53,244 nt of DNA from assembly GCA_012744475.1 (NCBI GenBank), contig JAAYBV010000071.1, positions 1 through 53,244 on the forward strand, written 5' to 3'. The stretch is from Phycisphaerae bacterium (GTDB taxonomy: Bacteria; Planctomycetota; Phycisphaerae; Sedimentisphaerales; Anaerobacaceae). This document shows positions 1 through 53,244 of this stretch, piece after piece; position 1 is the stretch's first letter, and each line of letters begins with the position of its first letter. The notes under the pieces are model-generated. The model had not been told where the DNA came from and searched no databases. It saw only the letters and a program-made list of their open reading frames with translations. A program made the position numbers and the translations under genes.

Positions 1-2
1 AG

Positions 3-38
3 ATCGCCGAGATCGAACTGCTCGGCGCCGCCCAGTAG
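3..38 (+). CDS. 3' end of an upstream gene (partial)
   Basis: The first bases read in frame as IAEIELLGAAQ followed by a TAG stop at 36-38. Only eleven codons are visible, so no family can be named. The support is the very strong terminator hairpin about 50 bases downstream on the same strand, which implies a transcript arriving from the left. Confidence 0.4.
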   Translation: MAEIELLGAAQ

Positions 39-90
39 CATTCGCTCCTGGTAACGGTCGAAGCCGCCTCATCGCGGCGAGAGGTATGTC

Positions 91-124
91 AAGGGGCCTG
101 TACCACCGCGGTACAGGCCCCTTT
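91..124 (+). terminator. Rho-independent terminator
   Basis: A perfect 14-bp stem (91-104 with 110-123) closes a 5-base loop ACCGC and is followed by a short T-rich stretch (CTTTCTCGTT). It ends the plus-strand transcript of the partial gene at the window start and also separates it from the minus-strand lipoprotein gene. Confidence 0.75.
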
Positions 125-201
125 CTCGTTGGTCGTGTCTTCTCACGCAGGCGTCGTTTGCCTTGGCTGCGGCATGACTCCGACCCGGCGGGTCCGGAGA
201 G

Positions 202-582
202 TCATTGCCCCGCGAGGTGCTGGAGGCTGTCGCCGCCGAAGCAGTCTTTGGTCCGGACTTTGACGCCCAGCGGGAATCCTCTGACTTGACGATAGCCTTT
301 GCCGGTCATGCAGCCGTTGAATGTGTTGGCCTCGTCCAGTTCCCGGTTGGCCTGTTCGAGCAGTTCATTGTCCATCTGCCAGGGCCGGTCCCGCTCCACG
401 CTATCGCGGTAACGCAGAACGTGCTCTTCCTGTGCCCGGGCCAGCGCCTGCCGATGGCATTCCCGGCAGTCTGCCGCGATCTGCTCGATCGTCCGCTCGG
501 CGCTGAACCAGTACATCCTCGATCGGGATTGGCACCCCAGACAAACCAGGCTTGCCAAAACCATAACAACGATTCTGCTCAT
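202..582 (-). CDS. Small exported protein, probable lipoprotein
   Basis: 126 residues. The N-terminus (MSRIVVMVLASLVCLGC) is a short hydrophobic signal ending in a lipobox-like Cys17, although Cys rather than Leu sits at -3. The mature part is polar and charged, with a Cys39-Arg-Glu-Cys42-His43 motif, a helical Glu/Arg-rich middle and a C-terminal NGCMTGKGYRQV stretch of a kind seen in small proteobacterial lipoproteins. CXXCH is the heme c attachment pattern, but with further cysteines nearby a disulfide is as likely. It is transcribed away from the gene at 813; a TATAAT box lies 65 bases upstream. No function is recognised. Confidence 0.7.
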   Translation of the reverse strand: MSRIVVMVLASLVCLGCQSRSRMYWFSAERTIEQIAADCRECHRQALARAQEEHVLRYRDSVERDRPWQMDNELLEQANRELDEANTFNGCMTGKGYRQVRGFPLGVKVRTKDCFGGDSLQHLAGQ

Positions 583-646
583 CCGTCTGCTGCCTCCTTT
601 GAGTTCTCACGCCGGGAACCCACTCCTCTCGACCATTTTTCTGACA

Positions 647-652
647 ATTATA
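647..652 (-). promoter_or_regulatory. Candidate -10 box for the lipoprotein at 202-582
   Basis: Perfect TATAAT on the minus strand, about 65 bases before the start codon at 582. No convincing -35 hexamer is found at 16-18 bases, so this is a weak call. Confidence 0.35.
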
Positions 653-812
653 GCTTGCTTTTTGGCGCAGCGACAGCATACTGATGCATGTATACAGCCC
701 CGAATCCGCATCTTTGATCGCACCGTCAGGCGCAAACACCTGAGACTGTCACCTACGGGCGCCGAACCGTATGAGGACATGTTCTACGTGTGGCATTGGA
801 AAGGGTCCTGCC

Positions 813-1607
813 ATGAAGAAGCTCCTTGTGGTCGCACTTGTGACGATGGCGGCTGGGTGCCCACCCACGACGCTTCGAGACGTCAAGAGAGAACTGGGCG
901 AGGGAGGATATGCCTTGTGGTATCCGGCGGAGGAAGGCGTCGAACCCGGTCAAATCTGGATCACCAACGGAAAGAAGAAGCATATTCAGCAACTCCGCCC
1001 CAGCGCGCTCAGTCTGTATGGGCCGCATGCGGCTGCGTTCAAGACGCTCGCCAAGACCGTCAATGCGAATCTGAGCCTTGACCTATCGTTTGGCGGCGAG
1101 GTCCTGGGGGAAATCGGTGAATTGGGAGCCCTGCTGAGCACGGGCACCGTCAAGGAGGTGAGACTGGACTTCGGGCAGACCCGCATATCGCGGCTCGTTC
1201 TCGGCGATCTGAATGAACCGAACATCACGAGCCGTTTGCCGGCGGGATACCTGGACGACCTCGCCAAGGTCAAGACGTTGGATCACCACGTTCTCGTCAC
1301 GGCCGTCGTCACCTCTTCAGGCCTGAAGTATATCTTTACCTGTGACGACACGAGCAAACTCCAGGCGAACGCGCCCGCGATCAGCGAGCTGATCGGCGCC
1401 GATTTCGAGCTGAACGTCAGCAGCAGCAAGAAGGCGACGTGGGAGATACCGACCACCGATGTGCTGGCGATCGGCGTTGCGTTCGGCTCCGGCGACGTCG
1501 TGCGTCTGCGCGACCAGGACGTCAAGGCGCAAATGCCGAGCGTCGAGAGTACCTTGCTGATGCTGAAGAACACCGACCTCCGGCAGCTCATGGAGAGCCA
1601 CCCGTAG
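813..1607 (+). CDS. Lipoprotein of unknown function
   Basis: 264 residues from the ATG at 813, chosen over an upstream in-frame ATG at 771 because it starts a classical lipoprotein signal (MKKLLVVALVTMAAGC, lipidated Cys16) and has GGAAAGG 8 bases upstream. The mature protein has alternating hydrophobic segments and reads like a compact globular domain, with stretches such as EVRLDFGQTRISRLVLGD and EIPTTDVLAIGVAFGSGD. It ends in LRQLMESHP. I do not recognise the family. It converges on the metacaspase gene at 1730, with only a weak inverted repeat between them. Confidence 0.75.
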   Translation: MKKLLVVALVTMAAGCPPTTLRDVKRELGEGGYALWYPAEEGVEPGQIWITNGKKKHIQQLRPSALSLYGPHAAAFKTLAKTVNANLSLDLSFGGEVLGEIGELGALLSTGTVKEVRLDFGQTRISRLVLGDLNEPNITSRLPAGYLDDLAKVKTLDHHVLVTAVVTSSGLKYIFTCDDTSKLQANAPAISELIGADFELNVSSSKKATWEIPTTDVLAIGVAFGSGDVVRLRDQDVKAQMPSVESTLLMLKNTDLRQLMESHP

Positions 1608-1690
1608 GATACCCCTTTCTGGGAATCCGGTTGCGACGCCCGGACCGGTCCGATCCCACGTCACCTGCAAAAGGTCCGCTGGACAACGAT

Positions 1691-1710
1691 GCGCCTTGCG
1701 ACACAGGCGC
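1691..1710. other. Weak inverted repeat between convergent genes
   Basis: GCGCCT (1691-1696) pairs with AGGCGC (1705-1710) around an 8-base loop. It lies between the stop codons of the convergent genes at 813-1607 and 1730-2866, but it lacks a T run, so its role as a terminator is unproven. Confidence 0.2.
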
Positions 1711-1729
1711 CGCATTCTGCCTGCGTTCC

Positions 1730-2866
1730 TTACGGCTTCTTTATGGTGTACGGACGCTGGTGAATGAACGGCTGGGCCGCGACCGGGTCGCTGGCTACGA
1801 AGAACGCGGGCTCCTGGTCTGCGTACTGCTGCTTGACGGCGTCGAGGATATCCTGGTGGAACTTCTTGTGGTCCCCGTTGAAGGCGCCTTCGTTCCAGAC
1901 CTCCGTGAGAGCCAGTGTGAAGAGCCCGTTGACGCCGACTTCGGCCGACCCTTGGGGGTCTTCGCACCCGGAGATCAGAATGACTGATGCCTTGAGGGAC
2001 GCCGGCGTTTCTCTGGGTGCCGCTCTGCCCAGTCTCACATAGAATGACTGGTTTCTCTTGTAGGTATCGATCAGGACTGTCGGTGGGGCCAACCTTGCGA
2101 GAACCAAGCCTTCTTCCTCATCCGAGTCGAGGGGGGAAGCGAGATTCGCATCGGTGACAGGGCGGATGGGGCGAACGCGCAGGATGCCCTCACGGAGTTC
2201 CGGCTGCGTCTCGATCGCTTCACGAACCCGTGGGCGAGCCAGGACGGCTTGCCGATCCAGCGTCGGCATCGTGGCTGCGCTCCGCCACTGTGCGTTCAAC
2301 TCGTTCATCCGCGCCGCAGAAGCCTCAAGATCCGACTTCGTCATCTTGATTACTGTGCCGCTGTGGCAACTGTCGGAGAAGACCAGAATGCGCACCCCTG
2401 CCTCGAATTTCATCCAGGCCCCGTGCAACTCATCGTCGATGAGCTGTCCATCGTACAGGCACCAAGTCTCGTCCCAGCCATCGGTCTCATCGCCATTCTC
2501 GTCCGCGACCTGGCCGCCGTGGCCGGAGTAACTGACCACCAGCAGGTCGCCGGACCTCAGCGTCTTGGCCAGCGTGTCCAGTTCACCGAGCACCGCAACA
2601 CGTGTAGCCTGAGCCGTAAGAAGTCTGTCGACGTTCAGGCCCTGGCTGACGGCGATGGCTGCCATGTCCTTTGCGTCATGCTCGCAGGCGTACAGCCTCC
2701 CGTTCCACCCGCCATAGTGTGCCGGATCGACCTCGTTCAGGCCGATCGCGAGGGCGTAACCTCTTTCTTCTACCCCGTCTTCGCAGCCTGGGAACACCGC
2801 CATCGTTACCGCGATGCCAAGGACCACAAAGAGAACACGACCGGGATGATACGTGAGCTTTCTCAT
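1730..2866 (-). CDS. Caspase-fold (type I metacaspase-like) lipoprotein
   Basis: 378 residues. A hydrophobic signal ends at a lipobox-like FPGC (Cys28). The peptidase C14 domain follows at once: GYALAIGLNEVD is the first strand, the catalytic His116 lies in SYSGHGG, the acidic ADENGDETDGWDE loop of metacaspases follows, and the catalytic Cys167 lies in FSDSCHSG. Both members of the dyad are present, so activity is expected, with Arg/Lys specificity if it behaves like type I metacaspases. The region after about residue 320 (ILISGCEDPQGSAEVG...GLFTLAL) is the usual second half of the fold. It is unusual in being exported and lipid-anchored rather than cytoplasmic. The gene lies downstream of the GTPase at 3116-3835 on the same strand, 249 bases away, with a possible promoter of its own. 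Confidence 0.9.
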   Translation of the reverse strand: MRKLTYHPGRVLFVVLGIAVTMAVFPGCEDGVEERGYALAIGLNEVDPAHYGGWNGRLYACEHDAKDMAAIAVSQGLNVDRLLTAQATRVAVLGELDTLAKTLRSGDLLVVSYSGHGGQVADENGDETDGWDETWCLYDGQLIDDELHGAWMKFEAGVRILVFSDSCHSGTVIKMTKSDLEASAARMNELNAQWRSAATMPTLDRQAVLARPRVREAIETQPELREGILRVRPIRPVTDANLASPLDSDEEEGLVLARLAPPTVLIDTYKRNQSFYVRLGRAAPRETPASLKASVILISGCEDPQGSAEVGVNGLFTLALTEVWNEGAFNGDHKKFHQDILDAVKQQYADQEPAFFVASDPVAAQPFIHQRPYTIKKP

Positions 2867-3051
2867 GGCGAGTCTCCTTAAACAACGTTTGGTGAGAAGA
2901 ACGACGTTGGTCTATTCATACCGATTCCCTCTCGGCCCAACCAGGGATGCCGTCCGGCGTGCGATGCCTCGATGGTGTCTCGTCTACGGTGCCGCGGTCG
3001 CAAACCCGACACGCACAGCTTCCTTCAGGAAACAGCAGGCCTCTCGAAAGA

Positions 3052-3080
3052 GATATAGGGAAAATGCTCGAAGTTCTGAA
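3052..3080 (-). promoter_or_regulatory. Candidate promoter for the metacaspase gene
   Basis: On the minus strand TTCAGA (3075-3080), a 17-base spacer and TATATC (3052-3057). It would give an untranslated leader of roughly 180 bases, long for a simple promoter, so confidence is modest. Confidence 0.35.
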
Positions 3081-3115
3081 GTCGGTGGAGCGTTTCGGAT
3101 GTCGCGTGAGTGCGA

Positions 3116-3835
3116 CTACCCGGCCAGTTGCTGGGCGAGGTGGGCGAGGACGGCGTCGATCAGGGCGGTTCCCTGAGGGGTCTGGATGGAGATGCACTCG
3201 AAGATGGGGATGGCGCCGACGCGGTCGGCGCCGAGGACCACCGACAGATGCCGATGGAGCACCTCCCGGATGCCGACCGTAAGCTCGCCGCACTCATCGG
3301 CGTCGATCTTGTCGCGTTTGTTGAGCACGACCACAATCTCGCGGAGCTTCTTCTGCGCGTGGCGTCCTTTGCGAAGCACGGTGTCCAGGCGGCTGCAGAA
3401 CAGCGAGAGCCAGTGAATGGTCGCGCTGATGGCTTTGCCTCCATCGAGCATGATGACGACGGCATGCGGCTTTCGCTCGCCGACCAGGCTGGCGTGCTGA
3501 ACGGGTCCGGTCTGTCCCGGCGTGTCGACCGTCCGCCGGACGTTCAGCACGAGTCCCAATCCGCCCGACCGAGAAACGGCGGGATCGCCTGCCAGTGTGA
3601 GCACGAACGTCGGCGATTTCGTAAGCCCGTAGGTCATCTCCCGCTCGCCTTCGGGGTGCAGACGGCCGAGCTGCAGATACTCGGCGAACTTGCTCTTGCC
3701 CGCGCTGCTGGGGCCGAGCACGAGGATCTCCTTGCCCGTGGCGTAGGTCCTCAGCCGGGCCAAGCCCTTCGGCCGGCCGCGCCGCAAGGCCTTGTCCTCT
3801 GAGATATCGAAAGCTCCCTTGCCCTTGGCGTCCAT
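3116..3835 (-). CDS. Ras-like small GTPase
   Basis: 239 residues from the ATG at 3835 (MDAKGKGAF), preferred over a start at 3922 because GGGGGA lies just upstream of it. The G motifs are present in order: P-loop GPSSAGKS (41-48), switch II DTPGQ (104-108) and NKRD (172-175). There is no signal peptide or membrane segment, so it is cytosolic. The DTPGQ form and the overall size resemble Ras/Rab/MglA-type signalling GTPases rather than translation factors. The insert between P-loop and switch II is long (about 50 residues). It is downstream of the HEAT-repeat gene (131-base gap) and upstream of the metacaspase on the same strand. Partner and pathway are unknown. Confidence 0.85.
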   Translation of the reverse strand: MDAKGKGAFDISEDKALRRGRPKGLARLRTYATGKEILVLGPSSAGKSKFAEYLQLGRLHPEGEREMTYGLTKSPTFVLTLAGDPAVSRSGGLGLVLNVRRTVDTPGQTGPVQHASLVGERKPHAVVIMLDGGKAISATIHWLSLFCSRLDTVLRKGRHAQKKLREIVVVLNKRDKIDADECGELTVGIREVLHRHLSVVLGADRVGAIPIFECISIQTPQGTALIDAVLAHLAQQLAG

Positions 3836-3966
3836 TCCGCATTCCCCCGGAGCCAGTGCTGAGAAGCGTCGGCTCCCGATCCCGATGCGCATCGGAACCG
3901 AGAGCGCTTGCGGTCGCCGCACGACGCTGCGATCATCATTGAGTACGCGACACCCCGCGCCCGCGG

Positions 3967-5913
3967 CTATATCTTGCTCAGGGCCTCCCGGGCTCGGCGC
4001 TTTGTGCCGTTATTTCCCGATTTCTCGGCCACCATGCGCAGCGCCTGCTGCCGCTGTTCCTTCGAGAGTCCCGGGGTCTCGGCACCGGCGATCTTGACGA
4101 TGGCCGAATACGCTTCTTCCGCGACCGCCGGGTCCTGCGCCAGCGTGGTCAGCAGTTCGAGCGAATCGCTGCTGGGGGCCTCGCCCAGAACCGCGATCGC
4201 CAGGCGTTCCTCCTCAGGGCGTTTGATCTGCGGCCGCAGGTCCATGACCCTTGCCACCTTCTGGTTGTTGCTGAGCTTTGTGTTGCCTCGAACGTGCTGG
4301 AGATAGCCGCGCAACGCCAGCACCTGGTGCGACATCTTGGCGCCCGATTGCGTCAGACGCAGCAGGGCGTCTCCGGCCTCGGTGTCCTCGGGCCAGTTGT
4401 TGGGCCAGGTCGAGAGAATCCGCACCGCCTCGTCCTGGACGGTCGCGTCGTTGCCGGCGATGGCCGCCTTGACGGCGCCCAGGGCCTCGGTTCCGCCGAC
4501 CACGGCCAGCGCATGCAGTCCGATGATGTGAAGCGAGCTGTCGCTGCTCTTGGTCAGAGGCAGCAGGTGCGGCACGCTCTTGACGCCGGAGCGGCCTGTG
4601 ACCGCCAGCAGGGCCTTTTCGATGCTGCTGCGCTCGGCGGAACCGGCTGTCTTCTGGAGGAGCTTGGTCAGGTCGGCCACCTGCTGGTCGCGCCCCAGAA
4701 CGCCGACTGCCTGGATGGCCGCACCGCGAACGCCGGCATCCGCATCTTCAATGCTCGAAACGATCGCAGGAAGGGCCGCTCCAATCTCCCTTTGCCCCGC
4801 CAGTTCGATGAGAACCTGCCGCGTCTTGCCCTTGGCGTCCGGGAGCCGGGCCGCGAGGTCAGCGTCCACCTCTTTGCCGCGCAGTCTCGAAAGCGTTTCC
4901 TGAGCGGCCTTTCCGAGTTCGGCATCGCCTTCGGTCGCCGCCGCAAGCAGGGTGGGAACACACGCGACATCGCCCAAGCGGATCAGGATATTGATGGCGG
5001 TGATGCGCAGCGACTTCGGGCCGCCTTGGGCTGCTCGCAGGACGGCGGGTGACACTGCGTCATCATTGCGGTCGGCCAGCGCCAGCAGCAGCAGGGGACG
5101 CTTCTCGGGGCTGAGGCGATCCAACTCGGCCGCCAGCGCCTCGGTGACATCGCGTCCGGCCAGCTCTCTGGCCGTACGCAGGCCGATGCCGAACCTTCCT
5201 TTGTCCGCCGATTCCAGTTGCTCGATCAACAGGCCGATGCCGCCGGACTTGCGGGCCAGGATCGCCCCTCGAATCGCTTCCAACCGTCGCTGGTTGGGCA
5301 CATCCGCCTGGCGGATGGCGTCGTAGAGCCTCACCGCTTCCGCTGGCTGGTCCTTCGCCAGATACCACTCGGCGCAGAGGACGCCGCCTTCGGCTACCGC
5401 CGAGCGCGCCGCCGCCGGCGATCTGGTCAGGGCCTGCAAGAGGGCCTTGGCGGCGCGGTCGCCACCGATGTGGCCCAGTGCCACCGCTGCCGCGGATGCC
5501 ACGTCCGCATCGTTATCGCCGAGTTTCTGCACAAGCCCGTCGACGGCCATCGCATCGCGACGCACGCCGATCGAGTTGATGGCTCCAACCAGAAGACGGC
5601 CCTGCAACGTGCCCATCGCCTCGCGCAGCGCCTCGTCGGCCGCCGGACCGGGAATCACTTCGAGCGCAATTCGCGCCCACGACGCCAGTTCCTTGTCGGC
5701 CAGCAGCGGCATCAGACTGGGCACCGCCTCTTCGGTGCCGTAGATGGCCAGTTGTTTGCACGTTATGGCCTTCTCCGCAGACGCGGCGTTCGATTGAAGC
5801 ACCGCGATCAGTTCGCGCTGTTTGGTCGCCTGGTCCTGGCCGACCGCTGCCGCCGCAGCGAGAACCGCGATCAGAAGAACAAGCCCGATGAAGTGTCTAT
5901 TCGCAACGTTCAT
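3967..5913 (-). CDS. Exported HEAT-repeat protein
   Basis: 648 residues. A Sec signal (HFIGLVLLIAVLAAAAAVGQ) is followed by a long series of HEAT/PBS-type helical repeats, recognisable from DADVRGAAIQAVGVLGRD and DADVASAAAVALGHIGGD. Repeats run from about residue 55 to 500, and the remainder is also helical. Such solenoids are binding scaffolds; no catalytic motif is visible. The start has GAGGA 7 bases upstream. The gene follows the Tat-exported Gfo/Idh/MocA protein by only 45 bases, so the two are probably co-transcribed, and planctomycetes often pair sugar-related secreted proteins with HEAT scaffolds. The ligand is unknown. Confidence 0.88.
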   Translation of the reverse strand: MNVANRHFIGLVLLIAVLAAAAAVGQDQATKQRELIAVLQSNAASAEKAITCKQLAIYGTEEAVPSLMPLLADKELASWARIALEVIPGPAADEALREAMGTLQGRLLVGAINSIGVRRDAMAVDGLVQKLGDNDADVASAAAVALGHIGGDRAAKALLQALTRSPAAARSAVAEGGVLCAEWYLAKDQPAEAVRLYDAIRQADVPNQRRLEAIRGAILARKSGGIGLLIEQLESADKGRFGIGLRTARELAGRDVTEALAAELDRLSPEKRPLLLLALADRNDDAVSPAVLRAAQGGPKSLRITAINILIRLGDVACVPTLLAAATEGDAELGKAAQETLSRLRGKEVDADLAARLPDAKGKTRQVLIELAGQREIGAALPAIVSSIEDADAGVRGAAIQAVGVLGRDQQVADLTKLLQKTAGSAERSSIEKALLAVTGRSGVKSVPHLLPLTKSSDSSLHIIGLHALAVVGGTEALGAVKAAIAGNDATVQDEAVRILSTWPNNWPEDTEAGDALLRLTQSGAKMSHQVLALRGYLQHVRGNTKLSNNQKVARVMDLRPQIKRPEEERLAIAVLGEAPSSDSLELLTTLAQDPAVAEEAYSAIVKIAGAETPGLSKEQRQQALRMVAEKSGNNGTKRRAREALSKI

Positions 5914-5958
5914 GAGTATCCTCGTATTTCAGGTGGACTCTTTCGAAAAGGTCGGACA

Positions 5959-7272
5959 TCAGATCCGCCACGGTTCGCGCAGCGCCTCGGAGCGCAGGCG
6001 ATTGGCCTGTTCGTCGCCGATGAACTCGCACTTCTGCGGATCGAACCGGACCTTGCGGTTCAGGAACAGGGCGACGTTGGCGGCGTGGCAGGCGATGTGC
6101 GCCCAGCATGCCGCGTCGGCGTTGGCCCGGGTCTGGGCCCGCGACTTGACGCAGTCGAGGAAATCGCGCACGTGGAAGTCCGCCGGATAGCCCGGAATCT
6201 TGGCGCCTCGGCGCGTCAGCAGGTCGGGCGAGCTGGCGCCGAATTCCGCATCGTCACCGGTCTCGACCCATCCGGTCGTGCCTTCGTAGCGAACCGGGCA
6301 GGAGCCCAGCGGTAGCCACCCGTCATTGCGCATGACCAGCTTGACGCCGTTGGCGTAGCGGGCGTGCAGTTGTCCGTTGACCGGCTCGTACTCGACCGGG
6401 GCGGTGTCGTCACTCTGGTTGGCCCACTGGCACAAGTCCACGCAGTGCGAGCCCCATTCGAGACATCCGCCACCGACCATGCCGCCGCCTTTCTCGAAGT
6501 TGAATCCGTCGAGGAGTTTGCGGTTATAGGGTCGCCATGCGGCCGGTCCGAGATACGCATCCCAGTCCACCTGGTCGCGGGGCGGCTCGGGTTCGGCCGG
6601 CAGCCAGCCGCTCACCGAGGTCCCCAGCCCGCCGGGGTGGGCGTGCAGCGTGACCAGTTGGCCGAGCCTCCCGCTGTGGGCCAGTTCGACCGCGTAGGCG
6701 AAGTTGGGCAGGCTGCGGCGCTGCGTGCCGGCCTGGAACACGCGGCCGGTGCGCCGGAAAACGTCCGCCAGGGCGAGGCTCTGGGCGATGTTCTTCGTGC
6801 AGGGCTTCTCGCAGTAGACGTCCTTGCCGGCCTTGGCCGCCATGATCGAGGCGGTCGCATGCCAGTTCGGCCCGGTGGCGATCAGCAGCGCGTCGATGTC
6901 GTCTCGTGCCAGCAGCTCGCGCATGTCGATGTACGCGGTGCAGTCGTGGTTTCCGTAGCGGGCGTCGGCCATGTCCTTGGCGCGTTTGCGCCGGTCGCCT
7001 CGCACGTCGCAGACCGCGATGCATTGCAGGTCCTCCTCGTGCAGGAAGCAGCCGAGGACGTAGCTGCCGCGTCCGCCGATGCCGATGGCACCCAGCGTGA
7101 TGCGTTCACTCGGCGCGACGGCGCCGGCCTTGCCCAGCGCGCTGCTGGGGATCACCTGGGGCAGGGCCAGCAAAGCGCCGGCTTTCATTGCCGTCTTGAG
7201 GAATTGTCGCCGGCCCGGGCGGATGGTCCCCTCGGGCAGGTTGTTGCGGGTTTTCGTCGTCACGCTCTTCAT
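5959..7272 (-). CDS. Tat-exported Gfo/Idh/MocA family protein
   Basis: 437 residues. A twin-arginine signal (RPGRRQFLKTAMKAGALLAL) precedes the NAD(P)-binding Rossmann half, with glycine motif GAIGIGGRG around residue 60 and the family EKP motif (YCEKPCTKN) around 155. The C-terminal half carries the usual alpha/beta substrate domain, with conserved GGGCLEWGSHCVDLCQW and DFLDCVKSR. Cytoplasmic relatives oxidise or epimerise sugars. Exported planctomycete members resemble GH109-type enzymes, which keep a bound NAD and cleave glycosides by a redox mechanism, so either role is possible. AAGGGA lies just before the start codon. It heads a probable operon with the HEAT-repeat gene. Confidence 0.9.
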   Translation of the reverse strand: MKSVTTKTRNNLPEGTIRPGRRQFLKTAMKAGALLALPQVIPSSALGKAGAVAPSERITLGAIGIGGRGSYVLGCFLHEEDLQCIAVCDVRGDRRKRAKDMADARYGNHDCTAYIDMRELLARDDIDALLIATGPNWHATASIMAAKAGKDVYCEKPCTKNIAQSLALADVFRRTGRVFQAGTQRRSLPNFAYAVELAHSGRLGQLVTLHAHPGGLGTSVSGWLPAEPEPPRDQVDWDAYLGPAAWRPYNRKLLDGFNFEKGGGMVGGGCLEWGSHCVDLCQWANQSDDTAPVEYEPVNGQLHARYANGVKLVMRNDGWLPLGSCPVRYEGTTGWVETGDDAEFGASSPDLLTRRGAKIPGYPADFHVRDFLDCVKSRAQTRANADAACWAHIACHAANVALFLNRKVRFDPQKCEFIGDEQANRLRSEALREPWRI

Positions 7273-7443
7273 GTCGATCCCTTCCCATCTGTGCTACTGA
7301 TCGTTTCCTGCCTCGAAGCGCGGCAATCCGAAGAGCCAAGCGGTGTTCGCTGGACGGTGCGACACCGGTCGGTATCGTCAAGATGGCCTCTCGAAGCTGA
7401 CGGACATGATAGAGCGCCCGGCCGCCGGCGGCAAGCGTTTGTC

Positions 7444-7571
7444 GGGGCGAATCGTGATTGGCCGTTTGCCGTGTGCCCACACGGGCGTACCGCTCGTGGT
7501 GTGCCGGTAGGGGCGAATGATGATTCGCTCCCACGCGTCGGGCCGTTTGCAGTGTGCCCGTGAGGGCATAC
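7444..7571. repeat. Imperfect direct repeat with palindromic parts (interspersed-repeat patch)
   Basis: Two units, 7444-7490 and 7510-7571, share GGGGCGAAT at their left ends and GGCCGTTTGC(C/A)GTGTGCCC further on (18 of 19 identical), each ending in a GCCC...GGGC mini-hairpin and a TAC. In the second unit GGGGCGAAT (7510-7518) pairs with ATTCGCTCC (7523-7531) around a GATG loop, with one G.T wobble. The patch sits in a 412-base gene-free stretch (7273-7684). No transposase is present, so a REP/MITE-like non-autonomous element is the best description. Nothing else is recognised in 7273-7443. Confidence 0.65.
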
Positions 7572-7684
7572 AAATGCTGGCAGCCGGATGAATAGCATCT
7601 CACGACGCCACTACAAACGACGAACAGGGAACGGACGCTGCGGCGTAGTTGGGACAAGGTACTACGATGACGGATGCGATGGAA

Positions 7685-8098
7685 TCAGGCCTTGGGGCCA
7701 TTCCCGGTGCGTTTGGACCGGCCCTTGGCTTTGGCGCCTTCGCGGGCCGTCGTCGGCCTGGGTTTGCGGGACCTGCTTTTATGACGCGTCTGGGCGGGCT
7801 TCGCCTGCGCCGGCGTCTTCCTGGTGGCCTTGCGTTTGGTGTCGGATTCGGCTTCCTGGGGTAAGGTGGGCTTGGCCGGTTCGGCCTTGGCCGCCAGTTC
7901 GTCGCGGAGTCGGGCGATCAGCGTGTCTTTCTCGCGCGACGCTTTTTCGTTCTCGTCGAGCTTGCGTCGAACGTCGTCCAGTTGGCGTTGAGCTTCGGCA
8001 AGCTGAGCAGCTTGCGACGGAGACATGAGATCGACGTTTGGGTCGAGGATGTACTTGAAGGCCTGGCCGGACCTGGCGACTATTCCATGCAGATTCAT
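7685..8098 (-). CDS. Coiled-coil protein with basic Lys/Arg/Pro/Ala-rich tail
   Basis: 137 residues. A short hydrophobic start (MNLHGIVARSGQAFKYIL) is followed by a strongly heptad-like helix (about 25-72, LAEAQRQLDDVRRKLDENEK) and a low-complexity basic tail (KRKATRKTPAQAKPAQTRHK and further Arg/Lys/Pro). The tail resembles histone H1-like or phasin-type bacterial proteins and could bind DNA or polyanions. No family is recognised. It has an excellent promoter about 90 bases upstream (8187-8215) and appears to be monocistronic. Confidence 0.7.
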   Translation of the reverse strand: MNLHGIVARSGQAFKYILDPNVDLMSPSQAAQLAEAQRQLDDVRRKLDENEKASREKDTLIARLRDELAAKAEPAKPTLPQEAESDTKRKATRKTPAQAKPAQTRHKSRSRKPRPTTAREGAKAKGRSKRTGNGPKA

Positions 8099-8186
8099 GG
8101 CGTTCCCCTTCCTCCGGTTGCATCGTCATTGCGGCGGCGCATCCCTTCGCCTCCCTGCACCGAGCGCGGCACCTCCTGTCCACCCG

Positions 8187-8215
8187 TATATAGTATACAA
8201 ACCAATCGTGTGCAA
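8187..8215 (-). promoter_or_regulatory. Sigma70-type promoter for the coiled-coil gene
   Basis: On the minus strand TTGCAC (8210-8215), a spacer of exactly 17 bases and TATATA (8187-8192). It fires toward the gene starting at 8098, giving a leader of about 80 bases. Confidence 0.6.
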
Positions 8216-8285
8216 GGCCCCACCCTTTCCCCGAGCCTGAGCTCGAAGGTTATCGGAAGCGCGAGGTTTGGCAGGGAGCCGGCGG

Positions 8286-8314
8286 TTGAGTTTCCGCGCT
8301 CCCTTTGATAGGCT
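8286..8314 (+). promoter_or_regulatory. Possible promoter for the thioesterase gene
   Basis: TTGAGT (8286-8291), 17-base spacer, TAGGCT (8309-8314). The -10 match is poor (three of six), so this is tentative; position relative to the start at 8368 is reasonable. Confidence 0.3.
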
Positions 8315-8367
8315 GTGGGTGCTGCGTGCGAAGGCGCGCGGCGAATCACCCACAGACAGGATTTACG

Positions 8368-8790
8368 ATGCAGGCGATCTATCGACATCGGTTTATCGTG
8401 GGACCAGAGGCCATCGACGCCAACGGACACGTCAACAACGTGGTGTACGTGCAGTGGATGCAGGACATGGCGGTGCGGCATGCCGACGCCGCCGGCTGCA
8501 CGGACACGACGCGTGAGATCGGCGCCACGTGGGTGGCCCGGTCGCACTGGATCGAATACCTCAGTCCCGCTTTTGCCGGCGACGAGATCGAGGCTCTGAC
8601 CTGGGTGGCCGGCTTCCGCAAGGTCCGCTCGCTGCGCCGTTACAGGTTCGTTCGGACGAGCGACAACGCGACCCTGGCCCAGGGCGAGACAGACTGGGTC
8701 TTCATGGACCTCCAGAGCGGCCGGCCTCGTAGCATCCCCGAAGCCGTCAGCGCCGCCTTCGTACTCCTTCCCGATGCACCTCAGCCTTAG
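8368..8790 (+). CDS. YbgC/4HBT-type acyl-CoA thioesterase
   Basis: 140 residues from the ATG at 8368, with ACAGGA 7 bases upstream. The protein is a single hotdog domain. The family motif is clear: D17-ANGHVNN-VVY27, with Asp17 the expected catalytic residue and His21/Asn23 conserved, followed by WIEYLSPAFAGDEIE and a RRYRFVRTSDN strand typical of YbgC/FadM. It should hydrolyse acyl-CoA thioesters in the cytoplasm; the substrate cannot be read from sequence. Length is normal for the family. A short inverted repeat (GCACCT/AGGTGC, 8776-8794) straddles the stop codon. It is not obviously linked to its neighbours. Confidence 0.88.
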   Translation: MQAIYRHRFIVGPEAIDANGHVNNVVYVQWMQDMAVRHADAAGCTDTTREIGATWVARSHWIEYLSPAFAGDEIEALTWVAGFRKVRSLRRYRFVRTSDNATLAQGETDWVFMDLQSGRPRSIPEAVSAAFVLLPDAPQP

Positions 8791-8931
8791 GTGCAGAGTG
8801 CCCGTTCAGAGCTCAGTTTGCCCCTGGAATTGCCCTTGTCTTTCTCTGAGGGAACTGCCATCATGGTATCGGCATGAGCGAGTGTAGTGCCTCGGGTTAC
8901 AAGAGAGAGGCTGCATGGGAAAGGACCGAGC

Positions 8932-9273
8932 ATGAGACGACCGACCGCGATCATTCTGACGAGTTGCTGTCTTCTGGGCGGTGTGTGGGCGATGGCCTCG
9001 CAGGAGCCGCCGAGCGAGGAATCCTCCGAACTCAACGTGCTGAAGAAACGCATCGAGGTGCTCGAACAACTGGTGACGGTCCTGAACGACCGAATGCACA
9101 TGCTGGAGGAAAAGCAGAAGGTGGTGCCGCGTGCTGTGCCGTCGCCCCGGATCCCGTGGTATCCACCCGCCTGGCAGGTGCCCGAGGGGTGGCGGTGGTT
9201 CGAGTTCAACGGCCGACCGGTCTACGTGATGCCGCTGGCGGGGGACCCGAATGCAGCGGGGCCGAAGAAGTGA
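8932..9273 (+). CDS. Small exported coiled-coil protein
   Basis: 113 residues from the ATG at 8932 (MRRPTAIILTSCCLLGG), chosen because GGGAAAGGAC lies upstream and the signal peptide starts here. After the signal (cleavage probably near MAS-QEP) comes a heptad-like helix (LNVLKKRIEVLEQLVTVLND, about 33-62) and then a Pro/Trp/Tyr-rich tail (IPWYPPAWQVPEGWRWFEF). This could be a small oligomeric envelope protein. Its stop codon overlaps a GTG start for the next gene (GTGA), which implies translational coupling. No family is recognised. Confidence 0.75.
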   Translation: MRRPTAIILTSCCLLGGVWAMASQEPPSEESSELNVLKKRIEVLEQLVTVLNDRMHMLEEKQKVVPRAVPSPRIPWYPPAWQVPEGWRWFEFNGRPVYVMPLAGDPNAAGPKK

Positions 9274-9920
9274 ACCGTCGCTGGATGAGAACGTTGCTCA
9301 GATGCGGTATCGTCCTTGGTGGTGTCCTCTTCGTAGCTGCGATCATTATGCCTGCGCTGGCACGGCGAGGTGGTGGGATCTATTCCGGCTCCTACGAATA
9401 CGCTCGGCAATGGGCAACAGAGTTGGCGGCGTGCGATTCGCTGGAGGATGTCAAGCAACGATTCAACTGCATTCGCCTCGAGTCGTCGGCGGAGGGCATG
9501 TACGAGGTCGTCAAGGTGTCGGACGTCGGCAAGAAACGGCCGTTGGCTCTGGTGCAGGCGTTTGCGGGCGGCAACTGGATCGCGTGCGCGTATGCCAACA
9601 GCCACGGTAACAAGGCCGGCGGGACTCTGGTCGCCCGCGACAGCGAGGGGACGATCCGTGCCTTCTTCGGGCATGTCTGTGGACGGCCGGCGCCTCTGCG
9701 ATGCGAAACGCTCGATGAAGTCTACGCGGAGCTGGCCGAGTATCTTACGGAAGTCTCGCTCGACCGTGAAGAGCCGCCCGAGGCCCGGTCTCGGGCGCCG
9801 GGTGACAGTCTGACGTGTCCTGTGGAGGCCGGCGCTACAAATCCGGGCAGGTCATCCATGATCGCGCCGCAAGCCCCGGTCGACGCCCCGATCTTTCGCG
9901 CGACGGACAGCAATAACTGA
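9270..9920 (+). CDS. Single-TM exported protein, unknown function
   Basis: 216 residues if it starts at the GTG at 9270, which overlaps the upstream stop codon in a GTGA junction; an ATG at 9285 is the alternative. One hydrophobic segment (IVLGGVLFVAAIIMPAL, about 13-30) acts as a signal anchor. The rest is a small alpha/beta domain with EYARQWATELAACDSLEDVK and LALVQAFAGGNWIACAYANS, then a disordered acidic and proline-containing tail. The gene is probably expressed together with the coiled-coil protein at 8932. No family is recognised. Confidence 0.75.
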   Translation: MNRRWMRTLLRCGIVLGGVLFVAAIIMPALARRGGGIYSGSYEYARQWATELAACDSLEDVKQRFNCIRLESSAEGMYEVVKVSDVGKKRPLALVQAFAGGNWIACAYANSHGNKAGGTLVARDSEGTIRAFFGHVCGRPAPLRCETLDEVYAELAEYLTEVSLDREEPPEARSRAPGDSLTCPVEAGATNPGRSSMIAPQAPVDAPIFRATDSNN

Positions 9921-9974
9921 AAAGCGGTAAACGTCTGAGATATCCGGCTGGCACCGAAGTGGTAGGCGCCACGC

Positions 9975-10003
9975 TTGAGGTCGTGATGGATCGATTGTAT
10001 GAT
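9975..10003 (+). promoter_or_regulatory. Sigma70-type promoter at the head of the glycan-degradation genes
   Basis: TTGAGG (9975-9980), 17-base spacer, TATGAT (9998-10003), about 50 bases before the ATG at 10055. This is the best promoter match upstream of the CAZyme block and may drive more than the first gene. Confidence 0.6.
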
Positions 10004-10054
10004 GGACCCATCACGGCCCTTTTGCAGTGCGGCATTGAAAACGAGGAGATCGTC

Positions 10055-11395
10055 ATGGCTGGTTCTGGTTCGGACTGCACACGTCGCGACTTCTTGAAGG
10101 CGGCGGGCATGGTGACTGCCGGGGCGCCGTTGCCCGGCTGGTTTGTTGAGCAATGCGCTGCCCAGTCGGCCGCAGGCGGACCGCCGGCTCCGTCGTCGCC
10201 CAGCGAGACGGTCCGCCTGGCGCTGATCGGCTGCGGCGGACAGGGACGAGGCGACGCCCGCAACGCCCAGCGTTTCGGCAAGATCGTCGCGGTCTGCGAC
10301 GTGGACGCTCGTCACCTCGACAACGCCAGGAAGGACTTCCCCGAGGCCGACGGGTACCATGACTTTCGCAAACTGCTGGAACGCAAGGACATCGACGCGG
10401 TGATCTGCGGGACGGTGGACCACTGGCACACCCTGATCGCCATCGCGACCATGCGGGCGGGCAAGGACATCTACTGCGAGAAGCCGCTGACGCTGACGAT
10501 CGCCGAGGGGCAGCGTCTGGTCGAGGTCGAGCGGCAGACCGGCCGCATCCTTCAGACCGGCACCCAGCAGCGAAGCAGCGTGCATTTCCGGCTCGCCTGC
10601 GATCTGGTCCGCAACGGGCGGATCGGCAAGCTCCAGCGGGCCGAAGTCTGGTTGCCGGCGGGACTGAGACAGGGGCCGTTCCAGACCTCGGCGGTGCCGG
10701 AGGGATTCGACTACGATTTTTGGATGGGCCAGACGCCCAAGGTCCCCTACGTGAAAGAGCGCACACATTTCAGCTTCCGCTACTGGTGGGAGTACTCCGG
10801 CGGCACCATGACCGACTGGGGCGCGCACCACAACGATATCGTGCTCTGGACCTTGGGGATGGACCAGTCCGGGCCGGTCAGCATCGAGGGCAAACAACTG
10901 GTCGAGATGATTCCCGGCGGTTTCACGGCCGCCAGCGAATATGAGGTGACATATACCTACGCCAATGGCGTCGTCCACACGTCCAGGAGCACCACCGCCA
11001 GCGAATGGCACGGCGGCGTCAAGGACCCCAAAGGCCAGCAGCATGGCATCAAGTTCATCGGCTCCGACGGCTGGATCTGGGTCACTCGCGGCATCCTCCA
11101 GGCCAGCGACCGCGAGTTGCTCACGGATAAGCTGCCGGAAAGCGCCCCCCGCGTCTACGTCAGCAACGACCACATCGCCAACTTCATCGACTGCGTCAGG
11201 ACGCGAAAGCCGCCGATCTGCCCGGCGGAGGTAGGGCACCGCTCGGCGAGCCTGTGCCATCTGGGCGTGATCAGCATCCGGCTGGGCCGAAAGCTGAACT
11301 GGGACCCGGCCAAAGAGCAGTTCGTCGGCGACGCCGAGGCCGCTACGTACCTCGCCCGCGAGATGCGCAAACCCTACGACTACGACATGGTCTGA
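10055..11395 (+). CDS. Tat-exported Gfo/Idh/MocA family protein heading the CAZyme cluster
   Basis: 446 residues from the ATG at 10055, preceded by GAGGAG at good spacing; an in-frame start at 9959 is rejected because the Tat signal (TRRDFLKAAGM) begins just after 10055. The Rossmann motif is LIGCGGQGRG (about 55-65), the EKP motif YCEKPLTLT (about 145) and the C-terminal domain contains GGTMTDWGAHHNDIVLW and FIDCVRTRKPP. It could be a sugar oxidoreductase or, given export and company, an NAD-dependent glycosidase of the GH109 kind. It shares fold, export and motifs with the protein at 5959-7272, but the two are clearly diverged. The next gene starts 199 bases downstream. Confidence 0.9.
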   Translation: MAGSGSDCTRRDFLKAAGMVTAGAPLPGWFVEQCAAQSAAGGPPAPSSPSETVRLALIGCGGQGRGDARNAQRFGKIVAVCDVDARHLDNARKDFPEADGYHDFRKLLERKDIDAVICGTVDHWHTLIAIATMRAGKDIYCEKPLTLTIAEGQRLVEVERQTGRILQTGTQQRSSVHFRLACDLVRNGRIGKLQRAEVWLPAGLRQGPFQTSAVPEGFDYDFWMGQTPKVPYVKERTHFSFRYWWEYSGGTMTDWGAHHNDIVLWTLGMDQSGPVSIEGKQLVEMIPGGFTAASEYEVTYTYANGVVHTSRSTTASEWHGGVKDPKGQQHGIKFIGSDGWIWVTRGILQASDRELLTDKLPESAPRVYVSNDHIANFIDCVRTRKPPICPAEVGHRSASLCHLGVISIRLGRKLNWDPAKEQFVGDAEAATYLAREMRKPYDYDMV

Positions 11396-11481
11396 CCCAC
11401 CGTTGGCCGAATGGGGCGACAATCACCCTTGGGTCGGCCCGGCGGGCCATTCCGGGCATTCCGGGCCGGTCAGACACACAT

Positions 11482-11494
11482 CCGAAGCGTTCGG
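11482..11494. promoter_or_regulatory. Palindrome upstream of the polysaccharide-degradation genes
   Basis: CCGAAGCGTTCGG is a perfect 5-bp inverted repeat around GCG. It lies just before a weak promoter-like pair (TGGCAA at 11508, TATCCT at 11531) and after a tandem ATTCCGGGC duplication (11449-11466) and a GGCCC/GGGCC hairpin. A regulator-binding role is inference. Confidence 0.3.
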
Positions 11495-11507
11495 CTCACA
11501 CGTTTTC

Positions 11508-11536
11508 TGGCAAAAGACCCGGATTTCGGGTATCCT
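11508..11536 (+). promoter_or_regulatory. Weak candidate promoter for the heparinase-like gene
   Basis: TGGCAA (11508-11513), 17-base spacer, TATCCT (11531-11536). The -35 match is only three of six. It is included because the 199-base gap is the longest inside the cluster. Confidence 0.25.
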
Positions 11537-11594
11537 GGGACCGGTGCATTGAACAGGATAGCAAGCGGTGATCCGGAACGGAGCAGTACAATCG

Positions 11595-14432
11595 ATGAAA
11601 AGCGTCCTCATGGCCATCCTGCTGGCCGGTGCGGTCCTGGCAACCGCGGCACGGGCCCAGGGGCCGGACGGGGTCAAAGACCAGGATCTGGGCGCCTACA
11701 GCCGCGAGGCGACCGACGCCGCCAGGGCGAGACTCAAGGACACCCTGGTGGTGGTCTTCGCCGGCGGACGCCATGGGTTTATCAAAGGACAGCGTGTCAG
11801 CCTCGATCCGCGCGACTGGCGGACGGAAGCGGAAGTGGTCAAAGGCGAGGTGATGGTTCCGAAGCGGTTCGCCCTGTCGGCCTTCGGGATCAAGCACCTG
11901 CCCTGGTTCGGGTTTCGGATCGCCGAAAAGGGAAGGATGGTTTCTCTCTCGGATCTGGCCGCCAGGCTGGGCAAGAAGGTGTTCACGGAGGAACGCGGTC
12001 TGGTGATCGTCTCGGACACGCCGATGACGCTTGACGACTCGCAATTGCTCGACTCGATCATCACCCTGTTCGACACCCCGGAGAAGTTTGCCGACCCGCA
12101 GATTGTCTATCGCAACATCCCCAACCTCAAGGCCTGGGGCCGCTGGGCCGAACACGTCGAGTTCAGGCCCGAGCAGTTGTCACTGTACGATGAGCCCGAA
12201 ACGCAGTGGCGGCTGATCTCGGAGAAGCGCTACGACGAACCGGCCCTCGGCGCGCACGAGCTGGCCAGCGCGGTGCCGCCGGCCGGCGTGCATCCGCGCA
12301 TCCTGTTCGGACCTCAGGATATCCCGCTGATCCTGGCTCGCATCAAGTCGTCTGTTACCGGGTCGATGTCCCTGATCGAGATGGAATACCTGCTGACCCG
12401 GACCTGGCTGAACCCCGATACCAGTGACGGACGCCTCTTCGCACGGCTTCATACCGGAGACCTTGGCGGATTGACGTTTGAGTGGCAGGACGACGGCATC
12501 CTCTCGTCGAACGGCCAGGACATAACGCAGCGCCTCAACACGATCGCTTTGTATGCGCTGTTGACGGAGAACGCCGATCTCGGCGCGAAAGCGGCCGCCG
12601 CAATCTACAACTACTGTAGACTGATCGAGCCTCGGATCGACGCGCACACGGACAAGCCGGATGTGTACAACGCCTACTGGCGAGGGCTGCCGGAGTGGAT
12701 CGGCGCCAGGAACCTCGGGCTGAATTACGATTTTGCCGCCAGGTGGATGACCGCAGAGCAGGCGATGCTGGTCCGACGTGTGATCGCGAAGGTGGTGGGC
12801 GGCCGTCGCGGCTACGGTCAGAACGGTCCGCTGCGCGTACGCGACAACCATTGGGTCACGCGCGACCTGACGATCTTTCTTGCCAATCTGGCTATCGAAG
12901 GAGAGGAGGGTTTTGACGGAGAGGTGCACGATTGCGGCATCGAGACCGTCAAGGCCTTCCTGCAATGGGGCATCGACGAGTATGGCACGCTATACGAATC
13001 CAACGGCGCCGCCGGTGAAGGCCTGCCATTCCAGCTCCTCTCGATGGTGGCTCTCGCCAGGCGCGGCGTCAGCACGTTCGGGCATCCGCACTGGCGAAAG
13101 CTGATGGAGGCGCAGGTGCAGTGCACCTCGCCGGACGGCAGCTTTACAGCCTCTCGCGGCGCGCGTGGCGGGGGGGCCTTGAATCGCCAGATCGTTGGCG
13201 CGTGGAAGATCCTCTATCCGAACGACCGATGCGCCGACTACCTGCTGGGTCCGGCCCACTCCGTGTCCGATTTCGACCCGCGCCAGTACCGGGAGCAATT
13301 GGCTGGACGCGGCGCCGTCGAGTTCGCTCTGCCCGGCCCGACCGCTCCAGGACCGGCCAAGAGCCTGCTATACGACGCCCCGTGGCGCTTGACCTCGCGA
13401 GAGGCGCTCGGCCTGCCTCTGGATTTCAGCGATCCCTCGCGCGGGCTGTTCTCTTCACGCAGCGACAACAGCGCCGAGGCCTTGTGGATCAACATGCAGG
13501 CCCGGCCCGACCTCTATCTCGGCGGCGGGGCCGCGCACCATGACGCTGGTTCGTTCTGTCTTCAGTCCCACGGCGTGACCTGGGGCCGCGACGGACTCTC
13601 CGACAGCGACCCTGCGTCGGCAAGCCATTCGATCGTTCTGATCGATGGCGTCGGTCAGGACGACGGCTCCGGTCTGGCGCCGCCCCGGGTGACGTATCTC
13701 GGGGCTTCGATCGCCGAGGCGGGGGCCATCGCCTCAGCGGACATCCGGAACGCCTACGAGTACATGTGGACGACCCATGTGGACAGTTGGACCGACGAAC
13801 GCATCGCGGCCCATTCGTGGGAGCTGGAGACCGATCCGTTCGTGGTTAGGGTCTTCAAGGGCACGCAGCGCTACCGCATCAACTACGAGGTGCCGCCGCT
13901 GCACAACCCGTGGCTTCCCACGCTGCGCACGCGATTCAACGCCGTCGAATACGCCTATCGTTCGACGGGCCTCGTGCGCGGCAGCCATCCCTATGCGGTT
14001 GTTGTCGATGATATCTGCAAGGACGAGAACACGCATCTCTACCAGTGGCAGATGCAGGGCGGCTTCACGACGGTGGTGTTGCCCGGCCCGGACGCCGAAT
14101 CGCTGGTGCTGACCGCATCGCAAAGCAACGAGATTCCCGACGGCACGCCCATGCTGCTGGTGCAGGAGGTCGGGCCGTCCGCCTGCCGGCTGGAGAATAC
14201 GCGCGACCGGACGCTGGTGGCGACCGAGGCCGTTGCATGCCGATTCCGCATCCTGATGGTGCCGTTTCGGATGGGCGAGGTCCTGCCCAGGGTCAGCGTC
14301 GATGCCTCCACCGGCTCCGTCCAACTCCGATGGGCCGATCAGATCGACGAATTGCAGTTCGAAGTCGCCAAAGACAACCGCACCCGTTTGCGAGTCCTGC
14401 GCGATGGCGAAGAAATGCTACAGAGCAGGTGA
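11595..14432 (+). CDS. Exported heparinase II/III-like polysaccharide lyase
   Basis: 945 residues from the ATG at 11595, which begins a clean Sec signal (MKSVLMAILLAGAVLATAARAQ); a GTG at 11568 is less likely. After the signal, residues about 45-150 look like a copper-amine-oxidase-N type stalk domain (GQRVSLDP, VMVPKRFALSAFG, LAARLGKKVFTEERGLVIVS). From about residue 230 (HPRILFGPQDIP) comes an (alpha/alpha) toroid of the heparinase II/III or alginate-lyase type, with DNHWVTRDLTIFLANL and YESNGAAGEGLPFQ, and from about 600 a beta-sandwich part with SHSIVLIDG and SWELETDPFVVRVF. A lyase acting on uronic acid-containing chains fits its place in a pectin-type cluster, but the substrate and PL family cannot be assigned by eye. 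It lies 38 bases before GH106. Confidence 0.8.
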   Translation: MKSVLMAILLAGAVLATAARAQGPDGVKDQDLGAYSREATDAARARLKDTLVVVFAGGRHGFIKGQRVSLDPRDWRTEAEVVKGEVMVPKRFALSAFGIKHLPWFGFRIAEKGRMVSLSDLAARLGKKVFTEERGLVIVSDTPMTLDDSQLLDSIITLFDTPEKFADPQIVYRNIPNLKAWGRWAEHVEFRPEQLSLYDEPETQWRLISEKRYDEPALGAHELASAVPPAGVHPRILFGPQDIPLILARIKSSVTGSMSLIEMEYLLTRTWLNPDTSDGRLFARLHTGDLGGLTFEWQDDGILSSNGQDITQRLNTIALYALLTENADLGAKAAAAIYNYCRLIEPRIDAHTDKPDVYNAYWRGLPEWIGARNLGLNYDFAARWMTAEQAMLVRRVIAKVVGGRRGYGQNGPLRVRDNHWVTRDLTIFLANLAIEGEEGFDGEVHDCGIETVKAFLQWGIDEYGTLYESNGAAGEGLPFQLLSMVALARRGVSTFGHPHWRKLMEAQVQCTSPDGSFTASRGARGGGALNRQIVGAWKILYPNDRCADYLLGPAHSVSDFDPRQYREQLAGRGAVEFALPGPTAPGPAKSLLYDAPWRLTSREALGLPLDFSDPSRGLFSSRSDNSAEALWINMQARPDLYLGGGAAHHDAGSFCLQSHGVTWGRDGLSDSDPASASHSIVLIDGVGQDDGSGLAPPRVTYLGASIAEAGAIASADIRNAYEYMWTTHVDSWTDERIAAHSWELETDPFVVRVFKGTQRYRINYEVPPLHNPWLPTLRTRFNAVEYAYRSTGLVRGSHPYAVVVDDICKDENTHLYQWQMQGGFTTVVLPGPDAESLVLTASQSNEIPDGTPMLLVQEVGPSACRLENTRDRTLVATEAVACRFRILMVPFRMGEVLPRVSVDASTGSVQLRWADQIDELQFEVAKDNRTRLRVLRDGEEMLQSR

Positions 14433-14470
14433 GAGGCCCACTTGGAAACGTGCAGGGACGAACGGAGAGC

Positions 14471-17338
14471 ATGATGCATGGCAGCGGCAAGTCAGAACAA
14501 TTCGTGCGGGTTCTCGTGTTGGCATTGTCTCTGTTCTGCGATGCGGCCTGCGCCGCGGAGCGACCGGTTCCGGCTCTCGAATGGCCTGCCGTGACGAGTC
14601 AGACGAAGCCCTGGACCCGCTGGTGGTGGATGGGCAGCATCGTCGACGAGAAGAACCTCACCACCGAAATGCAGAAGTATGCGGCGGCCGGACTCGGGGG
14701 GCTGGAGATCACGCCCATTTACGGAGTCAAAGGCTACGAAGATCGATTCATCGACTACCTCAGTCCTCGATGGATGGAGATGCTCGAATGCACGCTGAAA
14801 GAGGCCCGCAGGCTGGATCTCGGCGTTGACATGGCCACGGGCAACGGCTGGCCGTTCGGCGGCCCCTGGGTCGGCGCAGCCGATGCCTGTAAGAATGCGG
14901 TTCACAAAACCTACGGGTTGAAAGCGGGCGAGCGTCTTGCCGAGTCCGTGACGTATGTTCAACGGCCCATGGTGCGGGCGATCGGCCGACGACTGGACAT
15001 CTCCGAGATCGTCGAGCCCATCAGCGACAACGAAGACTTGCAGTCGCTGGCCTTGGAACAGGTGCGTTTCGAGAAGCCGTTGCCCTTGCAGGTTCTCATG
15101 GCCTATTCGGACGGAGGGCGGATTGTCAATCTGACGGACAAGGTCGCTGCCGGCGGCGAATTGGACTGGACCGCTCCGGCGGGCAACTGGACGCTCTACG
15201 CGGTCTTCCAGGGTTGGCACGGCAAGATGGTCGAGCGAGCCGGACCGGGAGGAGAAGGCGATGTGATCGACCATTTCTCCCGTGAGGCACTTGAACGTTA
15301 TCTGAGCAGGTTCGACCGTGCCTTTGCCGGCCACGACGTGGGCGGGATTCGGGCGTACTTCAACGACTCGTATGAGGTGGACGACGCGGCCGGCGAGTCG
15401 AACTGGACGCCGAAGTTCTTCGAGCAGTTCGAGCGCAGGCGGGGCTACGATCTGCGAAGCCATTTGCCTGCTTTGTTCGGCAAAGACGAGCCTGTGAAGA
15501 ACGCGAAGGTGCTGTGCGACTACCGCGAGACGATCTCGGATCTACTGCTGGAGGAATTCACGACTCCCTGGCGCCGCTGGGCCGAGGGCAAGGGGGCCAC
15601 GACCCGCAACCAGGCCCACGGCTCGCCCGCGAACCTGCTGGACCTCTACGCCGCCAGTGGGATTCCGGAAACCGAAGGGAGCGACATCCTCGGATTCGAG
15701 TTCGCCTCCTCGGCCGCACACGTGACCGGCAAGCCGCTGGCCTCGTGCGAGGCCGCGACGTGGATGGCCGAACACTTCACCGGGACCCTGGGCGAGGCCA
15801 GGCGATGGGTGGATCGCTATTTCCTCGGAGGCATCAACCACATCTGCTATCACGGCACGACCTTCTCTCCGCCGGACGAAGAATGGCCGGGATGGATGTT
15901 CTATGCTTCGGTGCATTTCGGGCCGACGAACTCGTTCTGGAACCACTTTGCGGCGCTCAACGCCTATGTCACGCGCTGCCAGTCGTTTCTCCAGGCGGGC
16001 AAGCCCGACAACGACGTGCTGCTGTACTGGCCGATTCACGACTCCTGGTCGCAGCCCGGGCGGACGATGTTGCCGCACTACAGCGCCCAGACACCACGCG
16101 AGATAGAGTCGGCTGCAAAGATGCTGTGGGACGCAGGGTACTCATTCGATTATGTCTCCGACCGACAACTTGCCGAAACCCGCTGTGACAAGGGCGTCCT
16201 TCGCACCGGTGGCGTAACCTATGGGGCCGTGGTCGTGCCCGCATGCCAGTACATTCCGGTCTCGACGTTTGAGACGCTGCTGACCCTGGCCCAACAAGGG
16301 GCGACCATCATCGTTGAGGATCATCTGCCGGCCGATGTCCCCGGAATGAGCAACCTGGCGGCACGACGCGATGCGCTGAGCAAGTCGATCTCACAACTGA
16401 ATTTCGTTGAAACATCCGCTTCCGGGGTCCGGGAAGCCAGGCTTGGAAGCGGCCGGTTCCTGCTCGGGGATGATGTGGCCCAGACGCTGGTCTTTGCGGG
16501 CATCGAACGCGAATCCATCGCGGATCGTGGCTTGCCGTTCATCCGCCGGACGCTCTCAGATGGCAAATGCTACTTCACGTTGAACGCGAGCGACGAAGCA
16601 CTGAACGGCTGGGTCCCGCTTCGGACCGAAGCCGCCTCCGTTGCGATCTTCGAACCGATGCGGGGCGACAAGGCCCTGGCCGCTCTGCGGAAGAACGGAC
16701 CCCACAGCGAGGTCTATCTTCAGCTTGCTCCCGGCCAGTCGTGCATTCTCAGAACGTTCGATGAACCTGTACAAGGACCTCGATACGCCTACTGGAGCGC
16801 CGCCGGGCAGGCGAAGCCGCTGGAGGGGACCTGGACCGTCGAGTTCATCGAGGGCGGGCCGGAACTGCCTGCCGCCGTTCAAACGCAGACGCTGAGGTCG
16901 TGGACCGATTTCGGCGGTGGGGCGGTCAAGAGGTTTTCGGGGACGGCCCGTTACACGATCATCGTGAAAAGACCGGCGGAGCAGGCGGATGGGTGGCTGC
17001 TGGACCTGGGTCGAGTCTGCGAAAGCGCCCGCGTGACGTTGAACGGGCAGGAACTGGGTACGCTCATCAGTGCTCCGTTCGAGATTGTGGTCCCGGCCGA
17101 CCGGGTGGAAGAGGAGAGCATGCTTGTGATCGAGGTGTCGAATCTCATGGGCAATCGGATTGCCGACCTGGACCGCCGCGGCGTGAACTACAAGAAGTTC
17201 TACAACGTCAACTTCGCCGCAAGGCTTCGCGAGAATCGAGGTCCCGATGGGAACTTCAGCGCCGCGAAATGGTCTGCCCAGGACTCCGGCCTGATCGGCC
17301 CGGTGACCTTGACGCCGCTGCAAACCCTGATTCCCTGA
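14471..17338 (+). CDS. GH106 alpha-L-rhamnosidase
   Basis: 955 residues from the first of two adjacent ATGs (14471 or 14474); CGGAGAG lies close upstream and favours the second slightly. A Sec signal (FVRVLVLALSLFCDAACAAE) has no proper lipobox. The N-terminal barrel has the GH106 signatures WTRWWWMGSIVDEKNL, GLGGLEITPIYGVKGYED and MATGNGWPFGGPWVG, then YFNDSYEVDDA, SDILGFEFASSAAHVTGKPL and FLGGINHICYHGTTFSPPDE. The C-terminus is a beta-sandwich (WLLDLGRVCESARVTLNGQE). GH106 enzymes release terminal L-rhamnose from rhamnogalacturonan, RG-II side chains or gums. Length is normal. It is the second polysaccharide enzyme in the co-directional run and is followed 59 bases later by an unassigned secreted protein. 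Confidence 0.9.
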   Translation: MMHGSGKSEQFVRVLVLALSLFCDAACAAERPVPALEWPAVTSQTKPWTRWWWMGSIVDEKNLTTEMQKYAAAGLGGLEITPIYGVKGYEDRFIDYLSPRWMEMLECTLKEARRLDLGVDMATGNGWPFGGPWVGAADACKNAVHKTYGLKAGERLAESVTYVQRPMVRAIGRRLDISEIVEPISDNEDLQSLALEQVRFEKPLPLQVLMAYSDGGRIVNLTDKVAAGGELDWTAPAGNWTLYAVFQGWHGKMVERAGPGGEGDVIDHFSREALERYLSRFDRAFAGHDVGGIRAYFNDSYEVDDAAGESNWTPKFFEQFERRRGYDLRSHLPALFGKDEPVKNAKVLCDYRETISDLLLEEFTTPWRRWAEGKGATTRNQAHGSPANLLDLYAASGIPETEGSDILGFEFASSAAHVTGKPLASCEAATWMAEHFTGTLGEARRWVDRYFLGGINHICYHGTTFSPPDEEWPGWMFYASVHFGPTNSFWNHFAALNAYVTRCQSFLQAGKPDNDVLLYWPIHDSWSQPGRTMLPHYSAQTPREIESAAKMLWDAGYSFDYVSDRQLAETRCDKGVLRTGGVTYGAVVVPACQYIPVSTFETLLTLAQQGATIIVEDHLPADVPGMSNLAARRDALSKSISQLNFVETSASGVREARLGSGRFLLGDDVAQTLVFAGIERESIADRGLPFIRRTLSDGKCYFTLNASDEALNGWVPLRTEAASVAIFEPMRGDKALAALRKNGPHSEVYLQLAPGQSCILRTFDEPVQGPRYAYWSAAGQAKPLEGTWTVEFIEGGPELPAAVQTQTLRSWTDFGGGAVKRFSGTARYTIIVKRPAEQADGWLLDLGRVCESARVTLNGQELGTLISAPFEIVVPADRVEEESMLVIEVSNLMGNRIADLDRRGVNYKKFYNVNFAARLRENRGPDGNFSAAKWSAQDSGLIGPVTLTPLQTLIP

Positions 17339-17397
17339 CACCGGGGTCTCGGTTGAGGTTTTCGAGACCATAGATGCTCAACACGAGGAGACAAAAC

Positions 17398-19725
17398 ATG
17401 GACGGATGCCGTCGTGTGCTCATGGCTTTGTTGATAGTGTCGTCGGTCGGTGGGGCCTTGTGTCGAGCCGACGTGTTGCCGACAGGCGGCGCGCGGCCGG
17501 CGATTCCGCTGAAGCATTTTCCGGATCGCCTGCACGCCTTTGTCTGGCGCAACTGGGAATTGATCCCGCTCGAACGCATGGCCGAGGTGCTCCAGACCAC
17601 GCCCCAGAAGGTTCGTGACATCGGTCTGCTGATGGGCCTGCCTCCGCAGATTCCCCCACCGGCCGAGTATCAGCAGCGAGGCTACATCACGATCATTCGC
17701 CGCAACTGGCACCTTCTGCCCTACGAGCAACTGCTGACGCTGCTCGGCTGGGACGCGCAGAAGCTCGCCTTCACGCTCCGCGAGGACGATTTCCTCTGGA
17801 TCAAGCTGGGCTCGCTCAAGCCGGCCTGCGCGCCGATCCGTTATGCCGAGCCAAACGAGGCGACCCTGAAACGCTGCGCCGAGATTCGCGAGATCGTCTG
17901 GTCCCATTTCGGCGAGGCGCTCGCCGCGCCGTCGAAGCCGAGGTTCGAGTTCTTCACTGAGACGGTGATGGATGCGGAAGCAGTCGAAGACCGAAATCGA
18001 AACGGCGAAGAATCGATCCGCTTTCTGTATTCGTACGCGGGGCTTTTCGGGGACCCGCTGCTCCACCCGGAGCTGGACCCTTATCCCGATCTCCTGCTGC
18101 GCCGGCTCTCGCAGTCGGGCGTCAACGGCGTCTGGCTGCACGTCGTGCTCTCGCAACTGGCTCCAAGCGATGCGCTGGGTCGGCCCACGGACGACCACGA
18201 GGTGCGGCTGGCCAACCTGGCAAAAATGGTCGAGCGGGCCGCTCGTCACGGTGTCTCCATCTACCTTTACATGAACGAACCGCGTGCGGTCCTGGCGTCG
18301 CTGCTGGAAGGCCGGGAGGAGCTGCGGGGCGTTCGGCAAGGCGACTATGCGGTGCTCTGCACGTCCGCTCCACAGGTGCGGCAGTGGCTCACGGACTCGC
18401 TGCGGCACGTCTTTGAGAATGTGCCGAACCTCGGCGGCGTCTTCACGATCACCGCGTCGGAGAATTTGACCAACTGCTACAGCCATACCCGCACGGCAAC
18501 GGGATGTCCGCGCTGCTCGCAACGCTCCGGCCCGGAAGTGATCGCCGAGGTCAACGCGGCGATTGCCGCCGGCGTCCGGGCGGGCAGCCCGAAGGCCAGG
18601 GTGATCGTCTGGGATTGGGGCTGGCCGGATGGCACGTCTGCCGGCTGGGGCCAGCCGGACTGGGCCTCCCGCATCATCGAGCTTCTGCCCGACGACGTTT
18701 ATCTGATGTGCGTCAGCGAGTGGGGTAAGCCCATCGCGCGAGGCGGCGTCGCCGGTGCGGTCGGCGAGTATTCGATCTCGGCCGTCGGCCCGGGGCCCCG
18801 GGCGCAGAGGCACTGGGCGCTCGCCCGCCAGCGAGGGCTCAAGACGTTTGCCAAGGTGCAGGTCAATTGCACGTGGGAGCTGTCGGCGGTGCCGTACTTG
18901 CCCGTGATGAATCTCGTCGCCCAGCATTGCAGCAATCTGAGCCAGGCGGGCGTTGACGGGCTGATGCTGAGCTGGACGGTGGGCGGCTATCCATCGCCGA
19001 ACCTCGAACTGGTCCGGCGATTTCAGCAAAGGCCCGCACCGACCGTGGAGCAGGCTCTGATGGAAGTGGCGAGCGCACGATATGGCGCCGAGGCCGCCGC
19101 GGAGATGGCGGCCGGCTGGGCGAGGTTCAGCGAGGCGTTTTCGGAATTCCCGTTCGACGGCAGCTACGTCTACCGTGGTCCCAGTCAGGTCGGCCCGGCC
19201 AACCTGCTCTATTTGGAGCCAACCGGATATGCGTCGACGATGGTCGGGTTCCCTTACGACGACGTGAACGGATGGCGGGGCATCTATCCGGCCGAGGTGC
19301 TGGCCGGGCAGTTCGAGAAGGTCGCTTCCGGCTGGCGGGAAGGGCTGGCTATCTGGAAGAAGGCGACAGGGGGGATCGAAGGGCCTCGCGAACGCGCGAA
19401 TGCTCACAGCGATCTTCTCGTCGCCGAAGCCGCCGGCCTGCACTTCGACAGCGTGGCCAATCAGATTCGATTCGTCCTGGCGCGCAATGCGGCGCGATCC
19501 GGTTCGCTGCCTCAGGCCGAGGCGGATGCGGCGGTCGCAACGATGCGAGCGAAGGCCCTTGCGGAGATGCAGAACGCCGAACGCTTGTTCGCGCTGACAC
19601 GGCAGGACCCGCGCATCGGGTTCGAGGCGTCCAATCATTACTACTACCTGCCGCTCGATCTGGTGGAGAAGGTGGTCAACTGCGAGTACGTCCTCCACGG
19701 GCTGTCCCACCAGACACAGGACTGA
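17398..19725 (+). CDS. Secreted TIM-barrel-like protein, possible new glycosidase family
   Basis: 775 residues from the ATG at 17398, preceded by GAGGAG at 7 bases. A Sec signal (VLMALLIVSSVGGALCRAD) is followed by a duplicated helical unit: RNWELIPLERMAEVLQ (51-66) and RNWHLLPYEQLLTLLG (102-117), the second closing with REDDFLWIKLG. The middle (about 190-560) alternates strands and helices as in GH20/GH67/DUF4838-type barrels: LLLRRLSQSGVNGVWLHVVL, VERAARHGVSIYLYMNEPRA, FTITASENLTNCYSHTR, CPRCSQ, ARVIVWDWGWPDG and DDVYLMCVSEWG. I cannot assign it to a named GH family. Its position between GH106 and GH95 in a run of exo-acting enzymes argues that it acts on the same glycan. The C-terminal third is mostly helical. 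Confidence 0.85.
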   Translation: MDGCRRVLMALLIVSSVGGALCRADVLPTGGARPAIPLKHFPDRLHAFVWRNWELIPLERMAEVLQTTPQKVRDIGLLMGLPPQIPPPAEYQQRGYITIIRRNWHLLPYEQLLTLLGWDAQKLAFTLREDDFLWIKLGSLKPACAPIRYAEPNEATLKRCAEIREIVWSHFGEALAAPSKPRFEFFTETVMDAEAVEDRNRNGEESIRFLYSYAGLFGDPLLHPELDPYPDLLLRRLSQSGVNGVWLHVVLSQLAPSDALGRPTDDHEVRLANLAKMVERAARHGVSIYLYMNEPRAVLASLLEGREELRGVRQGDYAVLCTSAPQVRQWLTDSLRHVFENVPNLGGVFTITASENLTNCYSHTRTATGCPRCSQRSGPEVIAEVNAAIAAGVRAGSPKARVIVWDWGWPDGTSAGWGQPDWASRIIELLPDDVYLMCVSEWGKPIARGGVAGAVGEYSISAVGPGPRAQRHWALARQRGLKTFAKVQVNCTWELSAVPYLPVMNLVAQHCSNLSQAGVDGLMLSWTVGGYPSPNLELVRRFQQRPAPTVEQALMEVASARYGAEAAAEMAAGWARFSEAFSEFPFDGSYVYRGPSQVGPANLLYLEPTGYASTMVGFPYDDVNGWRGIYPAEVLAGQFEKVASGWREGLAIWKKATGGIEGPRERANAHSDLLVAEAAGLHFDSVANQIRFVLARNAARSGSLPQAEADAAVATMRAKALAEMQNAERLFALTRQDPRIGFEASNHYYYLPLDLVEKVVNCEYVLHGLSHQTQD

Positions 19726-19826
19726 CAGCGGCGCAGAAGATGGTCGAGTCGGGGGCGCTTTGCCGGTACAATCGTCCCATGCCGAGCCCAGACGCTCGGA
19801 GAATCAGCAGTCAAATGGAGGCACGT

Positions 19827-22823
19827 ATGCAGTTACACAGAGGATCGTCTTCCCGCGGAGCGAGGGGAATTCTGCTCGCCTTGGTGCTGAGCGGGTGCGT
19901 GTCGGCGGCCACTCAGGGGATGCGGCTGGACGGCAAGTCGCCCATCTATGAAGCGCCCAGCCAGAGGGCTTTGGACCTGACCGACGAAGTCACGGTGGAG
20001 GCATGGGTGCAGGCCGACCGAATGCCGCAGGGCGGCGGGCGCATCCTCGACAAGTCCACGCCCGGCACCTCCGAAGGCTATATGCTCGACACCTTCCCGG
20101 GCAATTCGCTGCGTTTCGTGAACGTCCAGGGGGCCTGCACCTATGATGCGAAGCTGCCGGCCGATCGCTGGTCACACGTGGTCGGTGTGTACAGCGCATC
20201 GAAGAAGATCATGAAGCTCTACCTCGATGGTAGAGAAGTCGCCAGCGCCAGCGGCGACACGTTCGTTCCCATGACGCTCACGGGAATGCCGCTTCGCATC
20301 GGGTGCGACCCGCGCGGGGACAACCGCTTCATCGGCCGCATCAGGCGTGCGGCGGTCTATCGTCGGGCCCTGACCGCACAGGAGATTGCCGAGCGGGCGA
20401 GCCAGGCAGAGCCACAATCGCTGCGAGGCGTCGTCGGCGAGTGGGCGTTTGTCGCCGAGCCGGGACCGAAGATCGTGCCGGCGGCCGGCCGGGTCGCGCT
20501 GGAAGCCGAAGGGCTAAGCACCAGCACGCGGTTCTGGGGCGAGATGGCCGGGCGGGCGTCGCCGCCGCAGGAGCCGCTGAGCCTCTGGTACCGTCAGCCC
20601 GCGGTCGAGTGGACCGAGGCGCTGGCGGTCGGCAACGGTCGGCTTGGCGCGATGGTCTTCGGCGGAATCGACCGCGAACGCCTTCAGCTCAACGAGGACA
20701 CGCTCTGGGCCGGCGGGCCGTACGATCCCACACGTCCCGAGGCGCTGGAGGCATTGCCCGAAGCTCGCCGTCTGATCTTCGCCGGCCAGTATCGCCAGGC
20801 CGATGCGCTCGTCGGCAAGCAGATGATGTCCAAGCCGCTCGGCCAGATGCCGTATCAGACAGCAGGTGACCTGCTGTTGGCGTTCACAGGTGTCGAGAAG
20901 GTCAGCGACTACCGGCGGGATCTCAATCTCGACGAGGCCGTTGCGAACGTGACCTACACCGTCGATGGCGTGACGTTCAAACGCGAGGTCTTTGCCAGTC
21001 CCGTCGATCAGGTGATCGTCGTTCGCATCACGGCGACGAAGTCGGGAAGGATTTCCTTCACGGCTGGACTCAAGACGCCGCAGAAAGCGTCGGTCGAAGC
21101 CCAAGGCTCCGACACGCTGGTGATGGCGGGCGTCAACGGCTCTTCGCAGGGGATCGCGGGCGCGCTGAAGTTCCAATGCCGCGTGTGGGCTCTGGCCGAC
21201 GGCGGCACGGTCGAGACGGACAGTGACCGGCTTGTCGTGAGCAATGCGGACGCGGTGACTCTGCTCGTCGCGGCGGCCACCAGCTACAAGAGCTTCAAGG
21301 ATGTCAGGGGCGATCCGGAGGCGATGACGAAGGCAGCCATCGCGGCGGCGGGAGCGAAATCCTTCGACGCGCTGCGTGCTGCTCACGTCGCCGAACACCG
21401 GCGGCTCTTCCGCCGGATCGCGCTCGATCTCGGCACGACCGAGGCGGCGAAACTGCCGACCGACGAGCGCATCCGCAACTCGATGACCAGCGACGATCCG
21501 CAATTAGCGGCGCTGTACTTCCAATTCGGACGCTACCTGCTGATCTCCAGCTCCCGGCCGGGCACACAGCCGGCCAACCTTCAGGGCATCTGGAACGACA
21601 GCATGAGTCCGCCCTGGAGCAGCAAGTACACGATCAACATCAACACGGAGATGAACTACTGGCCCGCCGAGCCGACGGCCTTGAGCGAGTGCGTCGAGCC
21701 TCTGGTCGCGATGGTGATGGACCTGACCGAGACCGGCGCCAGGACCGCCCGCGTCAACTGGGGCGCAAGCGGCTGGGTCTGCCACCATAACACGGACCTG
21801 TGGCGAGCTTCGGGGCCGATCGACGGCTCGTTCTGGGGCTTCTGGCCGACGGGCGGCGCGTGGCTGAGCAAGCACCTGTGGGACCACTACGAGTTCGGCG
21901 GCGACAGGACCTTCCTCGCGAAGGTCTATCCAGCGCTGAAAGGGGCGAGCCAGTTCTTCCTCGACACACTTGTGGAAGAACCGGAGCATAAGTGGTTGGT
22001 CACATGCCCATCGCTGTCGCCTGAGAATGGGCACAAATATGGCGTCTCGATCTGTGCCGGGCCGACGATGGACAGCCAGATCCTTCGCGATCTGTTCACG
22101 AACTGCATTCACGCCTCGACGATTCTCGATGTGGACGGAGAGTTCCGCAACAAGGTCGAGGCGGCGCGGGCCCGCCTGGCGCCGAACCAGATCGGCAAGG
22201 AAGGCCAGCTTCAGGAGTGGCTCGAAGACTGGGACATGGAGGCGGGCGACATCCATCATCGCCACGTCTCCCACCTGTACGGCCTGTATCCGAGCGATCA
22301 GATCAACGTACACGACACGCCCGAGTTGGCGGAGGCGGTCCGCAAGTCGCTGGAGATTCGCGGCGACAACGCCACCGGCTGGGGCATCGGCTGGCGGCTG
22401 AACCTCTGGGCCAGGCTCCAGGACGCCGAGCACACGTATCAGATTCTCAAGCTGCTGCTCGGGCCGGATCGGACGTATCCCAATATGTTCGATGCGCATC
22501 CGCCGTTCCAGATCGACGGCAATTTCGGCGGGACCTCGGGAATCGGTGAGATGCTGCTTCAGAGCCGCACGCGTTTCGAGGCGGCAAGGATGACGGGCGA
22601 GATCGAGTTGCTGCCCGCGCTGCCCCGCGCCTTCACCACCGGCTCGATCAGAGGCCTGCGGGCCAAGGGTGGGTTCGAGGTGGACATCGAATGGGTCAAT
22701 GGCAAGCTCGTTGCGGCGACAATCCATTCGCGGCTGGGCAACCCGTGCCGGCTGCGCTATGGGGACGTGATTCGAGACGTGGACATCGCGGCGGGGCAGA
22801 CGCACCGCTGGGATGGCCGCTGA
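19827..22823 (+). CDS. LamG-GH95 alpha-L-fucosidase/galactosidase lipoprotein
   Basis: 998 residues from the ATG at 19827, which has GGAGG 5 bases upstream. The lipobox is perfect (ALVLSGC, Cys24). Residues about 30-210 form a LamG/concanavalin-like domain (VTVEAWVQADRM, DRWSHVVGVYSASKKIMKLY, FIGRIRRAAVYRRALTAQE), probably glycan-binding. GH95 starts near 255 with GNGRLGAMVFGG and LQLNEDTLWAGG. Catalytic-centre motifs are present: TININTEMNYWPAEP (about 600), SLSPENGH with the expected acid Glu near 733, and FQIDGNFGGTSG with Asp near 896. GH95 removes alpha-1,2-L-fucose or L-galactose, both found on plant polysaccharides. A TACAAT box at 19767 in the 101-base gap could be an internal promoter, but its -35 is poor. 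GH43 follows after 36 bases. Confidence 0.93.
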   Translation: MQLHRGSSSRGARGILLALVLSGCVSAATQGMRLDGKSPIYEAPSQRALDLTDEVTVEAWVQADRMPQGGGRILDKSTPGTSEGYMLDTFPGNSLRFVNVQGACTYDAKLPADRWSHVVGVYSASKKIMKLYLDGREVASASGDTFVPMTLTGMPLRIGCDPRGDNRFIGRIRRAAVYRRALTAQEIAERASQAEPQSLRGVVGEWAFVAEPGPKIVPAAGRVALEAEGLSTSTRFWGEMAGRASPPQEPLSLWYRQPAVEWTEALAVGNGRLGAMVFGGIDRERLQLNEDTLWAGGPYDPTRPEALEALPEARRLIFAGQYRQADALVGKQMMSKPLGQMPYQTAGDLLLAFTGVEKVSDYRRDLNLDEAVANVTYTVDGVTFKREVFASPVDQVIVVRITATKSGRISFTAGLKTPQKASVEAQGSDTLVMAGVNGSSQGIAGALKFQCRVWALADGGTVETDSDRLVVSNADAVTLLVAAATSYKSFKDVRGDPEAMTKAAIAAAGAKSFDALRAAHVAEHRRLFRRIALDLGTTEAAKLPTDERIRNSMTSDDPQLAALYFQFGRYLLISSSRPGTQPANLQGIWNDSMSPPWSSKYTININTEMNYWPAEPTALSECVEPLVAMVMDLTETGARTARVNWGASGWVCHHNTDLWRASGPIDGSFWGFWPTGGAWLSKHLWDHYEFGGDRTFLAKVYPALKGASQFFLDTLVEEPEHKWLVTCPSLSPENGHKYGVSICAGPTMDSQILRDLFTNCIHASTILDVDGEFRNKVEAARARLAPNQIGKEGQLQEWLEDWDMEAGDIHHRHVSHLYGLYPSDQINVHDTPELAEAVRKSLEIRGDNATGWGIGWRLNLWARLQDAEHTYQILKLLLGPDRTYPNMFDAHPPFQIDGNFGGTSGIGEMLLQSRTRFEAARMTGEIELLPALPRAFTTGSIRGLRAKGGFEVDIEWVNGKLVAATIHSRLGNPCRLRYGDVIRDVDIAAGQTHRWDGR

Positions 22824-22859
22824 GACGATGAGACGGGAAACGATGGAAGGTGGACGACG

Positions 22860-23885
22860 ATGAACGGCGTGAAGGTGCATCTTGTGCTGTGTGCAGTGTT
22901 GGCAATGGGGGTGTCGTTCTGCGTTGCGGCCGAGCCGCAATTGCTCCAGCTCAGCGGCGACACCGGCGTGCACGACCCGGTCATCATCAAAGAAGGCGAC
23001 ACCTATTACGTCTTCGCCACCGGTGGTCGGCGGGGACGAAACTGCGTTCCCATCCACATGTCGAGGAACTTGAGGGACTGGCGCAGGATCGGGCACGTGT
23101 TCGCGGAGCTGCCCGAATGGGCGCCGAAGGAGATTCCGGGCACGCAAGGGACCTGGGCGCCGGATATCTCGTTCTTCAGCGGCAAGTATCACCTGTACTA
23201 CTCGGTCTCGACGTTCGGCAAGAACAGCTCAGCCATCGGGCTGGCGGTCAACGAGACGCTCGACCCGAACAGCCCGAAGTACCAGTGGGTCGATCGGGGC
23301 ATGGTGGTCCGTTCCACGGAAGGCCAGGACGACTGGAATGCCATCGACGGCAATATCGTGGTGGAGGCCAACGGCCGGGTCTGGCTGAACTGGGGCAGCT
23401 TCTGGAGCGGGATCAAGATGAGGCGGATCGATCCCGAGACGGGCAAGCTCTCGGCGGAAGACACGACGCTGTACTCTCTGGCGAGCCGTCCGCGATCGGG
23501 GGCGCATCAGACGCCTCCGGTCAGCGGCGCTATAGAGGCGCCGTTCATCGTCCGGCATGGGGACTACTGGTATCTGTTCGTCTCGTTCGATTTCTGCTGC
23601 CGGGGGCCTAAGAGCACTTACAACGTCTGCGTCGGCCGCTCGCGTGACGTCACCGGGCCTTACGTGGACAAGGATGGCACGCCCATGATGGAAGGCGGTG
23701 GCACGCTGGTCATCGAGGCCACCAGCGGGGCCTGGCGCGGCGCCGGCCATCAGGCGGTGTTCCACGAAGCGGGCACCGATTATCTCGTGTTCCACGCCTA
23801 CGATGCGACGACGGGACGGAGCCACCTGCAAATCTCAACGATGGTATGGGAAGACGGCTGGCCGCGAGTGGCGTCGTTGCCGTAG
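22860..23885 (+). CDS. GH43 arabinanase-type glycosidase, exported
   Basis: 341 residues with a Sec signal (VHLVLCAVLAMGVSFCVAAE). A single five-bladed propeller has all three catalytic acids of GH43: base Asp39 in GVHDPVI, pKa-modulating Asp163 in NAIDGNI and acid Glu226 in GAIEAPFI. WAPDISFF and GPYVDKDGTPM support the endo-1,5-alpha-L-arabinanase-like group. It should cut arabinan side chains in the periplasm, giving arabino-oligosaccharides that the GH51 at 31040 can finish. A ribosome-binding site GGAAGGTGG lies just ahead. It is 36 bases from GH95 and 61 from the GH2 gene. Confidence 0.93.
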   Translation: MNGVKVHLVLCAVLAMGVSFCVAAEPQLLQLSGDTGVHDPVIIKEGDTYYVFATGGRRGRNCVPIHMSRNLRDWRRIGHVFAELPEWAPKEIPGTQGTWAPDISFFSGKYHLYYSVSTFGKNSSAIGLAVNETLDPNSPKYQWVDRGMVVRSTEGQDDWNAIDGNIVVEANGRVWLNWGSFWSGIKMRRIDPETGKLSAEDTTLYSLASRPRSGAHQTPPVSGAIEAPFIVRHGDYWYLFVSFDFCCRGPKSTYNVCVGRSRDVTGPYVDKDGTPMMEGGGTLVIEATSGAWRGAGHQAVFHEAGTDYLVFHAYDATTGRSHLQISTMVWEDGWPRVASLP

Positions 23886-23946
23886 CGACGGCAGGGAAAG
23901 CTCTTGATGTCTGCTATGAGTCGTGAGAGTTGAGAGGAGGACGAAT

Positions 23947-26900
23947 ATGAGGGCAGTGACATGGAGGTGTGCGTTCGCGGCGCTGGCGACGATATGCCTG
24001 TCGGTTGCGGCGCCGGCCCATGCCGCGGGCGAACCGAACCTGGCATCTACCGGTTCGATCGACTTGGGCGGGGCGTGGGCCGTAGCGCTGGATCGCGAGG
24101 ACGTCGGCGTGGACGAGGAGTGGTTTACGCGGGAGTTGTCCGATCCGATTCGCCTGCCTGGGGCGCTGCGCGACGGTGGTTACGGCGACGAGATCACCGC
24201 CGAAACGGAATGGATGAGCGGGCTGCACGATCCGCACTGGTACCTGCGAAAGGAATTCAAGAAGCATGCCCTACCCGGCAACGTGAAGGTCCCGTTCTGG
24301 CCTCAGCCGCAACGCAAGTATACCGGCGTCGCGTGGTACCAGAGGGACGTCATCATCCCGGATGACTGGCAGGGCCGTCGCGTGGTGGTGTCGTTCGAGC
24401 GGGTCCACTGGTCGAGCGCGCTGTGGGTCAACGACAAGTGGATCGGCGTCAACGACAGTCTGGGGACGCCCCACGTCTACGACCTCGGCATCCTGGAGCC
24501 GGGACGCTACACGCTGAGCGTTCGCGTCGATAATCGCTACCTCGTCGACGTCCGCCGCGATGCGCACAGCATCACGGACTCGACGCAGACGAACTGGCAT
24601 GGGCTGGCCGGCCGCCTCGTGCTCCGATCGACGACCCCGGTATGGATCGACCATGCGCGGGTCTACACGGACATCGAACGCAAAACCGCACGCATCGAGG
24701 TGACGCTGGGTAATATCACCGGCCAGCCCGGCAAAGGTACGCTGTCGGCGTCAGGCAAGAGCGTGCCCGTCGAGTGGGATGTTGGCGGAGGTTCGGCCCG
24801 GCTGCAGGTGTCCTTCGGCGACGATGCCCGACTCTGGGACGAGTTCGACCCGGCGCTGCACCACGTGACGTTGACCCTGAGCGGCGATCAGGCGGACGAC
24901 AAACGCGAGCTGGCCGTCGGGCTGCGTCGGATCGAGAGCCGCAACGCGACATTCTACGTCAACGGCAGAAAGACTTTCTTTCGCGGAACGCACGAAGGCT
25001 GCACGTTTCCTCTGACGGGCTATCCGCCGACAGACGTCGAATCGTGGAGGAAGGTGTTCGGGGTGGTGAAGGACTACGGCCTGAACCACGTGCGGTTCCA
25101 TTCGTGGTGCCCGCCGGAAGCGGCGTTCGTTGCGGCCGACGAGATGGGGGTCTACCTGCAACCGGAGTGTTCCAACTGGGGCCAGTATTCGTCGCGCGAC
25201 GACGGAATGAAGGAATTCCTCTACCGTGAGACCGAGCAGATCGTCGCAGCGTATGGCAACCATCCCTCGTTCGTGATGCTCTCCTCGGGCAACGAGCCGG
25301 CCGGACCCTGGCAGCAGATCCTCACGCTCTGGCTGCTCGAGTGGAAGAGGAAGGACAGCCGACGCATCTACACGACACAGACTGGACGCTACTACGGCGA
25401 GCGGCCCGGGCCGGTCGACCATATCGACTACCTGATTGCGATTCGCATCGGCTCGTACCGTTTCCGTGGCGACAGCGGCTGGTTCGGACGCGACTACCGC
25501 GCCTCGCTCGAAGGGACCAACTATCCCGTCATCTCGCACGAGACCGGCCAGTGGTGCGCCTACCCCGACCTTTCGGAGATCGACCGGTACACCGGCGCGC
25601 TGAAGCTCAGGAGCTACGAGATCGTTCGCGAATCCCTCACCGAGCATGGCATGCTGGACCAGGCCCGCGATTTCCTGATGGCCAGCGGCCGGTTCCAGGT
25701 GGCCTGCTACAAGCAGGAGATCGAGGCGCTGCTGCGCACGCCGGGCATGGGCGGGTTCCAGTTGCTCGATCTGCACGACTACCCGGGCCAGGGCACGGCG
25801 GTGGTCGGGCCGCTGAACGTGTTCTGGCAGTCGAAAGGATATATCTCACCCGAAGAATTCAGGCGGTTCTGCAGTGTCACGGTCCCGCTGGCGCGGATGA
25901 GCGGGTCGGTCTACACGACCGCGGACGACCTCAACGTGGCGTTTGAGATCGCTCACTTCGGCCGGTCGCCTCTGGAGAATGTCACGCCCGTGTTCAGGAT
26001 CATCGACGCCAAGGGCAAGACGGTGGTCTCGGGGGAGTTTGCCGCGATGACGGTCCCTCTGGGCACCGCGATTCCCATTCAGAGTCTTTCGATGAATCTG
26101 AGCACGTTCGAGGCGCCACAGAGATGTCGCCTCGTGCTCGGACTGGCGGGCAAGGAGTCGGTCGAGAACGGTTGGGACTTCTGGGTTTATCCGGCCCGCG
26201 TGTCTGCCGGGACGTCGGCGGATGTGCTGGTGACCCGCTCATTCACAGAAGCCGAGAAGAAACTGGCTGCCGGCGGCAAGGTTCTGTTTCTTCCGCCGTA
26301 CCACCAACTGAGCTGGGACAGCCCGCCGGTGGGTCGGCTGCCGATCTTCTGGAACCGCCTGATGGGGCCGGGATGGGACCGGTTCCTGGGCCTTCTGTGC
26401 GACCCGAATCATCCGGCGTTGGCGCAGTTCCCGACGGACTTCCACTACGACTGGCAGTGGCAGGATGTGACGCAGCCGGCGTGCCGGGCGATGAATCTGG
26501 ACCGATTGAGCCGTGATCTGGGACCGATCGTCCAGGTCATCGACGACTGGTATCGCAACTACAAACTGGGCCTGGTCTTCGAGTGCCGCGTCGGGGCGGG
26601 CAAGCTGATGGTCTGTTCGGCCGATCTGGAGTCGGAGCTTGACCGTCGGCCCGCTGCGCGCCAGTTGCGGCACAGTCTCCTGACGTACATGTCGAGCGGC
26701 CGCTTCGATCCGGCTGTGGAGGTGACACCTGCTCAGATTCGCAGTTTTCTCTTCGACAACCAGATCATGGCCAAGCTCGGCGCCAGCGCCAAGGCCGATA
26801 AGGAGGCGTTTGGCAGCCGCGCCGGCTATGCCGTCGACGGCAATCCGAACACCTGTTGGCTGGCTGGCGGCGGTCGCGACCGGCAGACGCGCCATCCGTA

Positions 26901-27270
26901 TGAACTGACGATCGAGTTCGCCCAACCGACTGCGATGACCGGGTTGCTGTGCATGGCCAGGCAGAATCACCGGGCCCACGAAGGGGACATCCGCGAATAT
27001 GCCATCGAAGTCAGTGACGATGGGGAACTGTGGGAGGAAGTGACGCGAGGCGAACTGGAATCGACGTTTGAGCCGCAGCAGGTCGGGTTCGGACGAAGCA
27101 TCGAGGCGAAATTTCTGAAATTGCGTGCGTTGTCGGGCTTCGCGGACGATACGGCCTGCGCGTTGGCCGAGTTAGCGGTTCTGCGCGAGACGCCACGGGA
27201 TGCGGCGGCCGGAGACGTGGAGCCCTATCGGAATGTCGAAACAGCGACCGAGGAGATTGAAGGGCCATAG
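23947..27270 (+). CDS. GH2-clan beta-glycosidase with C-terminal F5/8-type domain
   Basis: 1107 residues from the ATG at 23947 (GAGGAGG 6 bases upstream). A Sec signal ends near APAHA-AGE. The GH2 layout is clear: an N-terminal jelly roll (GGAWAVALDRED, VAWYQRDVIIPDDW, SSALWVNDKWIG), an Ig-like domain, and a barrel starting at RNATFYVNGRKTFFRGT. The acid/base is Glu450 in SSGNEP and the expected nucleophile Glu532 in SHETGQW. From about residue 930 a discoidin-like domain (YAVDGNPNTCWLAGG, YAIEVSDDGELWEEV) probably binds sugar. The barrel has the variant NHVRFHSWCPPEAAF seen in GH2 proteins distant from LacZ, so beta-galactosidase is only one option; beta-glucuronidase or arabinosidase activity is possible. 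The PL10-GH78 gene follows after 8 bases. Confidence 0.88.
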   Translation: MRAVTWRCAFAALATICLSVAAPAHAAGEPNLASTGSIDLGGAWAVALDREDVGVDEEWFTRELSDPIRLPGALRDGGYGDEITAETEWMSGLHDPHWYLRKEFKKHALPGNVKVPFWPQPQRKYTGVAWYQRDVIIPDDWQGRRVVVSFERVHWSSALWVNDKWIGVNDSLGTPHVYDLGILEPGRYTLSVRVDNRYLVDVRRDAHSITDSTQTNWHGLAGRLVLRSTTPVWIDHARVYTDIERKTARIEVTLGNITGQPGKGTLSASGKSVPVEWDVGGGSARLQVSFGDDARLWDEFDPALHHVTLTLSGDQADDKRELAVGLRRIESRNATFYVNGRKTFFRGTHEGCTFPLTGYPPTDVESWRKVFGVVKDYGLNHVRFHSWCPPEAAFVAADEMGVYLQPECSNWGQYSSRDDGMKEFLYRETEQIVAAYGNHPSFVMLSSGNEPAGPWQQILTLWLLEWKRKDSRRIYTTQTGRYYGERPGPVDHIDYLIAIRIGSYRFRGDSGWFGRDYRASLEGTNYPVISHETGQWCAYPDLSEIDRYTGALKLRSYEIVRESLTEHGMLDQARDFLMASGRFQVACYKQEIEALLRTPGMGGFQLLDLHDYPGQGTAVVGPLNVFWQSKGYISPEEFRRFCSVTVPLARMSGSVYTTADDLNVAFEIAHFGRSPLENVTPVFRIIDAKGKTVVSGEFAAMTVPLGTAIPIQSLSMNLSTFEAPQRCRLVLGLAGKESVENGWDFWVYPARVSAGTSADVLVTRSFTEAEKKLAAGGKVLFLPPYHQLSWDSPPVGRLPIFWNRLMGPGWDRFLGLLCDPNHPALAQFPTDFHYDWQWQDVTQPACRAMNLDRLSRDLGPIVQVIDDWYRNYKLGLVFECRVGAGKLMVCSADLESELDRRPAARQLRHSLLTYMSSGRFDPAVEVTPAQIRSFLFDNQIMAKLGASAKADKEAFGSRAGYAVDGNPNTCWLAGGGRDRQTRHPYELTIEFAQPTAMTGLLCMARQNHRAHEGDIREYAIEVSDDGELWEEVTRGELESTFEPQQVGFGRSIEAKFLKLRALSGFADDTACALAELAVLRETPRDAAAGDVEPYRNVETATEEIEGP

Positions 27271-27278
27271 GAGCGAAA

Positions 27279-30200
27279 ATGGACAGGATCAGACATGTCG
27301 GCGTGTGTGCGCTTATCGCGATCCTGGCGGCGGCCTGCTCGCGGGCTTCGGCCAGACCTTCCTGGTCGGACTATCGCGGCAAGCCGGACGAGTGGTTTCG
27401 CAGCGAGCAGGGAATTCGCATCGTCGACAACATTCTATCGTGGCAATCGCCGCAAGGCAGTTGGCCCAAGAACGTCGATACGATGTCTCGCGCGTTCTCC
27501 GGCGATCATGACAACCTGGACGGGACGTTCGACAACGGGGCAACGGTAGACGAGTTGCGGTTTCTCGCCAGAGCTTTCCGCGCAACCGGGGATCGCCGCT
27601 GCGAGCAGGCGTTCCTCAGAGGGCTCGATCACATCCTCGAAGCCCAGTATCCAACCGGAGGCTGGCCGCAGTCCTATCCGCCCGGCAGAGGCTATCCGCG
27701 TCACATCACGTTCAACGATGGGACAATGATCCGCCTGATGGACTTTCTGCGCGAAGTGGCGACGTCGACGGACTATGGGTTCGTCGACCCCGCTCGACGC
27801 GAAGCGGTACGCACCGCCGTCAACCAGGGCGTTCAGTGCGTCCTCAAGTGCCAGGTTGTGGTCAATGGCAAACGGACCGCCTGGTGCGCGCAGCACGACG
27901 AAGTCGACTACAGGCCGCGCCCGGGCCGGACGTACGAACTGGTCTCTCTCAGCGGCGCCGAGAGCGCCGGAATTCTCCGGTTCCTCATGAATCTGGACGA
28001 TCCGAGTCCGGAAGTTACCGAGGCCGTCGCCGCCGGCGTCGCGTGGTTCGAGAGCGCCAAGCTCAGCGGCATCCGGCAGACCCGGGTTGACGGCGACAAG
28101 GTCATCGTCGAAGACGTTGATGCGCAGCCTCTGTGGGCGAGGTTCTACGAGATCGAGACGAATCGCCCGATCTTCTGCGGACGCGACGGTGTCAAGAAGT
28201 ACAGCCTTGCCGAGATCGAGGCGGAACGCCGCAACGGATATGCCTGGTATGGCGATTGGGGCCGACCCCTGGCCTCGGAGTATACCAAGTGGCAGAAGAA
28301 CCGGCCGGCGCCGGCCGACACGAACGACGGCGCAGTTGCGGATCTGAAGATCGTTCGACTGACGTGCGAGTATGCCGAGAATCCTCTGGGTGTCGATGTG
28401 TCGAACCCGCGTCTGTCCTGGAAGCTCGAAAGCGATGCGCGGGGCCGGCGGCAGAGCGCCTATCGGATTCTCGCTTCCTCCTCAGCAGAACGCCTTGCGG
28501 CCGGTGAAGGCGACCTCTGGGACAGCGGCAAAGTCACCTTGGGCGAGACGACGCATGTTGCCTATCGCGGCCGGAAGCTGGCGTCCTCCCAACAGGTCTT
28601 CTGGAAAGTGCGGGTCTGGGACGAGCGGGGTAGCGCCACGAGGTGGAGCGAGCCGGTGTCGTGGACAATGGGCCTGCTCGACGAAACCGATTGGCGGGCG
28701 CACTGGGTTGGCTCGGCGACCGACAGTCAATCGCTTCTGCTGCGCCGTGGAATTGCTGTCAGACATGCTCTGCGTCGAGCGGTGGCGCACGTTTGCGGCC
28801 TCGGTCACTACGAGATGTCGATCAACGGCGCCAGGGTCGGCGAGGACCTGCTGGCGCCAGGCTGGTCCAAGTACGACAAGACGTGTCTGTATGACACCTA
28901 CGATGTGACGCCCTTGTTGCAGGAAGGCGACAACGCGATCGGTCTGATGCTGGGCAACGGCATGTACAACGTCCGGGGTGGGCGCTACATCAAGTTCAAA
29001 GGCTCGTTCGGTCCGCTCAAAGCGATCTGCCACCTGCGGCTGGAATACGCCGATGGCGCGGTGGAAACCGTTGGTACGGACGGGCGATGGCGGACGCATC
29101 CCGGTCCGATCACGTTCTCGTGCGTCTTTGGCGGGGAGGACTATGATGCCCGCCTCGAACCTCGCGGCTGGGACCGCCCCGGTTTTGACGACTCAGGGTG
29201 GCCGGCCGCGCAGGAAGTGGATGGGCCCGGCGGAGCACTCAAAGGCCTGTCTTGTGCGGCAGCGCCGATCCGGGCGTTCGATGTGCTTGAGCCGGTTTCG
29301 GTCAAGCAACTCCGGCCGGGCGTCGCCGTGTACGACTTGGGCCAAAACGCCAGCATTATGCCTCGCCTCAAGACGACAGGTCCGGCCGGCTCGGCCGTGC
29401 GGATCACTCCGGCCGAACTGCTGAAGGACGATGGCTCCGTTGATCGGGGTTCTTGTGGCGGGGGACAGGCCTATTGGCAGTACACCTTCGCCGGCACGAG
29501 GGCCGAGACGTGGTTCCCTAAATTCTTCTATCACGGCAGCCGCTATCTCCAGGTCGAGTGCCTTCCCGCAGAAGGGCGGGATGAGCGGCCTGTCATTGAG
29601 TCGCTGGAGGGCGTGGTGGTGCATTCCTCGGCGCCGCCCGTGGGCGAATTCGCCTGTTCGAACGAGCTGTTCAATCGCATCCACACGCTCATTCGATGGG
29701 CCCAGCGCAGCAACATGGTCAGCGTGATGACCGACTGTCCGCACCGCGAGAAGCTCGGCTGGCTGGAGCAATATCACCTGAACGGCCCCTCGCTGCGGTA
29801 CGAATTCGACCTGATGCGGCTGTTCGCCAAGGGCATGAACGACATGGCCGATTCGCAGCTCGACTCCGGCCTCGTCCCCGACATCGCGCCGGAATACGTC
29901 GTCTTCGACGGCGGGTTCCGCGATTCGCCCGAGTGGGGCAGCGCCTGCGTGCTGGTGCCATGGCAGCAGTACGAGTGGACGGGTGACACCGAACTGCTGC
30001 GTCGCTACTACGACAACATGGCGCGATACGTCGCCTATCTTGGGAGCAAAGCCAAGGATCATATCGTTTCGCATGGCTTAGGCGACTGGTATGACATCGG
30101 TCCCAATCCGCCGGGCTACGCGCAGTTGACGCCGATCCCTTTGACCGCGACCGCCTTCTACTTCTACGACGCGTGGATTCTCTCGGAGACGGCAACGCTG

Positions 30201-30980
30201 TTGGGCAAGACCGGGGACGCCGAACGTTATCGAGCGCTGGCCGCCGGAATCCGGCGTGCGTTCAATGCGGCGTTCTTCGACGAACCGGCGGGACGCTATG
30301 CCACCGGCTCGCAGTGCGCCAACGCGATCGCACTGGTGATGGGACTGGCCGAGACTGAGCACAGGCAATCCGTTCTCGACGCCATCGTCGCCGACGTGCG
30401 CCAGAGGGGCAATGCCATCACCGCAGGCGACGTGGGCTATCGCTATCTGCTGTGCGCTCTGGCGGCCGGAGGGCGTTCCGATGTGATCTTCGATCTGAAC
30501 AACCAGTCCGACAAGCCTGGCTACGGATACCAGCTCAAAATGGGCGCAACCAGCCTGACCGAGGCCTGGGACGCCCGGCGAAGCTCTTCGCACAACCATT
30601 TCATGCTGGGCCAGATCATGGAATGGTTCTATCATGACCTGGCCGGCATCGCGAGCGACCCGGCCGGCCCCGGCTTCCGGAAGATCATCATCCATCCGCA
30701 GCCGGTTGGCGATGTGACGTGGGCGAAGGCGAACTACGACTCGCTGCACGGGAAGATCGCCGTCCAGTGGGATCGGACGGATGGCCGGTTCACGTTGAAG
30801 GCCGCTATCCCCGCCAACACGACTGCCACAGTCTTCATGCCTGTGGGAGCGGACGCAGCGGTTGCGGAGGGCGGTCGCCCGGCCGAGAGCAGTCCCGGCG
30901 TGACGTTCGTGCGTCGCGAACACGGAAGGGCGGTCTATGCTGTCCAGTCGGGGCGATACGAGTTTCACTCCAGACCGTGA
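27279..30980 (+). CDS. PL10 pectate lyase fused to GH78 alpha-L-rhamnosidase, lipoprotein
   Basis: 1233 residues in one uninterrupted frame. The signal ends in LAAAC (Cys20), so it is probably lipid-anchored. Residues about 35-345 are a complete PL10 pectate lyase: [60 protein letters not shown] and [13 protein letters not shown]. After a short linker ([11 protein letters not shown]) GH78 begins at [13 protein letters not shown] (about 360): the N-terminal Ig/lectin domains, the toroid with [12 protein letters not shown] (about 819), [19 protein letters not shown] and the C-terminal beta domain ending near 1230. The PHREKLGW form replaces the usual PQRDERLGWTGD, as in some rhamnosidase subgroups. 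Lyase plus rhamnosidase in one chain suits alternating galacturonate/rhamnose pectin. Start codon spacing is good (TAGGAG). Confidence 0.92.
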
Positions 30981-31039
30981 CTTGCAGCGAGTCGCATGCT
31001 GGAACGACGAAGATGATAACCACCAAAGGAGAGACGATC

Positions 31040-32620
31040 ATGGAGAAGAAGGTCCTGCATATTCTGGCGTGTCTTGGGATTGTCGCGCTGCTTGCCGCGG
31101 GAGCGAGAGCCGCCGTGACGGTGTCGTCCGAGGCGACCGCTGTCAACCGCCTGGTCGTCCATGCCGATCAGGGCAAAGACACGATCTCGCCCGAGATTTA
31201 CGGACACTTCGCCGAGCACCTGGGCCGGTGTGTCTACGAAGGCTTCTGGGTCGGCGAGGATTCGCCGATTCCCAACGTGCGCGGGATTCGCACGGACGTG
31301 GTCGAGGCCCTGAAGAGACTCGACATCCCGGCATTGCGCTGGCCCGGCGGGTGTTTCGCCGACGAGTATCACTGGAAGGAGGGAATCGGTCCTCGCGATC
31401 AGCGACCGTCGATGGTGAACACCCACTGGGGAATGGTCAAGGAGACCAACGCGTTCGGAACCCATGAGTTTCTCGACTTGTGCGAGCAACTTGGCTGCGA
31501 GGCCTATATTGCGGGCAACGTCGGGTCCGGCACGATCGAGGAGATGCAGGACTGGGTCGAGTACATGACGTTTGACGGCGACAGCGAGATGGCGAATCTC
31601 CGCCGCAGGAACGGCCGCGAGAAGCCGTGGCGCGTGAAGTACTTCGGCGTGGGCAACGAGAACTGGGGCTGCGGCGGGAATATGACGCCGGAATACTATG
31701 CCGATCTCTACAAGTGCTATCAAACCTACGTTCGCAGCTATTCCGGCAACGCCGTCGTGAAGGTCGCCTGTGGCCCGAGCAGCGACGACTACCGCTGGCT
31801 GACCACCGTCCTGGAACGCGCTGCCCATCACATGGACGCGATCAGCCTGCATCACTATGTTCGAGCCTCCGGCAACTGGACCGACAAGGGCAGCGCCACG
31901 CAGTTCGACGAAGGCGAGTGGTTCGTCCTGATGAAGAATACGCTGACGATCTACGATCTGCTCAAGAAGAGCACAGAAATCATGGACCGGTTCGACCGGC
32001 GCGGACGCATCGGGCTGTTCGTCGATGAGTGGGGGACGTGGTGGGACGCCGAGCCGGGCACGAACCCGGCATTCCTCTACCAGCAGAATACGATGCGCGA
32101 TGCCGTCTCGGCGGGCATCTTCCTGAACGCGTTCAACGAGCATTGCGATCGCGTTCGCATGGGCAACATCGCCCAGACGAACAACGTGCTCCAGGCGATG
32201 ATCCTGACCGATGGGCCCAGGATGATCGTCACGCCCACGTACCATGTGTTTGAGATGTACAAGGTCCACCAGGGCGCCACGTATCTGCCGAGCGACCTGA
32301 CCTGCCGTGGGTACAGACGTGGCAATCAGGAACTGCCGTCTCTGATTGCGTCCGCCTCGCGAGCGAAGTCCGGCGCGATCCACATCACCGTCTGCAACCT
32401 CGACGCCCAGAAGCCGGCCGAGTTTGTCTGCGAGCTGCAAGGGGCCCAGGCCGGCCGTGTCTCGGGAAGGGTGCTCACCGCCCAGACTATGAACGCCCAC
32501 AACACCTTCGGCGAGCCCGAAGCCGTCAAGCCGGTCGAGCTGAACGGACTGACGGTCCAGAACGGTGCGATCCGAGGGACGCTGCCCGCTCGGAGCGTGA
32601 GTGTGCTGACGGTTCAATAG
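31040..32620 (+). CDS. GH51 alpha-L-arabinofuranosidase, exported
   Basis: 526 residues from the ATG at 31040, with AAAGGAGAG upstream. A Sec signal ([20 protein letters not shown]) precedes a full GH51: [36 protein letters not shown], acid/base Glu207 in [19 protein letters not shown] and nucleophile Glu330 in [10 protein letters not shown], then the small beta-sandwich. Most GH51 enzymes are cytoplasmic, so the signal peptide is notable and matches the extracytoplasmic plan of the operon. It releases terminal alpha-L-arabinofuranose from arabinan or arabinogalactan. It closes the plus-strand run; no terminator is obvious before the convergent gene at 32683. Confidence 0.94.
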
Positions 32621-32682
32621 AGCGATCGGAATTCATCCTGCTGATGCAACGCCACGAGGCTTGCACGGTGTCCGCCTACCCC

Positions 32683-35436
32683 CTACACGAGGGGCTTGCC
32701 GTCGTTGAGCTCTTCGTAGGTGGTGATGTAGCGGGCCACCATGTTGTCCAGGCTCCAGGCCTTCCTCGCTTGGTTCATGATCCGTCGCATCTGCTTTTCC
32801 CACTCCCGCGGATGGTTCTTGAAGTAACGGAGATGCTCGACGGCTTTGCTCAGGCCCCACCAGAGGCCGCCGCTGTCGTAGGTGCGGAACAGCACGCCGT
32901 TGCCGCTGTCGATCGGGGCGCCCCAGGCGCGAAGGCTGAGCTGGGAGATCTTGTCGCTGTAGCCGCCGGTGTCTCGGTTGGTTGCAGTCGCTCCGTGGAT
33001 GTTGCCGACAACGTCGATCTGCCCGAACGGCTCGTATAGCGAGGCTCCGAAGACGTCGGCGGCCGCCGCGTATCCGAGCATGCTCAGATGATGATCGAAC
33101 CGGCGATAGGCGATCCGGCCGCCGGAAGCACAGGCGATCCGCCCCATGATCTCGGCGTGGGTGTTGTCGCCGCCGACGGGGTCTGCTACCACCGCGATCT
33201 GCACGTCCGGATTCTGGTGGACGAATCTGCCGGCGATGTCTTCGAACAGCTCGACGCCTTTCTGCATGGGATCGAGGCGCGACGGCCAGTACAACAGGAT
33301 GGCCTCCGGATCGGAAATCAGACCCATCTTCTGCTGGAACTTCAGGAGATTGAGGCGTTTGGCCGCAAGGATGTTGTCGAACGGTCCGTATCGCTTGGCC
33401 AGGCCGGGCGCATCCGGATCGGGATTCTCCGGCTGGTTCTCCGGGAACACGTCGGGAGAAATGCCGTTGGGGATCACGCACACGGAGCGATTGCGGAACT
33501 TGACTTTCGTCTCTTCCCGAACGCTCCAGGGGATGATCGGCCGGTCGAGGAAGTAGTCCTCCACGATCTCCTTGAGGAACCTCTCCCCAACGTAGCTGAC
33601 CTTCGTGGCGCTCTTGATCGCCGTCGCATGAGAATCGATGCATCGTTTCTGCTGATCGACGGAGATGTAAAGCGCGTTCCAGAGCTTCTCCAGGTTGACG
33701 CCGTAGAGCATATCCAGCGGAATGTGGCCCGTGTGCGTGTTGTGGACGGTGTGCAGAATCGGGGTGCGGCGCAGGTGGGCGTATGCCGCCGCTACCCCGC
33801 CGGCCATCCAGTCGTTCGTGTGCAGAATGGCCCGGCCTTCGTACTTGCTGCGAATCTCCTTGATGTACGTGTTGACGATCTGCCTCTGGAACTCCGCGGC
33901 ATTGGCCAGCGGCCATCCGTCATACGCACTGCGATAGCCTTCGAAGACCGCCGAGCTGACGAGATGAACGTTCTCCGGATTCATCTGGTGACGTTTCTGA
34001 ATCCACTCCGTCTCGCTCAGTCCCGCCTCCTCACGGAAGCGCCGAGTCAAGTTCATCGTGATCAAGTGCACGGGAATGCGTCTCTCGGCCAGCCCCTTGC
34101 ACAACGCCGAGATCACCTCGCCCAGTCCGCCGCTCTTGCCCGATACGTAGCGCGCGAATTGGCCCATCCCCTCCGACGGCAGGCGAGCCGTCTCGGGAGT
34201 GATGATGATCACCGGCGTCTGATGGCTTTTCTGACGGATGTTGAAGTTCCGGATGGCATGGAAAAGTTCGTCGGTGGCGTGGGTCAGCGCAAACGCGGCG
34301 GTAGCAGGCGAATCGTACGGGCTGCTCGCCGCCCATCGGAGGTTCTGCGAGGGATCGTCGCTCTGGAGATATCGCCAGTGGTCCGACGTGGTCAGATAGC
34401 GGAACCTGCGCTGGAGCTCCCCGCCAGCCAGGGTGGCCTGCGCCTCCATGTCCTCGACCCGTTTGAACAGCACGCGCTGCACCTGCGACGGCAGCAGGAC
34501 CGGACCGCGGAGGCCTTCGCCCGTCTCACAGAGGCAATTCGGACAGGGGCAGTCGATCATCGGGCAATCGGTGATCTGGAACCATTCCGCGATCTCACTG
34601 GGATTGGCCGCCATGACATCGACATGTTCGGCGAATTCCTCGTGCAGTCCCCTCCAGAAGGTCTCCATCTGCTCATAGGCGAGCGTTCCCTGTTCGATCA
34701 GGGGGAAGTCGCATGCGACCACCGCGACTTTGCTTTGGGCCTGGCGAATCTGTGCGGCGTACTCTCGAGCGGTGAACGACAACGTGCCCAGACGCGAGAC
34801 CAGTTCCCGGGTCAGTCGGGTGTTGCGAGGCAGCACGGCGAGCTTGCGCGCCCGCCCGTTGCGTCCCTTGGCTCGAAAGACGTGATCGCCGGCAATCGGT
34901 TCGCCGGTGCGCCCGTCGATCATCTTCGCACACGGCTCGCAGAGGACCGCGTGGTATCCCATGTCGGCCACGACGTTGGCGAACTCGTTGTTGTAGAGCA
35001 GTTCGGTGTTGGCAAACGCCGTCGGCCGGACGTCGAAGAGATCGTGGATCCTCTGGCGGTGGAGGGAAACCTGCTCTTTGAATTCCGTCTGTCGTTTGTC
35101 GGAGAAGAACGACGTCAGCGAGTGGTAGTACGTCTGCTCCAGAAGCTCGACCTGGTGGGTGTGACGACCGGCGTCGAACGACTCCGCCAGCGCGCCAAGG
35201 ACTCGGGGGTCGTACTGCTCGGCCTGTTCGAGGAAGGTGCCTGACAGGCAGTAACTGATCTTGAAATCGACATGCGTCTTCACAAGCTCGGTGAACAGAC
35301 GCAGGGTCGGAAGGTAACAGTGCTCGGCGCGGTGGGTGAAGGTGTTCCGGTTCTGCTCGTCCCAGAGAAACGTCGTGCCGTCCGGGTTCAGACGGAAAGG
35401 TTCATGCATTCGCAGGCAGAGGGTCACCAGCGGCAT
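32683..35436 (-). CDS. GH57 - glycogen synthase (GT5-type) fusion
   Basis: 917 residues, no signal, cytoplasmic. Residues 1-400 are GH57: MPLVTLCLRMHEPFRL, FANTELLYNNEFANVVADMG with expected nucleophile Glu145, and VACDFPLIEQGT with Asp243 as likely acid. A Cys-rich patch (TDCPMIDCPCPNCLCETG) follows near 295-312. From about 405 a glycogen-synthase-like glycosyltransferase runs to the end: SGKSGGLGEVISALCKGL (the ADP-glucose KxGGL site), LHTNDWMAGG, HTVHNTHTGHIP, VCVIPNGISPDVF, YWPSRLDPMQKG and YEPFGQIDVVGN. A chain that both builds and trims or transfers alpha-glucan is likely, hence glycogen metabolism. The start has GGAG 9 bases upstream. It is alone in its strand block, 355 bases from the next gene. 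Confidence 0.9.
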   Translation of the reverse strand: MPLVTLCLRMHEPFRLNPDGTTFLWDEQNRNTFTHRAEHCYLPTLRLFTELVKTHVDFKISYCLSGTFLEQAEQYDPRVLGALAESFDAGRHTHQVELLEQTYYHSLTSFFSDKRQTEFKEQVSLHRQRIHDLFDVRPTAFANTELLYNNEFANVVADMGYHAVLCEPCAKMIDGRTGEPIAGDHVFRAKGRNGRARKLAVLPRNTRLTRELVSRLGTLSFTAREYAAQIRQAQSKVAVVACDFPLIEQGTLAYEQMETFWRGLHEEFAEHVDVMAANPSEIAEWFQITDCPMIDCPCPNCLCETGEGLRGPVLLPSQVQRVLFKRVEDMEAQATLAGGELQRRFRYLTTSDHWRYLQSDDPSQNLRWAASSPYDSPATAAFALTHATDELFHAIRNFNIRQKSHQTPVIIITPETARLPSEGMGQFARYVSGKSGGLGEVISALCKGLAERRIPVHLITMNLTRRFREEAGLSETEWIQKRHQMNPENVHLVSSAVFEGYRSAYDGWPLANAAEFQRQIVNTYIKEIRSKYEGRAILHTNDWMAGGVAAAYAHLRRTPILHTVHNTHTGHIPLDMLYGVNLEKLWNALYISVDQQKRCIDSHATAIKSATKVSYVGERFLKEIVEDYFLDRPIIPWSVREETKVKFRNRSVCVIPNGISPDVFPENQPENPDPDAPGLAKRYGPFDNILAAKRLNLLKFQQKMGLISDPEAILLYWPSRLDPMQKGVELFEDIAGRFVHQNPDVQIAVVADPVGGDNTHAEIMGRIACASGGRIAYRRFDHHLSMLGYAAAADVFGASLYEPFGQIDVVGNIHGATATNRDTGGYSDKISQLSLRAWGAPIDSGNGVLFRTYDSGGLWWGLSKAVEHLRYFKNHPREWEKQMRRIMNQARKAWSLDNMVARYITTYEELNDGKPLV

Positions 35437-35791
35437 GGCGAGGCACTCCCACGTGGCCGAACATCACGCACCCGCATGGCGACGGGAACCCTGCTCTGCT
35501 GTTTCATGCCGACCATCCTTGACTGCGACACCCAAGTGCCCGCGCTGTCGATTCCACCCGCGCGGTTTGCCGTAGCGAACCACATAGGCTAATCGACGGA
35601 TGTGTCTCCGGCAAGGTCCATCCACAAGGTGCCGGCGTCTTTTTCTATGGCGTCCGAGAAAATCGTGGCTCCGCCGGAGTGGTGCGGCGTCGGTGAGGAA
35701 TTTGCTCTCCGGCGGCACGTGGTTCTCTCTGGAATTTGTCGGTGGAAGGACGGCCAATCGACCCGTACGTCAAGATGGGCCGCGGGCACGG
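35437..35791. other. Gene-poor stretch between the GT fusion and the MotA-like gene
   Basis: No convincing gene. A minus-strand reading of 82 codons (35589-35837) has a protein-like end (TIFSDAIEKDAGTLWMDLAG) but a random-looking beginning and overlaps the MotA-like gene, so it is not called. No strong promoter or terminator is visible. Confidence 0.4.
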
Positions 35792-36220
35792 TCAGCGGCC
35801 CTTGCCGATCAGATCCAATTGCTGTTCCTTGGCCCACCGGTGCCCGTGCGCCCCCAGATAGGACAGGAGCTTGTAGTGGAAGACTTTGAAGGTGTCCTCG
35901 CTCAGGATGGACGCCATGGCCTCTGCGATGATGACGCGCTTGAGCAGCTCCTTGCCCTTGCAGTTGTCGACCAGGATGCGGCGTTCCTGGATGTCGCGAA
36001 ACAGCTCAGGACTGACGCCGTCGATTCCCATTTGGATGCTGATCGCCAGAAACTCATCGTCGATGTTCTTCAGTTCCTCCTCCAGGGCCAGAAAGCCTTC
36101 TTCTCGGATGATCGACGCGTACTTCCGCAGCCTGATAATCAGGTCGAAGCACTCTCTTTTCTCTTCGAGACTGCACTGAATCCGCTCGGCGAATTGCCAA
36201 TCGTAGTATAGCATGTTCAT
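35792..36220 (-). CDS. Membrane-segment-less MotA-like protein
   Basis: 142 residues, or 140 if the third codon (ATG at 36214) is used; AAAGGAG lies 3 bases before the first ATG and 9 before the second, so the second is more likely. The core EEGFLALEEELKNIDDEFLA (about 41-60) with IQMGIDGVSPELFRDI resembles the cytoplasmic loop of the flagellar stator MotA, where ALE-E-L-IDD-FL and DG-PE are conserved. No membrane segments are present. No flagellar or chemotaxis gene is nearby. It may be a stand-alone binding domain derived from a stator protein; the remainder (KGKELLKRVIIAEAMASIL) is helical. Function is unknown. Confidence 0.75.
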   Translation of the reverse strand: MNMLYYDWQFAERIQCSLEEKRECFDLIIRLRKYASIIREEGFLALEEELKNIDDEFLAISIQMGIDGVSPELFRDIQERRILVDNCKGKELLKRVIIAEAMASILSEDTFKVFHYKLLSYLGAHGHRWAKEQQLDLIGKGR

Positions 36221-36362
36221 CTTCTCCTTTGCGACCTTCCGTGATCGTTCAGCCGTTGCCGAACCGCTTTATGTCGAACCCCCAAGCGAGGCAAGCACTA
36301 TCGGATTGGCATGATACCGTCGCATGCAGACCCTGGCAACCGGCAGCACCTCGGCGCGCATG

Positions 36363-36397
36363 AAAAAAGGGGCGGCCGTGATTTGACGGTCGCCCCT
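36363..36397 (-). terminator. Rho-independent terminator for the PEP-CTERM gene
   Basis: A 12-bp stem with one mismatch (36368-36379 with 36386-36397) and a 6-base loop, followed on the minus strand by six Ts. It lies 35 bases after the stop codon of the PEP-CTERM gene. Confidence 0.8.
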
Positions 36398-36431
36398 GGA
36401 CAGGCGAGTGTGTGCCGGCTCGGACACCCGA

Positions 36432-37070
36432 TCAGAGCGCTTTGCGTCTGCGGAGATAGCCGGTCAATCCCAACCCGATGGAACCGAGAAGCACCGCGCC
36501 GGGAGCGGGAACGGTCGTGATCTGGACATTGTCGAAGAAGGCATCTCCGGCTACGCTGGCCGAGGAGTACCGGAAGTCCTCGAACATCAGATGGATGCTG
36601 CTGCCGACCTTCGTCGGAGCGGTGAACTCATACGTGTAGGTGTGCCACTGCCCGTCGTCGACGAGGATCGGAGCGGCGCCGCTGGTCGTGTTGGTGCCAT
36701 AGTACCAGAAATGGCTCCCGGGATAGCCTTGCGAGAGGCCCGCGAATCCGCCGGAACCGCCCGGGATCTGATTGGGCAGGCCAAGGTAATCGAAGGACAC
36801 GGTGTACGCCTGGCCGGCTACGAGATCGAAGCCGGCGACTGTGAAGATGTCTCCGGCGCTGTTCATCGCGGTGAACGACAGAACATCGTTGCCGGCGTTC
36901 AAGGGGTCGGCCACGATGATGCCGTGGTGTGCCCCTCCGTCTTTGCCGGTCCACAGGGACAGGTCACCCTCAAAATCGTCGACGAAGACCGGATTGGCGC
37001 TGGCGCCGGCGCTGAGGACAGCCATAAGGACAATCGTACTGAGAAAGGTTCGCTTGACGGTCATGCTCAT
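36432..37070 (-). CDS. PEP-CTERM surface protein
   Basis: 212 residues from the ATG at 37070, with a second ATG two codons later. A Sec signal (TFLSTIVLMAVLSAGASA) leads to a beta-rich domain with FVDDFEGDLSLW, NDVLSFTAMNSAGDIF, AYTVSFDYLG and GDAFFDNVQI, which reads like a carbohydrate-binding-module-like beta-sandwich. The C-terminus has the sorting tripartite signal: VPAPG, a hydrophobic span (AVLLGSIGLGLTGYL) and RRRKAL, so it is expected to be cleaved by an exosortase. It is monocistronic with an unusually structured leader and a strong terminator. The ligand is unknown. Confidence 0.9.
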   Translation of the reverse strand: MSMTVKRTFLSTIVLMAVLSAGASANPVFVDDFEGDLSLWTGKDGGAHHGIIVADPLNAGNDVLSFTAMNSAGDIFTVAGFDLVAGQAYTVSFDYLGLPNQIPGGSGGFAGLSQGYPGSHFWYYGTNTTSGAAPILVDDGQWHTYTYEFTAPTKVGSSIHLMFEDFRYSSASVAGDAFFDNVQITTVPAPGAVLLGSIGLGLTGYLRRRKAL

Positions 37071-37090
37071 TTCAACACCCCCACAGTGTC

Positions 37091-37127
37091 GCGCGGCCTG
37101 TGATCTGGATAGACACAGATCCCGCGC
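37091..37127 (-). promoter_or_regulatory. Bulged leader hairpin before the PEP-CTERM gene
   Basis: Two nested 6-bp arms pair exactly: GCGCGG (37091-37096) with CCGCGC (37122-37127), and GATCTG (37102-37107) with CAGATC (37116-37121). A 5-base bulge (CCTGT) is on one side and the loop is 8 bases. It ends 20 bases upstream of the start codon, so it could shape ribosome access. Confidence 0.45.
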
Positions 37128-37132
37128 TGCGT

Positions 37133-37197
37133 TTTGTAATGATTCCCACCCCTGGGACAAGCGCTCGCGATCTTGTCCTTGACCAGCCATGATTATA
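37133..37197 (-). promoter_or_regulatory. Candidate promoters of the PEP-CTERM gene
   Basis: Two options on the minus strand: TATAAT at 37192-37197 without a good -35, and TTGTCC (37155-37160), 16 bases, TACAAA (37133-37138). The second would start transcription at the very foot of the leader hairpin. Confidence 0.35.
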
Positions 37198-37372
37198 CCT
37201 GATGCCAGAGCGCAGAAGCAGGAATAAACGACGCGCGCTGGCCCGAAATCGTCCCGTCTGTCCTCCTCTGCGAGAACCGTCGCGATTACAGGACCGAACC
37301 TCGATCTGCCCTGAGATTTTTTGCGCCCTCGTCCCTGCGGCCACGCGCCCTGCGACCAGCCTCGACCCAAAC

Positions 37373-37444
37373 TGGGCCCGGCTGGATTCGAACCAGCGGC
37401 CAAGGGATTATGAGTCCCCTGCTCTACCGCTGAGCTACGGGCCC
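37373..37444 (-). tRNA. tRNA with CAU anticodon (Ile2 or elongator Met)
   Basis: 72 bases fold into a full cloverleaf: a perfect 7-bp acceptor (GGGCCCG/CGGGCCC), D stem GCTC/GAGC, anticodon stem GGGGA/TCCCT around CTCATAA, and T stem GCTGG/CCAGC with TTCGAAT. The anticodon is CAT. It is not an initiator, since the first pair is G-C and the three-G run is offset. The variable and T regions (TTGGCCGCTGGTTC) resemble E. coli tRNA-Ile2, read after lysidine modification, more than elongator Met. The CCA end is not encoded. Confidence 0.92.
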
Positions 37445-37479
37445 GAGAAGACGGGGCAGACGCCCGACTCTCGGGGCTG

Positions 37480-37508
37480 AGTGTACTCAGCGGCGGGCTC
37501 GTTGGCAA
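37480..37508 (-). promoter_or_regulatory. tRNA promoter
   Basis: On the minus strand TTGCCA (37503-37508), 17 bases, TACACT (37480-37485), placing the start about 30 bases before the tRNA. Confidence 0.5.
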
Positions 37509-37543
37509 GGGTTTTCGATCTGTCAACGACCAGGACAACGGAG

Positions 37544-37572
37544 TTGACGGCCGTGTCTCGCCGCGTTATAGA
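37544..37572 (+). promoter_or_regulatory. Sigma70-type promoter for the DUF3616-like gene
   Basis: TTGACG (37544-37549), 17-base spacer, TATAGA (37567-37572), 24 bases before the ATG at 37597. It is divergent from the tRNA promoter. Confidence 0.65.
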
Positions 37573-37596
37573 AGGTCAACGAGGTGTTCGCACGAT

Positions 37597-38631
37597 ATGA
37601 ACGGAATTGGCTATCGATTGTTGGTTGCTCTATCGGGAGTGTGCGGCCTGGCCCTGGTGATCGCGGGGCAGGGCTGTGCCGAGAAAGACCCGCCTCCACA
37701 GTCGTCGAGCGGCGGTACGGACGCGCTGAACGGCGTCGAGTTCGTCGAATCCTATTCCTTTCAAGGCGCCGTTCTCGAAGACAAGGACCTCAGCGGCATC
37801 GCGTGCATCTCGCCAACGCGGTGTCTGATCGGGGCCGACGAGAGCGCGGCGGTGCAGGTGGTTGAGCTGTCGCGAGAGGGCCGGACGCTGAATGTGTTAG
37901 GGTCTATCTCGCTGTTGCCCTCGGGCGAGGAGATCGACATCGAGGGAATTGCCGCCGAGGGCGACTGCTACTACATCGTCGGCTCGCACGGCGTCGCCAA
38001 GAAAAGCGGACAGCGTCAGGCGAAGCGATATACCATCTGCCGGCTGAAGGTCGACCCGACCAGCGGGATGCCACTGGGCAATGCCGTCACGCTGGCCAGT
38101 CTTACGCCGATTCTCGAAACGGACCCGATCCTGCGTCCGTATTTCGCCAAACCTCTCCAGCAGAAGGGCGTAAACATCGAGGGGCTGGCGATCCGACAGG
38201 GACATCTGTTCGTCGGCCTGCGCAATCCCAACCTGGACGGGAACGCTTTCGTCCTGGAGGTGGAAGCCGGGGCGGTGTTTTCGGGGGTCTCGCGTCCAGC
38301 ATACACGCTGCACAAGCTGTCACTGGGTAGAGGGCTGGGCGTTCGTGAGATCGTCGCGGCCAGAGAGGGCTTCCTGATCATCGCGGGCAACGCCGGTTCC
38401 GAACCGTCGGATGTCTACCTGCAAGCCGAGGATTACGAGGAGCGTCGCGGCTATGACCTGTTTCGCTGGGACGGCCGCGGCAGCGCGGTCCGGAAGATCG
38501 GATCGATTCCGAATCCACCCGGCAAGGCAGAGGCCATGGCGATTCTGGAGGACGGGCCGGAGTATACGGAGGTCCTCATTCTTTTCGACGGCGCCAAACG
38601 GGGCGCACCTTCGGTCTATCGTTTTCGTTGA
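37597..38631 (+). CDS. DUF3616-like exported protein
   Basis: 344 residues. A signal peptide ends at GQGC (Cys27), an imperfect lipobox, and is followed by a low-complexity linker (EKDPPPQSSSGGTD). The rest reads as a beta-propeller-like domain of the DUF3616 / esterase-phytase-like group: DKDLSGIACISPTRCLIGAD, EEIDIEGIAAEGDCYYIVGS, NIEGLAIRQGHLFVGLRNP, GLGVREIVAAREGFLIIAGN and GKAEAMAILEDG. These are repeated (I/L)EG(I/L)A blades seen in phytase-like proteins. No activity can be assigned. The next gene starts 38 bases later and is probably co-transcribed. Confidence 0.8.
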   Translation: MNGIGYRLLVALSGVCGLALVIAGQGCAEKDPPPQSSSGGTDALNGVEFVESYSFQGAVLEDKDLSGIACISPTRCLIGADESAAVQVVELSREGRTLNVLGSISLLPSGEEIDIEGIAAEGDCYYIVGSHGVAKKSGQRQAKRYTICRLKVDPTSGMPLGNAVTLASLTPILETDPILRPYFAKPLQQKGVNIEGLAIRQGHLFVGLRNPNLDGNAFVLEVEAGAVFSGVSRPAYTLHKLSLGRGLGVREIVAAREGFLIIAGNAGSEPSDVYLQAEDYEERRGYDLFRWDGRGSAVRKIGSIPNPPGKAEAMAILEDGPEYTEVLILFDGAKRGAPSVYRFR

Positions 38632-38669
38632 ACCACCTCGTCACGAGTCCTCTTGTCGGAGGTCACACC

Positions 38670-40991
38670 ATGCGCAAAGCCAGGTGCCTGTGGGGAGTAT
38701 CGATACTGATCGTCGGCGTGGTTATCGTCTCGCCACTCGATGCGGCCGACGTGCTGCGGATCGAGAACGAGCTTCTGGCGGTCGAATTCGATGCGGGACA
38801 AGCGACGTTCGCGGCGATCGCGAAACCGTCCGGATCGCGGTTCATCGAGCGAGGTTTGCTGCGCGCGAGGGGAGGCAGGGCGACGCGGCACGAGGTCAGC
38901 GACACGATCTGGGGAAGTGGCGAGGCAATCGAGGTTGAACACGACGCAGGCGGCTCCGACCGATTGGCGTTGTTTCAAGGCTTGCCGTTCGCCGTCCTGA
39001 CGTCTCGACTGGCCAACCCGGGCAGCGAGGCCAGGACGGTGGACCGCATTGCTGCGATGGGGCTGACGCTGGATTTGGGCAAACCCGTGGCGGACCTGCG
39101 CGCATTTGGAACCGCTGGGCTGACTGGGGTGGGCGGCGAGGCCAACCCGGGCAGCTATTCGTTCCTGGCGGTGGTCGAGCCGGACAGCCGAGCGGGTGTT
39201 GTGGCCGGCTGGGTCTCGCATGACCGGGGCAGCGGCGTATTGTTCTCCGATGTCAAGGATGGCAAACCTGTCGTCGATGGGCGGCTCGACTACGGCAAGC
39301 TGCTGATTGAGCCGGGCCGGACGGTCAAATCGGAGACGCTGGTCGTCGGGCATTTCGCCGATGCCCGTCTGGGGCTGGAAGCCTATGCCGACGCGGTCGC
39401 GAGATACTATCGCATCGCGTTGCCGCCGCAACCGACGGTGTACTGCACGTGGTACCACGCCGGAGCATCCAACGAGAAGGACATTATCAGGAACGCCGCC
39501 TTTGCGCGCGAGCACCTGGCGCCCTACGGTTTCTCCGTGATCCAGATCGACGACAAATGGCAGGACGGCGCGCCGATCGAAGGGCCGCGCAAGAACTTTA
39601 CCACGCACCGTGCCGATGGACCGTACCCTTCGGGCATGGCGCCGACGGCGGCGAAGTTGGAGAGACTCGGCATGACGCCCGGCATCTGGTTCATGCCGTT
39701 CGCGGGCACGTGGGACGACCCGTTCTTCGCCGACAAGCAGGAGATGTTTGCGCAAAAGGACGGCAAGCCGTACGTCGTGCACTGGGGCGGCACGTGCTTC
39801 GACCTGACGCACCCGAAGACGCGGGCATATGTCTACGATGTGGCCCGGCGGATCGCCCACGACTGGGGCTACAAGTACTTCAAGCTCGACGGACTCTGGA
39901 CCGGTATGGCGACCGGGATGTGCTACGTCAATACGGGCTACAAGGAGGATGAACTGGGCTCGACGAAACTGCACGATCCGCACGTGACGCACGTCCAGGC
40001 GTATCGCGACGGCCTGAAACTGGTGCGCGAGGCCGCCGGGCCGGATGTGTTCATTCTTGGCTGCAACGTCGCGCAGAACATGCGCGTGCTGGGGGCTTCG
40101 TTCGGCCTGGTCGATGCGATGCGGATCGGGCCTGACAACGGGCGGGACTGGTCGGCGATCTGCCGGGGGCCGTTCAGCGGCAGCAACACGTACTTCCTGC
40201 ACGGCCGGGTCTGGTACAACGACCCCGACCCCATCTACGTCCGGGACAGTGTGCCTCTGGAGCACGCCCGGGCGCTCTGTTCGTGGGTGACGCTGACGGG
40301 GCAACTGAACGCCAGCAGCATCCAGTTCGAGGACCTCTCGGCCGAGCGACTGCACCTGCTCCAGCGCACAATGCCGGCCCATGGCCGAAAGCCCCGCCCG
40401 GTGGACCTGTTCGAGCAGAAGATTCCCCGCGTCTGGCTGCTGACCGACGGCGAAGACCGCCGTCGGCGGGACGTGTTCGGCCTGTTCAACTGGGATGAGA
40501 AGCAACCCGCGCGGATCGAGCACACGTTTGCGCAAATCGGCCTGGTGCCGGTCGAGTCCTACGTCGGTTTCGACTATTGGTCCAACGAGTTTGTTGAGCC
40601 GTTCAGCGGCAGCCTCAACGCGACCCTTCCGCCGGCCAGTTGCCGTATCCTCGCGGTCCGCCCGGTCGCAGCGCACCCGCAGGTCTTGAGCACCTCGCGC
40701 CACATCACACAGGGCGTTATCGATCTCGTCGCGGAGAAGTGGGAGGAGAGCACCCGCACGCTCGCCGGCACCAGCCGCATTGTAGGTGGCGACCCCTACG
40801 AGCTCCGCATCGCCGCCGGCGGCCCGGGCAGGGCTTGGCGCGTGAACGACCTCTCTGTTGCGGCCGGGGAGGATCGCCCAGGAACAACCATCAAACTGGT
40901 GGGCCAGGATGACTGGAGAGTCCGCATCCGGATCGACACGCCGCAGATTGGTGAAGTCATCTGGCGCGTGACGTTCGCACCGCCTCAATGA
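38670..40991 (+). CDS. GH36-type alpha-galactosidase, exported
   Basis: 773 residues from the ATG at 38670 (GGAGGT upstream); an earlier in-frame start at 38628 would precede the signal. A Sec signal (WGVSILIVGVVIVSPLDAAD) is followed by an N-terminal beta-supersandwich, then the clan GH-D barrel: FSVIQIDDKWQDG, GMTPGIWFMPFAG, nucleophile Asp407 in YFKLDGLW, and acid/base Asp489 in RIGPDNGRD. A C-terminal beta domain ends in VIWRVTFAP. Alpha-galactosidase is the likely activity, though clan D also contains other alpha-glycosidases. It sits outside the main cluster, next to the DUF3616-like gene. Confidence 0.88.
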   Translation: MRKARCLWGVSILIVGVVIVSPLDAADVLRIENELLAVEFDAGQATFAAIAKPSGSRFIERGLLRARGGRATRHEVSDTIWGSGEAIEVEHDAGGSDRLALFQGLPFAVLTSRLANPGSEARTVDRIAAMGLTLDLGKPVADLRAFGTAGLTGVGGEANPGSYSFLAVVEPDSRAGVVAGWVSHDRGSGVLFSDVKDGKPVVDGRLDYGKLLIEPGRTVKSETLVVGHFADARLGLEAYADAVARYYRIALPPQPTVYCTWYHAGASNEKDIIRNAAFAREHLAPYGFSVIQIDDKWQDGAPIEGPRKNFTTHRADGPYPSGMAPTAAKLERLGMTPGIWFMPFAGTWDDPFFADKQEMFAQKDGKPYVVHWGGTCFDLTHPKTRAYVYDVARRIAHDWGYKYFKLDGLWTGMATGMCYVNTGYKEDELGSTKLHDPHVTHVQAYRDGLKLVREAAGPDVFILGCNVAQNMRVLGASFGLVDAMRIGPDNGRDWSAICRGPFSGSNTYFLHGRVWYNDPDPIYVRDSVPLEHARALCSWVTLTGQLNASSIQFEDLSAERLHLLQRTMPAHGRKPRPVDLFEQKIPRVWLLTDGEDRRRRDVFGLFNWDEKQPARIEHTFAQIGLVPVESYVGFDYWSNEFVEPFSGSLNATLPPASCRILAVRPVAAHPQVLSTSRHITQGVIDLVAEKWEESTRTLAGTSRIVGGDPYELRIAAGGPGRAWRVNDLSVAAGEDRPGTTIKLVGQDDWRVRIRIDTPQIGEVIWRVTFAPPQ

Positions 40992-41017
40992 GGAGCCATT
41001 TGAATCGATGGCACCGC

Positions 41018-41047
41018 GCCCGCACCGAGTGGGGACCCGGCGCGGGC
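41018..41047. terminator. Weak inverted repeat between convergent genes
   Basis: GCCCGC (41018-41023) pairs with GCGGGC (41042-41047), loop 18 bases, between the convergent genes ending at 40991 and 41077. No T run, so termination is only possible. Confidence 0.25.
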
Positions 41048-41076
41048 GGTTGCACCTGTTCGCATCTTCGCTGTGG

Positions 41077-42414
41077 CTACTGCGCGGGCTTTTCCGCAAA
41101 GCCGCGTTTGCGTCGCAGTTCGTTGTCCTGCTTGACCAGCTCGGCGAATCGTTCCTCGGTGACCCACTCGACGTGCGAATCGACGAAGAGCACGTTGCGG
41201 CCGCCTTCGTGGTTGCCGGCGCGGTCGTGGACCATGATGATCATCGGCTCGACCCAGGCACCGCCGGTGTCGACGCCACGATAGACATAGGACTCGTAGT
41301 CAGGCCGGTGCCGCATCGCCGGACAGAGCAGGCCCGAGCGGGGGTATTCGGCCCTCTCGACCAGGGTCTCCAGAGTGGGCGGCCATTTGTCGTCGTAGTC
41401 ATTCGCGTAGATCAGCACGGCTTTGCCCATGCCGCTGAGGGTCGTCCCGCATTGCAGACGCAGGATCGACTGGTGCATCGCGAACAGGCCGGGCGTGAGG
41501 AAGTCGGCCGCCAGCCGGTGGAACTGCGTTCTGTCGAGGCCCACGCGGGCGCTGTTGCCGACGACCTGCGGCGTCAGCATCGCCACGGCAGTATCGAGCC
41601 TCGGATAGGCCTGCTTGAGCGCCGCGATTTCGCTGAGCTGCGTCAGGGCAGCGGCGACGACGTCCCTGATGGCGGCGGCCGAGGTGGCGTCAGCAGACTC
41701 TACATGCATTTGCAGCGTCCCGGCCGGCGGTGGATTGAGGCTGATCGTCGCCCATTGCAGACCCTGGACCAGTGCGCCGTCTCTCAGGTTGAACGCCGGA
41801 CCCAGCATCGTCGGCAGCATCGCCTCGAGGACACGCCGCGAATCGGCGCTGGGGATCAGATAAATCTCAACAGGCGCTTTCACGCCTTTGGTCGCTGCCT
41901 GGCCCAACTCCGTACGCCGCAGCGAGGGTTGCGCCTTCCTGCGTTCCATAGCCCATGCGGGTGCGGCGATCAGAAGCCCGTCCTTGCGGGCGTAGGCCAA
42001 CTGCCCGGCCCCCAAGTTATCCATCCAACTCTTCATGGCGGACTCGTTCAGTCTTGCCGTGGCGGGCACGGCCAGCAGCAGGTCACTCAGGTTGCACACG
42101 ATGTAGAGGCGTTCTCCGCCGGCGGCAGAGAATTGCGTGAGACGTTGTTTCCACGTCTGGCCGAGGCGCTGCATGATGTCTTTGAGCTGCTGGGCCTGCG
42201 AGGCATCCATCGTGCTTGCTGCGGTGTCGATCACCATCTTGGCGATCGCGTCCACGTCGATCCGGCCGGCGTCGATGCTCACAACGGCCACGGTGTCTTC
42301 AGCGATGCACGGCGCCAGCAAGTGAGCGAGGTCTTCGGTCTGTCCCATCGAGGTCGACGTTGTCAGGCCGAGTGCGACCACCGTCAGGATTGCACAGATT
42401 CTGTTTCGAAACAT
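41077..42414 (-). CDS. Exported protein with H-X9-D type C-terminal motif
   Basis: 445 residues from the ATG at 42414 (GGGAGG upstream; signal MFRNRICAILTVVALGLTTS). Residues 30-330 form a helical/beta domain with APCIAEDTVAVVSIDAG, reminiscent of DUF-type planctomycete secreted proteins that open with a DTVAVV strand. The C-terminal part (YANDYDDKWPPTLETLV, GLLCPAMRHRP, NHEGGRNVLFVDSHVEW) is the prepilin-type processing-associated tail; the H-X9-DG signature reads H-X9-DS here. Last in the sigma-factor operon, 53 bases after the preceding gene. Function is unknown. Confidence 0.85.
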   Translation of the reverse strand: MFRNRICAILTVVALGLTTSTSMGQTEDLAHLLAPCIAEDTVAVVSIDAGRIDVDAIAKMVIDTAASTMDASQAQQLKDIMQRLGQTWKQRLTQFSAAGGERLYIVCNLSDLLLAVPATARLNESAMKSWMDNLGAGQLAYARKDGLLIAAPAWAMERRKAQPSLRRTELGQAATKGVKAPVEIYLIPSADSRRVLEAMLPTMLGPAFNLRDGALVQGLQWATISLNPPPAGTLQMHVESADATSAAAIRDVVAAALTQLSEIAALKQAYPRLDTAVAMLTPQVVGNSARVGLDRTQFHRLAADFLTPGLFAMHQSILRLQCGTTLSGMGKAVLIYANDYDDKWPPTLETLVERAEYPRSGLLCPAMRHRPDYESYVYRGVDTGGAWVEPMIIMVHDRAGNHEGGRNVLFVDSHVEWVTEERFAELVKQDNELRRKRGFAEKPAQ

Positions 42415-42467
42415 GGTGTTCCTCCCGTTTTCAGATTTCGGAGAAGGGGCGGCTCGGGTCGCAGCGG

Positions 42468-43904
42468 CTACCGGAGCGTGATTTCGCATCGTAAGCCATC
42501 CTTCGGTCCACCGTCGGGCGGAATGGCACTTTCGAGGATGGCCTTGCCGCCCGCCAGTTCATAGTGGAAGACGCCGCCATTCAGCGGATCGGTCGGAAGC
42601 GGCACGGCGGTGATCTCGGCCAACGACCTGGGCAGCTTGCCCCCGTGATCAGCCGCGTACATCCGAATCGCCTCGATGCAGCGCAGCATCGCGATGTCCC
42701 GCGCCAGGCGGGCGTCGAGGAAGCAGATTCGCTGGATCGCCGGCAGGAAGATCAGGAACGGATTGGCCATGGCGGCACCGTCCTGCTGATGGAGCTGTGA
42801 CATCTCCTGGTCGGCCTGTTTCAGGCCATTGCGTGCCTGTGTGTAAGGTATGTAGGTCCACTTGAATATGCTATCGGACACGGCTCGGAACTGCTGATGC
42901 TGGTCCAGAAGGATGACATGGAGGGGTGGCCAGGCCTCGACCGTCTCGGCCGGGTGCCCTTGTTCGATCAGTCGGGCCTTGGCGCGAGGATACAGTTTCA
43001 TGGCGCCTGCGATCATCATGGTCTTGCTCAGCCACCAGCCGGGGTCCTCTTGATCGGCCTCCAGCATTGCAGCGGCGCGCCGCCAGAGATCGAGGACCTG
43101 CTCATTAGACAGCACCTTTTCTTCGAGCGTCAGCAGCTCAGGCAGCTTCGCATAGAGGCCGGCCGACTCCATCTGGATCGAGGTGCCTATGTTGATCAGC
43201 GGGTCGGGCAGGGCGGTGAGAGCCCAGTACAGATTCGGCGCGTTGGCAGTCTGAACCCATCCTTCGATCTCGCGGGCCATGCCGGCGGCGATGGCGACCC
43301 CGACGAGGTGTTGGATGATCGAGGGGCCGCCGCCGAGGTCCCGGGCCATGCTGACCCCGCTTCGCAACGTGCTCAGAGCCTGATCCAGGGCTCCGTCGCG
43401 GATCTCCAATCGCGCTTTGAGACAGAGAAGCCGGGACAACGTGCGATACTCTCCGAGTTGGGGCATCATATACGCGAAGCCCTCCTCGCGAATCGGATAC
43501 TCCCACGTGCATCGTTCGCACCTGGCCGCCGTCTCCAGGTTGCGGAAGGCCAACTGGAATCTGGAAAGGGCGGTCCGGACGTCCTCGACCGGCAACGTCT
43601 CCGGCGGGCTGTTGTACCAGTGGTTCAGCGTGTCCCGATTGGTCGCCCCGTCGCCCTGATTGGCCTCCAGCATCAGCCCGACAGCGGTTTGATAGAGCAG
43701 GGCGGCATTGCCGGACCGCTGCTCCATGTACGGCGTTTCGAAGAGGTACTGCAGCGCGAATCGCGGTTCGGGCGCCGGGTCCACCTGCAACTGGATCGTG
43801 CGGATCGTCGGGGTCTTCGGCGGATCGGCCGCGTGGGCCGGCTCGCCGAACAGAGCGATCGCTATCGCTGCCACGGCCAGAAGACGACATACATTTCGCG
43901 TCAT
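42468..43904 (-). CDS. Exported planctomycete repeat-family protein
   Basis: 478 residues with a Sec signal (LLAVAAIAIALFGEPAHAAD) and GGAGAAC 8 bases upstream. No catalytic motif is seen. It is mostly helical and is clearly related to the larger protein at 45427: shared blocks are NAALLYQTAV, GEYRTLSRLLCLKARLEIRDG and a C-terminal ADHGGKLPRSLAEI...LPTDPLNGGVFHYEL that resembles the end of GspG-type pseudopilins. Probably a soluble envelope or surface protein. Third gene of the sigma-factor operon, 65 bases after the anti-sigma-like gene. Confidence 0.85.
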   Translation of the reverse strand: MTRNVCRLLAVAAIAIALFGEPAHAADPPKTPTIRTIQLQVDPAPEPRFALQYLFETPYMEQRSGNAALLYQTAVGLMLEANQGDGATNRDTLNHWYNSPPETLPVEDVRTALSRFQLAFRNLETAARCERCTWEYPIREEGFAYMMPQLGEYRTLSRLLCLKARLEIRDGALDQALSTLRSGVSMARDLGGGPSIIQHLVGVAIAAGMAREIEGWVQTANAPNLYWALTALPDPLINIGTSIQMESAGLYAKLPELLTLEEKVLSNEQVLDLWRRAAAMLEADQEDPGWWLSKTMMIAGAMKLYPRAKARLIEQGHPAETVEAWPPLHVILLDQHQQFRAVSDSIFKWTYIPYTQARNGLKQADQEMSQLHQQDGAAMANPFLIFLPAIQRICFLDARLARDIAMLRCIEAIRMYAADHGGKLPRSLAEITAVPLPTDPLNGGVFHYELAGGKAILESAIPPDGGPKDGLRCEITLR

Positions 43905-43969
43905 GATCGTTCTCCATCATTTCGATTCGTGTGTGTTCCGATTGGCTGCTGCCGTCATGACGGCTGCGG

Positions 43970-44428
43970 TCAGGTTGAGGACAGCAACTCGTCAATGTTC
44001 TCTCGGGTCAGGGGCTCGGCAGGGCTGGTCCGGATTCCATCTGAGGTCGGGATAACCTCGACACCCCGTTCCAGGATGGCACGCCGCATGCGGATGTACT
44101 GACGGAATGCCTCGGCCCGCTCCAGATCATACGGCTCGATGGAGTCGGCCGACTGGCCGACAGGGCCGGTGTTCGTCTGCTGCCGCGCCACCGTTTCAGG
44201 AGCGTACTCCGGCTCCGTTGGTGCGGGACGCGAGGCGATAGAGACGAGAAGCGCGAGGGCTAAAACGGCCGCGCTGCCTTGCCAGAGGCGGCTGCGACGG
44301 CGGGCCGAAGCGCGTCCCGCATCGAACATCACCCTGTCGCGGCTGATCGCTCCAGGGGCAATTCGCAGGCCTCCCAGCGCCGCTTCCAACTCTCTGTCCA
44401 TCGGCGTCAATCCGTCGGCGTTCTGCAT
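43970..44428 (-). CDS. Single-TM anti-sigma-like partner of the ECF sigma factor
   Basis: 152 residues from the ATG at 44428, which lies inside the end of the sigma gene (22-base overlap), so translation is coupled. The N-terminal part (MDRELEAALGGLRIAPGAIS) is a short helical segment and one TM helix follows (WQGSAAVLALALLVSIASRP, about 49-68); the C-terminus is outside and Glu/Arg rich. No HxxxCxxC zinc anti-sigma motif is present. Overlap with the sigma factor and topology support an anti-sigma role, by analogy only. Confidence 0.75.
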   Translation of the reverse strand: MQNADGLTPMDRELEAALGGLRIAPGAISRDRVMFDAGRASARRRSRLWQGSAAVLALALLVSIASRPAPTEPEYAPETVARQQTNTGPVGQSADSIEPYDLERAEAFRQYIRMRRAILERGVEVIPTSDGIRTSPAEPLTRENIDELLSST

Positions 44429-44913
44429 GATTGCTCCATCCTTTCTCTGATGGCGGTCAGGGCCGCCTTGTATCGGCTGTGGACGGTGGTCAGCGGACTG
44501 CCGACGACTTCGCCGATCTGCTTGAGCGAGAGTTGGCCCCAGATTCGCAGCAGGACGACCTCCCGCTGCTCGGCGGGCAGGGTCAACAGAACCTCCTGCG
44601 CCGTGTGGGCGTCGATCAGGTCCTCCGGACGGCTCTCGAACCAGGGCGGCTGCTCGGCAGACAACCGCGTCCGGCGGCGACTCCATGAGGCCCGACGGCG
44701 AAGGCGGGTGATCGCGCTGTTGCGGACCGTGCGAAACAGCCACGCCGGCACGTCCTCGGGCGCCGCCTTCTGCGTCATCAGCCGCACGAACGCCCCTTGG
44801 ACCACGTCCTGGGCCGATTCCTTGGGCAGCCAACTTTGCGCGTACAGCACGAGCCTGTCGCAATGCGCGTCGTACCACGAAGATAGCTGCCCGGCATCCA
44901 TCGTTTCGGTCAT
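44407..44913 (-). CDS. ECF sigma factor
   Basis: 168 residues from the ATG at 44913 (GAGG just upstream; a TTG start at 44949 is possible). Region 2 is SSWYDAHCDRLVLYAQSWL with SAQDVVQGAFVRLM and the RTVRNSAITRLRRR helix; region 4 is LPAEQREVVLLRIWGQLSLK followed by QIGEVVGSPLTTVHSRYKAA. The size is right for a region 2-4 ECF factor. It is the first gene of a minus-strand operon (sigma, anti-sigma-like, two secreted proteins), and a GTAAC/CGTC pair lies ahead of it that could be a self-recognised promoter. Confidence 0.92.
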   Translation of the reverse strand: MTETMDAGQLSSWYDAHCDRLVLYAQSWLPKESAQDVVQGAFVRLMTQKAAPEDVPAWLFRTVRNSAITRLRRRASWSRRRTRLSAEQPPWFESRPEDLIDAHTAQEVLLTLPAEQREVVLLRIWGQLSLKQIGEVVGSPLTTVHSRYKAALTAIRERMEQSCRTPTD

Positions 44914-44935
44914 GTCCTCTATCGCATCTACTCTT

Positions 44936-44961
44936 ATGACGCGCCGCAAGCCCGCAGTTAC
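44936..44961 (-). promoter_or_regulatory. Possible ECF-type promoter of the sigma operon
   Basis: On the minus strand GTAAC (44957-44961), 15 bases, CGTC (44938-44941). ECF promoters use AAC at -35 and CGT(C) at -10, so autoregulation is possible. Confidence 0.3.
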
Positions 44962-45023
44962 GAAGAAGCACGAGAATTTTCCCCCGTCGCCGCGTAAATG
45001 CGCAGAAGCGTAGGTCAGTGTGA

Positions 45024-45157
45024 AGTGTCAAGTGTCACGTGTGACGAGTAACGCATAGACGTATGGGTGCTGCGGCCTACGCCTCCCGTCTCCAGCCTGC
45101 GGCAAGCCGAGATACGAGAGAAGCCTGCTCCGAGCGAAGTCGAGGAGAGATACGAGA
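45024..45157. repeat. Intergenic repeat patch upstream of the sigma operon
   Basis: AGTGTCA occurs twice in tandem (45024-45037) and runs into GTCACGTGTGAC (45034-45045), a 5-bp palindrome. Further on, 11-bp direct repeats GAGATACGAGA (45109-45119 and 45147-45157) flank a hairpin, CTCC..GA(GCGAAG)TC..GGAG (45128-45147). The AGCGAAGTCGA core is a common interspersed element in bacteria. The stretch 45158-45426 shows nothing recognisable. Confidence 0.45.
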
Positions 45158-45426
45158 TACGGCCCTTTTTCCCGTGCCCTCGCCCCATCCTCCGCCGACA
45201 ATACCCCCAACGAGCCCTGGACGCAGAACCGCCCCGGCGTGCAGCGAGGACCAAGAGACGTGCGAAACCGAAGACCCGCGACAACCCGACGAGAGAAGGC
45301 CGCAAGAGGCCACTGTACCTTTCGGCACCCGTGGAGGCAGGCATGGTATCCCCAAGCCCCCACGCCAAACGCTGATGATTAACGAAAGGGCTGACCGTCA
45401 ATTCCGCCTTACCCCCACAAGCTTCC

Positions 45427-47409
45427 TCACGGACGATCGAATCTGAATTCGAACTCTCTAACACGGATTCCGCTGAGACGTTCGGGATCGAAGCTCAGAA
45501 CAAAGCCTTGGGTCGTCTGCTTATATCCAAGGTCCTTGCCGGTGAACGGGTCCTTGGGCAGTCCTTCCGGAATCGCCTCGGGCAGCTGTCCTGTCTCGTC
45601 TGCAATCTGACGGATTTGGATTGCCGCGAGAGCACAGTTCAGATAGGCAGCGTCACTGACGATGAACTGGTGATAGAATTGTATGCCTTCACCGGGGAAT
45701 GCCAGGAGGGCAATGGGGTCATAGTGCATAGTAGATTCGTAGGACGTTTGCGTGAGTTCTTCGAGTCTGATTCTCTTCTTCTCATAGGCAGCGGTACTCT
45801 CGATGATACGGACCGCAGAACCCATGAACCTATCGTACTGGTTGCGGGCTTTGGCCAGCAACTCATCTGGAACGGCCAAGCCATACTGGGAGTCGAGCCG
45901 AATCCGCTGTCGCGACAGGAAATAGACCAGCAATTGCGCATCCGTCAGATCGGCCAGCTTCTTGCTCTCCTGCTCTGTGAGCTGGTCGAGGGCCCATGTG
46001 CGATCGAAAGACCGGTCACCATTATGGCGACGCCATTCCAGGAGCTCTCGATCCCGCCACTTGGCGAGCGACACTTCCGGTCGATGCGGTACACCCTTCA
46101 CCGCCAGCAATTGATCGCGCAGCCAAGCCAGAAGGCCAGGTTCCGACGGCATCTTTGCGAGCACATCGAGGATTCCGCGCATGGCTCTGTAGTCCACATC
46201 ACGAGAGATACAGTAGAGCAGATAGGTGTCATCGCCGATATGCCCGGCCAAGCGACGAACCGTCAGGCCGTTTTCAAGCGCGGCTCGATAGTGGCCATCG
46301 ACCGCGAGGGTCCTCGCGCTGGCGACAAGCATACGGGAGAGTTCGCGAAATGGACGGGCTCTTCCTGGCGCATGCTCCCATAGGGGATCGCGGATGAGAC
46401 CCCAATCGCATTCGGGTATTTGGGAGGCGAGCTGCGCCAGCTTTGTCGCCTCGACACAGTCCGCCAGGTATCTCCTGACGCGGTCATCGGGCTCGCGTTC
46501 GCTCCACATCAGGTCCATGATCCGTACCGTGCAGGGATCGACCGTGGGAAGCGATAGCGCGGCTCGGTAATAGAGCAACGCGGCGTTGTCCGGCCGTGGC
46601 GTAATCGGTTCGTCGGGCCAACGCGCCACGTCGGCGCCGTGCTCTTCGTACAGTTTCAACGCCTGACGTTCGCTGAAGCCCGTGCTTGTCTTCGGTTCTC
46701 CCGATCTTAGTTCAACGGCAATGGCGCTAGATTCGTGCCCCTGCCTGTCATAAACCGATATGAGCACTTCAACCGCATTCGGGTCCGGCGCGGTGATCCA
46801 GAGGGGTGGCTTCGGGATCTTGCCAGAATCACTATCGCGACCGGCTTGATCCACGTAGACTTGCCACCTCTGCTCGTCCTTCACACGATTTCCAGAGCGA
46901 AAATGCGCGGGCATGCAGACTGCGCCAAGGAACGCGATCTTGTCCACCCCGCCGACGTACGCGGGATAAATCTCCTCATAGGACGACTCTATGCCGTTGG
47001 GCAACACGTATTTCTCCCTGATACGCACGCCCAGCAGGTCCCGATCTTCATCCACGACGAACAAGTTCAGGGCCGCCGGTGCCTCAGCAGACACCTCCCC
47101 CATGAGACCATACATCATGCGCCCGCTATATTCGTCTCGTCGTCCTTCTTGGAGCCAGGCCTCCAGGAGAATCGGCTCGGGGTCGAGTGTTCCGTTGTCC
47201 CACCGCTCGACTGCCTCCTGCGCGCGTTGCCGCGGTTCGGCCGGCCCGCCTCGACCCTTCGCGACAGCTCTGGCATAGGGTATCTCGGGATACACCAAGC
47301 GCTCCGTCTCCGCGTCCATGGTACTGGGGCCCTTGTTCTCGCGTGCGCTGTCGCCAAACACCGTGGCTGTACACAGGATCGCCAGGATGAAGATCACTCG
47401 TATCGTCAT
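45427..47409 (-). CDS. Large exported paralogue of the 42468-43904 protein
   Basis: 660 residues from the ATG at 47409 (GAGGAGAGGC upstream; signal MTIRVIFILAILCTATVFGD). Residues about 60-235 are an extra N-terminal beta-rich domain (RMMYGLMGEVSAEAPAALNL, KIAFLGAVCMPAHF, EVLISVYDRQGHESSAIAVE). The rest matches the 478-residue protein: DNAALLYYRAALSLP, FRELSRMLVASARTLAVDG, a long helical middle and the pseudopilin-like end (GQLPEAIPEGLPKDPFTGKD). It is separated from the sigma operon by a 513-base gap but on the same strand. Function is unknown. Confidence 0.85.
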   Translation of the reverse strand: MTIRVIFILAILCTATVFGDSARENKGPSTMDAETERLVYPEIPYARAVAKGRGGPAEPRQRAQEAVERWDNGTLDPEPILLEAWLQEGRRDEYSGRMMYGLMGEVSAEAPAALNLFVVDEDRDLLGVRIREKYVLPNGIESSYEEIYPAYVGGVDKIAFLGAVCMPAHFRSGNRVKDEQRWQVYVDQAGRDSDSGKIPKPPLWITAPDPNAVEVLISVYDRQGHESSAIAVELRSGEPKTSTGFSERQALKLYEEHGADVARWPDEPITPRPDNAALLYYRAALSLPTVDPCTVRIMDLMWSEREPDDRVRRYLADCVEATKLAQLASQIPECDWGLIRDPLWEHAPGRARPFRELSRMLVASARTLAVDGHYRAALENGLTVRRLAGHIGDDTYLLYCISRDVDYRAMRGILDVLAKMPSEPGLLAWLRDQLLAVKGVPHRPEVSLAKWRDRELLEWRRHNGDRSFDRTWALDQLTEQESKKLADLTDAQLLVYFLSRQRIRLDSQYGLAVPDELLAKARNQYDRFMGSAVRIIESTAAYEKKRIRLEELTQTSYESTMHYDPIALLAFPGEGIQFYHQFIVSDAAYLNCALAAIQIRQIADETGQLPEAIPEGLPKDPFTGKDLGYKQTTQGFVLSFDPERLSGIRVREFEFRFDRP

Positions 47410-47550
47410 ACTTGCCTCTCCTCTTGCTTCTTTCTGCTCTCCGGTTCGCAGGCCGCACCGCACCGTTGCGGGCTCATTCATACGGACGCACCCGGCGCGA
47501 AAAGGATCGACGAAAAACCGAAAATCCTCGCTGTGTCGTCCGTGGACAGG

Positions 47551-47559
47551 ATTCTATCA
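47551..47559 (-). promoter_or_regulatory. Extended -10 promoter candidate
   Basis: TGATAGAAT on the minus strand fits the extended -10 form (TGn-TAGAAT), upstream of the gene starting at 47409; no -35 is evident. Confidence 0.35.
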
Positions 47560-47662
47560 CGAGCGAAGGCCGGATGCCAGCCAGACCACATAGGGGACGA
47601 CTGGGGTCAACCCTTAAGATGCAAGTTCGCGTTCAGGACGGATGCATATGGGCGGGGGTGGG

Positions 47663-48901
47663 TCAGGCGATGCGGTGGGTGGCGATGTAGGTCCAGTCGA
47701 GTTCGAGGCCCATACCGGGGATCTGGGGGATCGGCACGCGGCCCTCGGCGTCGAATTGCGGCTCCGGCGTGAGGCGGCCTGGGAGGGTAAGGCTTTCGCT
47801 GACGGGCGAGGCTACGCGGAAGTACGGAATGAGCGATTCGTCGGTTGCCCCGATCAACTGGAGATGGGGATAGGTGTCAGGCCCGGCGCCGAGCAGGTCC
47901 ATTCTGATGCCTGCCCCTTCGCACGCGCTGGCCAGTTGAAGGCAGGCGGTCAATCCGCCGAGATGCACGCCGATCCGGCAGACGTCGCACGTCCTCTTGT
48001 CGATCCAGCGCAGGCGTGACTGGTAGGAGTCCGAGTCGCTGCGCGGGGCACAGATGGGTGTCCGCAGTTCGCTCGCCAGCGCCGCATAGCGGTCGAGCCA
48101 GTCATCAGTCTCCGGCATCGGCGAGCCGTACCATGTGTAGCCGAGGTCGTCCAGCAGACGGCCCACCCGCAGGGCCTGGTCATAGGTGTACACGCCTTCG
48201 TGGTCGGCCATGCAGGGATAGTCGGGACCCACTGCCTCACGCACGGCGCTGAAGACGGCCATGTCCCTGTCGGGAAAGGCGGTTGCCCGCCCGGTTGCGT
48301 CGTCATATGTCACGTAGGGCTGTATGCAAATCGCCTGCATGCCTTGCTCGCGGCACGCAAGGGCGTACTGCGCGTAGGTGGCCGGCTCTCCAAGATTAAA
48401 ACCCGTACTTGCGCAGGTCCTTACCGCCGGCCGGATCGTGCCGAGCAGAGCGTGGACCGGCCGGCCCTCGATGCGGCCGCGCAGATCCCACAGGGCCGTA
48501 TCGACCGCCGCCAGCGTGGCCAGGGGCACGCCCAGTTCGTACAACTGCCGCCAGATGCTGTCGTGATCGGACAGGGGATGTCCGAGCAACGCATCGCCGA
48601 TCGAATTAGCGGTCGCATCATCACTCGGGGCTGCGTACGCGGAGAAATCAGCCCAGCCCTGGACGCCGTGCGTGGTGGTGATCCGGACAGCGCAGCGTTT
48701 CTCGGATTCGCCGTCCGCTCCGCGCAGGCCGGTATCGTAGACGATCCACTCGACGCGAGAAATGCGCTCGGTGTCTGTGGCGTCCACGAGCAGAAGATGT
48801 CCGGCAAGTCCGCAACGGCCTGCCAGCCAGGTTCCGGCCATGCCGCCGGCCGCCTGCAGAAAGGTCCTGCGACCCATCCTCCTGTTGTTTCGGTGATTCA
48901 T
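47663..48901 (-). CDS. Tat-exported enolase-superfamily protein with altered active site
   Basis: 412 residues. A Tat signal (GRRTFLQAAGGMAGTWLAG) precedes an enolase-superfamily capping domain (SRVEWIVYDTGLRGADG, PLATLAAVDTALWDLRGRIE) and a barrel. In the MR/MLE group the second-strand KxK, the metal ligands D-E-E and a later His are expected. Aligned by eye, KxK reads ICIQPY (Gln194), the first ligand Asp233 (MADHEGVYT) is present, the second falls at WYGSPMP (Gly259/Ser260 in place of EE) and the third at ICAPRSD (Arg287 in place of Glu). GVHLGGLTACLQLASACE keeps the family helix. The usual chemistry is therefore doubtful, so this may be a binding protein or a divergent lyase. Confidence 0.85.
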   Translation of the reverse strand: MNHRNNRRMGRRTFLQAAGGMAGTWLAGRCGLAGHLLLVDATDTERISRVEWIVYDTGLRGADGESEKRCAVRITTTHGVQGWADFSAYAAPSDDATANSIGDALLGHPLSDHDSIWRQLYELGVPLATLAAVDTALWDLRGRIEGRPVHALLGTIRPAVRTCASTGFNLGEPATYAQYALACREQGMQAICIQPYVTYDDATGRATAFPDRDMAVFSAVREAVGPDYPCMADHEGVYTYDQALRVGRLLDDLGYTWYGSPMPETDDWLDRYAALASELRTPICAPRSDSDSYQSRLRWIDKRTCDVCRIGVHLGGLTACLQLASACEGAGIRMDLLGAGPDTYPHLQLIGATDESLIPYFRVASPVSESLTLPGRLTPEPQFDAEGRVPIPQIPGMGLELDWTYIATHRIA

Positions 48902-48960
48902 ATCCCCCTCGATGGCCCGATATCCGGTGCTCTGGGTACGGCCGAATCACTTCAACCGCA

Positions 48961-48988
48961 GGTATAGAATACCACTTTCGTCCGGCAA
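48961..48988 (-). promoter_or_regulatory. Promoter of the enolase-family gene, with embedded palindrome
   Basis: On the minus strand TTGCCG (48983-48988), 16 bases, TATACC (48961-48966), about 60 bases before the start codon. The -10 lies inside GGTATAGAATACC (48961-48973), a perfect 5-bp inverted repeat that could be an operator. Confidence 0.45.
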
Positions 48989-49168
48989 ATGCAACGCCGC
49001 CACCGGCCCCTTTCTTCCGGTGGGGACTGCCATGCCCGAACAGAGGAATGCAGATGTCGTATTCCCGAAATCAGGATATGACACATCGTCAATAGGCGTC
49101 TCTTCCGTGGTCCAACGGCGCAAGGGGTATTCCGCACGCATCGTGATGCCTGCCATGCCCGATAATCG

Positions 49169-49197
49169 TTGATCTCGGGACGAAAAAATGCTACAAT
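49169..49197 (+). promoter_or_regulatory. Sigma70-type promoter for the CotH/LTD gene
   Basis: TTGATC (49169-49174), 17-base spacer, TACAAT (49192-49197), giving a leader of about 150 bases before the ATG at 49356. In that leader nothing but a short AGGA/TCCT palindrome is visible. Confidence 0.65.
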
Positions 49198-49355
49198 CAT
49201 CGCGAATAAATAGCAGGATTCCTGTTGCTCACAAGCCGATAGAGTGAGTGTGTGACATCGAATGGAACAGTCCACGGCACCGGACCTGGGAGGCTTCCGC
49301 CGCGGTGCTGTTTTCGCGTTTCAGAAACCGGATTGAGGTAGAGAGGGTACTTCTG

Positions 49356-52300
49356 ATGAGAGTGGCATCCCCGTCTGTTTCGTTTGCATTGGCATGGGTC
49401 GTCGTTCTGGGTTTGGCGGGCATGAGTCCGCTGAGTGGGGCCGATGCGGCGGATTTCGACGGGCCGGTGATCAACGAGTTCATGGCCAGCAGCGGCAGCG
49501 CCGTTCCTCTGGGACCCGGAGAGATTCTGGATGAGGACGGCGACTCCTCCGACTGGATCGAGATCTACAATCCCGCCGGACAGAGCGTGGACCTGACCGG
49601 ATGGTATCTGACCGACGACGCGGACGATCTGCGAAAGTGGCAGTTTCCGGCCGGCACGCTGCTCGGTCGCGGCGGCTATCTGCTGGTCTTCGCTTCGGGC
49701 AAGGACCGGACCGACGAAGAGCTGCACACGAGCTTCAAGCTCAGCGCCGAAGGTGAATACCTGGGCCTGATCCAGAGCGACGGCAGGACAGTCGCCCACG
49801 AATATGCCCCCAGCTATCCGGCGCAGTTCAGCGACGTCTCCTACGGGCTGGGTCCGCATGGAGGGGTCTTTGTCAGTCCGGGTTCCCTGGCGTCGTACCA
49901 TATCCCCGGTCCGGCCGATCCCGCCGGCGCGTGGACGGCGGTGACGTACGATGACAGCTCGTGGCCGACCGGCGAGAGCGGATTGGGTTTCTCGCCCACG
50001 GCGCAGATCAGCAGTCGCGACGTCGGCAGCGTTTCGAACCCCGGGTCCCACTTCGTGCAAGGCGGCACGCACGTCGTGCAGGGCGACGGCGCCGACATCG
50101 GCGGGTCGCGCGACGGGTTTCACTTCGTGTACGTCCCGCTGCGTGGCGACGGCGAGCTGACGGTGAACGTCGCCGGGATGGTCACGGCCAACGCGTGGGC
50201 CAAGGCGGGTGTGATGATTCGCGAGACGCTCACGGCAGGCTCCCGCTACGGCGCGGTGATGGTGACGCACGGCAACGGTGTCGTCTTCCAGGCCCGTGCG
50301 GCCACCAACGGGACCTCGACGACCAAGGGAGGAAACGGGCACGCGGTGCCGCTGTGGCTTCGCGTCGTTCGGCGGGGCGACACGATCAGCGGATACTATT
50401 CGCTGGATGGAGTCAGTTGGGCGCAGCAAGGCTCGGAGACGGTCGTCATGGGCCCGGATGTCTACCTCGGGCTTTGTGTCACGTCGCACGGGGCCGGGAC
50501 GCCGTGTACGGCGCTGTTCGACAATGTGACCTTCGGCAGCAGTGAGAACAACGCGTTACGCGAGGCGATGGTCGGCGCCAGCACGACGTTATGGACCCGA
50601 TTCGAGTTCGACGCGGACGAAACGGCAGCCTTCGACTCGCTGCAACTGCGGATGCGATATGACGACGGTTTCGTCGCGTTCCTCAACGGTACGGAGGTGG
50701 CCCGAGCCAACTTCACTGGGCCTCTGCAATGGGATTCCGTGGCCGACAGCGACCGATCCGATCTGCTGATGGTCGAGAGCGTGGAATTCGACTTGTCGGC
50801 GTACAGGAATCTGCTTCGCGATGGGCGAAATGTGCTGGCCATTGCGGCGATCAACAACGACACGCTCAGCGACACCCTGCTGGTTTCCCCGGAACTGACG
50901 GCCACCGGGGACGTGCTCGTACCGCAGTACTTCAGCGTCGCGACGCCCGGCCGGCCCAACACTGCCGAGGCGGTCAATCTGGTGGCCCCGCCGCAGTTCG
51001 ATCCGCCCCGAGGGCTGTACGATGGACCGTTCGCGCTGACGCTCACCTGCGATACCCCCGGCGCGGTCATCCGCTATACAACCGACGGCACCGCGCCGAC
51101 GCAGTCCACCGGAATCGCGTACACCGGCCCGGTCACTATCAGCCGCACCTCCTGTCTGCGGGCGGGGGCGTTCCGCGCGGGCTGGACGCCGAGCGTCGTC
51201 CAGACGCACAGCTACCTGTTTCTCAACCAGGTTCTCCAGCAGCCCAGGAATCCGGCGGGTTTCCCCTCGACCTGGAACGGGACGGTGGCGGATTACGAGA
51301 TGGACCCTGATGTGGTCAATGCGCCGGCCTACCGCAATCTGGCCCGGGCGTCGCTGCTGACGCTCCCGACGCTCTCGATCGTGACCACGACCGACAACCT
51401 GTTCGGCACGAACGGCATCTACTCGAACCCCTGGGGCGAAGGCACCGCCTGGGAACGCCCCATATCGGCCGAATGGATCGATACCGACGGCACGACGGGT
51501 TTCCAGGTCGATGCAGGCTTCCGGGTATACGGCGGCGCCTTTCGGGGTTTCAATCTGACGCGCAAGAAGTCGTTCCGCATCCTGTTCAAGCGGCAGTACG
51601 GCCCCCCCAAGCTCGATTTCGATCTGTTCAAAGGGCAGGACGCCGCCACGAGCTTCGACATGATCGTTCTGCGGGGCGGCGCCAACGACGGCTGGAATGA
51701 TTGGGGCCGGCAGAGCACCCAGTACATCATCGACGAATACATGCGGCGGACGCAACTGGCGATGGGCCATCCATCGCCGCACGGAACCTTCGTCCACCTG
51801 TACCTCAACGGACTCTACTGGGGACTCTACAATGTGACGGAACGGCCGGTCGAGTCGTTCTGCGCCGCCTACTTCGGAGGCGAGAAAGAGGAGTGGGACG
51901 CGCTGAACCGAGGTGAAGCGCGCGGCGACAGCACGACCGCCACGTGGAACGCCATGCTCAGCCAGGCGAGATCGGGACTGACCGACACCGCATCCTACCA
52001 GCGGATCCAGGGCAACAATCCGGACGGCACCGACAACCCCGCCTATGACGACCTGCTCGACATGGACAATTACATTGGCTACATGCTGTGCAATTTCTGG
52101 GGTGGGACGGGAGACTGGCCCGGGCACAACTACTATGCGGCGTGTCGGAAGCCTCCGAACGCCACGGGGTTCAAATTCTTCAACTGGGACGCGGAAGGCG
52201 CGATCGTGGTCTGGTCCAGTCTCAATGCCAATGTCACGGGCGTCAGCGACGGCGCGGCCCAACCCTACGCGGCGTTGCGGGACAATCGGGAATTCCGCCT

Positions 52301-53244
52301 GTTGTTCGGCGACCACGTGCAGAAACACATGTTCCACGGCGGGCCGCTGACCAGCGAGGCGTCTTATGCGCGGTACAAGCAACTGGCGGATGAGGTCGAA
52401 TTGGCCATCATCGCCGAGTCGGCCCGGTGGGGCGACCAGTCGAGCAGCACCCCGTATACGCTGGCCCATTGGCAGTCGACGCGCGACAACATCCTGAAGA
52501 CGTACATGCCGCAACGCTCGCAGATCGTTCTGGACCAGTTGCGCAACGCGGGGCTGTATCCGACGATCGATCCACCCACGTTCGGGATTGGAGCGAACCC
52601 ACAGCAGGGGGGGTACGTGGCGCTCAACCAGCATCTGTGGATGCACTCGCCGGAAGGGAAGGTCTACTATACGACCGACGGCAGCGATCCGCGTCTGCCG
52701 GCCGGAGCCTCGGCATCCGACGCTCTCGTGACCTTACTGACCGAAGACGCGCCGAAGCGCGTGCTCGTTCCCAGTGTGGCCAACGGGGGAGATCAACTGG
52801 GCAACGCGCCGGCAGCGTTCACCGTGACATACTACAAGGCCGGCGGCACCGTCGACAGCCTGACGACAGCCGAGCAGGTGATCTCCGATGCCCGCCAGCG
52901 CATCGCCACCGCCACGGAACAAGCGACGGTGATCAATTATTTCAACACCGGCGATGAAGGCCATTTCGGCAATAACCGGCCGTTCCCTGGCACGCAGATG
53001 AACGTCGACGTGGAGAACTTCGTCATTCTCGTCACGGGCAAGGTTCTGATCCCGTCGGCGGGACCGTGGACGTTCGGCGTCAACAGCGACGACGGTTTCG
53101 GCATGACGCTGAAGCGCGGGAACCGGACCTACACGATGTCCTATGCCAGCCCGCGCAGCCCCGGCGACACGCTGGAAGTGTTCAACATTGCCGAGGCGGG
53201 CCAATACGATCTGCGGCTGGTCTTCTACGAGCAAGGGGGCGGCT
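49356..53244 (+). CDS. Giant exported LTD/CotH protein, 3' end beyond the window
   Basis: At least 1296 residues from the ATG at 49356; the frame stays open to the last base. A Sec signal ends near LSGADAADFDG. An LTD (lamin-tail) domain follows (VINEFMASSGSAVP, SDWIEIYNPAGQSVDLTGWY), then a galactose-binding-like domain (TYDDSSWPTGESGLGF...MRYDDGFVAFLNGTEVARA). Into it, at about 218-393, a DUF1349/LamG-like domain is inserted (DGFHFVYVPLRGDGELTVNV, AKAGVMIRETLTAGSRYGAV). Next come a chitobiase-C-like module (PGAVIRYTTDGTAPT), a CotH-type kinase-like part (FRVYGGAFRGFNLTRKKSFR, VHLYLNGLYWGLYNVTERPV) near 645-1000, a second chitobiase-C module (GKVYYTTDGSDPRLPAG) and the start of a PA14-like domain (GPWTFGVNSDDGFG). 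Probably a surface adhesion/structural protein. Confidence 0.88.
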   Translation, partial: MRVASPSVSFALAWVVVLGLAGMSPLSGADAADFDGPVINEFMASSGSAVPLGPGEILDEDGDSSDWIEIYNPAGQSVDLTGWYLTDDADDLRKWQFPAGTLLGRGGYLLVFASGKDRTDEELHTSFKLSAEGEYLGLIQSDGRTVAHEYAPSYPAQFSDVSYGLGPHGGVFVSPGSLASYHIPGPADPAGAWTAVTYDDSSWPTGESGLGFSPTAQISSRDVGSVSNPGSHFVQGGTHVVQGDGADIGGSRDGFHFVYVPLRGDGELTVNVAGMVTANAWAKAGVMIRETLTAGSRYGAVMVTHGNGVVFQARAATNGTSTTKGGNGHAVPLWLRVVRRGDTISGYYSLDGVSWAQQGSETVVMGPDVYLGLCVTSHGAGTPCTALFDNVTFGSSENNALREAMVGASTTLWTRFEFDADETAAFDSLQLRMRYDDGFVAFLNGTEVARANFTGPLQWDSVADSDRSDLLMVESVEFDLSAYRNLLRDGRNVLAIAAINNDTLSDTLLVSPELTATGDVLVPQYFSVATPGRPNTAEAVNLVAPPQFDPPRGLYDGPFALTLTCDTPGAVIRYTTDGTAPTQSTGIAYTGPVTISRTSCLRAGAFRAGWTPSVVQTHSYLFLNQVLQQPRNPAGFPSTWNGTVADYEMDPDVVNAPAYRNLARASLLTLPTLSIVTTTDNLFGTNGIYSNPWGEGTAWERPISAEWIDTDGTTGFQVDAGFRVYGGAFRGFNLTRKKSFRILFKRQYGPPKLDFDLFKGQDAATSFDMIVLRGGANDGWNDWGRQSTQYIIDEYMRRTQLAMGHPSPHGTFVHLYLNGLYWGLYNVTERPVESFCAAYFGGEKEEWDALNRGEARGDSTTATWNAMLSQARSGLTDTASYQRIQGNNPDGTDNPAYDDLLDMDNYIGYMLCNFWGGTGDWPGHNYYAACRKPPNATGFKFFNWDAEGAIVVWSSLNANVTGVSDGAAQPYAALRDNREFRLLFGDHVQKHMFHGGPLTSEASYARYKQLADEVELAIIAESARWGDQSSSTPYTLAHWQSTRDNILKTYMPQRSQIVLDQLRNAGLYPTIDPPTFGIGANPQQGGYVALNQHLWMHSPEGKVYYTTDGSDPRLPAGASASDALVTLLTEDAPKRVLVPSVANGGDQLGNAPAAFTVTYYKAGGTVDSLTTAEQVISDARQRIATATEQATVINYFNTGDEGHFGNNRPFPGTQMNVDVENFVILVTGKVLIPSAGPWTFGVNSDDGFGMTLKRGNRTYTMSYASPRSPGDTLEVFNIAEAGQYDLRLVFYEQGGG

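Follow-up and report, generated by a model that had tools for sequence, protein, structure and literature searches.

The gene at positions 17398..19725 (+) of the window, as the whole stretch of DNA analysed here (53,244 nucleotides) is called, probably encodes a secreted and catalytically competent glycosidase of the GH20/GH67/DUF4838 superfamily, from a family that is unnamed in Pfam and NCBIfam. This assignment draws on the predicted structure, on the conservation of putative active-site residues among relatives and on profile-profile comparisons. Relatives are encoded by 355 stretches of a GTDB-based collection of species genomes, a figure obtained with six peptide patterns that may miss further ones and may correspond to fewer distinct genes. 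If the prediction holds, these stretches hold relatives of a class of enzymes without a name in either database (one member was scanned with both), and the sharply conserved residues of the candidate make its activity and mechanism directly testable.

Gene start, secretion and predicted fold

Residue numbers follow the 783-residue mechanical open reading frame at 17374-19725 (+). The ATG at position 17398, which corresponds to Met9 of that frame, is favoured as the start because a Shine-Dalgarno-like GAGGAG is located at 17385..17390 (+), seven bases ahead of it; the resulting coding sequence (17398..19725, +, stop included) specifies 775 amino acids. A signal peptide is predicted from Met9 to approximately Ala32 (17398..17469, +; cleavage site placed by eye), and it contains the hydrophobic run VLMALLIVSSVG at residues 15-26. 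Since a run of this kind is present, and a comparable one was found close to the chosen start in 53 of the 69 aligned relatives, the protein is probably secreted. The gene is flanked on the same strand by a GH106 gene upstream (PF17132, E 5.5e-70) and a GH95 gene downstream (PF22124, E 1.1e-179), and the run goes on with GH43, GH2, PL10-GH78 and GH51 domains. A search with the whole protein at E<=0.001 revealed no second copy in the same genome.

A previous reading made from the sequence alone had described a secreted protein starting at 17398, placed between GH106 and GH95, with a barrel-like pattern but no recognisable family signature, and these points are borne out by our data. The candidate protein had no match in Pfam at E<=1, including the curated profiles PF16126 (DUF4838, cut-off 26.6 bits), PF07488 (GH67) and PF00728 (GH20), nor in NCBIfam at E<=5. 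A single chance-level match was obtained in PADLOC (E 0.2); sequence searches of the PDB gave nothing meaningful with the protein alone and one chance-level match (E 0.38) with the 69-row profile, and tblastn against plasmid records gave zero matches. A literature search that covered few subscription journals found no paper on the candidate family.

The AlphaFold2 model, built on the 69-row alignment (mean pLDDT 92.4, pTM 0.91), predicts a (beta/alpha)8 barrel at residues 205-556 (17986..19041, +), located between a helical N-terminal domain (residues 34-204) and a helical C-terminal domain (residues 557-783; 19042..19722, +). Eight of the twelve strands of the model were read as barrel strands, starting by our assignment at residues 215, 252, 295, 355, 409, 443, 490 and 529, and the other four, which are short, were read as hairpins. 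The motifs that had first suggested a barrel (VNGVWLHVVL, IYLYMNEPRA, FTITASENLT and VIVWDWGWPDG) are all present, and a non-barrel fold is not predicted.

Comparison of the model with PDB structures by Foldseek placed GH67 at the top (1gql, E 2.7e-8; 1mqq, 3.3e-8), followed by GH89 (4xwh, 6.7e-8) and GH115 (4c91, 2.6e-7), with query-normalised TM-scores of just 0.33-0.39 for the GH67, GH89 and GH115 matches within the top ten. In VIA, the GH67 structure 1l8n was matched with a Z of 17.4 (rmsd 4.8, 403 aligned residues, model range 205-731), the highest score being that of the Cwp19 barrel (5oq2; Z 19.4, 302 aligned, rmsd 3.9). The likeness to the catalytic region of Cwp19 concerns the barrel only, as the alignment is confined to model residues 211-549, with 14% identity. 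Because many other barrels score close behind, beta-amylases and GH42/GH35 barrels lying within about 1 Z of GH67, Z by itself is no guide to the family.

Candidate active site

Conservation was assessed on 81 sequences. Of 80 loci retained, 77 carry a closed frame of more than 700 amino acids (L044, L062 and L088 were left out); 68 of these 77, after removal of nine for thinning, form together with the window protein the 69-row alignment A1. To these close relatives 12 distant ones were added, showing 25-32% identity across the matched stretch: 13 regions were fetched, two of them (L129 and L132) were dropped for having no tblastn hit, and L030 was taken from the search of order genomes. The 81 sequences agree without exception at eighteen positions: Gly249, Pro303, Cys329, Gly355, Ile359, Glu363, Cys368, Cys378, Cys381, Trp417, Tyr466, Gly472, Glu502, Pro510, Trp534, Pro603, Asp629 and Glu731.

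Judged by residue number, the conserved carboxylates sit just after barrel strands, which agrees with the paired Glu/Asp that the sequence-only reading had proposed to look for in the barrel. Glu363 (18460..18462, +), after strand 4, is aligned with the acid Glu of GH67 and of GH20-like proteins and is the predicted general acid. The candidate general base is Glu502 (18877..18879, +), after strand 7. Less strictly conserved are Glu449 (18718..18720, +), after strand 6, with Glu in 79 rows and Asp in 2; Glu465 (18766..18768, +), with Glu in 75 and Asp in 6; and position 302, with Glu in 79 and Asn in 2. Asp414 (18613..18615, +), after strand 5, is Asp in all 69 close relatives. This residue, which follows the strand-5 Trp, is retained in four of the 12 distant relatives.

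In the mechanism that we propose, Glu363 would act as the general acid, as suggested by its strict conservation and by the acid Glu of GH67 and of GH20-like proteins with which it aligns, and Glu502, aided by Glu449 or Glu465, would activate a water molecule for direct attack. The reaction may be inverting, as in GH67; this is the weakest step of the scheme and is suggested by the order of residues around the barrel alone. A substrate-assisted mechanism of the GH20 type is disfavoured because the position of the Asp of the GH20 D-E pair is taken in the candidate by Ser362, in a column with Ser in 68 and Cys in one of the 69 close relatives and Ser or Gly in all 12 distant ones. In the related DUF4091 beta-NGAs, according to PMC11087588, the 2-acetamido group is stabilised by the Asp of the D-E pair, with the Glu serving as acid-base residue.

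Four invariant cysteines, Cys329 (18358..18360, +) and the C...CxxC group formed by Cys368, Cys378 and Cys381 (18475..18516, +), make up a predicted metal site beside the acid, and they probably hold a structural metal ion. GH127 enzymes contain a zinc-thiolate centre, and by analogy the cysteines of the candidate might form a catalytic centre of that kind in a metal- or Cys-dependent glycosidase. Their invariance in 81 of 81 sequences and the location of Cys368 only five residues past Glu363 fit such an enzyme. However, a CxxC with two further cysteines is an ordinary structural zinc arrangement, two disulphides are also conceivable for four cysteines, and a CxCxxC motif is found in 18 of the 25 DUF4838 members examined, which lack the Glu. 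Altogether we regard a catalytic role of the cysteines as most improbable, and a structural site next to a carboxylate-based active centre as the preferred reading.

Kinship with described families

Profiles of the 81 relatives were compared by hhalign, in which each E-value stands for one pair, with sets of described families: DUF4838 (25 of 30 loci), GH20 (6 strong and 11 weak members of 20 loci), GH84 (3 strong and 7 weak of 12) and GH67 (9 of 11, with L135 weak and L175 not readable as a full frame). The nearest described family by profile was DUF4838 (97.6%, pair E 3.5e-12, 252 columns), in an alignment that spans from just past strand 3 into the C-terminal domain. Divergent GH20-like proteins followed with 87-91%, GH67 with 76-87% over 113 columns ending shortly beyond the acid Glu, and the strong GH20 set with 39-57%. 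The values for GH84 did not exceed 2.5% in the strong and weak members, although fold matches to this family exist, and that for GH115 was 2.3% with a smaller profile and only two sequences. Of the families against which the sequence-only reading had suggested comparison, GH67 came top in Foldseek and DUF4838 by profile, GH20 was reached chiefly through its divergent members, and GH84 through fold matches. The profile-profile result for DUF4838 points to a common ancestry of its barrel and that of the candidate, and in this way ties the candidate family to DUF4838.

The candidate and DUF4838 (PF16126) have in common four cysteines in the same order, arranged in DUF4838 as C...CxCxxC, all four being invariant in the ten motif-bearing members chosen. 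These ten sequences, picked by hand among the CxCxxC carriers of the 25 members, constitute the DUF4838 profile A4. On the other hand, DUF4838 aligns an Asp opposite Glu363 of the candidate family, invariant in 10 of the 10 selected members and found ahead of the motif in each of its 18 carriers, and the double three-helix N-terminal module of the candidate shows no alignment to DUF4838. The ten-row profile found in the PDB chains of GH67 (E 9.6e-12), GH115 and GH84, mainly through their front domain, so that DUF4838, GH67, GH115 and GH84 hang together; none of the 41 PDB matches of this profile bears the name GH163. A sequence search of the PDB with one DUF4838 protein of the window's genome, used alone, found no chain.

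The structural match with GH67 (PF07488; 1gqi, 1mqq, 1l8n), the top one in Foldseek, covers both the barrel and the helical C-terminal domain, and the acid Glu of the GH67 SEGQ motif is aligned with Glu363. At the Glu of SEGQ the PDB sequences 1gqi and 1h41 differ, with Glu in the former and Ala in the latter, which is consistent with 1h41 being an acid mutant. GH67 differs from the candidate in its N-terminal domain, which shows no alignment, and after strand 5, where a match made by eye places the WR motif of GH67 at the position in which the candidate has Asp414. The Arg of this motif is presumably the residue that binds the substrate carboxylate; since an Asp follows the strand-5 Trp of the candidate where GH67 has this Arg, a uronic acid may be the less likely substrate, with a neutral or amino sugar weakly favoured. 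For strands 5-8 the profile comparison with GH67 gave no significant alignment (0.1%), the base residues of the two families not being alignable, and a forced global alignment made to place them was discarded as meaningless. Within the GH20-like proteins (GH20 = PF00728), the Glu of the D-E pair in the divergent set is aligned with Glu363, whereas the candidate has Ser362 in place of the preceding Asp. GH115 alpha-glucuronidase (4c91) was among the top Foldseek matches; PMC3879575 describes the relation of GH115 to GH67 as a distant link (Z 16.1, rmsd 4.7, 470 residues, 11% identity).

These relations raise the question of how new the family is. The candidate could be a divergent member of a described family, either DUF4838/GH163 or a CAZy family outside Pfam and NCBIfam, in which case its novelty would be only apparent, the curated profiles falling short of it. 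The profile score of DUF4838 over 252 columns and the shared four-cysteine pattern speak for this. In PMC9870897, which contains the sole mention of DUF4838 in the literature searched, one DUF4838 protein is labelled GH163, and PMC10154615 reports that a GH163 enzyme of Bacteroides thetaiotaomicron cuts GlcNAc-beta-1,2-Man in complex N-glycans; through this label the candidate would be remotely connected with a CAZy family that has a number and a known N-glycan enzyme. Against it, neither the candidate nor eight distant relatives scanned with Pfam match DUF4838 at E<=1, the only two weak matches, both in one relative, being to GH20b (E 0.014) and GH67M (E 0.072); every one of the 81 rows has Glu363, opposite the Asp of DUF4838; and the N-terminal module aligns with none of DUF4838, GH20 and GH67. 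On these Pfam and profile comparisons we consider membership of a described family rather unlikely. The Asp that DUF4838 aligns at the acid and the action of GH163 on GlcNAc linkages also mean that the GH67-like inverting scheme may mislead.

The idea of a possible new glycosidase family, put forward from the sequence, stands as the best reading in that the protein has no direct match in Pfam or NCBIfam; it is qualified by the finding that DUF4838, itself GH163 by one label, is its nearest relative. The stronger proposal, that the candidate founds a new GH family defined by GH67-type carboxylates, an invariant four-Cys metal site beside the acid and a front module not seen before, of two three-helix units resembling helix-turn-helix, in place of the region customary before the barrel, and distributed over at least five phyla, is a possibility that we advance tentatively. 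If it were true, the specificity would differ from that of the surrounding glucuronidases and hexosaminidases.

N-terminal module, distribution and gene neighbourhood

The duplication noticed in the sequence between RNWELIP and RNWHLLP corresponds in the models to three helices formed twice at 51-residue spacing, at residues 52-87 (17527..17634, +) and 103-138 (17680..17787, +). At this offset the two segments gave a mean BLOSUM62 score of 0.59 over the 69-row alignment, compared with a mean of -0.98 (s.d. 0.26, maximum 0.05) for 2691 random window pairs and with -0.30 for the second-best offset tried. Folded alone, the whole module (residues 34-204; 17473..17985, +) reached a pLDDT of 90.9 and a pTM of 0.86. 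Nothing significant was found for it among PDB structures (best Foldseek E 1.0, best VIA Z 3.0), the best of these non-significant matches being largely DNA-binding helix-turn-helix and spliceosome proteins. Pfam left the window's own module unmatched, and among the modules of the 69 members 17 families weakly matched one or two members each (best E 0.0033), several of them of helix-turn-helix types. Matches so weak and scattered amount to a resemblance, and assignment of the module to a helix-turn-helix family was rejected.

In the genomes of the order, all 30 listed matches of the module coincide with sites matched by the whole protein, so that in that order the module is seen only with this barrel. 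Among the 12 distant relatives, six (L120, L121, L122, L124, L130 and L131) have instead a longer, GH20b-like N-terminal region, a likeness based on one Pfam match (E 0.014) and an hhalign value of 29.6% to GH20, and the other six start near the barrel. Weak as these matches are, they suggest an exchange of the front module in the branch of the candidate. The double three-helix module probably caps or scaffolds the barrel, in the position that the GH20b-like region would occupy in some distant relatives.

Among 161 genomes of the order the candidate protein matched 36, seven of them through distant relatives only, and among 392 genomes sampled from the phylum it matched 14, its own included. 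By record title, and as counted by eye, the 80 retained loci belong to Planctomycetota (32), Bacteroidota (20), Verrucomicrobiota (12), Omnitrophota (5) and Hydrogenedentota (5), with one each titled Lentisphaerae, Chthonomonas and Desulfomonile and three titled just "bacterium"; five phyla thus contribute at least five loci each in this tally, in which binning errors are possible as most records are MAGs. A single match was present in 27 of the 36 matching genomes of the order. Such a pattern, together with gene neighbourhoods that vary, is what a housekeeping binder might show, and it would suit a non-catalytic glycan-binding or scaffold protein built on a barrel fold. However, no fewer than 79 of the 81 rows, distant groups included, carry Glu or Asp at each of positions 302, 363, 449, 465 and 502, and pseudo-enzymes usually lose the acid residue, which makes a non-catalytic role highly unlikely. 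The active glycosidase remains the reading that we prefer.

The sequence-only reading had linked the enzyme to rhamnogalacturonan, and this link found no support. GH106 was present in 26 of 27 carriers of the candidate and in 70 of the 132 other genomes of the order (159 genomes; Fisher p 7e-6), and the control family, GH20, in 24 of 27 and 77 of 132 (p 0.002); nine genomes that matched the protein but left the N-module unmatched, two with fragments (G005 and G074) and seven with distant relatives only, were scored as non-carriers. Because GH20 is enriched as well as GH106, the genomes are related and genome size is uncontrolled, this co-occurrence is unspecific and was set aside as a clue to the substrate.

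A tblastn search with the window neighbours (E<=1e-15) was made at 85 loci, namely the 80 retained and five larger regions; four of these five seem to repeat sites among the 80, which leaves about 81 distinct sites, often with short flanks. Relatives of GH106 were found at none of the 85 loci and those of GH95 at two, GH51 at two, GH43 at one and GH2 at one, the only match of PL10-GH78 being a 68-residue piece. At L214, in a genome of the window's genus and at 85% identity, none of the seven window neighbours is seen. The pectin-like surroundings of the gene are thus not typical of the family, and as the neighbour context of the relatives is not conserved, it indicates no substrate.

A family scan of the 87 nearest same-strand mechanical open reading frames, out of 498 flanking ones, matched 114 families; among the matches listed, which concern 25 of these, GH109 occurs in three members, GH5 in two, sialidase-like BNR in two and GH95, GH2 and RGL11 in one each, along with transporters and housekeeping proteins. 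Recurring, operon-like neighbours were observed in Chitinophagaceae and related loci (L090, L094 and L097, and L091 by cluster). In L094 the order is a divergent LacI regulator, SDR, 3HCDH, M19 peptidase, GH109, the target, an MFS transporter, an unnamed 454-residue protein, a PfkB kinase and a class III aminotransferase; GH109 is absent from the gene list of L097. At another locus (L035) the second gene downstream of the target encodes GH127. The neighbours of the Chitinophagaceae-type loci and of L035 point to differing glycans and fix no substrate. The order target-GH95-GH43-GH2 of the window is kept at a single one of the 85 loci, L213, which comes from a genome of the same genus.

Distant relatives and genomic neighbourhoods of the family

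The 12 distant relatives of the candidate glycosidase encoded at 17398-19725 (loci L120-L128, L130, L131 and L030) share 25-32% identity with it and fall into two groups according to their front architecture, one carrying a GH20b-like front region and the other having no front domain. Eight distant relatives were scanned against Pfam, and none of them gave a match above the cut-off.

At the Chitinophagaceae and related loci L090, L091, L094 and L097, the family member is surrounded by an operon-like cluster, which at L094 contains GH109, an M19 peptidase, a class III aminotransferase, a PfkB kinase and an MFS transporter. This cluster possibly corresponds to an amino-sugar pathway. At another locus, the nearest upstream ORF to a family member (L106:3100-5730, + strand) showed a partial match to DUF4838 (E 9.8e-8).

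Other carbohydrate-active and unassigned ORFs of the window

Two single ORFs of the window combine several carbohydrate-active domains: in the one at 27279-30980 (+), Pfam recognises a pectic acid lyase domain (PF09492) together with rhamnosidase domains of the GH78 type, and the one at 32683-35436 (-) fuses GH57 to a GT5 domain of the starch-synthase type. The ORF at 33088-35244 (+), which overlies the latter, matched nothing in Pfam at E<=0.01 and probably represents a shadow of the minus-strand gene.

Upstream of GH106, a 954-aa ORF (11568-14432, +), a putative gene, gave no significant match in the Pfam search (best E 0.29). The 787-aa ORF at 38628-40991 (+) matched GH31 and melibiase C-terminal profiles, both only below the cut-off, and is perhaps another divergent glycosidase.

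GH67 matches on plasmid records

The search of plasmid records with a query from GH67, the alpha-glucuronidase family related to the candidate in predicted fold, resulted in 60 matching records, 34 of them with an organism name starting with Candidatus. Among the matches listed, the 11 Candidatus records (H10-H20) all belong to Candidatus Stammera capleta, with 28-39% identity to the query.
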